Shown here in pieces: positions 1 to 64,000 of a stretch of 64,000 nt of DNA (its first letter is position 1; every line of letters begins with the position of its first letter). The notes beneath the pieces were generated by a model that saw only the letters and a list, made by a program, of their open reading frames with translations, did no database searches and had not been told where the DNA came from. The position numbers were made by a program, and so were the translations under genes. Origin of the DNA: Gimesia sp. (lineage in GTDB: Bacteria; Planctomycetota; Planctomycetia; Planctomycetales; Planctomycetaceae); the NCBI RefSeq assembly GCF_040219335.1, contig NZ_JAVJSQ010000004.1:620001-684000 (forward strand). The letters are read 5' to 3'.

Positions 1-2
1 TT

Positions 3-377
3 ACGGGCGGTTACTGTCTGTTTTTTGGCACAGTTCTCTTCGCGGTCAGCCTCGTGATGCACCCAACGATTCTGATTGGCGCGGTACTGCATCTCATCAC
101 AGGCCTGCTCTATTTTCTGCTGGCGAAAGGGATTCAACAGAGATCAGAACGGAGCATCGCCGCATTGACGCTTTTTTCTGTTGTCCTGTCTGCAGCCAGT
201 TTCACAGCCATTCTGTATATGGTCCTGGAGGACTGGAATATACCGGCACTGATTGGACTGACGATCTTCCTGATCATCAATCTGCAGCTCTTCATTGAAC
301 TGATCCTCTGGAAACGACTTCGCAGACGACTTTCCAGCACACTGGAAAGTCAGTCACAAGATTCACCCCCAAATTAA
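3..377 (+). CDS. Integral membrane protein, 5' end outside the window
   Basis: The reading frame is open from base 3 and already encodes a hydrophobic stretch before the first GTG (54) and ATG (57), so the true start most likely lies upstream and this is a C-terminal fragment. Four hydrophobic segments can be seen: one before the GTG, one at about ILIGAVLHLITGLLYFLLA, one around the LTLFSVVLSAASFTAI stretch, and one around IGLTIFLIINLQLFIELI. It ends in a basic then polar tail (KRLRRR followed by Ser/Gln-rich residues). I do not recognise the family. No neighbour upstream is visible, so no function is proposed. Confidence refers to its being a real coding region. Confidence 0.6.
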   Translation, partial: TGGYCLFFGTVLFAVSLVMHPTILIGAVLHLITGLLYFLLAKGIQQRSERSIAALTLFSVVLSAASFTAILYMVLEDWNIPALIGLTIFLIINLQLFIELILWKRLRRRLSSTLESQSQDSPPN

Positions 378-671
378 TCAGCATCATTGAAAGCTACATT
401 TCCCAAGGCCTCAGCGTTGCACAAAGTGCAGCTCGCGTTAATTCATCAGAGCTGGACTCCTGAAACCGGTCCAGTCTCAAAAAGGTTCCATTTCATCAGC
501 GATAAGAGCTGATCTGAGAAGACACCAGTTTCCCCCAGAGGTTCGAACGACTATCATCAGTAAAACATATTCAAACGAGGCCCGCCTGGGACTTGAGTTC
601 GTGCTTTCAATCTCACTCTAAACTCAATGATTACTCAGACGAAAGACATCGACTTTGAAGGAACTTCCTGC

Positions 672-1640
672 ATGCCACCCTCATCGTACAACTCTCATTA
701 CCAGATCAGCTCTCTGTTAATCATGATGGCGATCCTGTTGTTTGCTGATATCACACAGGCTGAGGAACTGAATGGTAACGCTGTCATCCGCCATAAAACA
801 GGTGATTCGGAGATCGTCATTACGACGACTAATCGATTAGCCGGGGCTATTCATTCTCTGACATGGAATGGGAAAGAATTCATTGACAGTTTCGATCACG
901 GCAGACAATTGCAGTCTGCCGCCAGCTTTGACTGCGCCAGACCGGGAGAATTCTGGGCTGAGTGTTTTAATCCAACCGAAGCGGGCTCTCGCTCAGATGG
1001 TGCAGGCCCTTCTTCCTCCAGCAGGCTGCTTCGCATCCAGGCTCAGGGAAATCAACTCACCACAACGACTCAGATGGCGTACTGGCTGGCCCCCGGGCAA
1101 AAGTCATCAGGCAGGCCTGCACTTAACAAGAGGATACTTTCTAATCATCAACTGACGAAACAGGTTCGCATCGGCTATCAGAATCTTGACCAGGTACTCG
1201 ACTACCGGGTGACATTTACAATCCCTGCAGGAGAGCAGCATCATTATGCCCAGTTTGAAGCTCTCACCGGTTACATGCCTGCCGAGTTCGAGTCATTCTG
1301 GAAACTCGATCCAATAACGGGAACGCTCACCCCCCTGAACGATGGACCGGGTGAGCAGAGATTTCCAGTCATCCTGAGCACCAAAGATCAGCAATATGCC
1401 ATGGGCGTCTTCTCTCCTGATCAGCCGGCTCCCGGCTTTGAACACGCCGGCTATGGTCGCTTTCGGTTTGCGCCACAGAAAGTGGTGAAATGGAACTGTG
1501 TGTTTCGTGTCCGCGATCCCCAGGGAGTGGCAGCAGGTTCCTATTCGTACCAGGTCTTCGTTGCCGTGGGTACTCTCGAAGATGTGCGACGAAATCTAAT
1601 GGACCTCATTATAAAGTCCGGGCAAAAGATCGAAAAATAA
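672..1640 (+). CDS. Secreted protein of unknown function
   Basis: About 322 residues. The frame is open from an ATG at 627, but the ATG at 672 is preceded by AAGGA nine bases away and begins a good signal peptide (hydrophobic core LLIMMAILLFA, cleavage likely after TQA), so 672 is preferred. The mature protein contains the segments ITTTNRLAGAIHSLTWNGKE and NPTEAGSRSDG and looks beta-rich, which reminds me of secreted, galactose-mutarotase-like sandwich proteins of planctomycetes. This resemblance is only an impression. No catalytic motif can be named. It is probably exported to the periplasm or cell surface. It stands alone, with the next gene convergent. Confidence 0.7.
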   Translation: MPPSSYNSHYQISSLLIMMAILLFADITQAEELNGNAVIRHKTGDSEIVITTTNRLAGAIHSLTWNGKEFIDSFDHGRQLQSAASFDCARPGEFWAECFNPTEAGSRSDGAGPSSSSRLLRIQAQGNQLTTTTQMAYWLAPGQKSSGRPALNKRILSNHQLTKQVRIGYQNLDQVLDYRVTFTIPAGEQHHYAQFEALTGYMPAEFESFWKLDPITGTLTPLNDGPGEQRFPVILSTKDQQYAMGVFSPDQPAPGFEHAGYGRFRFAPQKVVKWNCVFRVRDPQGVAAGSYSYQVFVAVGTLEDVRRNLMDLIIKSGQKIEK

Positions 1641-1691
1641 CTTTGAGTGAAGTTGTCTCTATGATGGAACGAACAATAATCGAAAGTAGTT

Positions 1692-2300
1692 CTACTCTGA
1701 CGCCGAAAGCGTGCGATACGGTTGATACCGGTAATACTTGGGGCGATCATCCAGACGGACGTGGAGCCAGGCCACTCCTGCTCCTGCAGTACTTAACCAG
1801 ACAGGTTGTTCACTGACTCGCTGCTGCATGACACTGCCGATCGTTTTCCAGAATACCAGAACCTGTGCCTGGGGGGCTCGACGAACAAAATCCGCCAGAT
1901 GACAGTAATCAAGCTCGGCAGAAGCTGGGCAGGGAACAATCAGGATCGCATCACGTCCCAGATTCGAAAAACTCACAACAGCTTTATGCGGAACGATTGA
2001 GAAATGCTCGGCAAACGTTTCTCGGTCCACTGGACGATCCAACGTGGGGCTGTCAATGATCACAAACTCAAAAGGTCGACTTAGGGTTGAGGCTGTGACT
2101 GGAGGCGTCTCCCAGCGGAACGCTGTGAAAGGTAGTGCTGCCAGCATATCGGTGAACCAGAGACTGAATTCCGTGTCTTCCTGCCACAGTTCCAGTACGT
2201 CCGCAAAGCGAACAACCTGTGAATCTTCCACAACCTGGAAACGCAGCATCCCGGACTCTGACAGCGACTCTTGTTGAAGCTTCCACATGATATGCAGCAT
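1692..2300 (-). CDS. DUF6940 family protein
   Basis: 202 residues, cytoplasmic, no signal peptide. The layout matches what I know of the DUF6940 family: an N-terminal ADVLELWQ-type segment, then FRWETPPVT, FEFVIIDSP, FAEHF, DAILIVPCP, and a C-terminal PVWLSTAGAGVAWLHVRLDD followed by RPKYY. The family is usually about 200 residues, so this copy is full length. Its function is unknown; the conserved RWETPP and VRLDDRPKYY blocks suggest an enzyme fold but no reaction is established. An alternative ATG lies four codons inside the chosen start. It converges on the secreted protein gene and is divergent from the endonuclease V gene. Confidence 0.75.
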   Translation of the reverse strand: MLHIMWKLQQESLSESGMLRFQVVEDSQVVRFADVLELWQEDTEFSLWFTDMLAALPFTAFRWETPPVTASTLSRPFEFVIIDSPTLDRPVDRETFAEHFSIVPHKAVVSFSNLGRDAILIVPCPASAELDYCHLADFVRRAPQAQVLVFWKTIGSVMQQRVSEQPVWLSTAGAGVAWLHVRLDDRPKYYRYQPYRTLSASE

Positions 2301-2401
2301 TTCCCTGTCGTGACTCCTGTCTGGAAATATGATTCGCGACAGGTATGATAGGCTTCAATCCAACTATCGCATTGTAAGAGAGTCAGTCGAAATCCGTAAA
2401 A

Positions 2402-2913
2402 GTGTTTCCCGTGAATCTCGCTTTAGACGTATATTACCATCCAGACGATTCAGCCACAGTCGCAGGACTTCTGTTCGACGACTGGGAATCAGACCAGGTA
2501 GCCGAAACGCTCCTCAAATCGATCCCCGAGGTTGCGGAGTATGAACCGGGACAATTCTACAAACGCGAACTCCCCTGCCTGCTTGCTTTGATCGCAGACG
2601 TGAAACCCGAACTGGAAACCATCGTCATCGATGGTTACGTCACACTGGGAGCAGACCTGCGTCCTGGCCTGGGCACCTGTCTCTATCAGGACCTGGGAGA
2701 AGAAATCCCCATCATTGGCGTTGCAAAATCCGTTTTAATCAGACTCCCGCGGAAACGGAAATCCTGCGCGGCAACAGCCAGAATCCGCTGTTCGTCACTG
2801 CACTGGGAATTCCACTGACAGATGCGCAGCAGAAAATCAAATCGATGCACGGTCCATTCCGCATTCCCACTCTGTTAAAGCAGGTCGATCAACTCTGCAG
2901 AGTGGAAAATTGA
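2402..2913 (+). pseudogene. nfi: Endonuclease V, interrupted by a one-base frameshift
   Basis: Endonuclease V cleaves DNA next to deaminated adenine (hypoxanthine). The first part (from GTG 2402, or GTG 2411) contains LALDVYY, the VIDGYV block, GLGTCLY and PIIGVAKS, all hallmarks of the family. Right after AKS, at a run of four T (2733-2736), the frame leaves the family sequence. Continuing in the frame that starts at 2734 gives FNQTPAETEILRG, PLFVTALGIPL, and the closing MHGPFRIPTLLK block, ending at the TGA at 2911-2913. One missing T restores a complete short (about 170-residue) endonuclease V. Read as given, the product stops at 2818 with an unrelated tail. A sequencing error in the homopolymer is as likely as a true mutation. 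Confidence 0.85.
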
Positions 2914-2920
2914 ATGGGGC

Positions 2921-4507
2921 TCAAACCTGTGGTGCTGCTGCGAGGACAGCCTCAGATACCCCTGAGGCATACTTCATAAAGTTCTGATTAAATGCGTGCG
3001 CCAGTTTTTTCGCGGTCTCCTTGTAGGCACTCTGATCCGCCCAGGAGTTATGAGGCACGAGCATTTTGGAATCCACATCGGGGCATTTAGTCACGGTCGC
3101 GGTTCCGAAAATCGGGTCGACTTCGGTCGGAGCGTGATTCAGTGTTCCGGAATGGATCGCGTCAATGATTGCACGCGTGTGCTGCAGACTGATTCGATTG
3201 CCGACGCCATAGGCACCTCCGTTCCAACCAGTGTTGACCAGCCAGACATTGGCATTGTACTTCCGGATTTTCTCCGCCAGCAGATCCGCATATTTACCGG
3301 GATGCCAGACCAGGAACGGCCCACCAAAACAGGGAGAGAAGGTGGCTTCTGGTTCGTTGACTCCCATTTCGGTGCCAGCCACTTTCGCAGTATAACCGCT
3401 GATAAAGTGGTACATCGCCTGCTCCGGGGTCAGCTTACTTACAGGAGGCAGTACGCCGAACGCATCACAGGTCAGGAAAATCACATCGGTAGGATGATCT
3501 GCCACACAGGGAATTTTTGCACTGGGCATGTATTCGATCGGATATGCCCCGCGGGTATTTTGCGTGAAACTCGTATCATTGAAGTCCACGTGGTGATGCG
3601 CCTCGTCATAAACCACATTCTCCAGTACCGCCCCATAGCGCAGTGCCTGGAAGATTTCCGGTTCATTCTCGCGGGACAGATAGATAGCCTTTGCGTAACA
3701 GCCGCCTTCAATATTGAAGATGCCGTTATCGGTCCAGCAGTGTTCATCGTCTCCAATCAGATACCGCTTAGGATCAGCTGAAAGCGTTGTTTTCCCCGTT
3801 CCTGACAATCCGAAGAGAACAGAGGAACGCCCCGTCTGGCGATCGGCGGTCGCCGAGCAGTGCATTGAGAGAATCCCCCGCTTGGGCATCAGGTAGTTCA
3901 TGACTGTGAAGATGCCTTTTTTCATTTCGCCGGCATACTCGGTCCCCAGAATGACGATCTCACCATCCTCAATACTTAAATCGACGCTGGTTTTGGATGT
4001 CATCCCCGTAGTGAATCGATTCGCGGGGAATGTGCCTGCATTATAAATCACGTAGTCCGGCTTTCCGAAATCCTTCAACTGTTCTTCGGTCGGACGAATC
4101 AGCATGTTGTGCATGAATAATGCATGATACGGACGTGAGCAGATCACGCGGACTTTGATCTGGTATTCCGGATCCCAGCCTGCAAACGCATCGATAACGT
4201 AGAGATGCGGGCAGATATTCAGATAGTCGGTTGCCCGCTCGCGGTTACAGTAAAAGGCATGCTGATCCAGGGGGTAATTCACATCGCCCCACCAGATATC
4301 TTCCTGGGAATTCTTGTGTTTGACGACCCGTTTGTCTTTGGGGGAACGACCGGTCTTCTCACCTGAATAAGCAAGCAGCGCTCCCGTATCGGAAATTGAA
4401 GTTCCCGGCTCATAGCGTATGGCTTCTTCGTACAACATCGAAGGATCAGGGTTCCGCATGACCCAATCTACATTGATTCCATGCTCCGACAGATCAAACG
4501 ACTCCAT
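2921..4507 (-). CDS. pckA: Phosphoenolpyruvate carboxykinase (ATP)
   Basis: Catalyses oxaloacetate + ATP to PEP + ADP + CO2, the first committed step of gluconeogenesis, in the cytoplasm. The protein has the ATP-type signatures: RSPKDKR near the N-terminus, the P-loop GLSGTGKTTLSAD in the middle, then the metal-binding LIGDDEHCW and the NIEGGCYAK block. Length (about 528 residues) fits the family. An ATG at 4519 is in frame, but the ATG at 4507 has GGAG six bases upstream and is preferred. It is separated from oleD by about 180 bases that must hold its promoter, so it is probably transcribed on its own. The 3' end lies only seven bases from the convergent endonuclease V gene. Confidence 0.96.
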   Translation of the reverse strand: MESFDLSEHGINVDWVMRNPDPSMLYEEAIRYEPGTSISDTGALLAYSGEKTGRSPKDKRVVKHKNSQEDIWWGDVNYPLDQHAFYCNRERATDYLNICPHLYVIDAFAGWDPEYQIKVRVICSRPYHALFMHNMLIRPTEEQLKDFGKPDYVIYNAGTFPANRFTTGMTSKTSVDLSIEDGEIVILGTEYAGEMKKGIFTVMNYLMPKRGILSMHCSATADRQTGRSSVLFGLSGTGKTTLSADPKRYLIGDDEHCWTDNGIFNIEGGCYAKAIYLSRENEPEIFQALRYGAVLENVVYDEAHHHVDFNDTSFTQNTRGAYPIEYMPSAKIPCVADHPTDVIFLTCDAFGVLPPVSKLTPEQAMYHFISGYTAKVAGTEMGVNEPEATFSPCFGGPFLVWHPGKYADLLAEKIRKYNANVWLVNTGWNGGAYGVGNRISLQHTRAIIDAIHSGTLNHAPTEVDPIFGTATVTKCPDVDSKMLVPHNSWADQSAYKETAKKLAHAFNQNFMKYASGVSEAVLAAAPQV

Positions 4508-4685
4508 TTTCTTCTCCATTTCGAGAACTCAATTCACAGCAAACACAGCCTGCCCATCACCGCCAGTCCAAATCATACAACTTGAGGAAAGGGCGCGTCG
4601 TAAGTTTAATATCATGCTGCGCTTTCACCAAGAGTGATTCTCACCTGCAGGTCCGGTTTTCTGAGAAGAAAAGAAGTTCAGAGGC

Positions 4686-5687
4686 CTATCGGGCAGCCAG
4701 ACGCTGCAGTTCTGGTTCCATTCGCTGCATCGCTTCATCAAAAGTGACCAGAGGTGCATATCCGAAATCAAGTCGGGCACGACTGATATCATAGTAGTGA
4801 GAACTGCTCAACTGAGAGGCAAGAAAGCGGGTCATCGGCGGTTCACCTGGAAGGTGCAACGTACGGTACAAAAATTCCAATACGCTGCCGATCCGCTTGG
4901 CGGCCTTGACCGAAATCCGCTTTTCAACGGGTGGCAGTCCCGCCAAAGCCAGCAGTTGGTTAATCCAGGCCCACATCACCACCGGTTCCGGCTCATTGAT
5001 GAAATAGGCCTGTCCACCAACGGGAGAATCGCAATACAGACGTGCGGCAGCCTGCAGATGGGCCGCTGCCGCGTTTTCCACATAGCACATTGAGATCAGG
5101 TTCTCGCCCGTTCCCACCTGCCTTAAGCGACCGGATTTCGCACGCTGAATCAGTCGGGGAATCAGATGATTGTCACGCGGGCCCCAGATCAGATGCGGTC
5201 TCAAAGCAACGGTCGCCAGACCACGCGTCCCATTGGCCGCCAGGACAGCCTGCTCAGCCAGCATCTTTGTGTGTGGATAATGACAGAGAAAGTTCTGGCT
5301 ATAAGGGAGTTTCTCACTGGCATTTTCATGCGCAGAGCCATCGTAGACCACACTCGGAGAACTCGTATAAATCAGACGCGTCACTCCCTGTGACTGACAG
5401 GCTTCTAGAACGTTCAAAGTCCCTTGAGTATTAATACCGTAGAAATAATCCCACGGTCCCCAGATGCCGGAGACAGCTGCCGTATGATAGACCGTCTCAA
5501 TGCCAGTACAGGCTCGCTCTACTGCAGCAGCATCGCGAATATCCCCCTGGATGGTTTCGACATTCAACTCCTTGAGGCGAGGATACTCTCCACGACAAAA
5601 AACGCGGACCGTCTCCCCTGCTTCGACCAGTTGTTCGACGATATAGAGCCCCAGGAATCCGCCTCCCCCGGTCACGAGGACTTTCAT
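4686..5687 (-). CDS. oleD: OleD-like NAD(P)-dependent reductase (SDR family)
   Basis: 333 residues of the extended short-chain dehydrogenase / 3-beta-hydroxysteroid dehydrogenase type. The N-terminal nucleotide-binding loop TGGGGFLG starts at residue 6, YTSSPSVV carries the Ser of the active site, and YPHTK holds the catalytic Tyr-Lys pair. In olefin biosynthesis OleD reduces 2-alkyl-3-ketoacids made by OleA to the beta-hydroxy acids used by OleC. The assignment rests on the fold plus the neighbour: its ATG overlaps the stop of the oleC-like gene by four bases, so the two are translationally coupled. OleA and OleB are not in the window. It could also act on another hydroxyacid or sterol-like substrate. 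Confidence 0.85.
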
Positions 5688-7345
5688 GTAACCAGCCTTT
5701 CGGCCCAGGGAGCCAGCTTTTCGCGAAAGATTTTCACATTATGCCTGATATCAACGGGTAACGATTTATGAAACAGGACCGTTTCAATTGACTGCGTGAG
5801 TGCATTCGCCTGCCCCAGCTCGAGCAGTTCCTCTGTCAGTTGTTTGCGTGCTGTCTGACTTTGCGGAAAGTCCCCCTGCTCCGGCTCTACAATAATCACC
5901 GGACGTTGTTTTGGTTTCTCACCTACGCCCACCAGAGCACAACGGTAAATCCGCGGATGCTGATTGAATATCGCCTCGCAACAGATGGTAAACATCGGGC
6001 CCTCGGCCGTTTCAACCATATGTGCTTTCCGGCCACAGAACCAGAGCTTTCCATGTTCATCCCGGTAACCCACATCCCCCATGCGGTGCCAGAACTGTGC
6101 TCCATCTGGAATTTTTGCCAGACGCGTCGCTTCGGGACGCAGGAAATATTCACGAGTGGCCATCGGCCCCTGGACGATGATTTCTCCGATCTCCCCGACA
6201 GGAAGTTCTTCTGCCTGTTCGATCGACTCGAGGGGCTCGTTATGAATCCGAATGATTTTGACCTGCACCCCGGGAAACGGAATTCCCACACAGGTCCCGG
6301 CTCCTGTCGCCGTCAGTTTTGAGGTCTCTTCCAGTACCTCACGTCCACAGATGGAAGCAACCGGCAGCGATTCTGTCGCTCCATACGGAGTATTGATGTC
6401 CGCATCCGCACAACTTAATGTCTGACGCATCCGTTGAATGACATGGACGGGAACGGGGGCACCAGCAGAAAGCACACGTTTTAGAGAAGGAAGTTTAATG
6501 CCGTGCTCTTCACAGTACCGGCCAATCCGATTCCACATCGCGGGAGAACCAAAGGCCTGCGTCACCCCCTGATCATTCATCTGGCGGATGATTTTCTCCG
6601 GATTAACCAGGGCCGGCTTCGTCGGATCCATATCGGGCACGACGGTGGTCACCCCCATCGCCGAATTGAAGAGTGCAAACAGCGGGAACCCCGGCAGATC
6701 GACTTCACCCGGCTGGATCTGGTAATAATCGCGTAAGAGATCTACCTGAGACCAGAACATGCCATGCTCATAGGCCACCCCTTTAGGGGGACCTGTGCTC
6801 CCGCTGGTGAATATGATCGCCGCCGGATCGGTGCGATCCCGTTGAATGATTTCAAACGGGGTCCATTCTTTCCCCAGTAACCAGTCATAGTCGATTCCTG
6901 ATGTCAGAACCGGCTTACCAACAGTCACGTTCAGGCGGGCTTTGGGAAAGTCGCGTCGCTTGATCTTGCGAAACAACTGTGCCAGCGGAATCGCAACAAA
7001 ACCTTCAGGCTCCACTTCGGCCAGACAGCGAATAATATTTTTTCGCCCCATTCCCGGATCGATCAGAATGATCACCGCTCCCGCCTTGAACAGCGCAAAG
7101 GTGAGTGCAATGAACTCCAGACTGGGACGCACCATCAGGGCCATCCGGGTTCCCGGCTTCACTCCCAACTCAATCAGTCCCCGCGCCAGGCGATCACTCT
7201 CCTGGTCCAGTTGCTGAAAGGTCAGACTGCTGTAGGTATATCGGCCCTGCCGGTCCTGACCCGCGGGAAAGACCACCGCTTTCTGGTGCGGCCAGACCTG
7301 AGCGGACTGGCTAAGACGATCGGCGATATTAAATTGATCAGACAT
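5684..7345 (-). CDS. oleC: OleC-like AMP-dependent ligase (beta-lactone synthetase)
   Basis: 553 residues of the acyl-adenylating (ANL) superfamily. The phosphate-binding loop [11 protein letters not shown] lies near residue 180, the adenine-binding segment [10 protein letters not shown] follows, then [18 protein letters not shown], and near the C-terminus [18 protein letters not shown] carries the catalytic Lys. That last block is typical of OleC. OleC closes beta-hydroxy acids to beta-lactones, which OleB decarboxylates to long-chain olefins found in the membranes of several planctomycetes. The gene is coupled to oleD by a 4-base overlap and follows the fhcC-like gene after 39 bases, so the three may share a transcript. 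A generic fatty-acyl-CoA ligase is the alternative. Confidence 0.87.
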
Positions 7346-7384
7346 GACAGACAGGTACGCAGCTTCCGAAACAGGGAAAGTCCT

Positions 7385-8206
7385 TTACTGGCGAACCAGA
7401 ATTTCTCCCTTACCCAAGGTCAGAAAATCGCCGCAGTAGCGGCGATATTCACTGCTGAAACAGTTCTCCGGAACCGGAAAACCGGTTTGCGCCAACTTGC
7501 GCAGAAAAAACGAGAGCCATGTCGGCCGATAAAGGCATGAGTAGCGAAATGTGGGCAGCAGATCCGGCGTTCCCGCATCTCCCAGCAGCCCGAGTGTCCC
7601 TCTCCGCATTCCAGCTCCGGCCAGTGCCCCCATTTTGCCGAAAGTAAAAATGGAACCGGCAATCATATCAAACCCGGTCGCATCGCCGGCATCACCCCCG
7701 ATGACAATCGTGCCACGACGCATCCGATGCCCGGTTTCATTACCGACATGGCCATTGACTGTGATGGTGCCTCCCCGCATCCCACGTTTACTGCCAGGAT
7801 AGGCAGCTCCAAGAAGATCGCCGGCATTACCTTGAATGCTGAGTGTCCCTCCCTGCATCTCAGTCGCGGCACAATCGGCGACATCTCCTTCAACGAGAAT
7901 TTCACCGCCTGTCATCTCCGCCCCCAGATGCATGCCGGCACTGCCTTCCACACGGATGCGACCTCGTGAGAGACCGGCACCAATGTATTTCAGTCGCGAA
8001 CAATCACCTGTAAAGACCAACAGATCCGACTCTGCATCGCTCTGCTGGACATCAAAGAATTCCCCCACGGTAGACTGACGATTGCCCCACAGAACGGGTA
8101 GCGCACAGATCTGTCTCAGTGACTGACCACTCACTGATTCATGACTCACCGAGTTTACTTCGAGAGAGACCGGGAGTGTCTGTTTAAGCGTAAACGTGAG
8201 GGCCAT
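7385..8206 (-). CDS. fhcC: Formylmethanofuran dehydrogenase subunit C homologue (FhcC-like)
   Basis: 273 residues, built largely of repeated GxxMxxGxIxVxG units (for example GAEMTGGEILVEGDVAD, TEMQGGTLSIQGNAGD, HRMRRGTIVIGGDAGD), the beta-helix of FwdC/FhcC and of the GltB C-terminal domain. In bacteria with tetrahydromethanopterin-linked C1 metabolism, FhcC is part of the formyltransferase/hydrolase complex FhcABCD that releases formate. Planctomycetes are known to carry these genes. The N-terminal 60 and C-terminal 50 residues lie outside the repeat part. FhcA, B and D are not near it here, so its exact partner is uncertain. It lies 15 bases downstream of a secreted-protein gene and 39 bases upstream of oleC on the same strand. 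Confidence 0.85.
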   Translation of the reverse strand: MALTFTLKQTLPVSLEVNSVSHESVSGQSLRQICALPVLWGNRQSTVGEFFDVQQSDAESDLLVFTGDCSRLKYIGAGLSRGRIRVEGSAGMHLGAEMTGGEILVEGDVADCAATEMQGGTLSIQGNAGDLLGAAYPGSKRGMRGGTITVNGHVGNETGHRMRRGTIVIGGDAGDATGFDMIAGSIFTFGKMGALAGAGMRRGTLGLLGDAGTPDLLPTFRYSCLYRPTWLSFFLRKLAQTGFPVPENCFSSEYRRYCGDFLTLGKGEILVRQ

Positions 8207-8221
8207 TCGGGATGTTCTATA

Positions 8222-9019
8222 TCAGCTGTTGACGGTTTTCTGGCCCATGTTAGCCAGACCTTCGATGAAACGCCGTGCTGACAGATAATCATTGGGAACC
8301 ATGTCCCGGATCTGTCCCCGCAGCTGATTCTTCATGACCTGTGCTTCGTTATAAATCTCCTGCGAGATTTCGGAAGTGACACCGGTCGAATCACGCAGTT
8401 TGAAGAGCTCTTGCATTTTATCGCGAGATGCTTTGTATTCTTCTCCCATCAAAGCTTCGGGCCAGGAGATTTCCCCGGTTGCAGGATTCAGCTGGCTGGC
8501 ACTCAGTGTGGTATCAGTTTGCGTAAAGCCAGGCTCGTAATACACGGGAGTTCCGGTCTCGCGACGCTTCTCGTTCTCTTCAACTCTCTTCTTACGAGCG
8601 GCTTCCTGCTGTGCTTCCCGTTCTTTCTGCTCGGCAGCCCGTTGCTGATTATAGGCCCGCTGTGCCTTTTGTACCGACACGTAGGTATCAGCCAGTTTCT
8701 TCTGGTTTTCGATATACTTGCCCTGAGCGTCCTGGTAATTCACCAGCGCCTTGGTGTGATCCACCTGGGCCTGTCCTCGAGCACGCACCAGATCAGCCAT
8801 TCCCTGATAACGGGAACCGAGCGCATCCACCGGAGAGCCCCAGTTGCCAGTGTAGTATCCGCCATACCAGGGACTGTAAATCGCCGGACTGTAGCTGCCG
8901 GGCCAGTAATAAACATTGTTGTTTCTATACCAGGGACCTGCCTTCAGGAAATGACCAGCAGAAAACAGTGTAATGATTCCCAGTAACAACATGCTCATTT
9001 TCAAAGTGACTGTTTTCAT
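8222..9019 (-). CDS. Secreted coiled-coil protein of planctomycete type
   Basis: 265 residues. The N-terminus is a signal peptide (KMSMLLLGIITLFSAGHF core). The mature protein starts with an aromatic, Tyr/Trp/Gly/Pro-rich stretch (WYRNNNVYYWPGSYSP and onward), followed by a long charged helix of Lys, Glu, Gln and Arg (residues about 75-160) that should form a coiled coil, and a smaller helical C-terminal part. I have no functional assignment; proteins of this build are common in planctomycete secretomes. It precedes the fhcC-like gene by 15 bases. The 190 bases upstream, shared with the divergent HEAT-repeat gene, should contain promoters for both. Confidence 0.75.
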   Translation of the reverse strand: MKTVTLKMSMLLLGIITLFSAGHFLKAGPWYRNNNVYYWPGSYSPAIYSPWYGGYYTGNWGSPVDALGSRYQGMADLVRARGQAQVDHTKALVNYQDAQGKYIENQKKLADTYVSVQKAQRAYNQQRAAEQKEREAQQEAARKKRVEENEKRRETGTPVYYEPGFTQTDTTLSASQLNPATGEISWPEALMGEEYKASRDKMQELFKLRDSTGVTSEISQEIYNEAQVMKNQLRGQIRDMVPNDYLSARRFIEGLANMGQKTVNS

Positions 9020-9206
9020 GTTCGACCTCAGAGCGGAATTTGAGTGTAGTTCACGTGACTGCCCGAAATCTGATTCGCAGCAGACGGCTTGTGTGATTTC
9101 CTGATGAATCCGAGTGGAAATACTTGATTTTTAAACTCGGATCATGATATCAATTATAGCATAATGTTCTCGAATCTTTTTCGCCAGTCTTTCATCTGAA
9201 GGTAAG

Positions 9207-11354
9207 ATGAATTCTTTCTTATCCACAGACCACTGGTACTCGCAACGATCAGCTCCAGGAACCATGCTCATGCGTCAGTTACTTACTGCAGGACTCACTT
9301 TGGCGATCTGTCTGCTCGCGACTCCCCTACTTCTTTCAGCCAGCATGGACGTCAATAAACTGGTCCAGGAACTGAAAAGCAACAATGAGGACGCTCAAGC
9401 ACTGGCAGCACACCAGTTGGGCGAATTGGGGCCGAGTGCGAAAGCTGCGGTACCGGCGCTGATTTCTGTCGTCAAAGAGGGTTCTGTAGCGGCCCGCAGT
9501 GAAGCCATCACCGCCCTGGGAAAAATCGGGCCTGATGCCTCAGCTGCCGTTCCTGAACTTGCCAAAGTTCTGCGTGGTTATTCTGTCATTCTTAAGTACA
9601 ACACTTTGCAGGCCCTCCGCCAGATTGGCCCCGAAGCCAAACCCGCTCTGAAGCAGATCATGCCTCTACTGGAGAGTAACAATTCTTACCTGAAAATTTC
9701 CGCCGCCTGGGCTGCTGCGAAAATCGATCCCGAAAATCAGGAAACCTTGAAACAGGTCATTCCCATCCTGCTGGAAGGCTTGAATATTTCGATCAACGAG
9801 GTCCGCAATGATGCGGCACTGGCTCTGGCACAGATTGGTGCTCCCGCAGTCAAACCATTGCTGACAACCCTGAAACACGAACACGAAGCGAACCACAATC
9901 AGGAATGCCAGCAGATCTGTGATGTACTGGCCCAGATGGGGGCCGGTGGCGAATCAGCGATTCCGACCCTGATCAAAATTCTGGAAAAAGTTGATGATCC
10001 GAACCTGGTCTGGCGAGCCGCACACGCTCTGGGAAATATCCGCTCGCAACCTGAGAAAGTTGTCCCCGCATTAACGGCGGTCCTCACAAATAAATCTGAG
10101 ATCGTGCGTGCGAATGCCGCTATCTCGCTGGGAGACTTTGGTCCTGAAGCCAAATCGGCTGTCCCTGCTTTAACGAAACTGCTGTCAGATCCTGAACTCA
10201 ATGTCAAACTGGACGCCGCCACTGCTCTGGGTGCCATTGGACCGGATGCAGCCTCTGCCGTCCCCGAACTGGCTTCTGCGATGCAGGCAGGTCCCGTCTC
10301 TCTGACACTTACGAGTGCCTCTGCGCTGGCAGCCATCGGTGATGCATCTGTCCCCGCATTGAATAAAATGCTGCAGGACGATTCCCCTTTGAAATTACTG
10401 GCTGTTCATGTATTGGGCGAAATCGGTACCGGTGCCGGGGCCTCCATTCCGGAACTGATCAAGCTGTTAGATTCTACCGACCCGGAAGTTAAAATGTCGG
10501 CGATTACCAGTCTGGGAGAAATGGGACCTGCTGCGAAAAAGGCAGAACCTCAACTGCTGGAAATCCTCAAATCAGCCAAGGATCGCACCCGGAATGCCGC
10601 TGTCTTCGCCCTCTCCAAAATGGGCAGCAAAGCAGCTATCCCCGAGATCAAGAAACTCGCTGCTGAGTCATCTGATGACGAACGTTTACAGCTTGTCTGT
10701 GCCTGGGCACTGGTCCGCAATAATCCCCATGACCCGGAAACGATTAAAACAGCACTCCCCGGTCTGACGAAAGCACTCACCGATGAGCGTCCCCTGGTCC
10801 GCCGAGAAGCCGCCAATGCAATTTCCCTGATGGGACCTGAAGCCAAATCTGCGATCCCTGCACTGACAGCGGCTCTGAAAGAAGAAGAGAATCCCCGCGC
10901 CATCCAGGAACTGATCACAGCCCTGGCCGAAATTGGTCCCGCTGCCGCACCTGCGATCTCTGCAATTGCCCCCTATCTCAATTCGGGTAATATCGATCTT
11001 CGTCTGGTCGCAACGTATGCGATGGCCCGTTTCGGCGCAGTAGCCAAAGCTGAAGTTCCCCAGTTGGAGAAAACTCTCAAATCCAGCAATAACAATATGG
11101 AGAACGCTGTCACCCTCTGGGCATTGACGAAAATTGATCCGACTCCTCAACGGGCTGAGAAAGCAGCTCCCGTGATGGCCAAAGTCGTAACCGACCATCC
11201 GAATCCCGACGCCCGTCTCGAAGCGGCAATCAGTCTGGGTGAATACGGAATCAAAACTCCAGAAATTAAGCAGGCCCTGGAAGCCGCATCCAAGGATCAG
11301 GATCCACGCGTCAAAAAGGCAGCAGCAACAGCTCTCAAAAAACTGAGTAGCTGA
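9207..11354 (+). CDS. Exported HEAT-repeat protein
   Basis: 715 residues. After a signal-like hydrophobic segment (LLTAGLTLAICLLATPLLL) the whole protein consists of more than a dozen HEAT repeats of about 36-40 residues, each with the pattern AxxALGxIGPxAxxAVPxLxxxL. HEAT arrays form curved superhelices that bind other proteins. No enzymatic domain is visible. The start is not settled: ATG 9207 has GAAGG four bases upstream, while ATGs at 9264 and 9270 follow AGGA and give a more ordinary signal peptide (MLMRQLLT or MRQLLT). Likely periplasmic or in the paryphoplasm. It stands alone, divergent from the secreted coiled-coil gene. Confidence 0.9.
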   Translation: MNSFLSTDHWYSQRSAPGTMLMRQLLTAGLTLAICLLATPLLLSASMDVNKLVQELKSNNEDAQALAAHQLGELGPSAKAAVPALISVVKEGSVAARSEAITALGKIGPDASAAVPELAKVLRGYSVILKYNTLQALRQIGPEAKPALKQIMPLLESNNSYLKISAAWAAAKIDPENQETLKQVIPILLEGLNISINEVRNDAALALAQIGAPAVKPLLTTLKHEHEANHNQECQQICDVLAQMGAGGESAIPTLIKILEKVDDPNLVWRAAHALGNIRSQPEKVVPALTAVLTNKSEIVRANAAISLGDFGPEAKSAVPALTKLLSDPELNVKLDAATALGAIGPDAASAVPELASAMQAGPVSLTLTSASALAAIGDASVPALNKMLQDDSPLKLLAVHVLGEIGTGAGASIPELIKLLDSTDPEVKMSAITSLGEMGPAAKKAEPQLLEILKSAKDRTRNAAVFALSKMGSKAAIPEIKKLAAESSDDERLQLVCAWALVRNNPHDPETIKTALPGLTKALTDERPLVRREAANAISLMGPEAKSAIPALTAALKEEENPRAIQELITALAEIGPAAAPAISAIAPYLNSGNIDLRLVATYAMARFGAVAKAEVPQLEKTLKSSNNNMENAVTLWALTKIDPTPQRAEKAAPVMAKVVTDHPNPDARLEAAISLGEYGIKTPEIKQALEAASKDQDPRVKKAAATALKKLSS

Positions 11355-11371
11355 TTCTCACAAACTGTTGA

Positions 11372-11407
11372 CATAAATCAACATCTCCACCGATTTGTTG
11401 ATTTATG
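11372..11407 (+). other. Perfect 12-bp inverted repeat after the HEAT gene
   Basis: CATAAATCAACA (11372-11383) and its exact reverse complement TGTTGATTTATG (11396-11407) enclose a 12-base loop, starting 18 bases after the HEAT-gene stop. There is no run of T behind it, so it is not a textbook terminator. It could stabilise the 3' end of the mRNA or be a protein-binding site. The rest of the 305-base gap up to the acyltransferase gene shows nothing I recognise. Confidence 0.5.
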
Positions 11408-11659
11408 ACATCAGCGGGAAAGCTCCTTCGCTGGCAGCTGGATTTCAGCGATTTTGATATTCAACGAGAGACACTTTCTACAAAGAATTTCTCGCGAAGG
11501 GTTTAGACGCAGACTACTCTCCAGATTCAAAGTCCGCGCGAACCGATTATCCGTGATTGGGTCTTCAGCAGATCACTGGCATGGATCTTGCGATTCTCTT
11601 ATTAGTGCAGAGTAAGAGAATTGGAAATCGAGACATCCTTTACCAGTATGGGAGCTGCC

Positions 11660-12925
11660 ATGATCACCGTTGCTGAAATCAACGACATCGAACGCCTGGA
11701 TCACTTTCGACTGGCGTGGCGCGATCTGCTCGGTAAAACCAAGGGAGCGACCTTCGCTCATTCTCCGGAATGGCTGGAACACTACTGGGCACACTTTGGA
11801 AAGGGGCTCAAATTACGTGTTCTGTTCGTCACACTGAGGAACAAAATCATCGGTATCGTGCCACTGGTCGTCAAACCGGTGACAACACCGCTGGGCACCG
11901 TGCGCGTTCTGACGTACCCACTGGACAACTGGGGCACTTTCTATGGACAGATCGGTGGTAACTCGGCAGCAACAATGGTCTCAGCGATCAGACACATCCG
12001 CTCGACTCGACGTGACTGGGACCTGATCGACCTGCGTTATATTGACCAGGATGGTCACGACCATCGGCGGACCGCCAACGCCTTAAAGTCGGTCGGTTAT
12101 CAGGGGAGTTCAGCTCCCTGGCGTCGTTCATTCCTGGTCAACACGAGTGATACCAGCTGGATCGAATATCTGGCCAGTCGATCCCCTGAAGCCAGAGAAC
12201 ATATTCTAGAGGCTGAGGAAATCACTGCTAAAGATGGCCACGTTTCTTTTTACCGTTCACGGTTAGAAGATCCACTGGCTCCGGGCTGGAATCCACGTTG
12301 GGATCTCTGGTCTCAGTTTGAGCAGATGGATTTCCGACATGGGAATCAGACACTGATCGCTGGAGGCGCTCATACTCTCAAACAAAAGCTGGACTTCCTG
12401 CGGGATATCCATGGCCCTGCATCACGCTCCGGGATGGCCCGCATCGATGCCCTGTTCGTCAATCATCGTGTCGTCGCATTTGCCTACGGCCTGCAACACA
12501 CTGCTGGTACCGATTACCTGGCCATCGGTCGTGCTCCTGATACCAATCCGGAAACGGTCACGACTCTCATCTCAAATATGATTCAGCAGTCAATCCTGGA
12601 TGGAGAACCTGCCGTGAACCTGAGCTTATTGAGCCCGTCTGCAGCCAGCCTGTGGCAGAACAGTGCATTACACAGCTACCGCTGCTCACATTATCCGCTG
12701 ACAGTTCCACGGTCACAGTTATTGAGGCTGAACCGCTGGATGCAACAGCCTGTAGCCAGCGCCAAGGCCAATGTCAGTTCAGCATTGGTCAGTGGCAGGC
12801 AGGTCACCCCGGAAATCGAATCGAGTATCGAACTGGCTGCGATTGCACCAGAAGACTGGCCCGAAGAGACCAATGTGAAAGCGGAGCCTGATTCCGATCG
12901 CCCCCCTTTTCGCATTGTCGGTTGA
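11660..12925 (+). CDS. GNAT-superfamily (CelD/BcsL, FemAB-like) acyltransferase
   Basis: About 421 residues. The pattern ATFAHSPEWLEHYW at the N-terminus, GIVPLVV, the LDLRYI segment, and the C-terminal half with FVNHRVVAFAYGLQH and YLAIGRAPDTNP fits the CelD/BcsL-type acetyltransferase family, which has two GNAT-like folds and is often linked to polysaccharide or cell-surface modification. The frame opens at a TTG (11621) and an ATG at 11648, but ATG 11660 has GGGAG five bases upstream and is preferred. Substrate unknown. The last 60 residues are low in conservation signals. It is convergent with the phosphatase gene, 13 bases apart. Confidence 0.75.
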   Translation: MITVAEINDIERLDHFRLAWRDLLGKTKGATFAHSPEWLEHYWAHFGKGLKLRVLFVTLRNKIIGIVPLVVKPVTTPLGTVRVLTYPLDNWGTFYGQIGGNSAATMVSAIRHIRSTRRDWDLIDLRYIDQDGHDHRRTANALKSVGYQGSSAPWRRSFLVNTSDTSWIEYLASRSPEAREHILEAEEITAKDGHVSFYRSRLEDPLAPGWNPRWDLWSQFEQMDFRHGNQTLIAGGAHTLKQKLDFLRDIHGPASRSGMARIDALFVNHRVVAFAYGLQHTAGTDYLAIGRAPDTNPETVTTLISNMIQQSILDGEPAVNLSLLSPSAASLWQNSALHSYRCSHYPLTVPRSQLLRLNRWMQQPVASAKANVSSALVSGRQVTPEIESSIELAAIAPEDWPEETNVKAEPDSDRPPFRIVG

Positions 12926-12938
12926 TCAACGCTGAAGC

Positions 12939-14504
12939 TCACTCTGGATTGGGTGCAAACTTGACAACCATCAGGGTACGGTCGTCGCCATCATTCCCCC
13001 CTTCGAGGTGTTGCTGCAGCTTGGACCAGATCCCCCGCATCACTTCGTCTGCGGTATCTTCAAAGTGATTTTCCAGGACCTTCATGATGCCATCTGAGCG
13101 GAACATTTTCCGTTCGCTGCTCATGGCTTCGCTGATTCCATCACTGAAACCCACAATGATGTCGTTCTTGCAGATCGGAATGACGGAATAGTCGTAATCG
13201 TTTGATTCCGTGACTCCCAACAGCATTCCGTGCGAGGTCAGAGTGGTGATCTTCCCTTTGTGAACCCAGAAGGGCGCAGGATGTCCCGCGTTGGTATAAG
13301 TAAACGTCCGGGCCCGGGTATCGATCACGCCGTATAACATACTCATGAACTGATGCGGCAGCGAAGTATGATACAGCGCTGTGTTAATGCGGCTGATGAC
13401 ATGCTGCGTATCTCGGGCCTGTTCAATTGGCCCTTCTGTCAAAGTGCGTAAAGCACCGCGTACGGATGCCATTACCACTGCAGCCGGGATACTGTCTCCC
13501 GAGGCGTCTCCCAGGGCGAAACAGGTCACATGCGGTGAGAGGGGAATGAATTCACAGAGATCGCCCCCTACTTCATGATGACTGATCGACTGAACCGCTG
13601 CCTGGAATTCACGATCCCATTCACGTTCCAGGGCCAGTTCGACAGGAAACGATTCAGAAATCACCTTCAACTCTTTCTTGAGTCGTAGCTGATTCTGACT
13701 CTCTTTGAGTAATACAGCCCGTTCCAGAATGGTACTGACCTGGGCACCAATTGATTTCAAAATGTGGACATCGCGTTCATTGAGATGGCGGGCCCGTCGA
13801 TCGAAGGCCCACAGTGTCCCAAAGGGGCCCGTCTCAGACTGCACCGACACACAGACGCCCGTCAGACATCCTTCGGGCAACCAGGAAGCCAGTTCCGGAT
13901 TCTCGTGCCGATTCACAATCAGAGCATCGTTAGAAAACGCTTCCAGATCAGGAGGAGATTCTTTCAGTTTGCGACGATGAAACGGTATTTCAAATGTATG
14001 CAGACAATACTGGACGCGGAGTGAGAGTTGATTCGATTCCGAATTCAACAGGAAAAATCCGGCAGCCCGAAATCCCGTCAGTTGCAGAGCTGCTTCCAGC
14101 AGTTTCTGAAGTGCGTCCTGCAGTCCCTCCTGGCGGGTAACCGAGAGGCCGACATCCATCAGTGTAGTGACTTCGCGGTTTTTGAGCTCAAGTGAGGAAC
14201 CCATGGTTTCAATCTTGGAGATTAATCCGCCTACCAGTTCAGCCAGCTTGATTGCCGTCACAAACATGTGATCATTGGCAGTCTCATAAGGCAGCGTCAG
14301 ATAAAGGTATCCCAGGGTCCGCTTGCCGTCTTCAATCGATTCATACCAGCAGTATTTCGCGTTCTGGCAGAGTTCCGCTTCCAGAGATTTGCGTTCTCCC
14401 GGCTTGGCGGGCGTAAAATGCAACGGCCAGCCGGTGATCTCCGTAAACTGGTCACACAGACCATGTATCCAATCCAGAGGTTGCGCGGTGAGTACCTGTT
14501 CCAT
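12939..14504 (-). CDS. GAF domain / SpoIIE-type PP2C serine phosphatase
   Basis: 521 residues, cytoplasmic. The N-terminal 100 residues contain no domain I can name. Residues about 120-290 are GAF-like (LMDVGLSVTRQEGL through GTLWAFDRR), preceded by a short helical linker. Residues about 330-518 are an RsbU/SpoIIE-type phosphatase with GGDLCEF, CFALGDASGD (metal-binding Asp residues), TYTNAGHPAPFW and IVGFSDGISEAM. Such proteins dephosphorylate anti-sigma-factor antagonists in partner-switching stress or signalling cascades, sensing through the GAF domain. No partner gene (RsbV/W-like) lies beside it. The PP2C acidic residues appear intact, so it should be active. Confidence 0.9.
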   Translation of the reverse strand: MEQVLTAQPLDWIHGLCDQFTEITGWPLHFTPAKPGERKSLEAELCQNAKYCWYESIEDGKRTLGYLYLTLPYETANDHMFVTAIKLAELVGGLISKIETMGSSLELKNREVTTLMDVGLSVTRQEGLQDALQKLLEAALQLTGFRAAGFFLLNSESNQLSLRVQYCLHTFEIPFHRRKLKESPPDLEAFSNDALIVNRHENPELASWLPEGCLTGVCVSVQSETGPFGTLWAFDRRARHLNERDVHILKSIGAQVSTILERAVLLKESQNQLRLKKELKVISESFPVELALEREWDREFQAAVQSISHHEVGGDLCEFIPLSPHVTCFALGDASGDSIPAAVVMASVRGALRTLTEGPIEQARDTQHVISRINTALYHTSLPHQFMSMLYGVIDTRARTFTYTNAGHPAPFWVHKGKITTLTSHGMLLGVTESNDYDYSVIPICKNDIIVGFSDGISEAMSSERKMFRSDGIMKVLENHFEDTADEVMRGIWSKLQQHLEGGNDGDDRTLMVVKFAPNPE

Positions 14505-14609
14505 TAAACCTGATCCAAGACGACGAAACTAAGATGAGTCGTTTGAGCACGGAATGCTCCTTCGTCTTGTATCGACCGCTGATCCCCCCAGTCCTTGATG
14601 CCTGTCTGA

Positions 14610-14624
14610 CTGTAACGGTTACAG
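14610..14624. promoter_or_regulatory. Palindrome upstream of the phosphatase gene
   Basis: CTGTAAC-G-GTTACAG is a perfect odd-centred palindrome about 105 bases upstream of the phosphatase start codon, in the only intergenic space between that gene and the symporter gene. Size and position fit an operator for a dimeric regulator, but no regulator is identified. Confidence 0.3.
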
Positions 14625-14700
14625 CGGTCAAGTACGCTGAATTCACTTCAGAATCAGGAAATCCCCACGTTCGATTGAACTTGAGTCGAGCAAATTCCTG

Positions 14701-16272
14701 TTAGCGGTAGCGTTCGATGATTGCACATCCGCAGGAGTCGCTCCAGACGTTAACGGAAGTACGACACATGTCCAGTACGCGGTCGACAGCGATAATCACA
14801 CCTTGAGCTTCCAGTGGTAGCCCCACCGCCTGCAGCACAATCGCCATCATTACCAGGCCGGCGTGGGGAATCCCGGCAGCACCGATACTTGCCAGTAACG
14901 CGGTAATCGCTACCAGGATCTGCTGCTGGACTGGTAACACCTCCCCCGAATAAGCCTGTGCGATAAAGAGGACTGCTACCGCTTCATAAAGTGCAGTTCC
15001 ATCCATATTAATCGTTGCCCCCAGAGGCAGCACAAAGGAACTTACCTCATTCGAGACTCCCGCATTTTCTTCGACACAACTGATCGTCAGTGGCAGTGTT
15101 CCGTTTGAAGAAGCTGTCGAGAAGGCGGTCATCAACGCCGGGCCCATTGCCCGGGCAAATTCCAGGGGAGAACGCCGCGCTACAAATTTCAGCAGACAGG
15201 GCAAGATAACAGCCGCGTGTATCAATAGAGCCAAAAGTACTGCAACCATGTACCAGCTGAGTGTCTTGAAAATTTCGATTCCTTGTGAGGAGACGGCGTA
15301 GATCATGAAAGCCAGCACACCAATCGGAGCCAGACTGATAATGAACATGGTCATCCGCATCATGACTTCAAAGCCAGCCTGAAAAATGTCAGTCAGCACT
15401 TTCGCATGTTTTCCCCCCACCAGAATGATGAAGATCCCGGACAGGATGCTGAACGAAATAATCGAAAGGAACTCCCCTTCTCCCAAAGAGTGGATAATAT
15501 TGGTGGGAATCAATCGATCGACCATATCGATGAAGATAGAACTGATCGATTCCTGCCCTGAAGACAACGAGCCACTGCCACCAGGCAATTCAGCGCCGAT
15601 ACCAGGGCGTATCAGATTCACCACAAATATTCCGGTAAATATTGCCAGCAGACTGGTGGAGAGATAATACAACAGCGTCTTGGAAAACATGGCACCAAAA
15701 CGGGTGGCATTCCCCAAACTGGCAATTCCGGTGATCAGTGAAGTCACAATCAGGGGAATGGTTACCATCTTTAGCAGACGCAAGAACAGATCGCCAATCC
15801 ATTTGGAAATCGACATCACCTTTTGACTGATTGTATTCCCGAAGAGTTCGAATTCCGTCTTCCACTGCGGATACTTCTCGACCAGTTCCTCTCCGTTCGC
15901 TGCAGAATAGGTAGTGACCGTAACTTTTTTATCGACGGTACGGGTATAAGTCAGATGAACTTCACGTGCTGAGTCGACAATATGAATCATTCGTCCTTTG
16001 ACTTCAAATGTCTCGGACTTCTCCAGATCGCCTGCCACAAACTGTTTTTTGAGCTCGGGATAACGTTTCAATAACGCTTCCTTGTTGGAGAACTCCAGAG
16101 TTTGCGGATCCTGTTTGGCTTCCTGCTGCACCACCTTGTAGCCGGCATTCTGCGGACTGATCGTCAGCGTGAGACCGGCCAGCGGTTCTTCCCCGGGATT
16201 GAATAGAAACCCCAAAACGGTTCCGAGGATTAAGGCGATCAGAATCTGATAATGCAGTGGCAGGCTCTTCAT
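14701..16272 (-). CDS. SDF-family Na+/H+:dicarboxylate (glutamate) symporter with enlarged loop
   Basis: 523 residues in the inner membrane. The family signatures are clear: TAFSTASSNGTLPLT (the serine-rich hairpin), LPLGATINMDGTALYE (TM7, cation site) and GIPHAGLVMMAIVL near the C-terminus. The family takes up acidic amino acids or C4-dicarboxylates with Na+ or H+. Odd: between the first membrane segment (residues about 8-27) and the next there are roughly 115 extra residues predicted to lie outside the membrane, which include two related segments, LLKRYPELKKQF and LVEKYPQWKTEF. Usual members are about 420 residues and lack this. It has its own promoter region and no operon partner. Confidence 0.92.
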   Translation of the reverse strand: MKSLPLHYQILIALILGTVLGFLFNPGEEPLAGLTLTISPQNAGYKVVQQEAKQDPQTLEFSNKEALLKRYPELKKQFVAGDLEKSETFEVKGRMIHIVDSAREVHLTYTRTVDKKVTVTTYSAANGEELVEKYPQWKTEFELFGNTISQKVMSISKWIGDLFLRLLKMVTIPLIVTSLITGIASLGNATRFGAMFSKTLLYYLSTSLLAIFTGIFVVNLIRPGIGAELPGGSGSLSSGQESISSIFIDMVDRLIPTNIIHSLGEGEFLSIISFSILSGIFIILVGGKHAKVLTDIFQAGFEVMMRMTMFIISLAPIGVLAFMIYAVSSQGIEIFKTLSWYMVAVLLALLIHAAVILPCLLKFVARRSPLEFARAMGPALMTAFSTASSNGTLPLTISCVEENAGVSNEVSSFVLPLGATINMDGTALYEAVAVLFIAQAYSGEVLPVQQQILVAITALLASIGAAGIPHAGLVMMAIVLQAVGLPLEAQGVIIAVDRVLDMCRTSVNVWSDSCGCAIIERYR

Positions 16273-16450
16273 GAAACACCAACTTCCCTATTTCACGTTA
16301 CGATGACTCACCAGACCACGTTCAGATTTTTAAGACCGCACAACAGAGCGATCAACATCGAACCGACCATGACCAGAGGCTCTCAAAATATCCTCTGGCT
16401 GGTCCGGAAACATCTGATTCAGTGGTTTTCACACCGATTTTTTGTCAGGT

Positions 16451-17650
16451 TTAGCTGCGAGCGCAATCGCAGTCGAATGGCAGCCAGGCCCCGTTTTCCT
16501 TGCTGCTGGCCACAGACTGCTCAATAAAGAACATTCCTTCTACCCCATCATAAACGTTGGGATAGATCGTATTTTTTGGTTCGAATGATTCGCCCGTAAT
16601 CCGACTGATCATGGCGTCAAAGGCGGACCGATAAATGTTGGCAAACGCTTCGAAGAAAGCTTCCGGGTGTCCTGCCGGCAGACGGCAGGCAGCTGCTCCG
16701 CTTTCGTTCATGAACGGAGCATTGGGATCACGAGTGTAAATCGCGTGTGGTTGACCGTTACGACGGACGATCATCTGATTAGGCTCTTCCTGTCGCCAGG
16801 ACAGTGCTCCTTTGGTGCCGTCAATTTCAATGAACAGATCATTTTCGCGACCATGCGAAATCTGGCTGGCGGTAACGGTTCCCAGGGCCCCGTTCTGGAA
16901 CCGGATCACAGCATGACCATAATCATCCAGCTGACGACCGGGGGCAAAAATCTTGAGGTTACAGGAAATTTCAGCCGGTAAAAGTCCGGTCATGTAGCGT
17001 CCCAGGTTATAGGCATGAGTCGCGATATCACCAAAGGCACCAGCAGCCCCGGATTTTGTAGGGTCAGTTCGCCAGGCAGCCTGTTTCTGATCTTCTTCCT
17101 CAATGCGTTTCCGCAACCAGCCCTGAATGTAATTCGAACGAACGGCCTGAATTTCACCAAATTCTCCGTTCAGTATCATTTCCCGAGCCATCCGAACCAA
17201 CGGGTATCCGGTGTAATTATGACTGACGGCAAAGACCACCCCCGACTTTTCTACCAGGCCTTTCAGTTCTTCTGCCTGGGCCAGGTCAAAGGTCATTGGC
17301 TTATCGCAAATCACATTGAAACCCGCCTCCACAGCTGCCTTAGCAATGGGGAAATGTGTAAAGTTCGGTGTGGCGATACTGATGAAATCAATCCGCTGAT
17401 CTTCGGGTAAAGCGGACTCTTTCTCAATCAGTTCTTCAATTGAGCCATAAGCCCGTTCGGGAGGAATGTCATAAGCAGGCGCCGATGCTTTCGCTTTCTC
17501 CGGATTGGAGGACAAGGCCCCCGCTACCAGCTCGGCCCGGTTATCCAGACAGGCAGCAATGGAATGCACACGGCCGATAAACGAACCCTGGCCCCCGCCA
17601 ACAAGTGCCATTCGTAATTTACGATTGAGTTGACCGTTCATTGTTTCCAT
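16451..17650 (-). CDS. Gfo/Idh/MocA family oxidoreductase
   Basis: 399 residues. The NAD(P)-binding N-terminus reads LVGGGQGSFIGRVH; SIATPNFTHFPIAKAA and CDKPMT (the EKP-type motif with the catalytic Lys) follow, then AVSHNYTGYPLVRMAREMI and the substrate domain with GDIATHAYNLGRYMTG. Members oxidise or reduce sugars, inositols and related compounds; the substrate cannot be told from sequence. Start at 17650 is supported by a GGGGAGG sequence about nine bases upstream. No Tat signal is present, so it is cytoplasmic. It is not in an operon with neighbours. Confidence 0.9.
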   Translation of the reverse strand: METMNGQLNRKLRMALVGGGQGSFIGRVHSIAACLDNRAELVAGALSSNPEKAKASAPAYDIPPERAYGSIEELIEKESALPEDQRIDFISIATPNFTHFPIAKAAVEAGFNVICDKPMTFDLAQAEELKGLVEKSGVVFAVSHNYTGYPLVRMAREMILNGEFGEIQAVRSNYIQGWLRKRIEEEDQKQAAWRTDPTKSGAAGAFGDIATHAYNLGRYMTGLLPAEISCNLKIFAPGRQLDDYGHAVIRFQNGALGTVTASQISHGRENDLFIEIDGTKGALSWRQEEPNQMIVRRNGQPHAIYTRDPNAPFMNESGAAACRLPAGHPEAFFEAFANIYRSAFDAMISRITGESFEPKNTIYPNVYDGVEGMFFIEQSVASSKENGAWLPFDCDCARS

Positions 17651-18043
17651 TGAAGCATTCCTCCCCTTGTTGATTCATTCAGACTCGTGCTGTGAGACGA
17701 GTTAGAGTTGAGCTGCGAAATGTTGAATCCCACCAGTCGAACTGACCAGCTACGTACAAAGCAGCATACTTTTGACGGTTCGGAATTACAACCAAAGTGA
17801 TTTTCAGGGCGTATTTTCAAGCCAGACCCCGTAAATTCACATCCCGTTTCCATCTCAGCTTTCACAGCAATCATGTCTGGCAGAATGCGGGACTCTTGGA
17901 TACAATTTTAGATAACTGTATTTAGTTCAGACCAGAACAGTCGGTACACCGAATAATCTGGTACCTGTTTTTGCATTTAATGAGGGACTCGTGCGTCGGG
18001 CTGCACCGGAATCCCGAGTTCAAACACACATGGGGAGGCAATT
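17651..18043. other. 393-base intergenic region between divergent genes
   Basis: This region separates the oxidoreductase gene (leftward) from the small exported protein gene (rightward). It should hold both promoters. The only sites I can point to are the two ribosome-binding sites at its edges. No gene, repeat or RNA is recognised. Confidence 0.4.
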
Positions 18044-18547
18044 GTGGTTAAGAAACAATACGGGGAACGTCGCTTTCTGTGGCTGACGGTTGGAGTTATC
18101 TGTGGCCTGTGCATGTCCTATTTCTGGCCGCATGAGCCAGCCATGGCCGTCGCGACTGACCGGGATGGGGATCGCTTTGCAATTACAACAGTCCCCACAC
18201 GCAACGGTAACGCGGAAGGCGTATTCGTCCTCGACTTCCTCACCGGACGTCTGCAGGGAGCAGTTTTGAACTCTCGCTCTGGAAAGTTCACTCACGCTTA
18301 CTTCCGGAATCTGGCCGCTGACTTCAACGTCGATCCGACAGCAAAACCACATTATGTGATTGTTTCCGGGGACGTGAATTTACCCGCCCAGGGACGCGCC
18401 CAGTTCGCCGACGGCGGACTGTATGTTGCAGAAATGTCCTCCGGGATGGTGATCTGCTACGCTTTCTCGTTCGTGTTCAACAATGCCCCTTCTGCGCCGC
18501 AGCAGTTGCTGCCGATGGACCGGTTCCAGTTCCGTCAGGCACAGTAA
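18044..18547 (+). CDS. Small membrane-anchored or exported protein, unknown function
   Basis: 167 residues starting at GTG 18044, which is well supported by GGGGAGG about six bases upstream. A hydrophobic N-terminal segment (FLWLTVGVICGLCMSYFW) acts as signal or anchor. The rest is a single compact domain with VFVLDFLTGRLQGAVLN, a HYVIVSGDVNL strand and a C-terminal GGLYVAEMSSGMVICYAF block. I know this as a protein type conserved in planctomycetes but without a function. It is followed by a strong terminator, so it forms a single-gene transcript. Confidence 0.75.
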   Translation: MVKKQYGERRFLWLTVGVICGLCMSYFWPHEPAMAVATDRDGDRFAITTVPTRNGNAEGVFVLDFLTGRLQGAVLNSRSGKFTHAYFRNLAADFNVDPTAKPHYVIVSGDVNLPAQGRAQFADGGLYVAEMSSGMVICYAFSFVFNNAPSAPQQLLPMDRFQFRQAQ

Positions 18548-18573
18548 GCTGAACAACGACGCAATCAGAATAC

Positions 18574-18605
18574 AACGAGAGCCTTTCATCGGCTCTCGTT
18601 TTTTT
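18574..18605 (+). terminator. Rho-independent terminator
   Basis: AACGAGAGCC (18574-18583), 7-base loop, GGCTCTCGTT (18591-18600), followed by more T. It ends the transcript of the small exported protein gene, 26 bases after its stop codon. Confidence 0.9.
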
Positions 18606-18638
18606 ATGCGCGTCACATGCTCAGAAGCCTGTAAGGAG

Positions 18639-19811
18639 CTACTCTCGTTCGCAGACCAGAGCCCGAGATTTGCCATCCAGACGGGCAATCACCAGAACAC
18701 CTGCCCCTTTGCCTTTAAGTGACAACTTACGGCGGAGTGCTTCGATGGGAACAGGAATTCGACGGCATTTAATTTCCAGCTGCCCAAAGTCGGCCGAGCG
18801 AAAATATTTTTTCAGGTCGCGATCCTGATTCGACAACTCATCCAGAATCCGGAAGCGTCTGAAAAAGGGAGAGTCTACTGGTTCAGATGACGTGAGATAT
18901 TCTTCTTCCGCATCAAGACGGTTTAAATCACATTCCGCCGCTGCCACATCCAGGAGCCCGGAGCGGACGACTGCCGGATCGGGATCATACAGATATCCCT
19001 CCGGTGGAGTGACGCTGCAAAACGCGTCCATCGGATGACCGGCGATACTGGTAACTTCACCTGATTTTGAAATCGCGGTGGCTCGAAATTCCGATTCTCC
19101 TGCCAGACTGCCGAACCAGACGGTTGCTTCTTTACACTCACCGTTCAGGCTGATCAGTTCGGTCTCGCTCCCGGGAAATTTTCCCGCAAAATTACTGGCC
19201 GGGCTGAGCTTGATGGCCCCGCCGGCAAATTCCTGGATCAGCCCCAGCAATGTTTCCAGATCGGGTCGATAATCTTCAATGCGAATCACTTTACCGCCGG
19301 AGTGGGGTCTACGATCCGGATCGATATGCAGCAGCCCCTCCCGATCTTTCACCTCTTCCAGAGGCTGATTGATCACAGTCACCCGGTCCGCTACCTCATA
19401 AACTTCACTGTTCCAGCGGGCGAACTGGCATAATACCGGTTCCAGATCAACGCCCGTTACCCGTGCATGTTGCGCCAGGGCGACCAGATCGCCCCCCATG
19501 CCACAACAGAAATCATATACAGAACCGGAAAACCGCGCTGCTTTGTAATGCGAAACCGCTTCAGGCGTGGCCTGCTCCAGGCTCTTTCTGTCGAACCACA
19601 TCTGATCCGCGCGAGAGAACTTGGCCCGCCCGCGCAACCGCAGTTCTGCCAGCGTCAGAGCGGCACGCACAACATCTTCGGGATACTGTTCGCGCAGTTG
19701 TTTCTGTAACTGAAATTCGGTCCCGGAGTGGGAGGCGATCAGCTCAAAGATTTCCGGGGACTGCTGTAACTGCCTGAAACATTCAAGCTCAGAGTGGGAC
19801 TCGCTGGACAT
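18639..19811 (-). CDS. Class I SAM-dependent methyltransferase with THUMP-like C-terminal domain
   Basis: 390 residues. Helical N-terminal domain (residues 1-90), then the SAM-binding core with YDFCCGMGGDLVALAQHA and VTGVDLEP (motif I and the acidic residue that binds the ribose), and a C-terminal domain ending in RIPVPIEALRRKLSLKGKG, which matches the THUMP-like domain found behind such methyltransferases. The likely target is RNA, but this is inferred from the domain only. It lies eight bases behind the addA-like gene and is the last gene of a three-gene operon (addB-addA-this). Confidence 0.85.
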   Translation of the reverse strand: MSSESHSELECFRQLQQSPEIFELIASHSGTEFQLQKQLREQYPEDVVRAALTLAELRLRGRAKFSRADQMWFDRKSLEQATPEAVSHYKAARFSGSVYDFCCGMGGDLVALAQHARVTGVDLEPVLCQFARWNSEVYEVADRVTVINQPLEEVKDREGLLHIDPDRRPHSGGKVIRIEDYRPDLETLLGLIQEFAGGAIKLSPASNFAGKFPGSETELISLNGECKEATVWFGSLAGESEFRATAISKSGEVTSIAGHPMDAFCSVTPPEGYLYDPDPAVVRSGLLDVAAAECDLNRLDAEEEYLTSSEPVDSPFFRRFRILDELSNQDRDLKKYFRSADFGQLEIKCRRIPVPIEALRRKLSLKGKGAGVLVIARLDGKSRALVCERE

Positions 19812-19819
19812 GGAACTCG

Positions 19820-22800
19820 TTAACGACTTTCTGCCGCTGCTGAAGGTTGAAGCAAACTGGAAACAGCCTGTGTCAACCGGTGGGAGATCTGCTCCAGCCG
19901 GTCCGCGTCCAGATCACATTCGATATACCGCACGGAGTCCTGAACGACTGCCAGACCAATAGAAGCGGGTCTGGCACCCAGTAGCTGTTCTACGGCCAGT
20001 GTATAGACTCCTAATTGGAATTCATACTCTGCGATCAGCTGTTCTGCACTCATTCGTGCCATTCGGGAACCGGTTTTATAGTCAAACAGCATCCAGTCCC
20101 CAGACTCGGTTTGAACGAGCGCGTCAATGCTACCTGTGACTGTCACCGCCTGATCGCTATCCGCCTCAGCTCCGGGGGGCCAGTGCAACAGAAAATCGAG
20201 TTCCCGATAATGCACCCGCGTCTGTTTCAGAGTCTGACATAACTCTGAGGCATACCAGGCGGATATCTGGCGTTCTACCAGTGGTTGCAGTTTCTCACGT
20301 ACCTGAGGTGGTTGTTCTGCGAGGACGGCAGCAACGATCTGCGGTGCCTGTTCGGGCTTCTCCGGCTCCAGCCGTTCGATGACCGCGTGTGTGATTGTTC
20401 CCAGTTGCGTCGCCTCGTCCGCCGACAGCACCTCGTTTAACGGCACCAGGTCCACTTCCGGTTCCAGCAGGTGTTGCAGTTCGGCGTCAATCACTTCCAG
20501 TTGAGAAACACTCACATGCGACAGTGCCCCCGGTCGTGGAGCAATCGCGCCATAAGACTCCGGAAATGGTTCGGGAGCCCCCTGCTCCAGCGCGGCGACG
20601 AACTGACTGGGTTTCAATTCTCGCTGTTTCTTCTCCGGTCGCGTGAGCGGCTGAGGCATCTCATGATGAACACGTATCGCGGGAATCTGGTCGGGTGCAA
20701 CATCCCCCAGCGTCAGTTTACCCAGATAGGGATCGATAGCGGGGGCGCCTGTGGTGAGATCAAAATGCCGGGCCAGCAGCTTCATCCAGGGTGATTCAAT
20801 TTTGCGATCATACGGTAAGCCTGCAGACAGAATCAGATAATCTGCAGCCCGGGTTACAGCAACGTAGAGCAGACGCACGGTCTCTTCCTCATCGGCCCGC
20901 TGTTCCAGTCCCCGGTGCATTTTAAAGGCAAAATTGTCGGGAGTCGTTCCCCGTTCGGCGGGCAGGTTGAGCAAGCCTCCCCATTCCGGATGCAGAAAGG
21001 GAGCGGTTCCTCCCGGTGCGGGTTTACGGTCCATGTCAGCCAGAATCACTACGGGGAATTCCAGACCTTTTGACTGGTGGATCGTCATCAGGCGGACGAC
21101 GTCACTGGTTTCAGGTAATGTCGCCGCCAGTTCTTCTTTGCTCTCTTCCAGAATGGAATCACGAATTCGCTGCACGAAATCTTTCAGCGTAAACAGGCCG
21201 GTCCCTTCAAAATTACGAGCCAGCTCAATCAGCTTCCTCAGGTTAGCCAGCTTGCGGTCTCCCAGAAACTCGTTCATCAAAGCAGCATCGTAGCCGGTTC
21301 GCTCCAGGGCCAGATTCAACAGTTCCACCAGTGAGAGACGATCTTTTTTTGCTCTCAGTTCCTGTAGCACGCTTTGGGCATAACGCACCTGGCGGTGCTG
21401 CTCAGGCCGGAGCTCTTCGGGCGGCTCAACCTGCATCGCACGAGTCAGACTGTCTGCGTTTCTTACAATTGTATACAGCGTATCATCAGACAGACTGAAG
21501 AAAGGAGAGCGTAAAACGCCCAGGAGACTCAGTTCATCATCGGCGTTATCCAGGTACTGGCACAGATTACTCAGATCGTAGATTTCCTGCTGCGCGTAAA
21601 ACGCGCGTCCGCCAACCAGGTAATAGTCCAGATCCTGCTGCTGAAACGCTTTCTCATACAGGGCCACATTCGACAGAGCCCGAAACAGAATACAGATATC
21701 CCCTGGTTCCACGCGTCTCAGTTCGCGCTGGCCCGTCTGACGATTTTTAGCCCAGATCCGCGGAGTCTCGTCTTCCAGCAGCTGGCGTACCCGGGCTGCG
21801 ATCCAGTCGGCTTCCGTCTCGCGGAGCGCCTCGGCCCCCTTGATCTCCGGATCGTCGGGAGCAGCGAACAGAAATTCGATCGCCGGCGTTGGAGAGTGCT
21901 GTTCCCCGTCAAAGGGAGTCAACGGCTCATAATACTGCTCCATTGCAGAGGCAAACAGGCAGTTGGTGAAATTCAAAATGGCAGGTTGACTGCGGAAATT
22001 GACGCTGAGCGGCAGGCGTCCCTGCTCTGGAATCTCCTGACGCAGCTGATGAAAGACTTCGGGATCCGCGCGTCTGAAACGGTAAATCGACTGCTTCGCA
22101 TCCCCCACCAGGAAGAGCTTGCCTGTGAGCAGTTCTTTTCCACACAAGGCACGCACGATTTCGCTCTGAACCGGATCTGTATCCTGAAATTCATCGACCA
22201 TCAGGAACTCAATTCCCGCAGCCGCCCTCTGCTTTGCCTGTGGATCGCGCCGAAACAGGTCGCGGGTCTGCAGCAGCAGGTCGTCAAAGTCCAGCAGACC
22301 TTTTTCTGCTTTACTCTCCTGGTATCGACCGGCAACGAACTCTGTGACTCTTAAGACTCGCAGACTATATTCAGCCGCCTGTAAAAAGGCAGCCGGATCG
22401 GGTGAGAGAATTTCATAAACCTTCGTGAGCGATTTCCTGAGCTCAGTGAATCCATCTTTTATCTGCTCATAAACCTCCAGGTCGTCCCAGTCTTTCTTCG
22501 TCCCTGCGCCCTGTACTTTGGCGTGCTCAATCAAAGTACCCAGCAGCACAGCACGGTTGTGCTCTGCTCCTTCCAGTAATTCGGGAAGTCGCGCTGTGAG
22601 GACCTGAAACCGGTCCCGCATTTTCTTATTCACAGGATCCTGGGCTGACATCAGTCTGAGCAAAAACCGGGTGCTTTCCGCATTCGCGATTTCCGCCAGT
22701 TGCATGGGAATATAAGAATCGACCCAGAATTTTCGCATGCGGCCTGCCAGCTGTTCCTCTGACAGACCTGAAAACTGTTCGAATTCAATCCGAAACTGCT

Positions 22801-23341
22801 GAGGCACCAGGGAGATGAACAGTTCATAAGTTCGTTCCAGTCCATAGCGGTAAACCAGTTCCAGGCAGTCTTCGTCTTCCTCCTGTAACAGATCGTGAAT
22901 CGCTTCGCGGACCACCTTGCGTAAAAAGGCGTCACTGGTTCCCTGTTCCAGGAGCCCGAAGTGGGGATCGAGACGGGCGCTGACAGCGTGTGTCCGCAGG
23001 ATCGATGTACAGAAAGAGTGAATCGTGCTGATCCGCGCAGAGTCCAGCCCCCTGATGACGGTCTGCCAGTGTCCGACTTCTTCCGTGGGACAACTGCGGA
23101 GTTGCTCCAGACAGGTTTCACGAACCCGATCCCGCATCTCACGGGCCGCCCGTTCGGTGAAGGTAATTGCGACGATATGGCTCAATCGATCGGGAGGACT
23201 GCCGGGCTCGATTAACTTGAGAAACCGCTGTGTCAGAACAAACGTCTTACCGCAACCGGCTCCCGCAGAGAGCGCAATCGAGACATCACGCGGATAGATT
23301 GCTGCTGCCTGCTGCTCGGTGTAGGTGGGTTGTTGCGACAT
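19820..23341 (-). CDS. addA: AddA-like helicase-nuclease (UvrD family), double-strand break repair
   Basis: 1173 residues. Superfamily 1A helicase: Walker A SAGAGCGKTFVLTQRFL at about residue 25, AITFTERAAREMRDR (motif Ia), LMVDEFQDTDPVQ (motif II), VGDAKQSIYRFRRADP (motif III), LPLSVNFRS (IV), VRLMTIHQSKGLEFPVV (V) and LLYVAVTRAAD (VI). The C-terminal 150 residues are a RecB-type nuclease with GSIDALVQ and MLFDYKTGS (the catalytic Asp and DYK). AddAB unwinds and resects DNA ends for RecA loading. It starts eight bases after the upstream addB-like gene ends, so they are co-transcribed and presumably form the heterodimer. Confidence 0.93.
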   Translation of the reverse strand: MSQQPTYTEQQAAAIYPRDVSIALSAGAGCGKTFVLTQRFLKLIEPGSPPDRLSHIVAITFTERAAREMRDRVRETCLEQLRSCPTEEVGHWQTVIRGLDSARISTIHSFCTSILRTHAVSARLDPHFGLLEQGTSDAFLRKVVREAIHDLLQEEDEDCLELVYRYGLERTYELFISLVPQQFRIEFEQFSGLSEEQLAGRMRKFWVDSYIPMQLAEIANAESTRFLLRLMSAQDPVNKKMRDRFQVLTARLPELLEGAEHNRAVLLGTLIEHAKVQGAGTKKDWDDLEVYEQIKDGFTELRKSLTKVYEILSPDPAAFLQAAEYSLRVLRVTEFVAGRYQESKAEKGLLDFDDLLLQTRDLFRRDPQAKQRAAAGIEFLMVDEFQDTDPVQSEIVRALCGKELLTGKLFLVGDAKQSIYRFRRADPEVFHQLRQEIPEQGRLPLSVNFRSQPAILNFTNCLFASAMEQYYEPLTPFDGEQHSPTPAIEFLFAAPDDPEIKGAEALRETEADWIAARVRQLLEDETPRIWAKNRQTGQRELRRVEPGDICILFRALSNVALYEKAFQQQDLDYYLVGGRAFYAQQEIYDLSNLCQYLDNADDELSLLGVLRSPFFSLSDDTLYTIVRNADSLTRAMQVEPPEELRPEQHRQVRYAQSVLQELRAKKDRLSLVELLNLALERTGYDAALMNEFLGDRKLANLRKLIELARNFEGTGLFTLKDFVQRIRDSILEESKEELAATLPETSDVVRLMTIHQSKGLEFPVVILADMDRKPAPGGTAPFLHPEWGGLLNLPAERGTTPDNFAFKMHRGLEQRADEEETVRLLYVAVTRAADYLILSAGLPYDRKIESPWMKLLARHFDLTTGAPAIDPYLGKLTLGDVAPDQIPAIRVHHEMPQPLTRPEKKQRELKPSQFVAALEQGAPEPFPESYGAIAPRPGALSHVSVSQLEVIDAELQHLLEPEVDLVPLNEVLSADEATQLGTITHAVIERLEPEKPEQAPQIVAAVLAEQPPQVREKLQPLVERQISAWYASELCQTLKQTRVHYRELDFLLHWPPGAEADSDQAVTVTGSIDALVQTESGDWMLFDYKTGSRMARMSAEQLIAEYEFQLGVYTLAVEQLLGARPASIGLAVVQDSVRYIECDLDADRLEQISHRLTQAVSSLLQPSAAAESR

Positions 23342-23349
23342 GATCTGGA

Positions 23350-26300
23350 TCAGGCTTCCTCTGTTGAATCGGACTCGTCATCGGGTCCCGGGACGTGAAG
23401 CAGGTCAATCTCCTTACCGAGACTCTCACGATAGCTTTCCACCTGCGAAATCCGACAAACCGACTGAAACGTCGGATCCAGGTGCGCCACCCCGGGATCA
23501 ACCTGCACAGGAAAGATCCCCTGCCGAATCAGGTCTGCCAGATGTGGAACCAGACCATCCAGGGTGGTTTCCAGAAGTTCCAGGTCTTCACCGGACAGAG
23601 GGTCGATCTGCTTTCTACGATACGAATGCAGGGGCATCACGAATCCGGTCTCCTGGATCTTCCAGTATCCCAGGTGGAACGGTTCGGCATCTGCGTCGAT
23701 CATTTCCAGCCGCCGTGCTGCAATAAGATACAAGGCCAGCTGCAGTTTTTTCCCGGAACGGATCTCCTTCGCCGAGGGTACCGACCGCCCCGTTTTGTAA
23801 TCGATGATGTTGAAGTATTTCTGTCCCTTGATACTGCCCACATCGATCCGGTCGATCTGACCACGAATGCGGGTTTCTCTCGCGCCTTCGCCGAGCGTCA
23901 AGTATTGATATCGCCGTTGATTTGGATCGGGTTCTCCGGGTACCTCACCAAAAGGAACCTCCCTGCCGACCACGGCCGGAACACGATCCCAGAGTTCTTC
24001 AAACAGGCGGGCATAGGACTCAGACTGCTCGGCAAAAAAACTGCCCCAGTCTTCCAGGATCTGTTTCTCGATTCTGGTTAACACCTGCTGCAGCCGAGTT
24101 CCCACAAAATTCTCGGAGATCCGCTGCTCCAGCAGTTCATGGAATAGTTGCTCGACCTGCTCGGCCGAGTACAACTGGTCGCGTCCCCCCTGCTCCTGCA
24201 GTTGCTCAATCAGCCTGGTCAGAATGCTGTGTACGTGAATCCCGCGTTCCAGATAGTTGGTCCGCAACTCGGGCGGCTCGGGGACTTCAATGCCCAGCAC
24301 ACTCTGGGCAAAGAACTGGTAAGGACAGGCCAGGTACAGTTCGAGCTGGGTGGTGCTGAATTCATATTCCGTGGGGAAACGTGCATGAATGGCCCGTCGA
24401 CTGGCGGGGGATGTCAGCATGCCTTCATATTCCGAAAAGCCTGGCTGCTCGAACCGCGCCACTGCCATTTCGGTGGCTGCGAGAATATTCCGGATCGTTG
24501 CCTGTAATTCCGGATCCTGGACCGCATTCAGAAAGACACCCGGCCGGTTGTGTTTCAGCTGATCAATGGCCAGGACTCTCAAATCGCGACGGGAGAGGGT
24601 CTGCTCGGGACGTGGTAGCGGGTTGAGTTCCCCCGCCTGTTGTACCTGCAGAGTTTGAGGATCAAACAGATCAATCAGAGTGGTCAGATAGGGACTGGGA
24701 AACAGCGGTTGCCCCGTGGCACTGATTGCTGGATAACTGAGAATCAGCTTCCGGGTGAACCGCGTCATCACCTCGTAGAAGAGCAGCATTTCTTCCTGCT
24801 GCTGGTTCGCATGCAGCTTGAGTGAAAGCCCCTGCTGGTTCAATTCACCTCGGTCTTTTTCACCGTACAGGCAGTCTTCGCGATGTCCCCGCGGGAAACT
24901 GGCTTCGCTCAAGCCGCCTACCAGTAAATAGGGGATGTTTAAGTTTCTCAGCTGTGATGCATCGAGTACTTTAACCCGGCCCGCTTCCTCTGGCTGTAGA
25001 GAAATCGTCTGTTGTTCGAGCAGGTCCAGCAGCAGGCTGCGAAATCCGGACAGGTCCAGAGGCTGAGCTTCTTTCTGATGGAACTGTTCTATCCGTTCGA
25101 CCTCAGCGACCGCATGAAACAGTAACTGCTGAAATCGTTCCCAGACCTGCTTGTCACGTTTTGCCAACGGATCATTTTCCGGGTCGGCGTCGGCCCAGGT
25201 TGCTGGTAGACCAAATTCATTGGCGATGGAAATCAGGATCTCGATCCAGGTGACAAACAGTTCCCGACCTTCCAGCCGCTGAGTTTCCCTTTGAAGTCTT
25301 TGAGTCAGCTTCAAAGCCGTATTCAGTTCGCGGGCGGCAGCCTTTCGCTTGGGACGGTCAGGAAAACGGGCACTGAGCTCCGCCGCTTTGCGACTTTCGT
25401 TTTCCAGAGCATGGATTAAATCCACTTTACCCGAGTCAATTTTGAGCTGCCTCAGCACACGGGACAACGCACGAACTGCGGCTCCCCCCTGATACTCAGG
25501 CCATTGAGGAGCAAAGTAACTCGAATCCAGGACTGACATCAGGCTGTCAAACGACCAGTTTTCAATTTCGAGTTGCAGGAAGGCAAAGATGGTCCGCACG
25601 ATGGGAAAACGGGAGAACGCCTGCTCCTGTCCGACAAAATAGGGAATCCCTGCCGCGTCCAGGGTTTCGTCGATCAGGTCACCATATTCCAGTGTAGAGC
25701 GGAACGCGAGCGTGATCTCTTCTGGCAACACTCCCTGTCTCAACAGCCCTTTGATTTCCCCGGCCAGCACCTCCAGTTCATTTCGCTGACCGGCGACCGC
25801 AAGCACTTTGAGTTGCCCCGTTTCCTGAAAGGGAACGATCTCTCGCGGATTCGCAAACAGTTGCTGACTGATCTGATTTCGGGCGTTTCCTGCTTCGGGC
25901 TGGTCAAAAGAAACGACACTGATCCGGCCCGGCAAACGTTCTTCCAGAATCCGACGGGCGGTCACCGATTTAGCGAACAGGTCGCCTCGCCGCGATTCCT
26001 GTTCCAGGGGAAGCGAAATACAGAGCTTTTCTGTGCGCGTCGCCAACACTTCCAGAATCTCGTACTGTGTATGCGTGAAATCGGCAAAGCCGTCCAGGAC
26101 GATCAGATCGAATTCGCCAAACGGGCCCCACATTCCGTCCTGCAACGCGGTGCGTGCAGACCAGAAACGCCCTTCCGAATCGTAACGCCGCATTTCGTGC
26201 AACGCGATCTGGTACCGGTTGTAAATCTGGGCGAGTTCCCGGTCTTTCTGCTGGGAATCGGATCCGATGCGGTCACAGGCTGTCGAGAATTCCTCCGGCC

Positions 26301-26724
26301 AGATTTCTTCCCGTTTCAGTTCTGAAATAAAACTCGAAATCAGATCCAGAAATCCGGATGAACCTGCAATCGAACTGAAATAATGAATCTGTCCAGCGGC
26401 GATCAGGTCATCCACGATGCTCCGCAACAGATACCGCTTGGAGATCTCGGGCAGCGTCTGTACCGGTTCGTCCAGCGACTTCAGTATGGTTTCGGCAAAA
26501 GCCTCAAACGTATAAACATTCGGAGCAAAACAGATGGGGAGTTGTGGTCCCGGCAGACGGTCAAGCACCTGCCGACGGGAACGTATTGTGGGGGAAAGCC
26601 AGAGCGTGGCCCCGGGACGCTGACGTTCCAGCCCTGCCTGCAGTGCACGCCGGTACTCATCCAGCAAATGGTCTGTTTTGCCGGAACCAGCGGTTCCTGT
26701 CAGGATTTGTACTTCGGGTTGCAT
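23350..26724 (-). CDS. addB: AddB-like subunit of the helicase-nuclease
   Basis: 1124 residues. N-terminal Walker A LTGTAGSGKTDHLLDEY; the middle has the RecC/AddB-type helicase-like fold with LIVLDGFADFTHTQYEIL and FSRFPIVRTIFAFL; the C-terminus is a PD-(D/E)XK nuclease with YLACPYQFFAQSVL and FNIIDYKTGRSVPSA. AddB pairs with AddA, supplies the second nuclease and recognises Chi-like sites. Odd: in studied AddB proteins four cysteines hold an iron-sulfur cluster, one before and three after the nuclease core. Here the first (LACPYQF) is present but only one cysteine (QSVCRIS) is seen near the C-terminus, so the cluster is probably missing. First gene of the addB-addA-methyltransferase operon. 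Confidence 0.9.
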   Translation of the reverse strand: MQPEVQILTGTAGSGKTDHLLDEYRRALQAGLERQRPGATLWLSPTIRSRRQVLDRLPGPQLPICFAPNVYTFEAFAETILKSLDEPVQTLPEISKRYLLRSIVDDLIAAGQIHYFSSIAGSSGFLDLISSFISELKREEIWPEEFSTACDRIGSDSQQKDRELAQIYNRYQIALHEMRRYDSEGRFWSARTALQDGMWGPFGEFDLIVLDGFADFTHTQYEILEVLATRTEKLCISLPLEQESRRGDLFAKSVTARRILEERLPGRISVVSFDQPEAGNARNQISQQLFANPREIVPFQETGQLKVLAVAGQRNELEVLAGEIKGLLRQGVLPEEITLAFRSTLEYGDLIDETLDAAGIPYFVGQEQAFSRFPIVRTIFAFLQLEIENWSFDSLMSVLDSSYFAPQWPEYQGGAAVRALSRVLRQLKIDSGKVDLIHALENESRKAAELSARFPDRPKRKAAARELNTALKLTQRLQRETQRLEGRELFVTWIEILISIANEFGLPATWADADPENDPLAKRDKQVWERFQQLLFHAVAEVERIEQFHQKEAQPLDLSGFRSLLLDLLEQQTISLQPEEAGRVKVLDASQLRNLNIPYLLVGGLSEASFPRGHREDCLYGEKDRGELNQQGLSLKLHANQQQEEMLLFYEVMTRFTRKLILSYPAISATGQPLFPSPYLTTLIDLFDPQTLQVQQAGELNPLPRPEQTLSRRDLRVLAIDQLKHNRPGVFLNAVQDPELQATIRNILAATEMAVARFEQPGFSEYEGMLTSPASRRAIHARFPTEYEFSTTQLELYLACPYQFFAQSVLGIEVPEPPELRTNYLERGIHVHSILTRLIEQLQEQGGRDQLYSAEQVEQLFHELLEQRISENFVGTRLQQVLTRIEKQILEDWGSFFAEQSESYARLFEELWDRVPAVVGREVPFGEVPGEPDPNQRRYQYLTLGEGARETRIRGQIDRIDVGSIKGQKYFNIIDYKTGRSVPSAKEIRSGKKLQLALYLIAARRLEMIDADAEPFHLGYWKIQETGFVMPLHSYRRKQIDPLSGEDLELLETTLDGLVPHLADLIRQGIFPVQVDPGVAHLDPTFQSVCRISQVESYRESLGKEIDLLHVPGPDDESDSTEEA

Positions 26725-27010
26725 CGGAGTTGCCTGGTGGAATCAAGCTTTCATTTCACAGAGATTTCCCCTGCAATGTATCCTGCTGAACTCCAGAATT
26801 CAATTTCAGTCGGTTTTCCCGCGGAATAAGGTTTTCAGGGCAATGTATCCAGAGCAAATCTTGCCACTGGTTTCCAGATCGCCTACACTAATAGAGAAGC
26901 GAATAAAGATCCACCGCGTTACGACACCCGACAAAACACATTCCCCATTCCTGAAATCTTTTTTCTGCCCGGTTTGAGTTGTGTTCTGTAATTCTCATAA
27001 GGAATCGTCC

Positions 27011-28450
27011 ATGCCAAAATTCCGCTTGATCAGTTTGTGCCTCTTACTTGCTCTGATGGTCTCGTCCCCTCTTCAGTCCCTCTCATACGCAGATGAGAAA
27101 GAGAAGGAAAAAGACGAAGATTACTACCAGATGATGAAGCTGTTTGCAGACACTTACGAGCAGATTGAACGAAATTATGTGAAAGACATCGACCGCCGGG
27201 TGCTCCTCGAAGCGGCCATTAGAGGCATGGTTCAGGAACTGGATCAGTACTCCAGCTACATCAGCCCCGATGACCTCTCCCGCTTCAATCAGGTGGTCGA
27301 ACAGGAGTTCGGCGGGATCGGCATCCAGGTGCACATAGACGATCAGAACAACCGACTGACCGTGATGACTCCGCTGCCTGGCACCCCCGCTTACAAAGCC
27401 GGAATTCGGGCCGGCGACATCATCGATTCGATTGAAGGCAAGTCCACCAAGGGTTTCACACTTTCCCAGGCGATCAAAATTCTCAAAGGTCGCGAAGGGG
27501 AAAAGGTGAAGATGTCCGTAATTCATAAAGGCACCGATAAAGTGATTCCCGTGACGGTGGAACGGGAAATCATTCATGTCGCTACGGTCCTGGGGGATAC
27601 CTACAAAGACGATGACTCCTGGGATTACATGTACGACAAGAGTGCCAAGATTGGTTACATCCGACTGACTCACTTCAGCCGTCACAGTGCAGAAGAACTG
27701 CGGTCTGCCATCGAAGATCTGCGCAAGCAGGGCATGAAAGGACTGATCCTCGACCTGCGTTTCAATCCAGGCGGTCTGCTTTCGCAGGCGACTGAAATCT
27801 CGGACATGTTCATTGAATCCGGTAAAATTGTCAGTACGGAAGGCCGGAACAGCCGGAACCGGAAATGGGAAGCCACCTCTAAGGGAACTTTCAAAGACTT
27901 TCCGATGGCGATTCTGGTGAATCGCTATTCTGCTTCAGCCAGTGAAATCGTTTCGGCCTGTCTGCAGGACCACAAACGTGCTGTGATCATTGGTGAGCGT
28001 ACCTGGGGTAAAGGCAGCGTTCAGAACGTCATCGAACTTGAAGAGGGCGACAGTGCTCTGAAATTGACTACCGCCAGCTACCATCGTCCCAGTGGGAAAA
28101 ACATTCACCGTTTTCCAGGTGCCAAAGACACCGATGTCTGGGGAGTGACTCCGGATGAAGGTTATCGCCTGCGACTGACCGATGATGAGCTCGAAGCGCT
28201 GGGTGAATACCGCCGCAAACGGGATATTCTGGATCACACTGCTAAACTGGATACCGAATTCAAAGACAAGCAGCTGGACCTGGCGATGGACTACATCAAG
28301 GAACAGCTGAGCGGTAAAAATAAACCAGCTGACAAGGAAGCCGACAAAAAGGCTGAAAAGAAACCAGAAGCCAAAGAAGAGAAGCCGGCCAAAAAAGCAG
28401 CTGCTGCTCCCGGGCCGGCAGGAAATACGCTGGTCATCCGGACCACCTGA
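27011..28450 (+). CDS. ctpA: C-terminal processing peptidase (S41 family, CtpA/Prc type)
   Basis: 479 residues from ATG 27011 (AAGGA about nine bases upstream; an earlier in-frame start at 26981 is less likely). Signal peptide with core [14 protein letters not shown], then a charged linker, the N-terminal helical part, a PDZ domain ([17 protein letters not shown] through [14 protein letters not shown]), and the protease core: [29 protein letters not shown] with the nucleophile Ser, and [11 protein letters not shown] with the catalytic Lys. The C-terminus is a Lys/Glu/Ala-rich tail. Such proteases cut envelope proteins from their C-terminus in the periplasm. A strong terminator follows, so it is a single-gene unit. 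Confidence 0.95.
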
Positions 28451-28492
28451 TCTCCTCTGACGGCATTCTGACAGAGTTACACTGACACAGCG

Positions 28493-28541
28493 GAAAGCGA
28501 CTCGTGGAGCCCGTTATCTCCAACAGTCGCTTTCTTTTTTT
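28493..28541 (+). terminator. Rho-independent terminator
   Basis: GAAAGCGACT (28493-28502) pairs with AGTCGCTTTC (28525-28534), a perfect 10-bp stem, followed by seven T. It ends the protease transcript. It also shows that tsaD starts at ATG 28558 and not at the earlier in-frame start inside this hairpin. Confidence 0.92.
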
Positions 28542-28557
28542 CATAATCCGAGCCTCC

Positions 28558-29613
28558 ATGAGCCCCACTGACGAATATCTTCTGGCAATCGAATCTTCAT
28601 GCGATGAGACTGCAGCTGCTGTCATTACCCGCGACATGCGGATTCTCTCTAATGTCGTTTCCTCGCAAACCGATCTCCATGAAAAGTTTGGGGGCGTAGT
28701 ACCGGAAATTGCCTCTCGAGCGCATCTGGAACGAATTCTTCCTGTGATCGATGATGCTCTGAAGCAGGCCGGCGATGATGCTCTGAAGCAGGCCGGCATC
28801 GAACTGCAGCAGTTAACCGCGATTGCAGTCGCGACCGAACCGGGGCTCGTCGGCTCTCTGCTGATTGGCCTGACGGCAGCCAAAACGCTGGCTATGACAC
28901 TCGATTTACCCCTGATTGCCGTGAATCATATTGAAGGGCATCTCTTTGCCTGCCAGATGCAGGAAGACCGCCCCCTGTTCCCAGCGATCGGCCTGGTGGT
29001 CAGCGGTGGACACACCAATCTGTATCACTGCTCGGAAACATTCGAATTTGATCTGATTGGCGCCACCATCGACGATGCCGCTGGTGAGGCGTTCGATAAA
29101 GTGGCAAAAATTCTGGGGCTTTCTTACCCGGGTGGTCCGTCAATTCAGAACGCAGCCAAGCAGGGTGACCCTCGCGCGTTCAAATTTCCTCGCACGTTTC
29201 TCAAAGACCCGGAACTGCGTTTCAGCTTCAGCGGTTTAAAAACGGCGGTGCTGTATGCGGCACAGGGAAATCCAGGAGCGAAACAGCAGCCACCACCGCT
29301 GGATGAACAACGAATTGCCGATCTGGCTGCCAGCTTTCAGGAAACCGTGGTTGATGTGCTGGTCGGAAAATGTCGGCAGGCGATCGAAGGCTACAACTAT
29401 TCTACACTCTGTGTAGGAGGGGGAGTTGCTGCTAATTACCTCCTGCGTGAGAGGCTGGCAGAAATGACACAGCAGGCAGGAATCCACCTCAGTGTAGCTC
29501 CCACCGATTTATGCACCGACAATGCCGCCATGGCTGCGATCGCCTGGCATCACCTTGATCAGGGGCGCATTGCAGATCTTGACCTGGATGTCACACCGGG
29601 ACTGGTTCGTTAA
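28558..29613 (+). CDS. tsaD: tRNA N6-adenosine threonylcarbamoyltransferase TsaD
   Basis: 351 residues. TsaD transfers the threonylcarbamoyl group to A37 of ANN-decoding tRNAs together with TsaB and TsaE, in the cytoplasm. Signatures: [14 protein letters not shown] at the N-terminus, [24 protein letters not shown] (metal-binding His residues), [29 protein letters not shown] and [13 protein letters not shown]. It carries an in-frame 24-bp tandem duplication (see separate entry) that adds eight residues in the helix after [13 protein letters not shown]. TsaB/TsaE are not in the window. Convergent with the next gene, 18 bases apart. Confidence 0.96.
28750..28797 (+). repeat. Perfect 24-bp tandem duplication inside tsaD
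   Basis: Two identical, adjacent 24-base copies (28750-28773 and 28774-28797), each encoding DDALKQAG. Identity at all third positions suggests a recent event. The frame is kept, so the gene product is eight residues longer than usual at the surface of a helix. Confidence 0.95.
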
Positions 29614-29631
29614 ATCGCTCTGACAACATAT

Positions 29632-30819
29632 TCAAGGTTGCAGAAAACTGAATGTGAAAATATCGGTAACATTCGTGAACTGTGGCGATACGGAAAGCCT
29701 GACGTAGCGTCTGTCTGGTGAAACAACGGCAGATCCCGTCAAGCTGATTCCTTCGGGCACGACACGAATCACGGGCTGATAGGCAACTCCGCCCACATTC
29801 TGCACTCCCGTTACCAGAGGGACCTGTCGTCCCGTCGAGATGCCTGCCTGGCGAGATACTCGAAAGCTCTGCAAGGATTCCCGACTTCCATTGATGGCTG
29901 GTCGAGACGAAATAAACCGCCCGGAGGCAGGCTGCAGGCTGCTGTTTTTCTGGGAGTTCTGAGGCACTTCGGATTTCCGATTCCGACGTCCCTTCTCCAG
30001 GTCGATGCGAATGATTCGATCTTCCCGCGTCAGGGGAACAATCATCGTTTGGATGACGGGATGGTCCGAACCCTGGTAGCGGGTTACCTTTAGCCTGGCC
30101 CGCTGACCGACAATATCGCCGGAGACATAACGCACGCGTACGACATAGGTTCCTGGAAATCCATGTGCACATAGATAGTCTTCGTGGCAATTTTCCTGCT
30201 TGGGACCATAGCCATCATTCAGGAGCACGCCTCCACCTGCCGTCAAAGGTGACTCAAACGAGCAGACAGTGCCCCGAGGCTCTTCCACAATCAGGTCCAG
30301 ATCACCATCTCCATTCCAGGTAAGTTCCAGCTTAAGGTCTCTCTGCAGAGCCTTTCTACGGGATACCTGAACCCGTTCTGCCTCTGCATTGCGACCGGCC
30401 TGCTTTAACGACTGCTCCAGATTAGCCAGCGCATTCAAGGCTTTTTCATGCCACTGTTCGTAATCCTTAATCCAGACATGTGTCAGGATTCCTGAAGCTG
30501 CCCAGAGAATGCCTTCTGGATCCTTGAGCTTCTCAGCCAGACGTAATCCCATGATGTAAGGCTCGGGGCGATCGGGCTGTAAATTTGCGGCCTGCTGGTA
30601 CAGCTTGAGTGCCTGCTGATCGGCTTTGAAGCGAGTCAGATAGGCAGCGGAATAGACCATGCTGGGGACGTCAGCGGCAGAAAAATCGATGCGGGAAAGC
30701 AGAACCCGTTCGATCTCAGGTTGAGGTCTCCCGACAATCTCCATTGTCAGTGCGAGGACATCGTACATCCAGGGTTGTGACTGATTATGAATCAACGCGG
30801 CATTGATGGCTGCGATCAC
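29632..30819 (-). CDS. TPR-like protein with YfaP/DUF2135-like C-terminal domain; 5' end unclear
   Basis: At least 395 residues from the only usable NTG codon (GTG 30819). The first 170 residues are helical and TPR-like (ALKLYQQAANLQPDRPEPYIMGLRL). Next comes a beta domain with LTWNGDGDLDLIVEEP, NDGYGPKQENC and FPGTYVVRVRYVSG, resembling DUF2135/YfaP. The C-terminus is a low-complexity linker and a last beta-rich part. The frame stays open upstream of the GTG for about 45 more codons that still look coding (for example DIKNPAQFWNDYF and PELVNDLIFNLHQSG) but contains no ATG, GTG or TTG, up to the terminator of the upstream gene. Either an ATT start near 30930 is used or the 5' end, including any signal peptide, was lost. 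Confidence 0.75.
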   Translation of the reverse strand: MIAAINAALIHNQSQPWMYDVLALTMEIVGRPQPEIERVLLSRIDFSAADVPSMVYSAAYLTRFKADQQALKLYQQAANLQPDRPEPYIMGLRLAEKLKDPEGILWAASGILTHVWIKDYEQWHEKALNALANLEQSLKQAGRNAEAERVQVSRRKALQRDLKLELTWNGDGDLDLIVEEPRGTVCSFESPLTAGGGVLLNDGYGPKQENCHEDYLCAHGFPGTYVVRVRYVSGDIVGQRARLKVTRYQGSDHPVIQTMIVPLTREDRIIRIDLEKGRRNRKSEVPQNSQKNSSLQPASGRFISSRPAINGSRESLQSFRVSRQAGISTGRQVPLVTGVQNVGGVAYQPVIRVVPEGISLTGSAVVSPDRRYVRLSVSPQFTNVTDIFTFSFLQP

Positions 30820-30984
30820 ATGCTCGTGTTTACCTGACTGATGCAGGTTGAAGATGAGGTCATTGACCAGTTCCGGCTTCGGTTTTCGCTTGGAAAAATA
30901 ATCGTTCCAGAACTGCGCGGGGTTCTTAATGTCCCCCGTGAGCGGTGACTTAAACTCCTTGCGCGAAGTTGATTCAGTACCAGT

Positions 30985-31018
30985 AAAAACGGAGCCTTTC
31001 CCTGAAGAAGGACTCCGT
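30985..31018 (-). terminator. Rho-independent terminator behind the VWA gene
   Basis: On the minus strand ACGGAG-T-CCTT pairs with AAGG-CTCCGT (one bulged base), followed by five T. It lies about 50 bases behind the stop of the VWA/secretin-like gene and before the TPR-like gene, so those two genes are not simply co-transcribed. Confidence 0.85.
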
Positions 31019-31067
31019 TTTGTTAACTTGGATTGACAGGGAGGATCAGGCGAGCCCGAATTCCCTG

Positions 31068-33809
31068 TTACTGCTCCGTTACTGGTTTTTTTTTGAGTTG
31101 TTCGATGGTGCTGTTATTGAACTGAAAAGGCTTGTCCTGAACCTGAAACTGTGCCGGTTTGGACTTGGCTTCAGTCTCTCCCAGAATCCCATCCAGAATA
31201 GCTTTCATTTCTCCATCCTGAATCGGCTTAATTTCTGGTTTCTGAGGTGTAGCTTTCCCCTGGGGAGCAGCTTTCGCTTTGGCTTTCTGTGGCTGAGCGC
31301 TGTTCATCATCAGCATCTCAGGAGCAACATTGAAGAAGCCCTGACCACCACCGCCACCGCCGCCGAAGCCACCTTGACCGCCACCACCAAAGCCACCACC
31401 ACCGCCAAGTCCACCTTGACCGCCGCCCAGACCGCCCTGCTGGCCACCAAAGCCACCCTGGCTGCTACCGACTGATGATTGCTGTGTCGACACTGAGATC
31501 ACCAGGTCAGCAACCGGATAAACCCGGGTGCTGTAGATCTCCTCTGCCTTGGCAGTCGTAGTGATTTTCATCACTTCGTCTTCGATGACATAAGTCAGAC
31601 CGAGGGGCTTCAGAATGATGTTTAAGGCACTCTTCAGTTTGATACCGCTCAGCGAAACGTTGACCGGCTCATCAACCGTCAGACCATCTTCACCCAGGTC
31701 ATTCGAGTTAATCAGAATGGTGATGTTGTGCAGTTCCGAGAAGTAAGTCATTACTTCCGACAGTGGGATGTCCGGGAAGTTGGCTTCTGTTTCTTTCTGC
31801 AGTTCTTCAAAGATACGTTGTTCAGCAGGGCTGTTACGATGCAGGTCGACTGCGGCCCATTTCTTACGACGCTCTGTCAGGCTGGTCCAGACCGGAGCGG
31901 ACGGCCAGCGAATCGGAGGTTCATCCGGAAACGGAACGTGCGAGAGTTCAACCTGGTACAAGGTTTCCAGGAAGCGGTCAGCTCGCAGCGAACGCATGCG
32001 GAAGACTTTATCCAGCTGTCCTGCAGCTTCTGATGTAAACAGGGCTGCTGTTGCAGGACCGTTACCCGGTTCCATATTCACAGCAACACGGGAGACAGCT
32101 TCAGCCTCTTCGTAGGCGTCACTGTTACCATGCTTACCGTCCTGAATCAGCGAACGCACGCGGTCGATCAACTGCTCCAGTTTTTCATCTTCCAGCAGAA
32201 CCTGGTCAACCAGACGTTTCTGCTGTTCCAGCTGAGCAATCTGCTGCTGCTGGCGAATTCTGCGTGTTTCAGCAACTTCCATCTGGCTGCGGACATCGAC
32301 CATCATGTTATTCAAGCGACGTTCCAGCTGCTGACGGAGATCGATATCAATATCAGAGGTTGATTTCAGGAAATTCAGTGATCGTTTCAGAACTCCCAGA
32401 GCACCATCAGGATTATCGGTGGAGATCTGACGTGCCTCTTCGATGGCATTGGAAACCTCGATTTTCATCTGGGCTCCCTTGATCTGACGAAGCTGCTCTA
32501 CTTTGCTGATGGCGTCATCGATTGGCGGCTGAGGATCTGCTTTCTGCGTCGCTGGTTTAGGAGCGTTACCGGCAGGTTGTTTAGTATCAGCCTGGGCCAG
32601 TTGATCGTTCTGGAATTTCTGAGAGAGCTTCAACAGGGAGTCAGCGCGGGAGTTTCCGGGATCGAGCTGCTGCAGCATGTTGCCAAGACGAGCAGCCTGT
32701 TCCATGTTTCCACTGCGGATCGCCTGAGTACCGGCGAATTCCAGTTGAGCCATGTTTTCTTCGTGTGAGGTACGGGACAGATTCATCATCCGCTGGCCAG
32801 CGTAAGCAACTCCCAGTTCCTGACCTGACTGATAATTCACCCAGGGAACTGCGAGGAAACTGTTGACGGCCTGTGATGCGGGTACGTTGAATTTCCAGAT
32901 ACCTTCGAGCTGACGATTGCTCAATTCAACAGTCAGCTTGCCGTTCATCTCGCCGCGAGCCAGGTAGATGGTCTCACGATCTGAGCGGACAGGCAGAGCA
33001 CGCGTTGTGTTGAGGTGCAGTTGTTTGTCAGAGACTCGAATTGATTCCGGATAGAATACTGGAGCCTGTACAGTCTGGGCCAGTTCTTTGCCGACGATGG
33101 TTGGCAGATCCTGTTTTCCTTCGGCCAGGTCGGTCAGGACAACACCGCCGGTGTAAACGGCCAGCGTGTCCAGCATCTGCAGGTCCTTGCGGGGCCCCAC
33201 GCCGTAGCTATGTACGGGAATGTGATTGCTTGCAAATTGTTGAGTGAGCTGAGCCATTTCCGGGAGAGAAATCAGACGGGCAGAACTCATGCCATCGCCA
33301 ATGTAGACGATGGAGCGAGGCTGTTCTTTCTGCAGCCCCTGAAATGCGGTTTTGAGAGCCTGACCAAGATTGGTTGCCCCCAGTGGAGCCCGGGTAACCA
33401 ACGATTCAACGGCCAGTTTCGCTTCACGGCTTTGAGGACGCACAAATTCACTCACGAAGGGAGTACATTGTACATCCGCTGCATAAATGGCGACAGTCGC
33501 GTCGTTCGGAAGCTCGGTCAGAAAGGCTTTCAGTACATCCAGAGCCTGAACACGATGTTCCCCGACCTGACTGGCTGAGGTATCAAACAAAACCGCAATC
33601 TGCTCACCAGAATGGCTGGATGCCGGCAGACGATCGGCTTTGATTCGCAGGGCGTAATACTGTTCACCTGCAGTGTTTCGGTAACTGAGGATCTGGCCAA
33701 TGTTTGAAATTTCCGGAACGGAGTTCTCGGCATACCCCTGTGGAGTACATAGCAGCATCGCAGCGGCTGCCCAAACAAACATTGTGATTCCAAATCTGGA
33801 TCGCGACAT
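31068..33809 (-). CDS. Exported VWA-domain protein with secretin N-domain-like C-terminal part
   Basis: 913 residues. Signal peptide (MFVWAAAAMLLCTPQGYA). Residues about 60-260 are a von Willebrand A domain with VLFDTSASQVGEHR, a MIDAS-like metal site, and VYIGDGMSSA. The middle is helical and coiled-coil rich (Gln/Arg runs). Around residues 670-770 a secretin/STN-type domain is seen: FPDIPLSEVMTYFSELHNIT, ILINSNDLGEDGLTVDEP, VNVSLSGIKLKSALNIILKP and YPVADLVI. A Gly/Gln-rich flexible stretch of about 45 residues and a short basic tail follow. There is no secretin pore domain. A GGGAG ribosome-binding site lies seven bases before the ATG. Probably part of an envelope structure typical of planctomycetes; exact role unknown. 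Confidence 0.85.
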   Translation of the reverse strand: MSRSRFGITMFVWAAAAMLLCTPQGYAENSVPEISNIGQILSYRNTAGEQYYALRIKADRLPASSHSGEQIAVLFDTSASQVGEHRVQALDVLKAFLTELPNDATVAIYAADVQCTPFVSEFVRPQSREAKLAVESLVTRAPLGATNLGQALKTAFQGLQKEQPRSIVYIGDGMSSARLISLPEMAQLTQQFASNHIPVHSYGVGPRKDLQMLDTLAVYTGGVVLTDLAEGKQDLPTIVGKELAQTVQAPVFYPESIRVSDKQLHLNTTRALPVRSDRETIYLARGEMNGKLTVELSNRQLEGIWKFNVPASQAVNSFLAVPWVNYQSGQELGVAYAGQRMMNLSRTSHEENMAQLEFAGTQAIRSGNMEQAARLGNMLQQLDPGNSRADSLLKLSQKFQNDQLAQADTKQPAGNAPKPATQKADPQPPIDDAISKVEQLRQIKGAQMKIEVSNAIEEARQISTDNPDGALGVLKRSLNFLKSTSDIDIDLRQQLERRLNNMMVDVRSQMEVAETRRIRQQQQIAQLEQQKRLVDQVLLEDEKLEQLIDRVRSLIQDGKHGNSDAYEEAEAVSRVAVNMEPGNGPATAALFTSEAAGQLDKVFRMRSLRADRFLETLYQVELSHVPFPDEPPIRWPSAPVWTSLTERRKKWAAVDLHRNSPAEQRIFEELQKETEANFPDIPLSEVMTYFSELHNITILINSNDLGEDGLTVDEPVNVSLSGIKLKSALNIILKPLGLTYVIEDEVMKITTTAKAEEIYSTRVYPVADLVISVSTQQSSVGSSQGGFGGQQGGLGGGQGGLGGGGGFGGGGQGGFGGGGGGGQGFFNVAPEMLMMNSAQPQKAKAKAAPQGKATPQKPEIKPIQDGEMKAILDGILGETEAKSKPAQFQVQDKPFQFNNSTIEQLKKKPVTEQ

Positions 33810-34321
33810 GATTTCTCTCTCCCGAGTAACTTAGGTAAGAATGCTCGAACTTAAGCCAGGATTGACGATTGCCAATTTGCGCATTCTCCTCAACTGTGCA
33901 TTCTATATACAGTCTCGGACACCATTGAAGGAAATTCCCCCGATTTTCTCTTAATTCTCCAAATTTGATGCGAGTTGAGAAGGCCTCATCGGCATTGACT
34001 GAAGTATCCGCGCAATTTGTAGTCCGATTATGGGGAAATTAAGGGTCACAGATCACTTAGCGAACCCGCCGATTTCACCAACCAGTTCTGTTACAACGGG
34101 TTTCATCTACTCAATTGTTCAGACTTCAGTCGTAACCTCAGCCCCTGCCATCTCATGCATCAGCGGGATTCTGCTCATCTCCTGCCCGGCAAATGGTCGA
34201 TCTTTGAGAGAGACCTTGGTTCCTGTCACCCCACATTCCAGGTTACTGTCGCTGGAACACACTAAACATACTGACAGATCAGTATTATCGGGAGGCCTCC
34301 CAGCGTCTCCCCGTTCAATCC
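33810..34321. other. 512-base intergenic region between divergent genes
   Basis: It separates the VWA-protein gene from the protease-like gene and must hold both promoters. I see no convincing gene, repeat or RNA. A frame open at 34030-34437 overlaps the next gene and has no coding character. Confidence 0.4.
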
Positions 34322-36343
34322 ATGAGCTCCCGCTTCCCCATCAAAACCGCGATCCTGCTGTGCCTTCTTGTATTGATACTGGGCTGGGGAGTCTTACGCA
34401 GTACGATCCGCACCTCCGGGGAAACGGACCTCAGTAAGAATGAAGCCAGGCAGGTCAAAGCCCGCAAACCCGTCATCGTAGATCAACTACCTGTCGACTG
34501 GGAACAGCCGGTCGAAATTGTGACGTTCCACAACCGTCCGCGGTTTCCTCTCTCGATGCAGCAGGGTGACGACTACCTGCTCATTGTCAACAATCTCCAG
34601 TGGGATCCCGGCAAAGCAGAAAAAATCAGGCTGTCAATCGTCAGGGATCCTGCACAGCAGACAGTATCGGGCTCCTACTTCCAGAACACTCCGATGTTCT
34701 ATGAAAAACAGGCAGACCAGGTTCGCCCTGTAGGCGCAGCACCTCTTTCCAGTGAAACGAACCGGGAAACCGAGAATCAGACCGACAAACCGGCCCCCAA
34801 GGATTCACGCTCTTTCTACCTGTTCGTGACAGATGGAGACCTTTCGGACAAAAAACAATATACCCGTGTGTCAGGCAAGCTGATAAAGCACAGTCCGCGC
34901 GTAGCCATCTACCTGGATGAGCAGCAGCAGCCAACAGAGCTGGCAGCCGGGCTGATCGATGAAGTCATCAATTTACTGGAAGAACGGGTGCTGGACCATC
35001 TGGCGCAACACTGCGGTTCACTGACCGATGTGGACGAGAACGGCCGGTTCACAGTTTTGCTCTCCCCCTGGCTGGGAAAACTTCAGGGAGGCAAAACTTC
35101 GATCAATGGCTTCGTCCGCCCCAGCGATTTTCGAGAAAAGGTCGCTGCCCCATTCAGTAATCACTGTGACATGCTGTATCTCAATTCCGCTCTCAAACCA
35201 GGTCAGGAACTGTTTGACCTGCTCAGCCACGAAGTCACTCACGCTGTCGTCTCCAGTATTCGCATCAGGCAGGAACAGTACCTGGGACACATGCTGCTGG
35301 ATGAAGAGGATTGGCTGAATGAGGGCATTGCCCACATTATGGAGCCGGGATTTACTAACCGCGATTACCGCATCAGTGAATTCTATCGCCAGCCGGAAGC
35401 ATACCCGCTGATTGTACCTGACTATTATCGGGCTCGCCTCTGGCGTAACCATGGCTGCCGAGGTGCAGTAAATCTGTTTCTGAACTGGTGTAATGAACTC
35501 GATCCCCGGCAGCGTTTTACCTGGGAATTCACGCATCATCCTCTGACCGGCGTCGACAAAATGGAAGACCTGACAAAGGTCCCGTTTGCGGAACTCTTTC
35601 GTCAGTGGTCACTTTCACTGGCCAGCCAGGCACTACAGAGCCGATTCGCCTATGCGGGTCTGTCAGAACACACATCCCCTCTCCATTGTGGACGATTCCT
35701 ATTGGGAGGCCCTGCCTTACGCACCTGGGATCTCTCCAGCGACGATCAATACTCGTTGAAAATCTCATCCACCGCATCGGCGTTCATACATCTGAGAGCT
35801 AACCAGAAACTGGACGTCCCAACAACGATCAGAGTGCGCGGTTTTCCCGGAATGCAGCTGACCCTGGTCAGAATCCCCCGTAGCGTGCCACAGACATCAT
35901 TGTCTGCAGAACTCGTTACAACTTCTGATTCGGAGCAAAAAGCGACAAATAGCGTCGAGATCAGGCTGTGTTGCCATCACCCGGCACAGTCGGAAGTGGC
36001 ACTGATTGGTGCAGAGTATGTTGGTTCCGGTCTCTCGAGGTCCGACCGGCGTCCACGTCACTTCAATACAGAGGACCTGCCGGAAACCTTACTGAGCACG
36101 ACTGCCAGTCAGATTCAGATTTCCAGACAGGAAACCATCGATAACGAATCAGACAATGTCTCTGAATTTCGTTTGAGACTGCCGCTAGCGACAATGAAAC
36201 GGGACATTACCAGCCAAAATCTACTGGTAAAAGCCGTGGTTCGGACGCAGGCAGGTCAGCAACTGGTTGTACAGACCGAAATCGATCTGCCGGCCTCTTC
36301 AGGCTCGCGCCTGGCAGAAGTAAAAACGGCGCCTCTGCAGTGA
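34322..36343 (+). CDS. Membrane-anchored zinc-metallopeptidase-like protein
   Basis: 673 residues. A transmembrane segment near the N-terminus (AILLCLLVLILGWGVL) anchors a large extracytoplasmic part. Residues about 290-345 contain LLSHEVTHAVVS, an HExxH zinc motif, and about 27 residues later DWLNEGIAH, which supplies the third ligand (Glu) in gluzincin-type enzymes (M30-like spacing). The region before it (GSLTDVDENGRFTVLLSP, DMLYLNSAL) also resembles M30 hyicolysin-like peptidases. The C-terminal half is beta-rich. Substrate unknown; probably acts on envelope proteins. No operon partner; the convergent neighbour ends nine bases behind it. Confidence 0.75.
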   Translation: MSSRFPIKTAILLCLLVLILGWGVLRSTIRTSGETDLSKNEARQVKARKPVIVDQLPVDWEQPVEIVTFHNRPRFPLSMQQGDDYLLIVNNLQWDPGKAEKIRLSIVRDPAQQTVSGSYFQNTPMFYEKQADQVRPVGAAPLSSETNRETENQTDKPAPKDSRSFYLFVTDGDLSDKKQYTRVSGKLIKHSPRVAIYLDEQQQPTELAAGLIDEVINLLEERVLDHLAQHCGSLTDVDENGRFTVLLSPWLGKLQGGKTSINGFVRPSDFREKVAAPFSNHCDMLYLNSALKPGQELFDLLSHEVTHAVVSSIRIRQEQYLGHMLLDEEDWLNEGIAHIMEPGFTNRDYRISEFYRQPEAYPLIVPDYYRARLWRNHGCRGAVNLFLNWCNELDPRQRFTWEFTHHPLTGVDKMEDLTKVPFAELFRQWSLSLASQALQSRFAYAGLSEHTSPLHCGRFLLGGPALRTWDLSSDDQYSLKISSTASAFIHLRANQKLDVPTTIRVRGFPGMQLTLVRIPRSVPQTSLSAELVTTSDSEQKATNSVEIRLCCHHPAQSEVALIGAEYVGSGLSRSDRRPRHFNTEDLPETLLSTTASQIQISRQETIDNESDNVSEFRLRLPLATMKRDITSQNLLVKAVVRTQAGQQLVVQTEIDLPASSGSRLAEVKTAPLQ

Positions 36344-36352
36344 GCTTCGTCT

Positions 36353-36841
36353 TTAGAAGCCGGTCGCGTCGTCCTGGGTTTCGCCCGTGTATTTCAGACG
36401 GGTGGCGAACAGTTTTTTCAGTCGGGAAACGGGATACATCCGGACAATCTTGTTTTTGTAGGTGATTCTTCCCTGATCGTCACGTCCCAGGTGAGTTGCC
36501 ACATCCGGTTTCGCCAGACCTGCATACAGACCGGCAAAGGTTTCCGGATCAACGCCATTTCCGGCTTCCAGATCTTCCAGGGCATTCACGCCACCGCAAG
36601 AGGTCGCAAACGCATTGAGACCTTTAGTTGCGGTCCGCATAAAGTTTTCCTGCTCCAGGGCAGACTGTGCTTCAACCAGTTGCTTCACACCCCGTTTGAT
36701 TTTATCTTCGGTTTCCTCGGTGGGAGTTCCTGAGTTCTGCTGGGCATGCAGCGTCGGACTTTGGAAGCTCTGAGAAGCTCCCAGAACATAGCCTGCAGCA
36801 AGCAGCAGTAAACCCATCGCGATCTGGCTGAACCTGGACAT
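36353..36841 (-). CDS. Small exported protein, unknown function
   Basis: 162 residues with a clear N-terminal signal or anchor (IAMGLLLLAAGYVLGASQS). A helical segment follows (KIKRGVKQLVEAQSALEQE), then a domain with LNAFATSCGGVNALEDLEAG, GVDPETFAGLYAGLA and a C-terminal RMYPVSRLKKLFATR. Family not recognised. It is followed by the convergent protease-like gene and preceded by about 210 bases with its promoter. Confidence 0.65.
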   Translation of the reverse strand: MSRFSQIAMGLLLLAAGYVLGASQSFQSPTLHAQQNSGTPTEETEDKIKRGVKQLVEAQSALEQENFMRTATKGLNAFATSCGGVNALEDLEAGNGVDPETFAGLYAGLAKPDVATHLGRDDQGRITYKNKIVRMYPVSRLKKLFATRLKYTGETQDDATGF

Positions 36842-37052
36842 CAGAGACTCCCCATAAAATCAATTTTTGTTATGATTCGTGTGCTGTTAAGCAGATTTTT
36901 AAGCTGTTTAAATAATCTGAAGTCTTCAATTTGTCAGATTGAACCTCAAGACGCAACAGCGGATGCACTTATTTACTAATAATTGACAGGCCCAGTCAAT
37001 AAGAACCCTGAAAAATCAGAGTCTCTCCCCCGATACGACAAGGTCATGCAGA

Positions 37053-37385
37053 ATGACACTCTCCGAATTTCAGAACAGTCTGTCCACTCTCGTGATGCAG
37101 TTTCAGGTAGCGAATTATGACGCACGCCATCTGTTGCTCGACCGTTCTGATCAGATTTTGGAATTGGTAGATCAGACGCCGGCTGGTCTACCGGAACGAC
37201 TTCTATTGGAATGGCATTCGATTTGTGCTGAGGTCAAATCAGTCCAGCCCGAGTACAAGAGTCATCACAAAACATCGATTCTGTTTGACCGACAAGGCAT
37301 GGGACAACCCGGCGTACAAAAGGCCAAAACGCTGATCACCCGCATCGTCGCCCTCTCCCGAAGCGTCGAGCGCCTGGAGTTGTGA
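37053..37385 (+). CDS. Small cytoplasmic protein, unknown function
   Basis: 110 residues, all helical in appearance (LSTLVMQFQVANYDARHLLL, KAKTLITRIVALSRSVERLEL). AAGG stands nine bases before the ATG. No family recognised. It is convergent with the HPt gene (8 bases apart), which may be chance. Confidence 0.55.
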   Translation: MTLSEFQNSLSTLVMQFQVANYDARHLLLDRSDQILELVDQTPAGLPERLLLEWHSICAEVKSVQPEYKSHHKTSILFDRQGMGQPGVQKAKTLITRIVALSRSVERLEL

Positions 37386-37393
37386 AACGGCTC

Positions 37394-37708
37394 TCAGAGT
37401 ACAATTCGACCTAAATAATGTGAGAGTAATTCTTTGTGCTGGAGAATCATAACCGGATCTCCGGTTTTGCAGGCCTGCTCCAGTTCTGCTGCAATGTGGG
37501 ACAGTTCGTCAAATCCGTAACCGGCTCCCGAACCTTTCAACTGATGCGCCAAGACCTGGATCTCCTCGCGCTGATCGGTAATGCTGGCCTGATTGAGAAC
37601 CTGCTGTTTCTCAGCGATGCCATCAATAAACATCTCGATCAGTTCCTGAAAATCCTCATCATCGCAAAACGCGGAGCGAACAGGGGCATTTTCTAAAGCG
37701 TCTAACAT
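37394..37708 (-). CDS. HPt domain phosphotransfer protein
   Basis: 104 residues from ATG 37708; an earlier in-frame TTG (37738) is less likely. A single histidine-phosphotransfer domain: FQELIEMFIDGIAEKQQVL, the phosphorylated His in LAHQLKGSGAGYGFDEL, and LSHIAAELEQAC. It would carry phosphate between a hybrid kinase and a response regulator; neither is encoded nearby, so the partners are elsewhere. The 5' leader contains two hairpins (separate entry). Confidence 0.88.
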   Translation of the reverse strand: MLDALENAPVRSAFCDDEDFQELIEMFIDGIAEKQQVLNQASITDQREEIQVLAHQLKGSGAGYGFDELSHIAAELEQACKTGDPVMILQHKELLSHYLGRIVL

Positions 37709-37746
37709 AGCTCTGTTCCATTGTAAGTAAGTTAGCAAATTTCTTC

Positions 37747-37799
37747 GGCCCTGATGGGCCTATTTCGCGCCCCATCTCAGGGGTCCGATGTCGCGAAAT
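37747..37799 (-). promoter_or_regulatory. Two hairpins in the leader of the HPt gene
   Basis: GGCCC-TGAT-GGGCC (37747-37760) and a larger one with ATTTCGCG (37762-37769) pairing with CGCGAAAT (37792-37799), whose interior has a second CCCC/GGGG pair. They lie 40-90 bases upstream of the HPt start. They may form a structured mRNA leader or protein-binding site. The rest of the 468 bases between the HPt gene and lptF shows nothing I recognise. Confidence 0.4.
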
Positions 37800-38176
37800 G
37801 ACAACTCTCCTTAATTAATAGGTTGAACTTTGGTCCCTGCTGAAAAAATGCTCAATTTATCCAGTTTACATCTGAAGTATGTCGCCCGACTGAATTAAAT
37901 GTCGCGTTTGTATCAGTTTTGCCGATACCAGAATCAACAGGTTCTATAAAACAGGCTGGAATAGTGCCGGATTCCCAAACTGAGGCCCATCAGGAACGCG
38001 TTGTCCATGCGTTCACAACCCGGGGGTCTGATATTGACTCAATCCGGCATCTTGACTTATACAGCTTTGGTCAAAGTTCCGACCATTGAGTCTGTTACAG
38101 CGATTTCGAGAACGAGTCCTGAGAGCAGCCCGGATTTACTCCCCTTCTCTAATTCCTGAGATTAAATTCACCAGTC

Positions 38177-39355
38177 ATGCGATTGTTACAGCGCTATATA
38201 CTTTTTGAGTTGCTGCGCGTTTTCACATTGATGATCACGGTCTTAACCGTCCTGCTGGTCTTCGTTGGTGCCTTCCAGCAAGCCACCAGCCAGGGACTGG
38301 GTGCGCTCCTGGTGTTGAAGATCCTGCCCTTTATCGTTCCCAGTATGCTCCCCTTTACGATCCCGGCCACGCTCCTGCTGACGGTCTGCGTGGTTTACGG
38401 TCGCATCTCGGGTGACCAGGAAATCACGGCGGCCAAAGCGGCCGGCATCAATGTACTCTCATTGCTCTGGCCCTCCTTTATCCTGGGGGGATTTCTGAGC
38501 CTGAGTTCGCTGCTGCTCAGTGATCAGATCATTCCCTGGGCGGAAAAGAACATCGAGAATACGATCGCCACGGAACTCGAAACGATTTTCCTGGAGAAGC
38601 TGCGTTCCCAGAACCAGATTCATGATCCCAACAGCGGCATTTCCATCACCGTTATGGGTGTCAGGGACAAAACGCTACTCGTGCCCACGTTTCGTTATTC
38701 GCCCCCTGGTAAAAAACCGGTCCACCTGCAGGCGGAAGAAGCGACCCTGGAATTCGATCTGACTCATCAGCAGGTCATCCTCCACCTGGCAAAAGGACAC
38801 ATTGACTTTCCCGGGAAGCCCCGGTTCTACGTCGAGAAGGATTCATTCCCCTTCCCTCTGCCCAGTCAGACCTCGACGGCCAAGCCGCGCCATATGAGTG
38901 TCCGTTCCATCAAATCAGAGCTGGGCGACATTGATAACAAAAAGAGTGACTTCGAATTTCAACGCGATATCGAAGTCGGCATGTTGCTGGCGCTCGGCGA
39001 ATTCGAACGCTTCCAGTCTCCCGAAGTCAATGCGGACCTCCCCCAGAATCAGCATGAGGAAAAACGCAAGAACAAATTGAAGACCGCTCTTTCCAGCCGC
39101 TTTGCTCTCAGCTGCAGCTGCTTCTTCTTCGTTCTGGTCGGCTGTCCCTTTTCGATCGCCCAGGCCCGCAGGCAGTTCCTCACGAGCTTCTTCCTGGTCT
39201 TCATGCCGATCCTGCTGTTCTACTACCCCATCGTTCTCTTGATGATGAACCTGTCGAAACTGGGCAAAATCGAACCGAGCTGGTCGCTCTGGCTGGGCAA
39301 CGCAGGTCTCTTGATCGTCGCGATTCACATGCTGCGAAAAGTGCTGCGGAACTAA
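38177..39355 (+). CDS. lptF: LptF/LptG family permease
   Basis: 392 residues of the YjgP/YjgQ family. N-terminal RYILFELLRVFTLM and three membrane segments, then GDQEITAAKAAGIN (the coupling segment that contacts the LptB ATPase), a periplasmic beta-jellyroll region (residues about 115-270) and three C-terminal membrane segments (CFFFVLVGCPFSIAQARR and onward). LptFG with LptB extracts lipopolysaccharide from the inner membrane and feeds the Lpt bridge. A second LptG-type gene is not in the window. No strong ribosome-binding site is seen before the ATG. Confidence 0.9.
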   Translation: MRLLQRYILFELLRVFTLMITVLTVLLVFVGAFQQATSQGLGALLVLKILPFIVPSMLPFTIPATLLLTVCVVYGRISGDQEITAAKAAGINVLSLLWPSFILGGFLSLSSLLLSDQIIPWAEKNIENTIATELETIFLEKLRSQNQIHDPNSGISITVMGVRDKTLLVPTFRYSPPGKKPVHLQAEEATLEFDLTHQQVILHLAKGHIDFPGKPRFYVEKDSFPFPLPSQTSTAKPRHMSVRSIKSELGDIDNKKSDFEFQRDIEVGMLLALGEFERFQSPEVNADLPQNQHEEKRKNKLKTALSSRFALSCSCFFFVLVGCPFSIAQARRQFLTSFFLVFMPILLFYYPIVLLMMNLSKLGKIEPSWSLWLGNAGLLIVAIHMLRKVLRN

Positions 39356-39402
39356 GCAATCGTCCAGCAGCACTGATTTCGCAGCTGGGTCAAAAGTCTG
39401 AC

Positions 39403-40464
39403 TTACTTCTTTTCCCAGTTCGAGAAAAACGTCGTCAGCCGCTGAGTCTCGCCAAAGATATACAAGGCAGCAGAAATGTGTCCCGCGTCCAGCCAGACCA
39501 GTTCGGGCTGTTTCCCAATCGATTCCCAGAGTGCCACCGCTGTTGACGGAGGCAGAATCTCGTCGTGTCTGGCAGCCACCATCAGCACATCCCGGTCTTT
39601 CAACAGGTGTCCGTAAGTATGCGGATCGACGGGTGACATGATTTTCACAAATGACTCAAACGTGCCCCCGTGTTCCAGCCACTGCTTGCGGAACAACCGG
39701 GCATGCGGATGCGGATTCTCCCAGATTCCCAGCGCCAGATTTCCTCCGCCAAGGTAAATCGCGACTTTGGAAAACCGCGGCTCCGCTTCAGAGGACAAGG
39801 CAGACATGATTCCTCCCAGGCTGATCCCGGTCACTCCCAGGCGGTCTGCATCGACTTCTTCCCGACTGGCCAGCCAGGCTGCCGCGCGACGGATATCCAG
39901 CACGGCTTGAGTCATCCCTGCTGCGGTATGTTCCGGCACGAATGAAATCATGCGTCTGCCACTGAATTCGCCGGTTCCCCGACGCTGGGCATAGTAAGGC
40001 ATTTTGATGGTCAGTGCTGCAATCCCCTGTCGGGCGAGAGCGTTAGCTGACATTTCTGACAGTTCAAAACCTCCGCCCAGAATATGCAGACAGACACATG
40101 CTGGGAAAGGCCCCTCTCCCTCTGGCTGATAGTAATGACCGTGGACGGTATTGTTTTCTTTCACTTCTGTCTTCACAGGTGAAGGAAAGCTGACATCATA
40201 CACTTTGACCGGACCACTCATCCGTTTGAACTGGCACTGGAAAGGAAACGTATGCGGATCGAGGTGAAACCGCTCGGGAACCCGATCTTCTTTGCTTGTC
40301 GTTTCAAAGCGAACCTCCCCCTGCTCTGGAATGTCCACATACAGAGGTTCCATCGGTTTGGATTCAGCCTGCACAGCAGTCGACATCAGGGCCAGGAAGC
40401 CCAGAACTCCCCAGAGCATACTCCATGCTCGACGATGCAGTTTTAAGTTTTGTGGAATCGGCAT
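39403..40464 (-). CDS. Exported alpha/beta hydrolase
   Basis: 353 residues from ATG 40464, which begins a signal peptide (MLWGVLGFLALMSTAVQA); the longer open frame to 40599 lacks sense. Alpha/beta-hydrolase fold: HGHYYQPEGEGPFPACVCLH with oxyanion-hole region, LGVTGISLGGIMS with the nucleophile Ser (GxSxGG), DVLMVAARHDEILPP with the acid, and LVWLDAGHIS with the catalytic His. It fits a dienelactone-hydrolase-like or acetyl-xylan-esterase-like secreted esterase; the substrate is unknown. It is the last gene before the tmRNA on the backbone side. Confidence 0.83.
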   Translation of the reverse strand: MPIPQNLKLHRRAWSMLWGVLGFLALMSTAVQAESKPMEPLYVDIPEQGEVRFETTSKEDRVPERFHLDPHTFPFQCQFKRMSGPVKVYDVSFPSPVKTEVKENNTVHGHYYQPEGEGPFPACVCLHILGGGFELSEMSANALARQGIAALTIKMPYYAQRRGTGEFSGRRMISFVPEHTAAGMTQAVLDIRRAAAWLASREEVDADRLGVTGISLGGIMSALSSEAEPRFSKVAIYLGGGNLALGIWENPHPHARLFRKQWLEHGGTFESFVKIMSPVDPHTYGHLLKDRDVLMVAARHDEILPPSTAVALWESIGKQPELVWLDAGHISAALYIFGETQRLTTFFSNWEKK

Positions 40465-40714
40465 TGTCAGTCTAACTTCCTGATTTTTGACATGAAAATA
40501 CGGGAAAGATTCTCCTCCGTGAGAGTCTCGGGAGGCTGAGACTATTCTACGCCAAAAGCACCGGAAACAGTAGACCGATTCTGCCTTAACCGGGAGCACC
40601 TGTCCCGGTCATTGGAAAACGTTTTTTGTCTGGAGTTCGAGAATCAAAGTTCAAGACCAGACTTGGAATTTCACTAAATTATTTAATATCAGCGTTTTCG
40701 GGAAAGATAGTAAA

Positions 40715-40742
40715 TTGACTCCCGCACCGCGGCTGATAATAA
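40715..40742 (+). promoter_or_regulatory. Possible promoter of tmRNA
   Basis: TTGACT (40715-40720) and TAATAA (40737-40742) with a 16-base spacer, about 85 bases before the mature tmRNA 5' end. This is the best sigma-70-like pair in the 361 bases between the hydrolase gene and tmRNA. The transcript would be trimmed by RNase P at the acceptor stem. Confidence 0.4.
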
Positions 40743-40900
40743 TAAGAGTAGATCGGAAAGAAATTCTCAAAAAGAGTTCATCTTTCCGACAGGATTTGAC
40801 GTAGTAATTACGTACTCCTGCTTACGGGGGCGATCGGATTCGACTGGTTCGCCGTATGTTAGGGTGGCGTGCCGTGGTTGATCAGTTGGCCACGTTAAAA

Positions 40901-40948
40901 GCTGATCACAATCTAATTGCAAACAAGCAATTTTCAATGGCTGCTTAA
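40901..40948 (+). other. tmRNA tag-peptide reading frame
   Basis: From a GCT resume codon the frame reads ADHNLIANKQFSMAA and stops at TAA (40946-40948). Length of 15 residues and the Ala-Ala end fit a proteolysis tag recognised by ClpXP. The residue before the final Ala-Ala is Met, where many bacteria have Leu (LAA). The exact resume codon is inferred from position. Confidence 0.75.
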
Positions 40949-41152
40949 TATAGCAACCCCGGCTTAGGAATCCCTGTCTGAGGAGTCCGAAGGCTGGTCA
41001 CAAAATCAGACTGGCATCAGATCAATGTCCGCTCCGTCTGATGCGAGATCCGTGGTGGACTGGTTTCCGAAAGGCTTTGTTTGTCGTGCCCGAAGAAACG
41101 AGACTCAAACGATAAAATACGCACGTAGAGGCTCTAGCTGAGGGTTCACAGG

Positions 41153-41180
41153 ACGCGGGTTCAATTCCCGCCGCCTCCAA
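41153..41180 (+). other. Presumed island attachment site in the 3' end of ssrA
   Basis: The last bases of tmRNA (T-arm and acceptor strand) are followed within 141 bases by an integrase gene and then by accessory DNA to the end of the window. The 3' end of ssrA is a classical target of tyrosine recombinases. I saw no second copy of this sequence within the window, so the other end of the island should lie beyond 64,000. Confidence 0.6.
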
Positions 41181-41184
41181 TTTG

Positions 41185-41219
41185 GCCAATTTGCGAGAAT
41201 TCGCAAGTTGGCCTTTTTT
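41185..41219 (+). terminator. Terminator behind tmRNA
   Basis: GGCCAATTTGCGA (41185-41197) pairs with TCGCAAGTTGGCC (41202-41214) over 13 bp with one G-T wobble and a 4-base loop, followed by T. Because it lies behind the attachment site, it is brought by the island or restored by it. Confidence 0.88.
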
Positions 41220-41268
41220 ATTGATTTACGGCCATTTCCTTGATTTTCAAAGCTTTTCAGCGTTAAAT

Positions 41269-41314
41269 AGGTCCAATTAGAGGTCCAATTAAGCGGTTTC
41301 CTGGGTCCAATTAG
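41269..41314 (+). repeat. Three direct copies of GGTCCAATTA before the integrase
   Basis: AGGTCCAATTAG (41269-41280), AGGTCCAATTAA (41281-41292) and GGGTCCAATTAG (41303-41314). They end seven bases before the integrase start. Placement between attachment site and integrase suggests arm-type binding sites for the recombinase or its directionality factor, and perhaps autoregulation. Confidence 0.7.
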
Positions 41315-41320
41315 ACGTTA

Positions 41321-43201
41321 GTGGATAGAGCTTCGGAGGTCGAAATCAGCCAGCCCAACGGAAAGATCACGCGGCGGCACAACCGTCAGAAATCGGGCCG
41401 AAACGGCGAAACCAAGGGGGAACGTTTTTTCCTTCAAGGGAAGCGGTGGCGATTTCCCCGTGATCTTATCCACCAGGAAGTAGAGACGCGTATTTCGCGG
41501 CTTCGGGAGCTGTGGAATGACCATGAGCGATTCCAACACACTCAAGTTTTCATCACCCCAGGAATCGTGGAAACTCTCCCAGAATTTGCCCTGGAGGATG
41601 AAGCGAAGCGTTTCCGAAAATGGCAACAGACTGCAGAAACCTCTGTCAGCGACTCCGAACAGGGGTTATCGTCTCACCGGTGGCCACCTTTCGGCAGCAG
41701 CGGACTAAATGGTGGTGTGACAAGAGGGGAAACTGAAACTGAATGGTCCCCCCTGGCCCTGTGGATTGCCGAACAAATCAAAAAAGGCATTCAACCAGTC
41801 CCCCTTCCGCCGCTCCCCGAACTGCTGAAATCCATCTATCAGGAAGACCGCATTGATTACCGCTTTGGACATATTGCCCAGCTGTTTTCGGGGCCTCCTG
41901 AGTCGCACCCACCAACGACTGGTGATTTACGCTGGCAGGATGCGTTCAAGCTGCTGAACCGACTGACGGAAGCCTATCCATCCGTGCCATGGACCATGTC
42001 GCAGCGTCAAGTTGAAGAAACGGCCCAGTTCCATGAACAGACAGCCAGAGAGGCAATCGCGACAACAGCAAAGGTCCGTTCACAGAAGTCCCCCGAAACG
42101 AAGATCCCGCTTATTTCAGGAACCTTTCATCAGGCCCTCAAAGAATACTCCAAGTATAGAAAAGCACACTTTACCAAAGCTGGTGAGTTTGACGGTAGCG
42201 GCCACTACATGCTCGGTATGATTGAGAACTTTCAGAAAAGACAACCTAACTTGCCCCTGGCAATACTGGACTTTACGCATTGCCAGGAAATTTATGACTT
42301 CTGGAGAAATCGTCCGCTGAACCTGAGAACCAACAAACCACTTTCCAAAAAGCACTGCTCCAGTCACATCGGTGAACTCAAGAGATTCTTTATCTGGCTC
42401 CACACCTCAGACAAGTTTGCCTGGCGTCGACCTGAAGATTTTGACCTGATCGAGACCAAGGTCCAAAAATTGCCCTCAGACCGACGGTCAATCCATGATA
42501 TTGAAATTAAGACATTCAGCGTCGATCACCTTAAACTTTTATATAAGCACGCTCTGCCTGCACAGCGACTCAAGATAGTATGGTGCCTCAACTGTGCCCA
42601 TGGTGCGGCAGAAATTGGACGGGTCGAATGGGAAGACTTGTTTCTGAATCAGCCCCATCCATGGACAAATGAAGGCCTTAAGATCACCAGCGACAATAAT
42701 GATTCCTGGTGCGGACTGTTGCGGCCAAAGACAGACGTAGTCGGCTGGTGGTGGTTGTGGCCAGAAACAGTTCAATTGATTCAGTGGTGGAAATCAGATC
42801 TTCAGCGACGAATTAAACGGGATCTTAAGTCGTCCGAACGAATCATGCTTACGGACAAAGGAGCAAATCTGTATCGCGATTCATCCCGAAATGCCCAGTC
42901 ATCATTTTCAAATGAATGGAGCCGCCTGCGGACACGCGTTGCTAAGGCGGAAGGTAAGGACGCGATACCAAAACTTCCCTTTGGTACCCTTCGGGATCAG
43001 TTCAGCAACTGGCTCGGCAGTGACCAGAACCGGGCCGTGATCGCCAGCGTCGCATTGGCACATGGAATCCCACACAAGGGCGACAAGCTGCTTTATAAGC
43101 ACTACTCGAATCGCCCCTGGGCCCATCTCTTCGAAGCCCAAAAAGAATATCGTCAGGCTCTTCAGCCGATGTTCGACGAAGTCACTACGCCAGCTACCTG
43201 A
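41321..43201 (+). CDS. Tyrosine-recombinase-family integrase, divergent
   Basis: 626 residues from a GTG start. An N-terminal region of about 270 residues has no recognised domain, then a core-binding part (TFHQALKEYSKYRKAHF to FFIWLHTSDKFAW) and a C-terminal catalytic part: IVWCLNCAHGAAEIGRVEWEDL in the place of box I, LWPETVQLIQWW, TLRDQFSNWL for box II and LLYKHYSNRPW with the likely nucleophile Tyr. The Arg normally present in box I is His here. From memory, a group of planctomycete integrases lacks it too (LNCGM-type motif). Next to ssrA and at the head of accessory DNA, it is almost surely the island integrase. No Shine-Dalgarno is obvious; the GGTCCAATTA repeats lie just upstream. Confidence 0.75.
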   Translation: MDRASEVEISQPNGKITRRHNRQKSGRNGETKGERFFLQGKRWRFPRDLIHQEVETRISRLRELWNDHERFQHTQVFITPGIVETLPEFALEDEAKRFRKWQQTAETSVSDSEQGLSSHRWPPFGSSGLNGGVTRGETETEWSPLALWIAEQIKKGIQPVPLPPLPELLKSIYQEDRIDYRFGHIAQLFSGPPESHPPTTGDLRWQDAFKLLNRLTEAYPSVPWTMSQRQVEETAQFHEQTAREAIATTAKVRSQKSPETKIPLISGTFHQALKEYSKYRKAHFTKAGEFDGSGHYMLGMIENFQKRQPNLPLAILDFTHCQEIYDFWRNRPLNLRTNKPLSKKHCSSHIGELKRFFIWLHTSDKFAWRRPEDFDLIETKVQKLPSDRRSIHDIEIKTFSVDHLKLLYKHALPAQRLKIVWCLNCAHGAAEIGRVEWEDLFLNQPHPWTNEGLKITSDNNDSWCGLLRPKTDVVGWWWLWPETVQLIQWWKSDLQRRIKRDLKSSERIMLTDKGANLYRDSSRNAQSSFSNEWSRLRTRVAKAEGKDAIPKLPFGTLRDQFSNWLGSDQNRAVIASVALAHGIPHKGDKLLYKHYSNRPWAHLFEAQKEYRQALQPMFDEVTTPAT

Positions 43202-43304
43202 CAGTCACTTCAGCAAGTAATTCGAGCTAACCTGGGGCAATCGGTGAATTCTCTCTCCTTTAGCTTCCTTTCAAGAGAATAATAATGGAACTTTGTCCCA
43301 CTGA

Positions 43305-43484
43305 GCTCTAACTTCGAATGGAACATTTACAATTCATCCTGACGGTAACATCAAGCTATGGAATCCCAATCCCGAACCAAGCCCGCCCAACGAAGAAGCT
43401 GACAATACCCTTGAAAACTACGCATGCCCTCTGCTGTTTAACATGGTCAAACAACTGCAGACCTACCCGGGAATCTCTGATTGA
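43305..43484 (+). pseudogene. Possible gene remnant without start codon
   Basis: A frame between TGA (43302) and TGA (43482) encodes a segment with good coding character (FTIHPDGNIKLWNPNPEP, then YACPLLFNMVKQLQTYPGI) but has no start codon. It may be the tail of a gene broken when the island was rearranged. It could also be chance. The rest of the 356 bases between the integrase and the reverse transcriptase holds nothing I recognise. Confidence 0.25.
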
Positions 43485-43557
43485 CATCTCAATGTTCGGC
43501 TGGTTCAGGTAAACCCAAGACCATTGAGATTAAGTGACGTACAGAGAATAAAAACTA

Positions 43558-44880
43558 CTATGTTGCAACTTCAGCGATTTCCTGACTTTGCATCCAATCA
43601 GCTACATCCTTTTCAGCACGTTTGCCGAACTGCTGACCTCGCGACCATGCTCCGTGGGCTTCTTCTGCAGTCAGAGATGTCATATTGAGTCCAACGTGGG
43701 CCGCTATCTGGCGAACCTGATCGGCTACAGTTGGGAGAGCATCTTCGTTGATGGCCAGGGCTTTCTGGACCAGCCACTGGCAGCCAGATTGCGACATATC
43801 ATGATCCAGGCTGATTTTGTTTTTCTTCAGTCTGGCCCTGATCTCCAGCAGAGAAGCTTGTAACTTATCCCAGGCCAAATGCCCCAGTACTGCGTTCAGA
43901 TCGCCGTTCATGAGCCTCAGTCTGAAACCGAGCCATTGTACGTGATCATTGTCGGTTAGATCGAAGATGGCATCGTGCTGGGGTTCCTTAATCTGGAGTG
44001 CAGCAGATTGAAGGCGTTGGCAGATGGCACCGTACGCGTTGACGGCGTCTTGTTCAGTGTCGGCGAAAACCGCGATGTCATCTGCATAGCGGACAAGAGT
44101 CGTGCCAGGGAATTGTTCGTTCCACCAGCGATCAAAGTAGTGATCCAGATAGACGTTTAAACATAACGGCGACAGGCTTAGTCCTTGTGGAATTCCCCAC
44201 TTCCGTTTTCGGTCCAGAAGTTCTTCGATCAACCCTATGACAGGGGACTGGTGGAGACGTGATCGCAGGATCTTAAGCAGTCGAGCCTTGGGAACTGATC
44301 CGAATGCGTCCTTGACGTCGAAGACGACCATATGGTGCTTCCCCTGATCCACCAATAATTTCGCCGCGGCGATGCCGTGAGCCAGTGATCGACTGGGACG
44401 AAAGCCGATGCTCAGGTCATAGAAATTCGGATCCAGCATCGGTGTAAGCAGCGTGCATAGGTTTCGGGAAAGGATGCGGCTCGAATCGTCGGGAATCTCG
44501 ATAGTGCGGAAACCCTCTTTGCCAATTTTGGGAATCTTAGCCTTGCGGTATTTCCCCCGTCGAAAGCTACCACTGAGAACTTCTTTCTGCAAATTACGCA
44601 GTTGATCCCAGGGAAACCAGTTTGGATCAGCTAATTCTGCAATATCGCCGAGCATTTCATACCGACCAATTTTATTGATCGCAACGGCCAGCAGCCTGGG
44701 ATTAGCAGCAGCCTTTAGCAGGCACTGGCAGTGTTCATGCATTCGTTTTTTCGCGGTGCGAGCCCACTGGTTGAGGTCTTCGTGGTACGACTTGATGGGG
44801 TCAACGAGTTCGGATCGGTTACCGAGATAATCTCGTTGAAGGTAATTGTGGCGTAGTGTGGAAATGGATTGATAGGGCAT
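43558..44880 (-). CDS. Reverse transcriptase, stand-alone
   Basis: 440 residues. The RT motifs are complete: IGFRPSRSLAHGI (residues about 158-170), MVVFDVKDAFGSVP with the first catalytic Asp (188), GIPQGLSLSPLCLN (229-242) and VRYADDIAVFA with the YADD box at 265-268, then VQWLGFRLRL. Residues 1-105 are helical; 330-440 may be thumb plus an extra domain. There is no maturase X/endonuclease domain and no HNH motif. The QGxxxSP form excludes the diversity-generating type (SQ). I cannot assign it to retrons, group II-like or defence (DRT/UG) groups. It lies between the integrase and a small regulator gene in the island. A stretch with hairpins precedes the start codon. Confidence 0.9.
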   Translation of the reverse strand: MPYQSISTLRHNYLQRDYLGNRSELVDPIKSYHEDLNQWARTAKKRMHEHCQCLLKAAANPRLLAVAINKIGRYEMLGDIAELADPNWFPWDQLRNLQKEVLSGSFRRGKYRKAKIPKIGKEGFRTIEIPDDSSRILSRNLCTLLTPMLDPNFYDLSIGFRPSRSLAHGIAAAKLLVDQGKHHMVVFDVKDAFGSVPKARLLKILRSRLHQSPVIGLIEELLDRKRKWGIPQGLSLSPLCLNVYLDHYFDRWWNEQFPGTTLVRYADDIAVFADTEQDAVNAYGAICQRLQSAALQIKEPQHDAIFDLTDNDHVQWLGFRLRLMNGDLNAVLGHLAWDKLQASLLEIRARLKKNKISLDHDMSQSGCQWLVQKALAINEDALPTVADQVRQIAAHVGLNMTSLTAEEAHGAWSRGQQFGKRAEKDVADWMQSQEIAEVAT

Positions 44881-44916
44881 GTGTTGGGCCTTTCATGGAA
44901 TGAATGAATTAAGAAC

Positions 44917-44974
44917 CGGGGCGGAGCAAGTCTACCCAGCCCCGGCTGAAAAAATGAGGTTACGGCGGTAGCCG
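44917..44974. other. Two hairpins upstream of the reverse transcriptase
   Basis: CCGGGGC (44917-44923) pairs with GCCCCGG (44940-44946) around a 16-base loop, and GGTTAC (44959-44964) can pair with GTAGCC (44969-44974) with one wobble. They lie 35-95 bases before the RT start codon. A structured leader or a template RNA (as in retrons) is possible, but the latter is speculation. Confidence 0.35.
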
Positions 44975-45475
44975 AACTTATTAAGAAAGCGAGCCTTGGC
45001 CCGAACCTTCCTGTCTTCAGCTTCCCCTCGACCGGCCTAGACATGCCCAACATAGATAAGAGTAAGGATCAACACATGGTCTAGAGATTAAAAATGACCG
45101 GAAACAGATCCTGGTAGTTTTCATTCATTGGCTATGCGGATCGAGAGTAGATGGAGTCACCTGTGGTGTAATATTGTTGTTTTATCTTTTCCCTCTCCAT
45201 CCAGGGAATGAATTGTCCTCCTTCTGTTAGGGTTAAAGTGGTTCCGGGATCAACAGGTATTGCCTTTGTTCTTTCCTGCATCCCCTGTTCAGAAACTGTA
45301 TTTCTCTTGTGGAACCGAATTCTCGATGGAGAGCTCGGTATCCGAGAAATTGTTCGAGTTGGGGTGCTGATTTATTCCTCGGTAGTCATGTACTCCCGAT
45401 GCGGATCTTGTGGACCGGCTTGAATAGGTCAGTGGGAAGGAATAAGGCGGAACTGGAAACATTAGTTATCGTTTC

Positions 45476-45522
45476 TCTTCATTGGGGCTCATTGGTTTTC
45501 ATTTGTCTTCATTCGGTCTCAT
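45476..45522 (+). repeat. Two direct repeats, 30-base period
   Basis: TCTTCATTGGGGCTCAT (45476-45492) and TCTTCATTCGGTCTCAT (45506-45522) agree in 15 of 17 positions. They lie just before the palindrome and behind the RHH gene. They could be iteron-like or operator sites; no proof. Confidence 0.4.
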
Positions 45523-45530
45523 GATCTTCT

Positions 45531-45556
45531 CAATTTAAATTCCGGATTTTAAATTG
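45531..45556. repeat. AT-rich palindrome centred on TCCGGA, copy 1
   Basis: CAATTTAAA (45531-45539) and TTTAAATTG (45548-45556) are perfect inverted arms around T-TCCGGA-T. It is the best copy of a four-member family in this island (also 47871, 51033, 55673). It lies 14 bases behind the RHH gene's stop codon. Confidence 0.75.
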
Positions 45557-45569
45557 ATTCAAAATGATC

Positions 45570-45791
45570 TTACTTCTTTGGTGATTTCTTTCGTGTCATT
45601 TCACGTTGGTAGAATCTCATAGTATCTTGTTCGGCCCGGTTCATGATCGCATCGTGCATAAAGTCGCTGATGGACATTTCACATTCGGCTGCTGCCATCT
45701 TGATGAGTTTGCGTTCCTTTGGTGTCAGTTTGACTTTCAGGTAGACTTCTTTCTCGTTCTCCTCAGTCGTTGCACTTTTCTTCTTTGCCAT
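45570..45791 (-). CDS. Ribbon-helix-helix (CopG/DUF1778-like) protein
   Basis: 73 residues from ATG 45791 (GAG eight bases upstream; an ATG at 45806 has no such site). Basic N-terminus, then VYLKVKLTPKERKLIKMAAAE and MSISDFMHDAIMNRA, the strand-helix-helix pattern of CopG/Arc-type DNA-binding proteins such as TacA/DUF1778 antitoxins. It may be a regulator, an antitoxin without a visible toxin, or a mobilisation (MobC-like) protein. It is divergent from the truncated primase with a palindromic site between them. Confidence 0.65.
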   Translation of the reverse strand: MAKKKSATTEENEKEVYLKVKLTPKERKLIKMAAAECEMSISDFMHDAIMNRAEQDTMRFYQREMTRKKSPKK

Positions 45792-45835
45792 TGGATTCTC
45801 ATTCATATATCATTGTTTGTCGTGCGGCCAGAACA

Positions 45836-45845
45836 CCCATATGGG
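45836..45845. promoter_or_regulatory. Palindromic operator candidate
   Basis: CCCATATGGG is flanked by ACA on the left and, after one G, TGT on the right. It lies between the RHH gene and the divergent primase remnant, directly beside the promoter of the latter. Autoregulation by the RHH protein is plausible. Confidence 0.4.
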
Positions 45846-45850
45846 GTGTG

Positions 45851-45878
45851 TTGACCAATTCGTTTTTCATGATACAAT
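45851..45878 (+). promoter_or_regulatory. Sigma-70-like promoter
   Basis: TTGACC (45851-45856), 16-base spacer, TACAAT (45873-45878). It points toward the truncated primase gene, whose ATG is at 45970. Confidence 0.55.
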
Positions 45879-45969
45879 TTCAACCTGAGCAGTCAACGGC
45901 AAAATCACCAGTTCCGTTAGGAAGGCCCAACGAGTGGGCTCACGCACCACTTGTTTCAGGGTTTTCAAG

Positions 45970-46530
45970 ATGACCAGACCTGAGAGCGAATACGATTCGC
46001 ATGCTTCTCACAATAATGGACCTGCAAGCCAAACCGAAAGGAAGCATAACCGCCTCAACTACAGTGCAAGAAAATTTCTGCAATTTGTTCATGCCCCTGG
46101 GAGCATTTTCCAGGTCTTCGTCAAGGAGGTGGATTTCCGCCCCAATCGAAACCTCATCGGTTTCTATGACATGGATCATCTGAATAAGCTTGCGGAAGAT
46201 GTGAAGCAACACTCAGGCCAAGCCACTGCGATCTTCTACAGCTTGAACCCAGTCACACCATCTTGCCATAACCGGGCGAAGAACTGCCTGAAACCGGGCT
46301 TGCACGCCCAACCAGCAGAGAAATCAGACATTCTGTGTCGACATTTAATGCTGATCGACATTGACCCTGTACGCGATTCAGACTGTTCGGCGACGGATGA
46401 TGAGAAAGAAGTTGCCTACTGGGCCGGGCGGATTGTGTCGCGTGATCTGAGAAAGGCGGGCTGGTCCAGACCGGTTGCGGTCGATTCGGGTATCGGTAAT
46501 CGGACACTGATATTGTGTGGCCTGAATTAA
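45970..46530 (+). pseudogene. Primase-polymerase-like protein, truncated after its catalytic region
   Basis: 186 residues from ATG 45970. The pattern TAIFYSLNPVTPSCHNRAKN, RHLMLIDIDPVRDSDCSATD with its D-x-D, and GWSRPVAVDSGIGN matches the N-terminal archaeo-eukaryotic-primase-type domain of mobile-element replication proteins, which continue after DSGxG with a His-rich strand and a helicase part. Here the frame stops soon after DSGIGN, and the following DNA in no frame continues the family. It is therefore probably a remnant. The island's other replication-type gene (53180-54802) might have taken over or be its former partner. Confidence 0.6.
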
Positions 46531-46679
46531 CAGCATGGAGACATTACAGAATCCATGGCCTGTTTTCATAAGTCTGCGAAGAATGGTAGCCCCGGCTGTG
46601 GCTTTTCCGGAAAGATGGTAACGCAGTTACGCCGGAACAGATTGAAGTTCCCCAGCAGATTCCAACAACAAGTATAATC

Positions 46680-47588
46680 TCAATCTTCAATAAAATAATC
46701 GGAATCAATCCGCTTAATGAAATACGACTGAGCTGTGCTCACACCGACATTGAAGTCGATCATAAGCTGGGCGAGACGGTTGCCATCTATCAACACAACT
46801 TTAGGATCAATTGTCTCAACATATTGATGAGCATCACGGGAGAACGTGCTGGTCGTCAGAAACACTCCCTTTCTGGCCCGTTTACCATGCAAGGCACCTA
46901 CAAACTTCTGAATCTCGGGGCGTCCAACCTGGTTCTCCCACCTTTTGGCCTGCAAGTAAACAATATCCAACCCGAGCTGATCTTCATTTATAACACCATC
47001 AATTCCTTCATCGGCACCGGCAACGGTTAATGAACCTGCGGTATCCTGAGAGCCTCCATATCCCATGGCAAGCATCAGATCCAGCACAAGCTTTTCAAAA
47101 AAGACCGGCGTCATTCGTTTCACTTGGTAAATTAAATCTGCTGCCAAATCTTCACGTATTTGCTTGTATGCCGTCTGTAATGCTTCTTCTGGTGTCTCTA
47201 TCTCAGCCTTCTTCTCGACTGCAGTAGCTTCATCATCATTTTTATCACGTGACTTAAAGTCTCTAAACTCATCAAATTGGAGCAGGAATGATTGATCAAT
47301 TCGATCTACGGAGGAATTTAATACTTCACGACCACGGTCTGTTATTGTGAATTGACCTCGAGTGACCGTTTCCAATAATCCAGCACGCTCCATATAGGTC
47401 TTGGCCCAGGCGACACGGTTATGGAAAACAGTTTGCTGTCCGCTGGGCAGTAGCTTTTGTCGCTCTTCATCAGAGAGCTCAAGATAATCCGCTAAGGTAT
47501 CTTTCAATATGCGAACTGTGTGTATTTTTCCATCAGAAATATGTTTTAAAAGCGGTAGCATAATGGTTTGAAAGTCGGGGATTGTCAC
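46680..47588 (-). CDS. mrr: Mrr-type restriction endonuclease
   Basis: 302 residues. N-terminal winged-helix domain (residues 1-95, MTIPDFQTIMLPLLKHISDG to FTITDRGREVLN), a charged linker, then the Mrr catalytic domain: FFEKLVLDLMLAMGYGG, ADEGIDGVI with the catalytic Asp, and DIVYLQAKRW with the QxK variant of the PD-(D/E)XK motif, then GVFLTTSTFSRDAHQY. Mrr enzymes cut DNA carrying foreign methylation. Full length. A stand-alone defence gene in the island; a copy of the TCCGGA palindrome lies about 280 bases upstream. Confidence 0.95.
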   Translation of the reverse strand: MTIPDFQTIMLPLLKHISDGKIHTVRILKDTLADYLELSDEERQKLLPSGQQTVFHNRVAWAKTYMERAGLLETVTRGQFTITDRGREVLNSSVDRIDQSFLLQFDEFRDFKSRDKNDDEATAVEKKAEIETPEEALQTAYKQIREDLAADLIYQVKRMTPVFFEKLVLDLMLAMGYGGSQDTAGSLTVAGADEGIDGVINEDQLGLDIVYLQAKRWENQVGRPEIQKFVGALHGKRARKGVFLTTSTFSRDAHQYVETIDPKVVLIDGNRLAQLMIDFNVGVSTAQSYFIKRIDSDYFIED

Positions 47589-48028
47589 GGCTGGCCCAGT
47601 CTACTATTTCGAAAGAGATGCGATTCGACCTTGTTCACTTATCACAGGAATCAGTATTGTCGCTCCACACTCACAATCAAGGTTATGTAGTGCTGTGATA
47701 CTGCTGCCACGACAACAAAATCACTACGTTTATGGCTTTATTCTGAACAATATCCCACTTAGCTGGTCTGAGCACAACAATAAACAGAACGAGACACCGC
47801 AATAATCAAAAAACGACCGCGTGTTTAATCGCCTGCGGGATCTTCAATGTGATTTGAATACGCCCATGATTTTAAAATCCGGAATTTAATTATTTCACCA
47901 GCCAGACGCCAGAATCAAGTAGATCATGAATCGTTACAACATCGGTAACCAGATCCTGAAAATGTGTAGCCCGACGTCACCACGCGGAGTCGTTTCAGAA
48001 GCAGCTGACCGCCGTAGCATCAATCGCG
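47589..48028. other. Non-coding region upstream of mrr
   Basis: About 440 bases with no credible gene, holding the mrr promoter and the second palindrome copy at 47871-47889. Confidence 0.4.
47871..47889. repeat. AT-rich palindrome centred on TCCGGA, copy 2
   Basis: TTTAAAATCCGGAATTTAA is, as reverse complement, identical over 19 bases to the core of copy 1 at 45531. It lies upstream of the mrr gene. Confidence 0.75.
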
Positions 48029-48274
48029 ATGCTGGCCATGAGCGAGAGCTCCGATCCCCTCCCCTACAAAAACCTCTCCAATAATCACAGTCGGTTTACA
48101 GCCACCTCCCTGTCGAGCCAGATTCTCCGCCTGGAGCCGGTGACTGCTCCAGCGATGCTGGAGAGCCTCCCGGGTCAGCAGATCACGCCCCTGCCCTTCG
48201 GGCCAAGTGATGTTGCTCTAACGACCATCGTTGTTTGCCAGCAACTGGGGATTCATGGTATACAGTCAGACTAA
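48029..48274 (+). CDS. Doubtful small coding region
   Basis: 81 residues from ATG 48029, with the frame open to 47981. Third positions are GC-rich in the way of real genes here (SQILRLEPVTAPAMLESLP). No ribosome-binding site, no recognised family. Either a small unknown gene or a remnant. Confidence 0.25.
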   Translation: MLAMSESSDPLPYKNLSNNHSRFTATSLSSQILRLEPVTAPAMLESLPGQQITPLPFGPSDVALTTIVVCQQLGIHGIQSD

Positions 48275-48596
48275 AGAATCGAAAAAAACCAACAGTCAGA
48301 CGACGGCACCAATCTATCCGATCGGCTGTCTGAGGGGTTTAAAAGACAGTGGACATGGCCTCCATCTTGAAGCTGGATGGCTTCCACAAATGCAAGAAGT
48401 TCTTGTTCTAATAGAAGTTACCAACTCCCAGAGTCACGAGTCATTTGTAACCGATATGTTTCTCTTACGTCATTCACAGAACCAACCGAATGAAGTTTTG
48501 ACCCTATACCATTTTGAGCCCTGTATACAAAAACGGAAGGTCCTTAATTTGACTTTTTGTAATCGTCGACGCCGTAATGACGCATTTTTGAAATGA
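48255..48596 (+). CDS. Doubtful small coding region
   Basis: 113 residues from ATG 48255 (overlaps the previous candidate by 20 bases). It includes a protein-like stretch (PIYPIGCLRGLKDSGHGL, VLVLIEVTNSQSHESFV) but no known motif and no clear ribosome-binding site. Confidence 0.3.
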   Translation: MVYSQTKESKKTNSQTTAPIYPIGCLRGLKDSGHGLHLEAGWLPQMQEVLVLIEVTNSQSHESFVTDMFLLRHSQNQPNEVLTLYHFEPCIQKRKVLNLTFCNRRRRNDAFLK

Positions 48597-48677
48597 TTGT
48601 ATCCGTTCGACACGGATTTTGTCTGTTTCCGAAAACGAACCACACGATCGGTTATGTCTTCCTGAAATGCATTCCGC

Positions 48678-49835
48678 TTATTCATCTCGCCAGGACCTGG
48701 CAGTTGGGGTGAGTAAACTACCCATTTCAGCGAATCGCGATTTATGGATTTGCTGATTATTTTGAATCCTTGGCCGAACCTGTGGCACGCCATTTTCATG
48801 AAACCATTTCACCAGTGGCATCCATTCTTCAGCCCGTTGAGTATCTCGAACATGATTCTTTACGAGCGAAAGCATTTTATTCTTGTCAGTTTTCGGAAGC
48901 TCACTATTGAGGAGCAGTCCATACTCAGGGGTCCCTTTATACCCAGGTGGCAGGAATGTCTTGGCTACTGCATATTGACCATCAAATACAATTGGGCAAT
49001 ATCCCAGGCGATACTCAAAGTAGTCCTGGCTTGAGTCGTAATCCTGCTTCCCCAGAATTCCTTCCACATACACTTCGTGCGTGAAATAGATCGAACTCCC
49101 GCAGGCCCTGAAGAGAACAACGGCAGGTTGATTGTCGTGCAAAGTTGTCAATTCAATCCGTGGTACGTACGCTACAAATCGAACAATATCCATCAGGTCT
49201 GAAACGTGCGTTCTCCATCTGGGAGCGATTCGCTCACAGACCCGCTCTAGAGCATGCGTAGTGAAAACAAGATGCTTCGTGCCCTCCGCAACCTCAAGAG
49301 ATGGAGAGTTCAATCCAAAATGAATATTTCCCTGCAAGGTCCTCTGAGAGATCACTCTCTGACAATTCAAAAAAATGATCTTATCTTTTGGCTGAATGAT
49401 AAAGTGATTGTGAGGCATGAACCGGTTCTTAATGCTTTCAGGGATCAGTGAGTAGATAGCCTGCGAAAGTCTATTTTGTTCTTCCTGTAGCCAGGCGTCC
49501 CCAGCATTGAGGTTAATTTCCGCACGTTCCTCGTTCACAATTTCGCGTAATGTTTCAATATGTTGGAAACCATAATTTGCCATAAGTTTCCATGTCTTTT
49601 GGTCAAAATCGTCGAAGTACTCGGTATCTTCAAAGTTGATTTTCTGGGCAGCAGAGTAAACCGCATCAGTGAATTCAGGGGCTGCCGTACAACCCGATGC
49701 GACCTTGAATTTCGGGAAGCGACTGCCTCGTTTCCATTGATCCTTGCGAACTGCATCCTGTTTTTGACGCTTACGACGCCTGAGTTCCTTTCGCTTTTTC
49801 TTTTGATGGCGTTTAACTGACTTTGTACCCGGCAT
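48678..49835 (-). CDS. Unknown protein with Lys/Arg-rich N-terminus
   Basis: 385 residues. The first 40 residues are extremely basic (KRHQKKKRKELRRRKRQKQ), suggesting contact with nucleic acid. The remainder is globular with TWKLMANYGFQHIETLREIV, LVFTTHALERVCERIAPRW, VVLFRACGSSIYFTHEVY and YKGTPEYGLLLNSELP. I do not recognise the family. The HALERVCERI segment followed by a beta-rich domain could be an enzyme core, but no reaction can be named. Isolated gene within the island; a GCGTAACAC repeat lies about 110 bases upstream. Confidence 0.7.
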   Translation of the reverse strand: MPGTKSVKRHQKKKRKELRRRKRQKQDAVRKDQWKRGSRFPKFKVASGCTAAPEFTDAVYSAAQKINFEDTEYFDDFDQKTWKLMANYGFQHIETLREIVNEERAEINLNAGDAWLQEEQNRLSQAIYSLIPESIKNRFMPHNHFIIQPKDKIIFLNCQRVISQRTLQGNIHFGLNSPSLEVAEGTKHLVFTTHALERVCERIAPRWRTHVSDLMDIVRFVAYVPRIELTTLHDNQPAVVLFRACGSSIYFTHEVYVEGILGKQDYDSSQDYFEYRLGYCPIVFDGQYAVAKTFLPPGYKGTPEYGLLLNSELPKTDKNKMLSLVKNHVRDTQRAEEWMPLVKWFHENGVPQVRPRIQNNQQIHKSRFAEMGSLLTPTARSWRDE

Positions 49836-49918
49836 TCATGTTCCTCCGCTTCAGTTTGTGGATACTTGAGAAATCCCAGAGTTGCTTTCTTTCGAGAAGG
49901 CCTGTGAATTGCTCCTGG

Positions 49919-49952
49919 GACTCACCCTATGCATATCGAACCGGCGTAACAC
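49919..49952 (+). repeat. Dispersed GCGTAACAC repeat, copy 1
   Basis: GACTCACCC (49919-49927) and GCGTAACAC (49944-49952). The same two blocks in the same order and nearly the same spacing occur at 55395-55428; shorter versions are at 51295-51316 and 51491-51499. Confidence 0.55.
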
Positions 49953-50021
49953 AAACTGGCTTCTGTGAGGGAATCGCCAGCAGTAAATCAAAGGTGACTT
50001 GAGACTGCTGCCAGGAACGTG

Positions 50022-50055
50022 AAAAAGCCGCCTGCAGACGAGTCTGCGGCGGCTT
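50022..50055 (-). terminator. Terminator behind the zinc-ribbon gene
   Basis: On the + strand AAGCCGCC-T-GCAGA (50025-50038), loop CGAG, TCTGC-GGCGGCTT (50043-50055). Read on the minus strand the stem is followed by five T, so it ends the 50081-50896 transcript. Confidence 0.9.
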
Positions 50056-50080
50056 GGGAGTTATCTAAGCTGGAACCAGG

Positions 50081-50896
50081 TCAAACCGCCGTGTCGGCTG
50101 TATCAGCCTTATATGGGCTGATACGGATCAACTGTGATCTCTTATATCCATTAACCAGGTTCTCAAACGCATCCAGATTGTGTGGACGGTAAAGTGCCAT
50201 CCACTCAAGCCGGAGCACAGCCACCATGGCTTTAATGATGTTGTCATGCGTGACTTTTCCGAATACTTTTCCCTTAAGAGCTGGACGAATGCAGTACCTG
50301 TTTAGCTCTTTGGAGATTTTACAGTCTTTGGGAATGATCTGAATTCCAGAATGGCATAGCTGGACCTTGGACTGACCTTGTAGAACATTCTCGTTCACGA
50401 ACGGTACAACCATCTGGACGGTTACCAAGGCATCACACCAGGTATGAGGACCATAATTAGATCGCAGAAATGGTAATTTTCCATCGTTTAAAGTAACACG
50501 TCCCCATGCAACAACCTGATACCCCTCACGTTCCGATACTGGCACTGCCAGTAACGCCCGGTAGGCCTTTACCAACCGAAGTCTCACAAAGCACCAGGGG
50601 CACACCTTCGGATTCTTACAGGTCTTCGTCTTCGGAAGAGCGTTAAACCCACACGGTGGGCAGTTCAAGGCGTAAGTATAAGCTCGCCTATTCTCCGGTT
50701 GGGCCGTAATCGCCCTGTAGTATTGATACCGATAGGCATTCAACAGAACCTGAGCTTTCGCCAGATCGGTACTGCCGTAATTCTGGGGCATCTTGTCGAG
50801 AATACAATGTCGAAGTAATAAGAGAGAAGTCGACTTGGCCTTCGGTGTTAGTTTGAAATCAATGGTGCTTTTGGGTTTCTGCGATTCCATGATCAT
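50081..50896 (-). CDS. Unknown protein with a cysteine-rich (zinc-ribbon-like) segment
   Basis: 271 residues. Residues about 85-110 contain four to five cysteines (NCPPCGFNALPKTKTC, then NPKVCPWCFVRLRL), a likely zinc-binding site. Helices rich in Leu/Arg lie around it. The context CPWCFVRLRLVKAYRAL recalls zinc-containing parts of plasmid replication initiators, but no catalytic Tyr/HUH motif is seen, so this is only a suggestion. It ends in a strong terminator and starts near a region with inverted repeats that may regulate it. Confidence 0.65.
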   Translation of the reverse strand: MIMESQKPKSTIDFKLTPKAKSTSLLLLRHCILDKMPQNYGSTDLAKAQVLLNAYRYQYYRAITAQPENRRAYTYALNCPPCGFNALPKTKTCKNPKVCPWCFVRLRLVKAYRALLAVPVSEREGYQVVAWGRVTLNDGKLPFLRSNYGPHTWCDALVTVQMVVPFVNENVLQGQSKVQLCHSGIQIIPKDCKISKELNRYCIRPALKGKVFGKVTHDNIIKAMVAVLRLEWMALYRPHNLDAFENLVNGYKRSQLIRISPYKADTADTAV

Positions 50897-50950
50897 GCCC
50901 CCTTCGAACTGAAATTATGGGGACTTAACCTGACAAAGTTGTCAAGTAAA

Positions 50951-51227
50951 TCGTTTCTACTCTCCCTAGAGAGTATGTGTGGCGACAAGTCGCCCACGCA
51001 TACAGAAGATGAAATCGCACATTGAAAGCATCTTAAAATCCGGATTTGAAGTTTCATTTTACTGCCTCGATTCGTGAAGTAAATGTTCCGCGGTGGTCTT
51101 ACATTGAATCAAAGCCGGTTGAACTGAATTCTCCTTCGAAGGAACACTGATTCAATTCTTTGCGAGTCTTGTCTCAGGCCCGGATTTCATCCGGCCTGAC
51201 ATACTCTCTAAGTGAGAGTAGAAACGA
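50951..51227. repeat. 277-bp segment bounded by inverted repeats
   Basis: Left end TCGTTTCTACTCTC and GAGAGTATG (50951-50977); right end CATACTCTC and GAGAGTAGAAACGA (51200-51227), which is its reverse complement with small changes. Each end is itself a palindrome (TACTCTC...GAGAGTA). The inside holds GGCGAC-AA-GTCGCC (50981-50994), the third TCCGGA palindrome and a 12/11-bp hairpin (51174-51199). No gene inside. MITE-like, or paired operators upstream of the zinc-ribbon gene. Confidence 0.55.
51033..51050. repeat. AT-rich palindrome centred on TCCGGA, copy 3
   Basis: TTAAAATCCGGATTTGAA, a slightly altered copy of the family (see 45531), about 140 bases upstream of the zinc-ribbon gene. Confidence 0.6.
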
Positions 51228-51839
51228 CTAATCTGACAAGTTTTGCAAGTTAGTTCCTGACTTGGGAAATCATTCCGACTTGATTCATCCATATCTATCG
51301 CGACTGCGTAACACGGGGTGGTTTCACGAAGCTTCCTCTTCTGAATGTCGCCCTGGCACCGAATGGTGGGGATACAAAATAACCTCACTCGAAACCAATA
51401 ATGAATTCCGAGTGAGGCGAGAGGATACACAAGCGGTTTGTCAGTTATTAAGTGAAAACCACTTCGAAACTACAAATACAGATCGCTGGAGCGTAACACG
51501 ACTAAAAGGTGCCGGTACCCAGAGCCAGAAAAGGCCGTCAACCACATTGACTGGAGGCGGGCCCCATGTAAACGGGCCCTCACACATAGGAAAGGGAAAG
51601 CTCTGGTTGGTCACGATCCCATCCGGATAATCATTAACTGATTCCATCTCATTGACGACAGAGAATCCATATGAAATTCTTTAGACTGTCTGCTTTATAG
51701 CGTAGTAGACAATGTTCAAAATAAATCGCGTATGCACTCTGGTCCGCATTCATAATGCCCATGCTAACCTCATTGAATTATCGGAAGGTCTCGGGCACTT
51801 CTTTTTTGATTGACCTTTAATCACCCTTTGGGGATTATT
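51228..51839. other. Non-coding region with repeats and a hairpin
   Basis: About 610 bases. GCGTAACAC occurs at 51306-51314 (within CTATCG...GCGTAACACGG, 51295-51316) and at 51491-51499. GGGCCC at 51559-51564 and 51574-51579 enclose a 9-base loop. A frame from TTG 51262 to 51630 has a few protein-like stretches (NEFRVRREDTQAVCQLLSE) but no start signal and is not called. Confidence 0.4.
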
Positions 51840-52691
51840 TTAACTCTCTAGTAACTGAGCAAATTCTAAGCCATCCTCAGAGAAAACCTTATTTATCAAG
51901 TTTCCGTCGAAGAAACTTTCACAGAATTGAAATAAACCAATTTCAGTCATTACCTCAAGATGTGAAATTGTGGCAGATAAGCCGAATGCCTTCTTTCTTG
52001 TTTTAATCATCTGGTCAATAAAAATGGATGCCCTATCAACTTCTCTTGGATCACCTTGCGGTTTTCCGTCAGAGGAATAATCCATAATCCACAGCCGATT
52101 ATTGGGAACGACTAATACTGGCAAGACTAATGTGTAGCTATTTTTGGTTGTTGTAGCTCGCCAGTCATCACAAGAATCGTTAACTAAATCATATGATGAA
52201 TGAATAGCCTGCGACCATTTATCATAGACTTCTGCATCATTTCCAGTGATGTCTTTATTCTGGGTAGTACGTCCGACTTGGGAGCATGATTTACCTACAT
52301 AATCTCCTACTGAATAAAGGCTGTGGTAACCTTTAATGCGAAGGCGTCTTCCTGGCGAACCATGGTCAATTCTATGAGAATGAATAACCTCATGGAAACT
52401 TTCATTTTCAGTTCTCGGTATCCTCATGATCAGAAGAGGAAAGTTACTTCGGAGATTTTTACACTCGATCGCCATTTTGACTGTGTATTTCATGCGAGTC
52501 ATTCGAGATCTGATATCGAACTGACGAGGTTTATTGGTTACAGGATCTGAATAAGAACCACTGTGTTGACATTCAATATTGAGGGAAGTCAACTTTGAGA
52601 GAATATTGAGTTCGAAACCAAAGTCTGAGGTATTGTTCACGAAATCTTTGATATCGTCGGCTTGGATAGGATCGTCGTTAAGTTTGACCAT
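51840..52691 (-). CDS. Probable PD-(D/E)XK nuclease, unknown family
   Basis: 283 residues. The first 80 residues show the order expected of a restriction-endonuclease fold: Glu27 in GFELNIL, Asp59 in PRQFDIRSR, and Glu76-x-Lys78 in MAIECKNL. After that come IMRIPRTENESFHEVIHSH, TLVLPVLVVPNNRLWIMDYSSDG and a helical C-terminus. The base composition is clearly more AT-rich than that of its neighbours, pointing to a separate transfer. Isolated gene. A stand-alone defence nuclease is the likely role, inferred from the motif and the island setting only. Confidence 0.7.
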   Translation of the reverse strand: MVKLNDDPIQADDIKDFVNNTSDFGFELNILSKLTSLNIECQHSGSYSDPVTNKPRQFDIRSRMTRMKYTVKMAIECKNLRSNFPLLIMRIPRTENESFHEVIHSHRIDHGSPGRRLRIKGYHSLYSVGDYVGKSCSQVGRTTQNKDITGNDAEVYDKWSQAIHSSYDLVNDSCDDWRATTTKNSYTLVLPVLVVPNNRLWIMDYSSDGKPQGDPREVDRASIFIDQMIKTRKKAFGLSATISHLEVMTEIGLFQFCESFFDGNLINKVFSEDGLEFAQLLES

Positions 52692-53088
52692 GAAAATTTA
52701 ACTCAGCTATGAAAAAAGAAGATTGTTTATGTTTCTTTCGTACTCAAATATCGTATGAGTTTCCCAATCTACACATTTGTGCGGTTAAAAGTCTAGTGGC
52801 CTGCAAGCAACAAGCAGGATACACATAAAAATGCTCCACCTAGTTCCCCTTCATTCCGCCGTCGCGTCAGCCTTGACACTTTCCAGGTTGATGTGACGGA
52901 GGAAATGGTCCCTTTGTTTTGTCCCAAGCCGATGCTTTTCGACCGCATTTCCCAGATGCCCGCAAGCTTTATCATGATGCTCGTGCAACAACCCTAAAAT
53001 TCCAGTAAATTCTGGCAACTCATGTCATGCAAACAAGGCCCCGATTGATGACAGCCAAAACTTGGATTTCTTTTGTGGGATACAAATG
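52692..53088. other. Non-coding region
   Basis: About 400 bases between the nuclease-like gene and the terminator of the primase/helicase-like gene. Fragments with weak coding character exist but none has a start and a recognised family. Confidence 0.35.
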
Positions 53089-53127
53089 AAAAAGCCCGCC
53101 GACCGCGATTGAACGCAGCCGACGGGC
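53089..53127 (-). terminator. Terminator behind the primase/helicase-like gene
   Basis: GCCCG (53094-53098) pairs with CGGGC (53123-53127) at the base of an imperfect stem-loop, followed on the minus strand by five T (complement of 53089-53093). It lies about 50 bases behind the stop codon. Confidence 0.8.
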
Positions 53128-53179
53128 CAGCAGATGCACTCAGATTATGATCTGAGTTATTGGCAATGCGATCTCAGCA

Positions 53180-54802
53180 TCAGGCGATCTTAGGATGATC
53201 CTGGCTGATCACGATGTCATCCTGATCATCGGGACCGTCGGCAACTCCTGATTCCGAATCTTCGACCATGAAGAAGCCATAACGATATGTGGCTTTTCCA
53301 TCTTCGAATCGTCTTCGCACTTTCTCTAGTCGGAACTCGACGCGTTGATCTTCCTCATCCTCAGAAAGTACTACGAATTTCTCATCCACATGAGCACTCA
53401 GCACTTTGCCCAGGCCCCGCTTTTGAGCTTCGTATGAACTCCGTTCATTCTTCGGAATGAGAGGATCAATAAGTCCCAGTCGACCGACTTCAGCCACGAC
53501 ATCGCTGATGGGCAAACACTTGTCTAATAAGTGCGACCCCAGAACCGCGATGCTACTGCGAATTGGATCGTCAGCCACACGACGGTCAGCATAATTATCG
53601 AGAAAGCCCTCAATACCGTTGACCATAAGGATGCCACCGATCACATGAGCCCACCCCGTACAGGGGTGGTACTTGGATTTATCCAGCGGCTTTCCGACTG
53701 CCCGCCAGCGAGCGATCATGCCGTAAGCTTCAGCGGCAATCTCCTCTCGATAACGGGGCAGATACTGGTGACGTGGATTACCGATATCACTGCGACGGTC
53801 TGTGATGCTGCCGTTCGGCTTCAGGTGAATCGGGAGTCCCCGGTTCAACAAGTCCTCTGACAACACCCCGAAGTTCGTCGACATCGACATCACGATCTCG
53901 TTTCGAATCCGTCGTGGTTCCGCCCTGCCCCCGGGGGAGAACAGCGTCGGCGATGGATCCGTTACGAATCGCTCGACAAAAGCCGAAGCAATCTTCGATC
54001 TGCCATTCACACGGGCATTCTCAAGCCGAATCATTCCCAGTAAAGGATCCGTATTGAGACTGGCGATGATTGCCTTCTGAGTCGCCCAGTCCGCTGGCTC
54101 CCAGCTGACCGAAGTCTTAGGCGTCATCCCCGCGATAAAGTCCAGAACGGTATCCTTACCACTGTGGCTCTTCGATGCCGTCGCCAGGATAATCGGCTTA
54201 GCACCAGGCCAATGATGCCTGAGTAAGACCGTCAGTAATCCGGCAACCGCATTCGCCCGGTCAGCCTGCGTATGGAAATCCATCACATCCAGGAACGTGT
54301 TGATCCGTTCCATTGAATCGGACACTTCTGGAGATTCACCAACGAAGAACACTCGATGTCCAACACCACCGTCGTTGTAACCGGGATTCGTCAATGTGAA
54401 TTCTGGCAGATACTCAGGTTGCGATGAAATTCGATCTACAGAGACAAAACGAGAGAGAAATGCTTCTGTATTAAGCATTTCTTCCAGAGTCCCTGCGGAG
54501 ATCCGACTGGGCTTCTGCTTTCCATTGAGAAACCGATGCAGATCAATGCGATCGGCAATCACAGCGGAAAGCTGTTTGCCCTTGGTTATGCTTCTGGGCG
54601 TGCCATCAGGCTTGACCAGAAACAATCCACCATCGTGACCAGGCTGACGGAACAAGTCCCCCGACCTGGCCAGAGCCCTGCCGAGAGCCTCGAAGTTTTC
54701 CCAGGCTGGCGACTCGTCATGCCAATACACCTGCGTGCGGCCTGTTACGCCGCTGGTATTATTTGAATCATATTTTACCTCATTTAAATTATTAGTAATC
54801 AT
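53180..54802 (-). CDS. Mobile-element primase/helicase-like ATPase
   Basis: 540 residues from ATG 54802 (GGAG nine bases upstream); the frame is open to 54946. Residues about 1-170 resemble the N-terminal part of P4/D5-type replication proteins (SGDLFRQPGHDGGLFLV). Then an ATPase domain: ILATASKSHSGKDTVLDFI with a Walker A of the GKDT form, LGMIRLENAR in the position of Walker B, SPTLFSPGGRAEP and IVMSMSTNFGVLSEDLLNRG. The C-terminus is acidic. Such proteins unwind DNA for element replication. Its former primase partner may be the remnant at 45970. Followed by a terminator; single-gene unit. Confidence 0.65.
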   Translation of the reverse strand: MITNNLNEVKYDSNNTSGVTGRTQVYWHDESPAWENFEALGRALARSGDLFRQPGHDGGLFLVKPDGTPRSITKGKQLSAVIADRIDLHRFLNGKQKPSRISAGTLEEMLNTEAFLSRFVSVDRISSQPEYLPEFTLTNPGYNDGGVGHRVFFVGESPEVSDSMERINTFLDVMDFHTQADRANAVAGLLTVLLRHHWPGAKPIILATASKSHSGKDTVLDFIAGMTPKTSVSWEPADWATQKAIIASLNTDPLLGMIRLENARVNGRSKIASAFVERFVTDPSPTLFSPGGRAEPRRIRNEIVMSMSTNFGVLSEDLLNRGLPIHLKPNGSITDRRSDIGNPRHQYLPRYREEIAAEAYGMIARWRAVGKPLDKSKYHPCTGWAHVIGGILMVNGIEGFLDNYADRRVADDPIRSSIAVLGSHLLDKCLPISDVVAEVGRLGLIDPLIPKNERSSYEAQKRGLGKVLSAHVDEKFVVLSEDEEDQRVEFRLEKVRRRFEDGKATYRYGFFMVEDSESGVADGPDDQDDIVISQDHPKIA

Positions 54803-55394
54803 AATAGTTTTCTCCACGAAGGATTGTTTTGTCCCCACACACCCGGCACACCATGCACAATAAAACGAATCTGCGTTCGCTGTAATCATCATCAGTTGCA
54901 CCTTTATGATTGAGTTGTGGGATTGTGTGTTGGCCCCAATGGCCAATCATCACTGACAAACTGGTCCTTCCCTCCTTAGAGACCCGGAAGCTGTCGTCGC
55001 CAACGAGGCGACCCGAGTAGTGATTCGTTATGAATCGTAATCACATTTGGCAAGAGCTCCGGCCTTGTGTCGAATCTCAAGCCGCCTGTCACATGACATC
55101 CCAGTTTTATTGATGCCGGTGCCAGGATTGGGCCCTGGCGAGTGTCTTCACGCGAATAATTGATTCGTTGTTCGACTTTTGGTGTTGTCCGGGCCGCATG
55201 GACCTCACCACCTCGCCTGCCCGTCAGCTCAACGGGCTCGACGCCGATCTGACCGTAATGGTGATCGACACCGATTGATGTGCTTTGCCTGGCTCCTCCT
55301 TACATTTACGTGTTACTCGGGTTTCCACTCAGGTTTCCTGGCCTGCTGTGACAGCCGTGTTGGGCGTGTCGGGTTACATAGACCATTTTTTCCT

Positions 55395-55430
55395 GACTCA
55401 CCCAATACCTATCGCGGGGGCGTAACACGG
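55395..55430 (+). repeat. Dispersed GCGTAACAC repeat, longest copy
   Basis: GACTCACCC (55395-55403) is followed by CTATCGCGGGGGCGTAACAC (55409-55428). The second block differs from the copy at 51295 in three adjacent positions only; both blocks together recur at 49919-49952. Confidence 0.55.
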
Positions 55431-55672
55431 AATTGTCAGAATTTTCTCAAGCGGCATTCAGAATGAGGTTTCAGGGGAGAGCGGTAACAGGATCTGGAAA
55501 GAATTTGTGAGGTGTGTGGGGGGTGTGCAGGGGCTATATAAGAGAGAAAAAAACTTCGTGAGGAGTCTGATTTACCCCATAATTTAAAACTCCGTGACTG
55601 CCTGCTTATTTGATGAAAATTTCGATGTAGCGAAGCTGGCCGGAGAACCAGAGCTCATACCCGGGAACATTG

Positions 55673-55692
55673 TTTAAATTCCAGATTTTAAA
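55673..55692. repeat. AT-rich palindrome family, copy 4
   Basis: TTTAAATTCCAGATTTTAAA, one substitution (G to A) in the TCCGGA centre compared with copy 1. It lies about 230 bases upstream of hsdM and overlaps a second inverted repeat, ATTCCAG...CTGGAAT. Confidence 0.6.
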
Positions 55693-55923
55693 ATTCCTGG
55701 AATCTCTTCGCCCTGACCGAGTTCCGCCCGTCGTAGTAACCTTAATAGTGGCATTCTGTTGTAGTCTTTGTTAACCTTTGGGGGACAGATGTTACGACGT
55801 TCTCCATCCGCTGAACACCTACCGGCTGTTTCGGAGAAAGGATCTGTAAGCCTTTGTCTATTCGGTCGCCAGACGGGCGACACGGCAACCAAGATGACAA
55901 CAGAACAATAGACGCAGGAAGCG

Positions 55924-58627
<2,704 letters not shown>

Positions 58628-58631
<4 letters not shown>

Positions 58632-60301
58632 AGGTTTATGGACTCGATTTCACCAGTGCTCCCGACGCTGCCGGTTCCCAAGCCCGGAAGAAGAAAAGGC
58701 TCTTGCTGGCAAAATGCACTTTTCAAAACAACGTTTTAACCGTTGACGACTTCGAGGAACTCAATTGTGAAAAGGGTGATTTCTCACGTTTTGAAGACTG
58801 GTTAAACAACACAGATGGGCCTTGGATCGGCGGCGTCGACTTTCCCTTTGGTCAACCTTCGCAACTGCTGGAGGATCTGGAATGGCCTGTCACCTCGTGG
58901 AGTGACTATGTTGAGCATATTAAAGACCTGGGCAAAGCAGGATTTGAAGATGCGTTAGTGCAATACAAGGCAGACAAGCCTGACGGGCAGAAGCACATCA
59001 AACGGGTTATCGACTCGATGACGGACGCCCATAGTCCGATGACTTTAGACCATACGCCGGTCGGAAAGATGTTCTTCGAGGGCTCATGGCGTCTTCGAGA
59101 GTCAGATGTGTCGGTTTTACCTGTACGCCCCGTGGACGAAGCAACGAAGATCGTGATTGAGGCGTATCCTGCTTTGGTCGCCCGTAAATGGACGAGTCGC
59201 AAACCGGGATACAAAAGTGATGATCCTGAAAAGGCAGATGAGTACGCTGAATTCGCACGGTGTGATATTGTCTCAGCGATTCGTGGCCACGACAAAAACA
59301 ATTGCAGGCCATCATTTGTTGACCGTTACGGTTTCACCGTGCGGATGACGGATGAGCAAGCACGTCAATGCGTTAACGATTTTACCGGCGACACACTGGA
59401 TTCAGTGCTCAGTGCGATACAGGCGGCGTGGGCTTATAGCAAACAAGATTCAGGGTACGGAATCCCGAAGCAAGCGGACACTCTTGAGGGCTGGATCTGC
59501 GATCCCGAGACAGTCGTGACTGATGAGGGACTCGGAGTTGCGTATTTTCACGGAGAACTTAATTCGATCCAACAGATTTCGCAGGTAATTGGAAATTATT
59601 CGGCTGGCGAGTTCAATTCTCCAACACGGTCAACAATACCAATGTTGTCTCTTTTGATGCACAACCCGACCATGTTCAATGCAATCGTTGACCAGCTTGG
59701 GATGCCGCAAGAACGACAGCTGTTCCTGGAATACAAGGTAAGTTCGCCCGCAAACAGTCGGACAAAGTCCCATACGGACATCATGCTTAAGTCGGGATCG
59801 GATGCCTTGGCAATTGAAGCAAAGTGGACTGAGCCCATGTATGACGACGTCCAAACATGGCTCTCTAAGGTGACCAATGGTCCGGCGGTGCTTAACGGAT
59901 GGCTGGAACTCATCCTGAAGGTACTTGCAAAAAAATCGCTGAAGGCTGAAGACTTCCGCGAAGTTATCTACCAAATGCTTCACCGTGCGGCATCCGCCGC
60001 TGCAACTGGATACCGGCCTCGCCTGGCTTACTTTCTTTTCAAGCCATCTCCTGACCCACAATCCGCATCGACTGATGCGATAAAGTCTGCACTCACAACT
60101 CTGTGGGGAAAGCTGGGCAAGCCCAAGAAGTTTCCATTCTATGTTGTCGAGATCGTGACCGTTCCGAGTGCCGCATACGAATTGATTCGCAATGAACCTA
60201 AATGCGAAGCGACGTCTGAACAGTTGAAAACAGTATTAAAAGGTGGCGAACCACTCTTCGAGTTTGAATCTTATTCAATATCAGAAATCGGAGTAGATTG
60301 A
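58628..60301 (+). CDS. DUF429 (RNase H-like) domain fused to a PD-(D/E)XK-like nuclease domain
   Basis: 557 residues. Residues 1-300 carry DUF429 features: VYGLDFTSAP at the N-terminus, WIGGVDFPFG at about 67-76, IVIEAYPALVARKW, and DTLDSVLSAIQAAWA. That family is predicted to be a nuclease of the RNase H fold. Residues about 330-540 form a second domain with QRQLFLEYKVSS, Asp384 in SHTDIML and Glu397-Ala-Lys399 in LAIEAKWTEP, which reads as PD-(D/E)XK. I know neither this fusion nor such a gene inside type I operons as standard. It overlaps hsdS by four bases and the next gene by one, so it is made together with the R-M proteins. Confidence 0.8.
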
Positions 60302-61389
60302 TGAGTACCGGTTTCTCCGAACACGCACCGGTTGGACCATCAACGCAAATACGTAATCCATTCGACACGCGAATGGTATTCTTCCGGATCGGATGGATGG
60401 ACCGTTATCGCGGTGTCACGTCGTCTGACACCATTAAACGTGGCGGTGCATTCGTTGAGGAACATGGCTTTGGTTTTGAGGCATATAATTACTTGCCCTT
60501 CGATGGAATGGTCTATGGCTGGGTGATGCCAGGTCGTCGAAAGAAAGGCGTCGAACTGAAAATTGACATGGTCAACGAGGACTTCGCCACAATCAACCTG
60601 AAACGTATTGGCGGAAAATCATCGGATCAATCTCTGTCCAATGTCATCGTCGTTTGGGTTGCCACAGCACCAGAGGGCGGGGCATACGTTGTTGGTTGGT
60701 ACAAAAACGCCACTGTGCTGAAGCAGCCACAGGACCCACCCGAGGGTGCCAATCGAACGTACGGCGATTTTCAGGTCGGATATGTTACCTATGCGGATGA
60801 AAATGATGCGGTTCTGCTACGACCGTTTGAACGCACGATTGAGGTTCCCCAACACGGCCCAGGGAAAATGGGGCAATCGAACCTTTGGTACGCAGACGAT
60901 CCGTCGAATCAGTACCATCGCAATGTTCGCCAGGAAGTCTTGAACGTAATTCGTGGTGGAGCCCCCAATTCACCTCCTCTAAAGCCCCCTGTTCAACCGG
61001 ATGTTTTCCTGCGTCAACAGGTTGAAAAGGCCGCGATTAAGGAAGTCTCGAAGCACTTTACTGAACTTAAATACAACGTGACGTCGGTCGAACGTGACAA
61101 TGTGGGCTGGGATCTCGAAGCCAGGATGGAAAAGCGATTCCTTCGGTTGGAAGTCAAAGGGCTATCAGGCCCAGAGCTGTCGATTGGGCTGACTCCGAAC
61201 GAGTACATCAAGATGTTAGAGCATCGTACTTCGTATCACTTGTGCATAGTGACGAACGCAATCACGTCTCCGACTCTTTCCATTTTTCGATTCAGCCAGG
61301 AAACCAATGACTGGAGGGACAATGTTGACCGTGTATTACTCATCAGCGAAATTGTCTCGGCGAATTGCCGATTAGAGGATGAGAATTGA
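60301..61389 (+). CDS. DUF3883-domain (Mrr-like nuclease-related) protein with unknown N-domain
   Basis: 362 residues from ATG 60301, which overlaps the previous stop (TGATG). The C-terminal part (residues about 240-350) matches DUF3883: AIKEVSKHFTELKYNVTSVE, RDNVGWDLEARM, FLRLEVKGLSG and IGLTPNEYIKM. The D...ExK arrangement (WDLE, LEVKG) is that of Mrr-like endonuclease folds. The N-terminal domain (FFRIGWMDRYRGV, AYNYLPFDGMVYGWVMP, LSNVIVVWVATAPEGG, GWYKNATVL) might bind modified DNA, judging only from its small beta-rich pattern and position. It sits between the preceding nuclease-like gene and hsdR, overlapping hsdR by one base. Confidence 0.8.
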   Translation: MSTGFSEHAPVGPSTQIRNPFDTRMVFFRIGWMDRYRGVTSSDTIKRGGAFVEEHGFGFEAYNYLPFDGMVYGWVMPGRRKKGVELKIDMVNEDFATINLKRIGGKSSDQSLSNVIVVWVATAPEGGAYVVGWYKNATVLKQPQDPPEGANRTYGDFQVGYVTYADENDAVLLRPFERTIEVPQHGPGKMGQSNLWYADDPSNQYHRNVRQEVLNVIRGGAPNSPPLKPPVQPDVFLRQQVEKAAIKEVSKHFTELKYNVTSVERDNVGWDLEARMEKRFLRLEVKGLSGPELSIGLTPNEYIKMLEHRTSYHLCIVTNAITSPTLSIFRFSQETNDWRDNVDRVLLISEIVSANCRLEDEN

Positions 61390-64000
61390 TGAGCACCGAC
61401 TTCTCCGAGGACACCCTGGTCGAACAACCCGCGATCGCTCTGTTTGAAGAGCTGGGCTACGAGTCCGCCAACTGCTGGCACGAAAAATTCGGCAGCAGCG
61501 ATTCGACCTACGGCAGACAAACCACGGAAGAAGTCATCCTTCCAGACAAGCTGCGGGTAGCACTCGAAAAGCTCAACCCAGAGTTGGAATCGGATGCCAT
61601 CGACCTGGCGATGGAAGTCCTGGCCCAGGATCGTGGAGCAATGGGACTGGCCCAGGCCAATCGTGAGGTCTACAAGCTACTCAAAGACGGCATTAAAGTC
61701 ACATTCGAGAATGACGAAGGCGAAGAAGTCGACGAAACGGTCCGCATCATTGACTGGAAGAATCCGGAAAAGAACGACTTCTTCCTGGCATCTCAATTCT
61801 GGGTTTCAGGCAGCATCTATAAACGCCGGGCAGATCTGGTCGGCTTCATCAACGGCTTACCTTTGGTCTTCATCGAACTGAAAAAAAGCCATGGTAAGAT
61901 CGAGCACGCATACAAGAACAACCTTAAGGACTACAAGTCGACCGTTCCACAGTTGTTCTGGTTCAACGCCCTGATCATTCTCTCCAACGGTTCTCAGGCG
62001 AAAGTCGGAAGCATCACCTCTGGCTGGGAACACTTTTCCGACTGGAAACGGATCAACAGTGAAGGTGAAAAAGGCGTCATTTCACTGGAAACCGTGATTC
62101 GCGGAACCTGTGAAAAGCATCGGCTTCTTGATCTGGTCGAAAACTTTACTCTGTTCGATGACGGTAAGGGTGGTTTGATCAAGATTGTCGCCAAGAACCA
62201 CCAGTTCCTGGGCGTGAATAATGCCGTCCACGCGATGCAGGAGATCAAACAGAACCAGGGTCGATTGGGGGTATTCTGGCACACCCAAGGCAGCGGTAAG
62301 AGTTTCTCAATGGGATTCTTTTCACAGAAGGTATTACGGAAGGTCCCCGGCAACTGGACATTCCTGGTCATTACCGACCGTAACGATCTCGATTCGCAGA
62401 TCTATAAAAACTTCGCCAGTACCGGCATTGTTACCGAAGACTGCCAGGCTGAAAGCGGTGCCCACCTGAAACAGCTGCTGACTGAAGACCATCGGTTCAT
62501 CTTCACGCTGATCCAGAAGTTTGGCACCAAGAAGGGGGAAACCTACCCTGAGCTTTCAACTCGCGACAATATCATCGTGATGACCGATGAAGCCCACCGC
62601 AGTCAGTACGACACGCTGGCCCTGAACATGCGGAACGCCCTTCCCAACGCAGCTTTCATCGGCTTCACCGGGACGCCGCTGATGGCAGGTGAAGAGAAGA
62701 CAAAGGATGTCTTTGGCGATTACGTCAGTATCTACAACTTTCAGCAATCAATCGAGGATGGGGCCACGGTTCCGCTGTTCTACGAGAACCGGATCCCCGA
62801 ATTGCAACTGGCCAATGAAAATTTCAAAGACGATCTGGAAGCTCTGATTGAAGCCGCTGAACTGGACGAAGAGCAGAAGAAAAAACTCGAACTTGAGTTC
62901 GCCCGCGAATATCACCTGATCACCCGTGATGAGCGACTGGAAAAGGTCGCTGAAGACATCGTGACCCACTTCATGGGGCGTCGTGGCGGCAGTGATCACG
63001 CTGCTGGAAAAGGTATGGTGATCTGTATCGACAAAGTGACCGCGGTAAAGATGTACGATAAGGTCCAGAAGTACTGGAAGGCGTACCTGGGCGGTCTGAA
63101 GGCGGAACTGGCGGCCTTGGAAGGGGCGATGCCGTCTACCGGCAATACTCAAGACATTTCGATGACTGCGGAGACGTCTGAGCGTTACCAACTTCAGAAA
63201 CAGAAGGAGTTGAAAGACCAGATCGCCTACATGGAGGAGACCGACATGGCTGTGATCGTCTCCCAGCAGCAGAACGAAGTCGAACTGTTTAAGGAAAAAG
63301 GACTCGACATCGAGCCTCATCGACTGCGAATGGTCAAGGAGGATATGGAGACGAAGTTTAAGGACGCAGATGATCCATTCCGCCTGGTCTTTGTCTGTGC
63401 TATGTGGCTGACTGGTTTCGATTCACCGTCAGTGTCAACGATCTATCTCGATAAACCGATGAAGAACCACACGTTGATGCAGACCATTGCCCGGGCCAAT
63501 CGCGTCTTCGGTGAAAAGAACAACGGCCTGATCGTGGACTACGTCGGTGTCTTCCGAAACCTGCAAAAGGCACTGGCCATTTACGGATCGTCCTCAGGGG
63601 GCGGAGTCAAACCAGGCGAAACGCCCATTCAGAAAAAAGAAGAACTGGTCGAAGAACTACGACTGGCCATCGCCGAAGCAGTCGATTTCTGTAAAGATCG
63701 CGGCGTCGACATCGACGGCATCCTCAAGGCCGACGGATTCCAGAAAATCGCCTTTCTGGATGATGCTGCATCCAGTCTGGTCGATAAACAGACTGAAAAC
63801 GAACTCGATGATGCGGTCGAACAGGTGATCGTCAACGACGACCTGAAGAAGCAGTTTTTATCACATTCCAATCAGGTTGTGCGGCTCTACAAAGCGATTC
63901 TGCCTGATCCCTCTGCTAATGAATTCGCCCCCACTAAAAGCCTGCTGTCCGTCCTGGCCGATAAGATCCGTAATTTCACGCCGGAAGCAAATATCGACGA
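61389..64000 (+). CDS. hsdR: Type I restriction endonuclease subunit, 3' end outside the window
   Basis: At least 870 residues, running off the window; families are about 1000 residues. ATG 61389 overlaps the previous stop (TGATG). N-terminal nuclease: RRADLVGFINGLPLVF followed by Glu163-Leu-Lys165 (ELK of PD-(D/E)XK). Then the SF2 translocase: HTQGSGKS with Walker A from residue 298, FLVITDRNDLDSQIY, DEAHRSQ from residue 400, FIGFTGTPLM, and further on FVCAMWLTGFDSPS and QTIARANRVF (motifs V and VI). It cuts DNA lacking the methylation set by HsdM/HsdS after ATP-driven translocation. Last visible gene of the operon. Confidence 0.96.
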   Translation, partial: MSTDFSEDTLVEQPAIALFEELGYESANCWHEKFGSSDSTYGRQTTEEVILPDKLRVALEKLNPELESDAIDLAMEVLAQDRGAMGLAQANREVYKLLKDGIKVTFENDEGEEVDETVRIIDWKNPEKNDFFLASQFWVSGSIYKRRADLVGFINGLPLVFIELKKSHGKIEHAYKNNLKDYKSTVPQLFWFNALIILSNGSQAKVGSITSGWEHFSDWKRINSEGEKGVISLETVIRGTCEKHRLLDLVENFTLFDDGKGGLIKIVAKNHQFLGVNNAVHAMQEIKQNQGRLGVFWHTQGSGKSFSMGFFSQKVLRKVPGNWTFLVITDRNDLDSQIYKNFASTGIVTEDCQAESGAHLKQLLTEDHRFIFTLIQKFGTKKGETYPELSTRDNIIVMTDEAHRSQYDTLALNMRNALPNAAFIGFTGTPLMAGEEKTKDVFGDYVSIYNFQQSIEDGATVPLFYENRIPELQLANENFKDDLEALIEAAELDEEQKKKLELEFAREYHLITRDERLEKVAEDIVTHFMGRRGGSDHAAGKGMVICIDKVTAVKMYDKVQKYWKAYLGGLKAELAALEGAMPSTGNTQDISMTAETSERYQLQKQKELKDQIAYMEETDMAVIVSQQQNEVELFKEKGLDIEPHRLRMVKEDMETKFKDADDPFRLVFVCAMWLTGFDSPSVSTIYLDKPMKNHTLMQTIARANRVFGEKNNGLIVDYVGVFRNLQKALAIYGSSSGGGVKPGETPIQKKEELVEELRLAIAEAVDFCKDRGVDIDGILKADGFQKIAFLDDAASSLVDKQTENELDDAVEQVIVNDDLKKQFLSHSNQVVRLYKAILPDPSANEFAPTKSLLSVLADKIRNFTPEANID

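Follow-up and report, generated by a model that had tools for sequence, protein, structure and literature searches.

A palindrome dispersed through a tmRNA-flanked genomic island of Gimesia sp., and its candidate role as a set of regulator-binding sites

What could be the role of a 20-letter palindrome that recurs, in nearly the same form, between the genes of a single genomic island? We study this question in the 7.93-Mb genome of a Gimesia sp. (45 contigs, all searched), starting from one stretch of 64,000 nucleotides (C4:620001-684000, here called the window; coordinates are window positions unless a contig or another genome is named). A sequence-only reading of the window had proposed that the palindromes are operators of one island-wide regulator that switches several defence genes together. 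We give about an even chance to a related reading, built from sequence comparison, in which the palindromes are operators and a small ribbon-helix-helix (RHH) protein encoded beside one of them is the likeliest binder.

Distribution of the palindrome in the genome

The motif has the consensus YTTAAAWTCCGGAWTTTAAR. All four copies reported in the window are found there: copy 1 at 45531..45556 on the minus strand (CAATTTAAATTCCGGATTTTAAATTG, a 26-bp form with its core at 45534-45553), copy 2 at 47871..47890 on the minus strand (TTTAAAATCCGGAATTTAAT), copy 3 at 51032..51051 with no strand assigned (CTTAAAATCCGGATTTGAAG) and copy 4 at 55673..55692 on the plus strand (TTTAAATTCCAGATTTTAAA). The whole-genome search adds two copies just outside the window, at C4:688544 and C4:709264, which brings the genome to six. 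The TCCGGA centre described for the set is correct for the first three copies, but copy 4 has CCAGA in its place. The shared off-centre mismatch, too, is only partly borne out: a T-T mismatch at positions 7/14 is common to the copies at 45534, 55673, C4:688544 and C4:709264, occurs in the opposite orientation at 47871 and is missing from the copy at 51032.

When we allow at most one mismatch to TTAAAWTCCRGAWTTTAA, six matches are found in the 7.93 Mb, all of them inside 44 kb and none outside a 72-kb island, and the reversed pattern, searched over the whole genome as a control, gives 0 matches. These counts and the control exclude a chance origin of the motif set. A genome repeat of the REP or MITE type is rejected as well, with 0 copies on the chromosome outside the island. 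Every one of the six copies is intergenic, where the intergenic share of the island is 17% (0.17^6 ~ 2e-5); together with the island of a second genome, G393, the count is 13 of 13 in islands with 16-17% intergenic DNA. The two outcomes that the sequence-only reading had named as contrary to its proposal, an equal density along the chromosome and positions inside genes, are thus not what we find in this genome. Weak matches do arise within genes, at C4:725112 here and at 3996712 in the more distant genome G744, and matches such as C4:725112 look like chance. They are what speaks for a reading in which the whole set is chance similarity or the inert relics of an old repeat, a reading that the counts already refute in its strong form and that we hold to be very improbable in any form, given also the controls, the positions conserved between families (see below) and the intergenic placement of all strong copies here.

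At each end of the 72-kb island that hosts all six copies stands a 13-bp sequence that repeats the 3' end of the tmRNA. The tmRNA (40826..41179, plus strand) is the only feature returned by our Rfam search. Its last 13 bases (41167-41179), CCCGCCGCCTCCA, form the left attachment repeat, and the island runs from there (window position 41179) to a second CCCGCCGCCTCCA at C4:733307; every copy lies between these two points, in agreement with the earlier remark that none is seen on the backbone side. Adjoining the tmRNA is a divergent gene of 626 aa (41321..43201, plus strand), judged by eye to be tyrosine-recombinase-like; its product has no match in Pfam or NCBIfam and is 73% identical in G744. 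The same 13-bp repeat is found at 1045100 and 1133308 in G393, where it bounds an island of 88 kb, and at 3967325 and 4020826 in G744, where the island between them measures 53.5 kb. The good copies of this genome and of G393 are all inside the island; for G744, 140 kb around the island was read for copies. A second island type, seen in G181, C43 of this genome, G069, G394 and G385, has no such palindrome.

Genes beside the copies

The palindromes sit roughly 40-400 bp upstream of a gene. Copy 2 lies 282 bp upstream of mrr, a type IV restriction gene (46680..47588, minus strand; Pfam Mrr_cat, E 2.1e-35), copy 3 lies 136 bp upstream of a zinc-ribbon-like gene with CPPC/CPWC motifs (50081..50896, minus strand, 271 aa), and copy 4 lies 231 bp upstream of hsdM, the first gene of a type I restriction operon (55924..57501, plus strand; Pfam N6_Mtase, E 3.7e-86), just as had been described for these three. 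Copy 4 is part of a conserved leader that also holds, downstream of the palindrome, the element TTAAT..GTGGCATTCTGT..CTTTG.TAACCTTTGGGGGACAGAT (55742..55790, plus strand), defined from an alignment of A4, A5, B4, B5b and C5 with D3 of G744. The proposal that defence genes are switched together fits the restriction genes, but the neighbours of the copies also include a MoxR gene pair, a sigma-factor/kinase pair and the zinc-ribbon-like gene. Copy 6 of this genome occupies the gap of the MoxR pair. Paralogues outside the island lack the palindrome, but their gap is similar in length and AT content, so that nothing points to a clean insertion of the palindrome into the gap. Two of the four window copies are within 5 bp of a promoter-like match, one directed toward mrr that ends at 47889, at copy 2, and one toward the zinc-ribbon-like gene that ends 5 bp before copy 3; across the region such matches are not enriched (18 vs 15.7 in shuffles).

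Copy 1 follows the RHH gene (45570..45806, minus strand, 78 aa) at a distance of 14 bp and precedes a reverse transcriptase (RT) gene. A profile search of 397 genomes of the class returns seven strong matches to this protein (E < 1e-25), in this genome (G000), G393, G397, G413, G428, G744 and G459, and in 7/7 of these loci a palindrome is found at the RHH stop codon or no more than about 40 bp from it. In G428 it overlaps the stop codon, an RT gene follows and the locus adjoins a tmRNA; the RHH genes of G397 and G413 are followed directly by the perfect form CTAAATTCCGGAATTTAG. The weaker homologues that we inspected (G559, G617, G181, G385, G394 and C43 of this genome) have no palindrome. Across clades the RHH proteins share only about 30% identity while the palindrome hardly varies, and each RHH gene is preceded by a second, different palindrome (ACCCCATATGGGTGT here, GGACCCTAGGGTCC in G744) that looks like the more usual autoregulatory site. 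For both reasons, something other than the RHH protein could bind the TCCGGA sites. The RHH-linked copy is located downstream of its own gene, which is unusual for an operator.

The best Pfam match of the RHH protein is a NikA-like mobilisation family (E 1.1e-7, followed by TacA1 at 1.5e-5), and this match sustains the idea that the island depends on the palindromes for its maintenance or transfer, as sites of centromere, replication or transfer type (parS, an iteron, or an oriT with a NikA-like RHH protein). Behind the RHH-linked copy stand short AATGA direct repeats at roughly 10-bp spacing, and in G397 a gene that by eye is primase-like lies beyond the RHH-palindrome unit, both of which would suit such sites. 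Set against them, the neighbours of the RHH gene are the RT, the recombinase and mrr, with no relaxase found there; the subset of island proteins searched in Pfam contains neither a relaxase nor a ParA-type gene; and the copies are not clustered but stand upstream of diverse cargo genes. We regard this role as doubtful.

The RT gene (43558..44880, minus strand) encodes 440 aa with a group-II-like domain that scores under the cut-offs of all named RT families. Its scores stay below the curated cut-offs for retron St85 (52 of 235 bits), Drt3a (46 of 200) and the group II maturase (139 of 300), and a search of viral contigs for relatives found none. The gene is present in this genome, G393, G744 (54% identity) and G428 (45%), with a remnant in G397. 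Between palindrome 1 and the RT gene is a non-coding stretch (44881..45530, minus strand) that is conserved to G744 and G393 and in all three genomes begins with a palindrome copy. From this arrangement one could propose that the palindrome is part of the RT unit, as the 5' end of an RHH-RT non-coding RNA, and that the dispersed copies were retro-copied or are targets of the RNA. We find this improbable: the dispersed copies have only the 20-bp core in common and not the remaining stretch, the base-pair covariation is weak (it comes from three sequences, two of them nearly identical), and the hsd-leader copy is ancestral, not a recent arrival.

The palindrome in related islands

An independent motif scan of the 397 genomes matches seven, compared with about 0.6 expected by a rough estimate. 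The RHH gene occurs in five of the seven; of the other two, G238 is one, and the second is a single match that looks unrelated. Within the genus, G393 has 7 copies in 62 kb and G238 has 2 in 18 kb, the latter with homologous cargo, and one contig of G413 (C258) carries a 20-mer identical to copy 3. Other genera scanned have almost no copies; a looser pattern adds G397, G413 and G428. Spread beyond planctomycetes is rejected, as the exact matches that GTDB and viral collections yield are isolated and unrelated; the five exact matches in viral contigs all share one identical flanking sequence.

G744, which belongs to another family, has three good copies and one degenerate copy. Its island shares the backbone (the MoxR ATPase is 82% identical) along with DUF2779, sigma-factor, kinase and ankyrin genes. 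Its copy (i) lies between the RHH gene and the RT, as copy 1 does here, and this position is homologous in G393, G397, G413, G428, G459 and G744. Copy (ii), at 3984331, lies between a homologue of a 588-aa gene and hsdM, the same place as copy 4, and the two genomes have in common the hsd leader GCATTC...ACTTTGCTACCCTTTTGGGGGACA. Copy (iii), the palindrome at 3975543, is inside a decayed, truncated homologue of the zinc-ribbon-like gene that adjoins copy 3 here, and copy (iv), the degenerate one, is in the MoxR gap. Between families, then, the motif is kept at two positions, the RHH/RT locus and the type I restriction leader, and weakly in the MoxR gap. Conservation does not extend to every gene, and the restriction genes behind the same site differ, with hsdM here and GmrSD in G393. 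At the RT and hsd positions the 20-bp motif is kept and the flanks diverge, as would be expected of a functional cis-site.

Comparisons between islands also raise the question of whether cargo operons are inserted, excised or swapped at the palindromes, which would make these sites of site-specific recombination or module junctions in the manner of dif modules. At copy 675673 (contig coordinate) the homology to G393 switches exactly, from 90% identical before to 55-61% after; at copy 688545 the homology to G238 switches exactly from unrelated before to about 90% after. The order in G393 is U-palindrome-[single DUF2779 gene]-palindrome-D and in G238 U-palindrome-D, as if one site with direct repeats were filled in the former and empty in the latter, and one G413 contig terminates exactly at a copy. 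However, a permutation against random intergenic positions gives 3 copies at most 40 bp from breakpoints vs 1.35 expected (p 0.15), the result is not significant at wider distances either (100 bp, p 0.33; 150 bp, p 0.18), and homology is continuous through most copies (A1/B1, A2/B2, A3/B3, A6/B6/C6). Because the breakpoint coincidence is not significant and homology runs on across most copies, we treat recombination as a rival only, and an unlikely one. For the recombinase at the island edge the association is with the 3' end of the tmRNA, and the 13-bp repeat there bears no relation to the palindrome.

Candidate operators and known systems

We favour regulatory switches as the most likely role of the palindromes, because the motif is confined to the island, is intergenic and recurs beside the same genes in related islands. 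One motif stands at several intergenic sites of one element and is rare elsewhere, and its sites are conserved at orthologous gene starts. The part of the sequence-only proposal that concerns island-wide operators gains from this, in that the motif is island-specific and travels with the RHH gene, and the whole-genome scan that it had suggested does place the matches in the island and, in related islands, upstream of the RT locus and the hsd operon. Under the operator reading, a DNA-binding protein of the island family, most likely the small RHH protein, would bind the palindromes at or just downstream of promoters. Binding would repress, or time, the RT locus jointly with several cargo genes, notably mrr and the type I restriction operon, for instance up to the point where the island has become established in a new host. 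The RHH protein as binder, repression as the effect of binding and the biological timing are all parts that we infer. Further points against this reading are that G238 has its two sites with no detectable RHH gene and that one G744 copy lies in a decayed gene.

A broader and more speculative proposal, to which we attach a low probability, is that these loci define an undescribed family of tmRNA/tRNA-integrated islands whose core comprises the recombinase, the RHH gene, the palindrome, a non-coding RNA and the group-II-like RT, in which the RHH protein (or the RT unit) might use dispersed palindromes to control the exchangeable restriction and defence genes that stand behind a common leader, and perhaps also to load them.

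Mobile elements with dispersed operators are already known, and so are integrative elements with RHH regulators. The KorA/KorB operators of IncP plasmid RK2 resemble the arrangement proposed here in that the plasmid's own global regulators act through operators dispersed over one mobile element (PMC11790492, PMC3199767). The regulators of RK2 are of other types, KorB being a ParB-type clamp and KorA a helix-turn-helix protein, where our candidate is of the RHH type. The present element, unlike RK2, is an integrated island that carries restriction and RT genes, and we found no ParB-type protein. Mycobacteriophage stoperators (PMC9283540, PMC6550527) are likewise many short sites across a mobile genome and are served by one repressor, but they are asymmetric and halt transcription elongation, whereas our site is a near-perfect palindrome and its binder a candidate. 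TprA of ICE PAPI-1 is an element-encoded RHH protein that binds a promoter of its own element (PMC8565334); that account describes one mapped site, at the transfer-operon promoter, and mentions neither a dispersed set nor genes for restriction or an RT. The pdif (dif) modules of Acinetobacter plasmids (PMC13141974, PMC6449649), in which inverted-repeat sites bound cargo, recall the DUF2779 gene of G393, but pdif sites are XerC/XerD sites, and breakpoints here do not cluster at palindromes beyond chance.

In the papers searched we found no description of an RHH-RT island, or of this operator set on a tmRNA-targeted island with RT and restriction cargo. How mobile islands protect a new host from their restriction enzymes and co-express their cargo is poorly understood beyond single restriction operons that have control proteins of their own. 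If the operator reading is true, a common operator before type I and type IV restriction genes and the RT locus would amount to a simple control at the level of the island, one that would persist while the cargo behind the operator changes. The palindrome can also serve as a tag in searches for islands of this family.

Palindrome copies and the sequences beside them

Two direct copies of the TCCGGA palindrome flank a single DUF2779 gene in genome G393 (contig C1:1082013-1084069), and at the equivalent place G238 carries one copy of the palindrome without the gene. In G413, the end of contig C266 (stretch L094, 19874-19893) coincides exactly with the palindrome that follows the ribbon-helix-helix (RHH) gene, hinting at alternative sequences downstream. 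In G397 (contig C368, stretch L072, 3269-4561), the homologue of window 45934-46530 is a split gene, the larger piece of which is inverted and lies across the RHH-palindrome unit from the remainder. This same stretch encodes a primase-like protein fused in frame with a reverse transcriptase (RT)-like fragment.

The TCCGGA palindrome is absent from a divergent second island type, found on contig C43 of the Gimesia genome (stretch L160) and in G181 (C1:6933650-6937775, stretch L157), which encodes a 586-aa RT and an RHH protein unlike that of the window. The region 5' of the window's RHH gene (about 45806-45870) holds a separate palindrome, ACCCCATATGGGTGT, and RHH homologues are preceded by versions of their own, GGACCCTAGGGTCC in G744 and CCCCTTAGGGGG in G181.

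The stretch between palindrome 1 and the RT gene

The roughly 650 non-coding bases that separate the RT gene from the RHH-linked palindrome (window 44881-45530, minus strand) may provide an RNA partner of the RT. Their sequence is kept as far as G744, a member of a different family, and GC-rich hairpins lie close to the RT start. Immediately past palindrome 1 (window about 45455-45530) are short AATGA direct repeats spaced by ~10 bp, of which G393 has fewer units.

Other island genes

The recombinase-like protein adjoining the tmRNA (window 41321-43201) gave zero matches in Pfam and NCBIfam; judged by eye from its sequence, it would be a divergent tyrosine recombinase, with the usual first arginine context missing. 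A gene pair encoding a MoxR-type ATPase and a 314-aa protein (L007:13256-15792, contig positions 708255-710791) has multiple copies in the genus, including 83% identical ones on C18 and C23 of the Gimesia genome.
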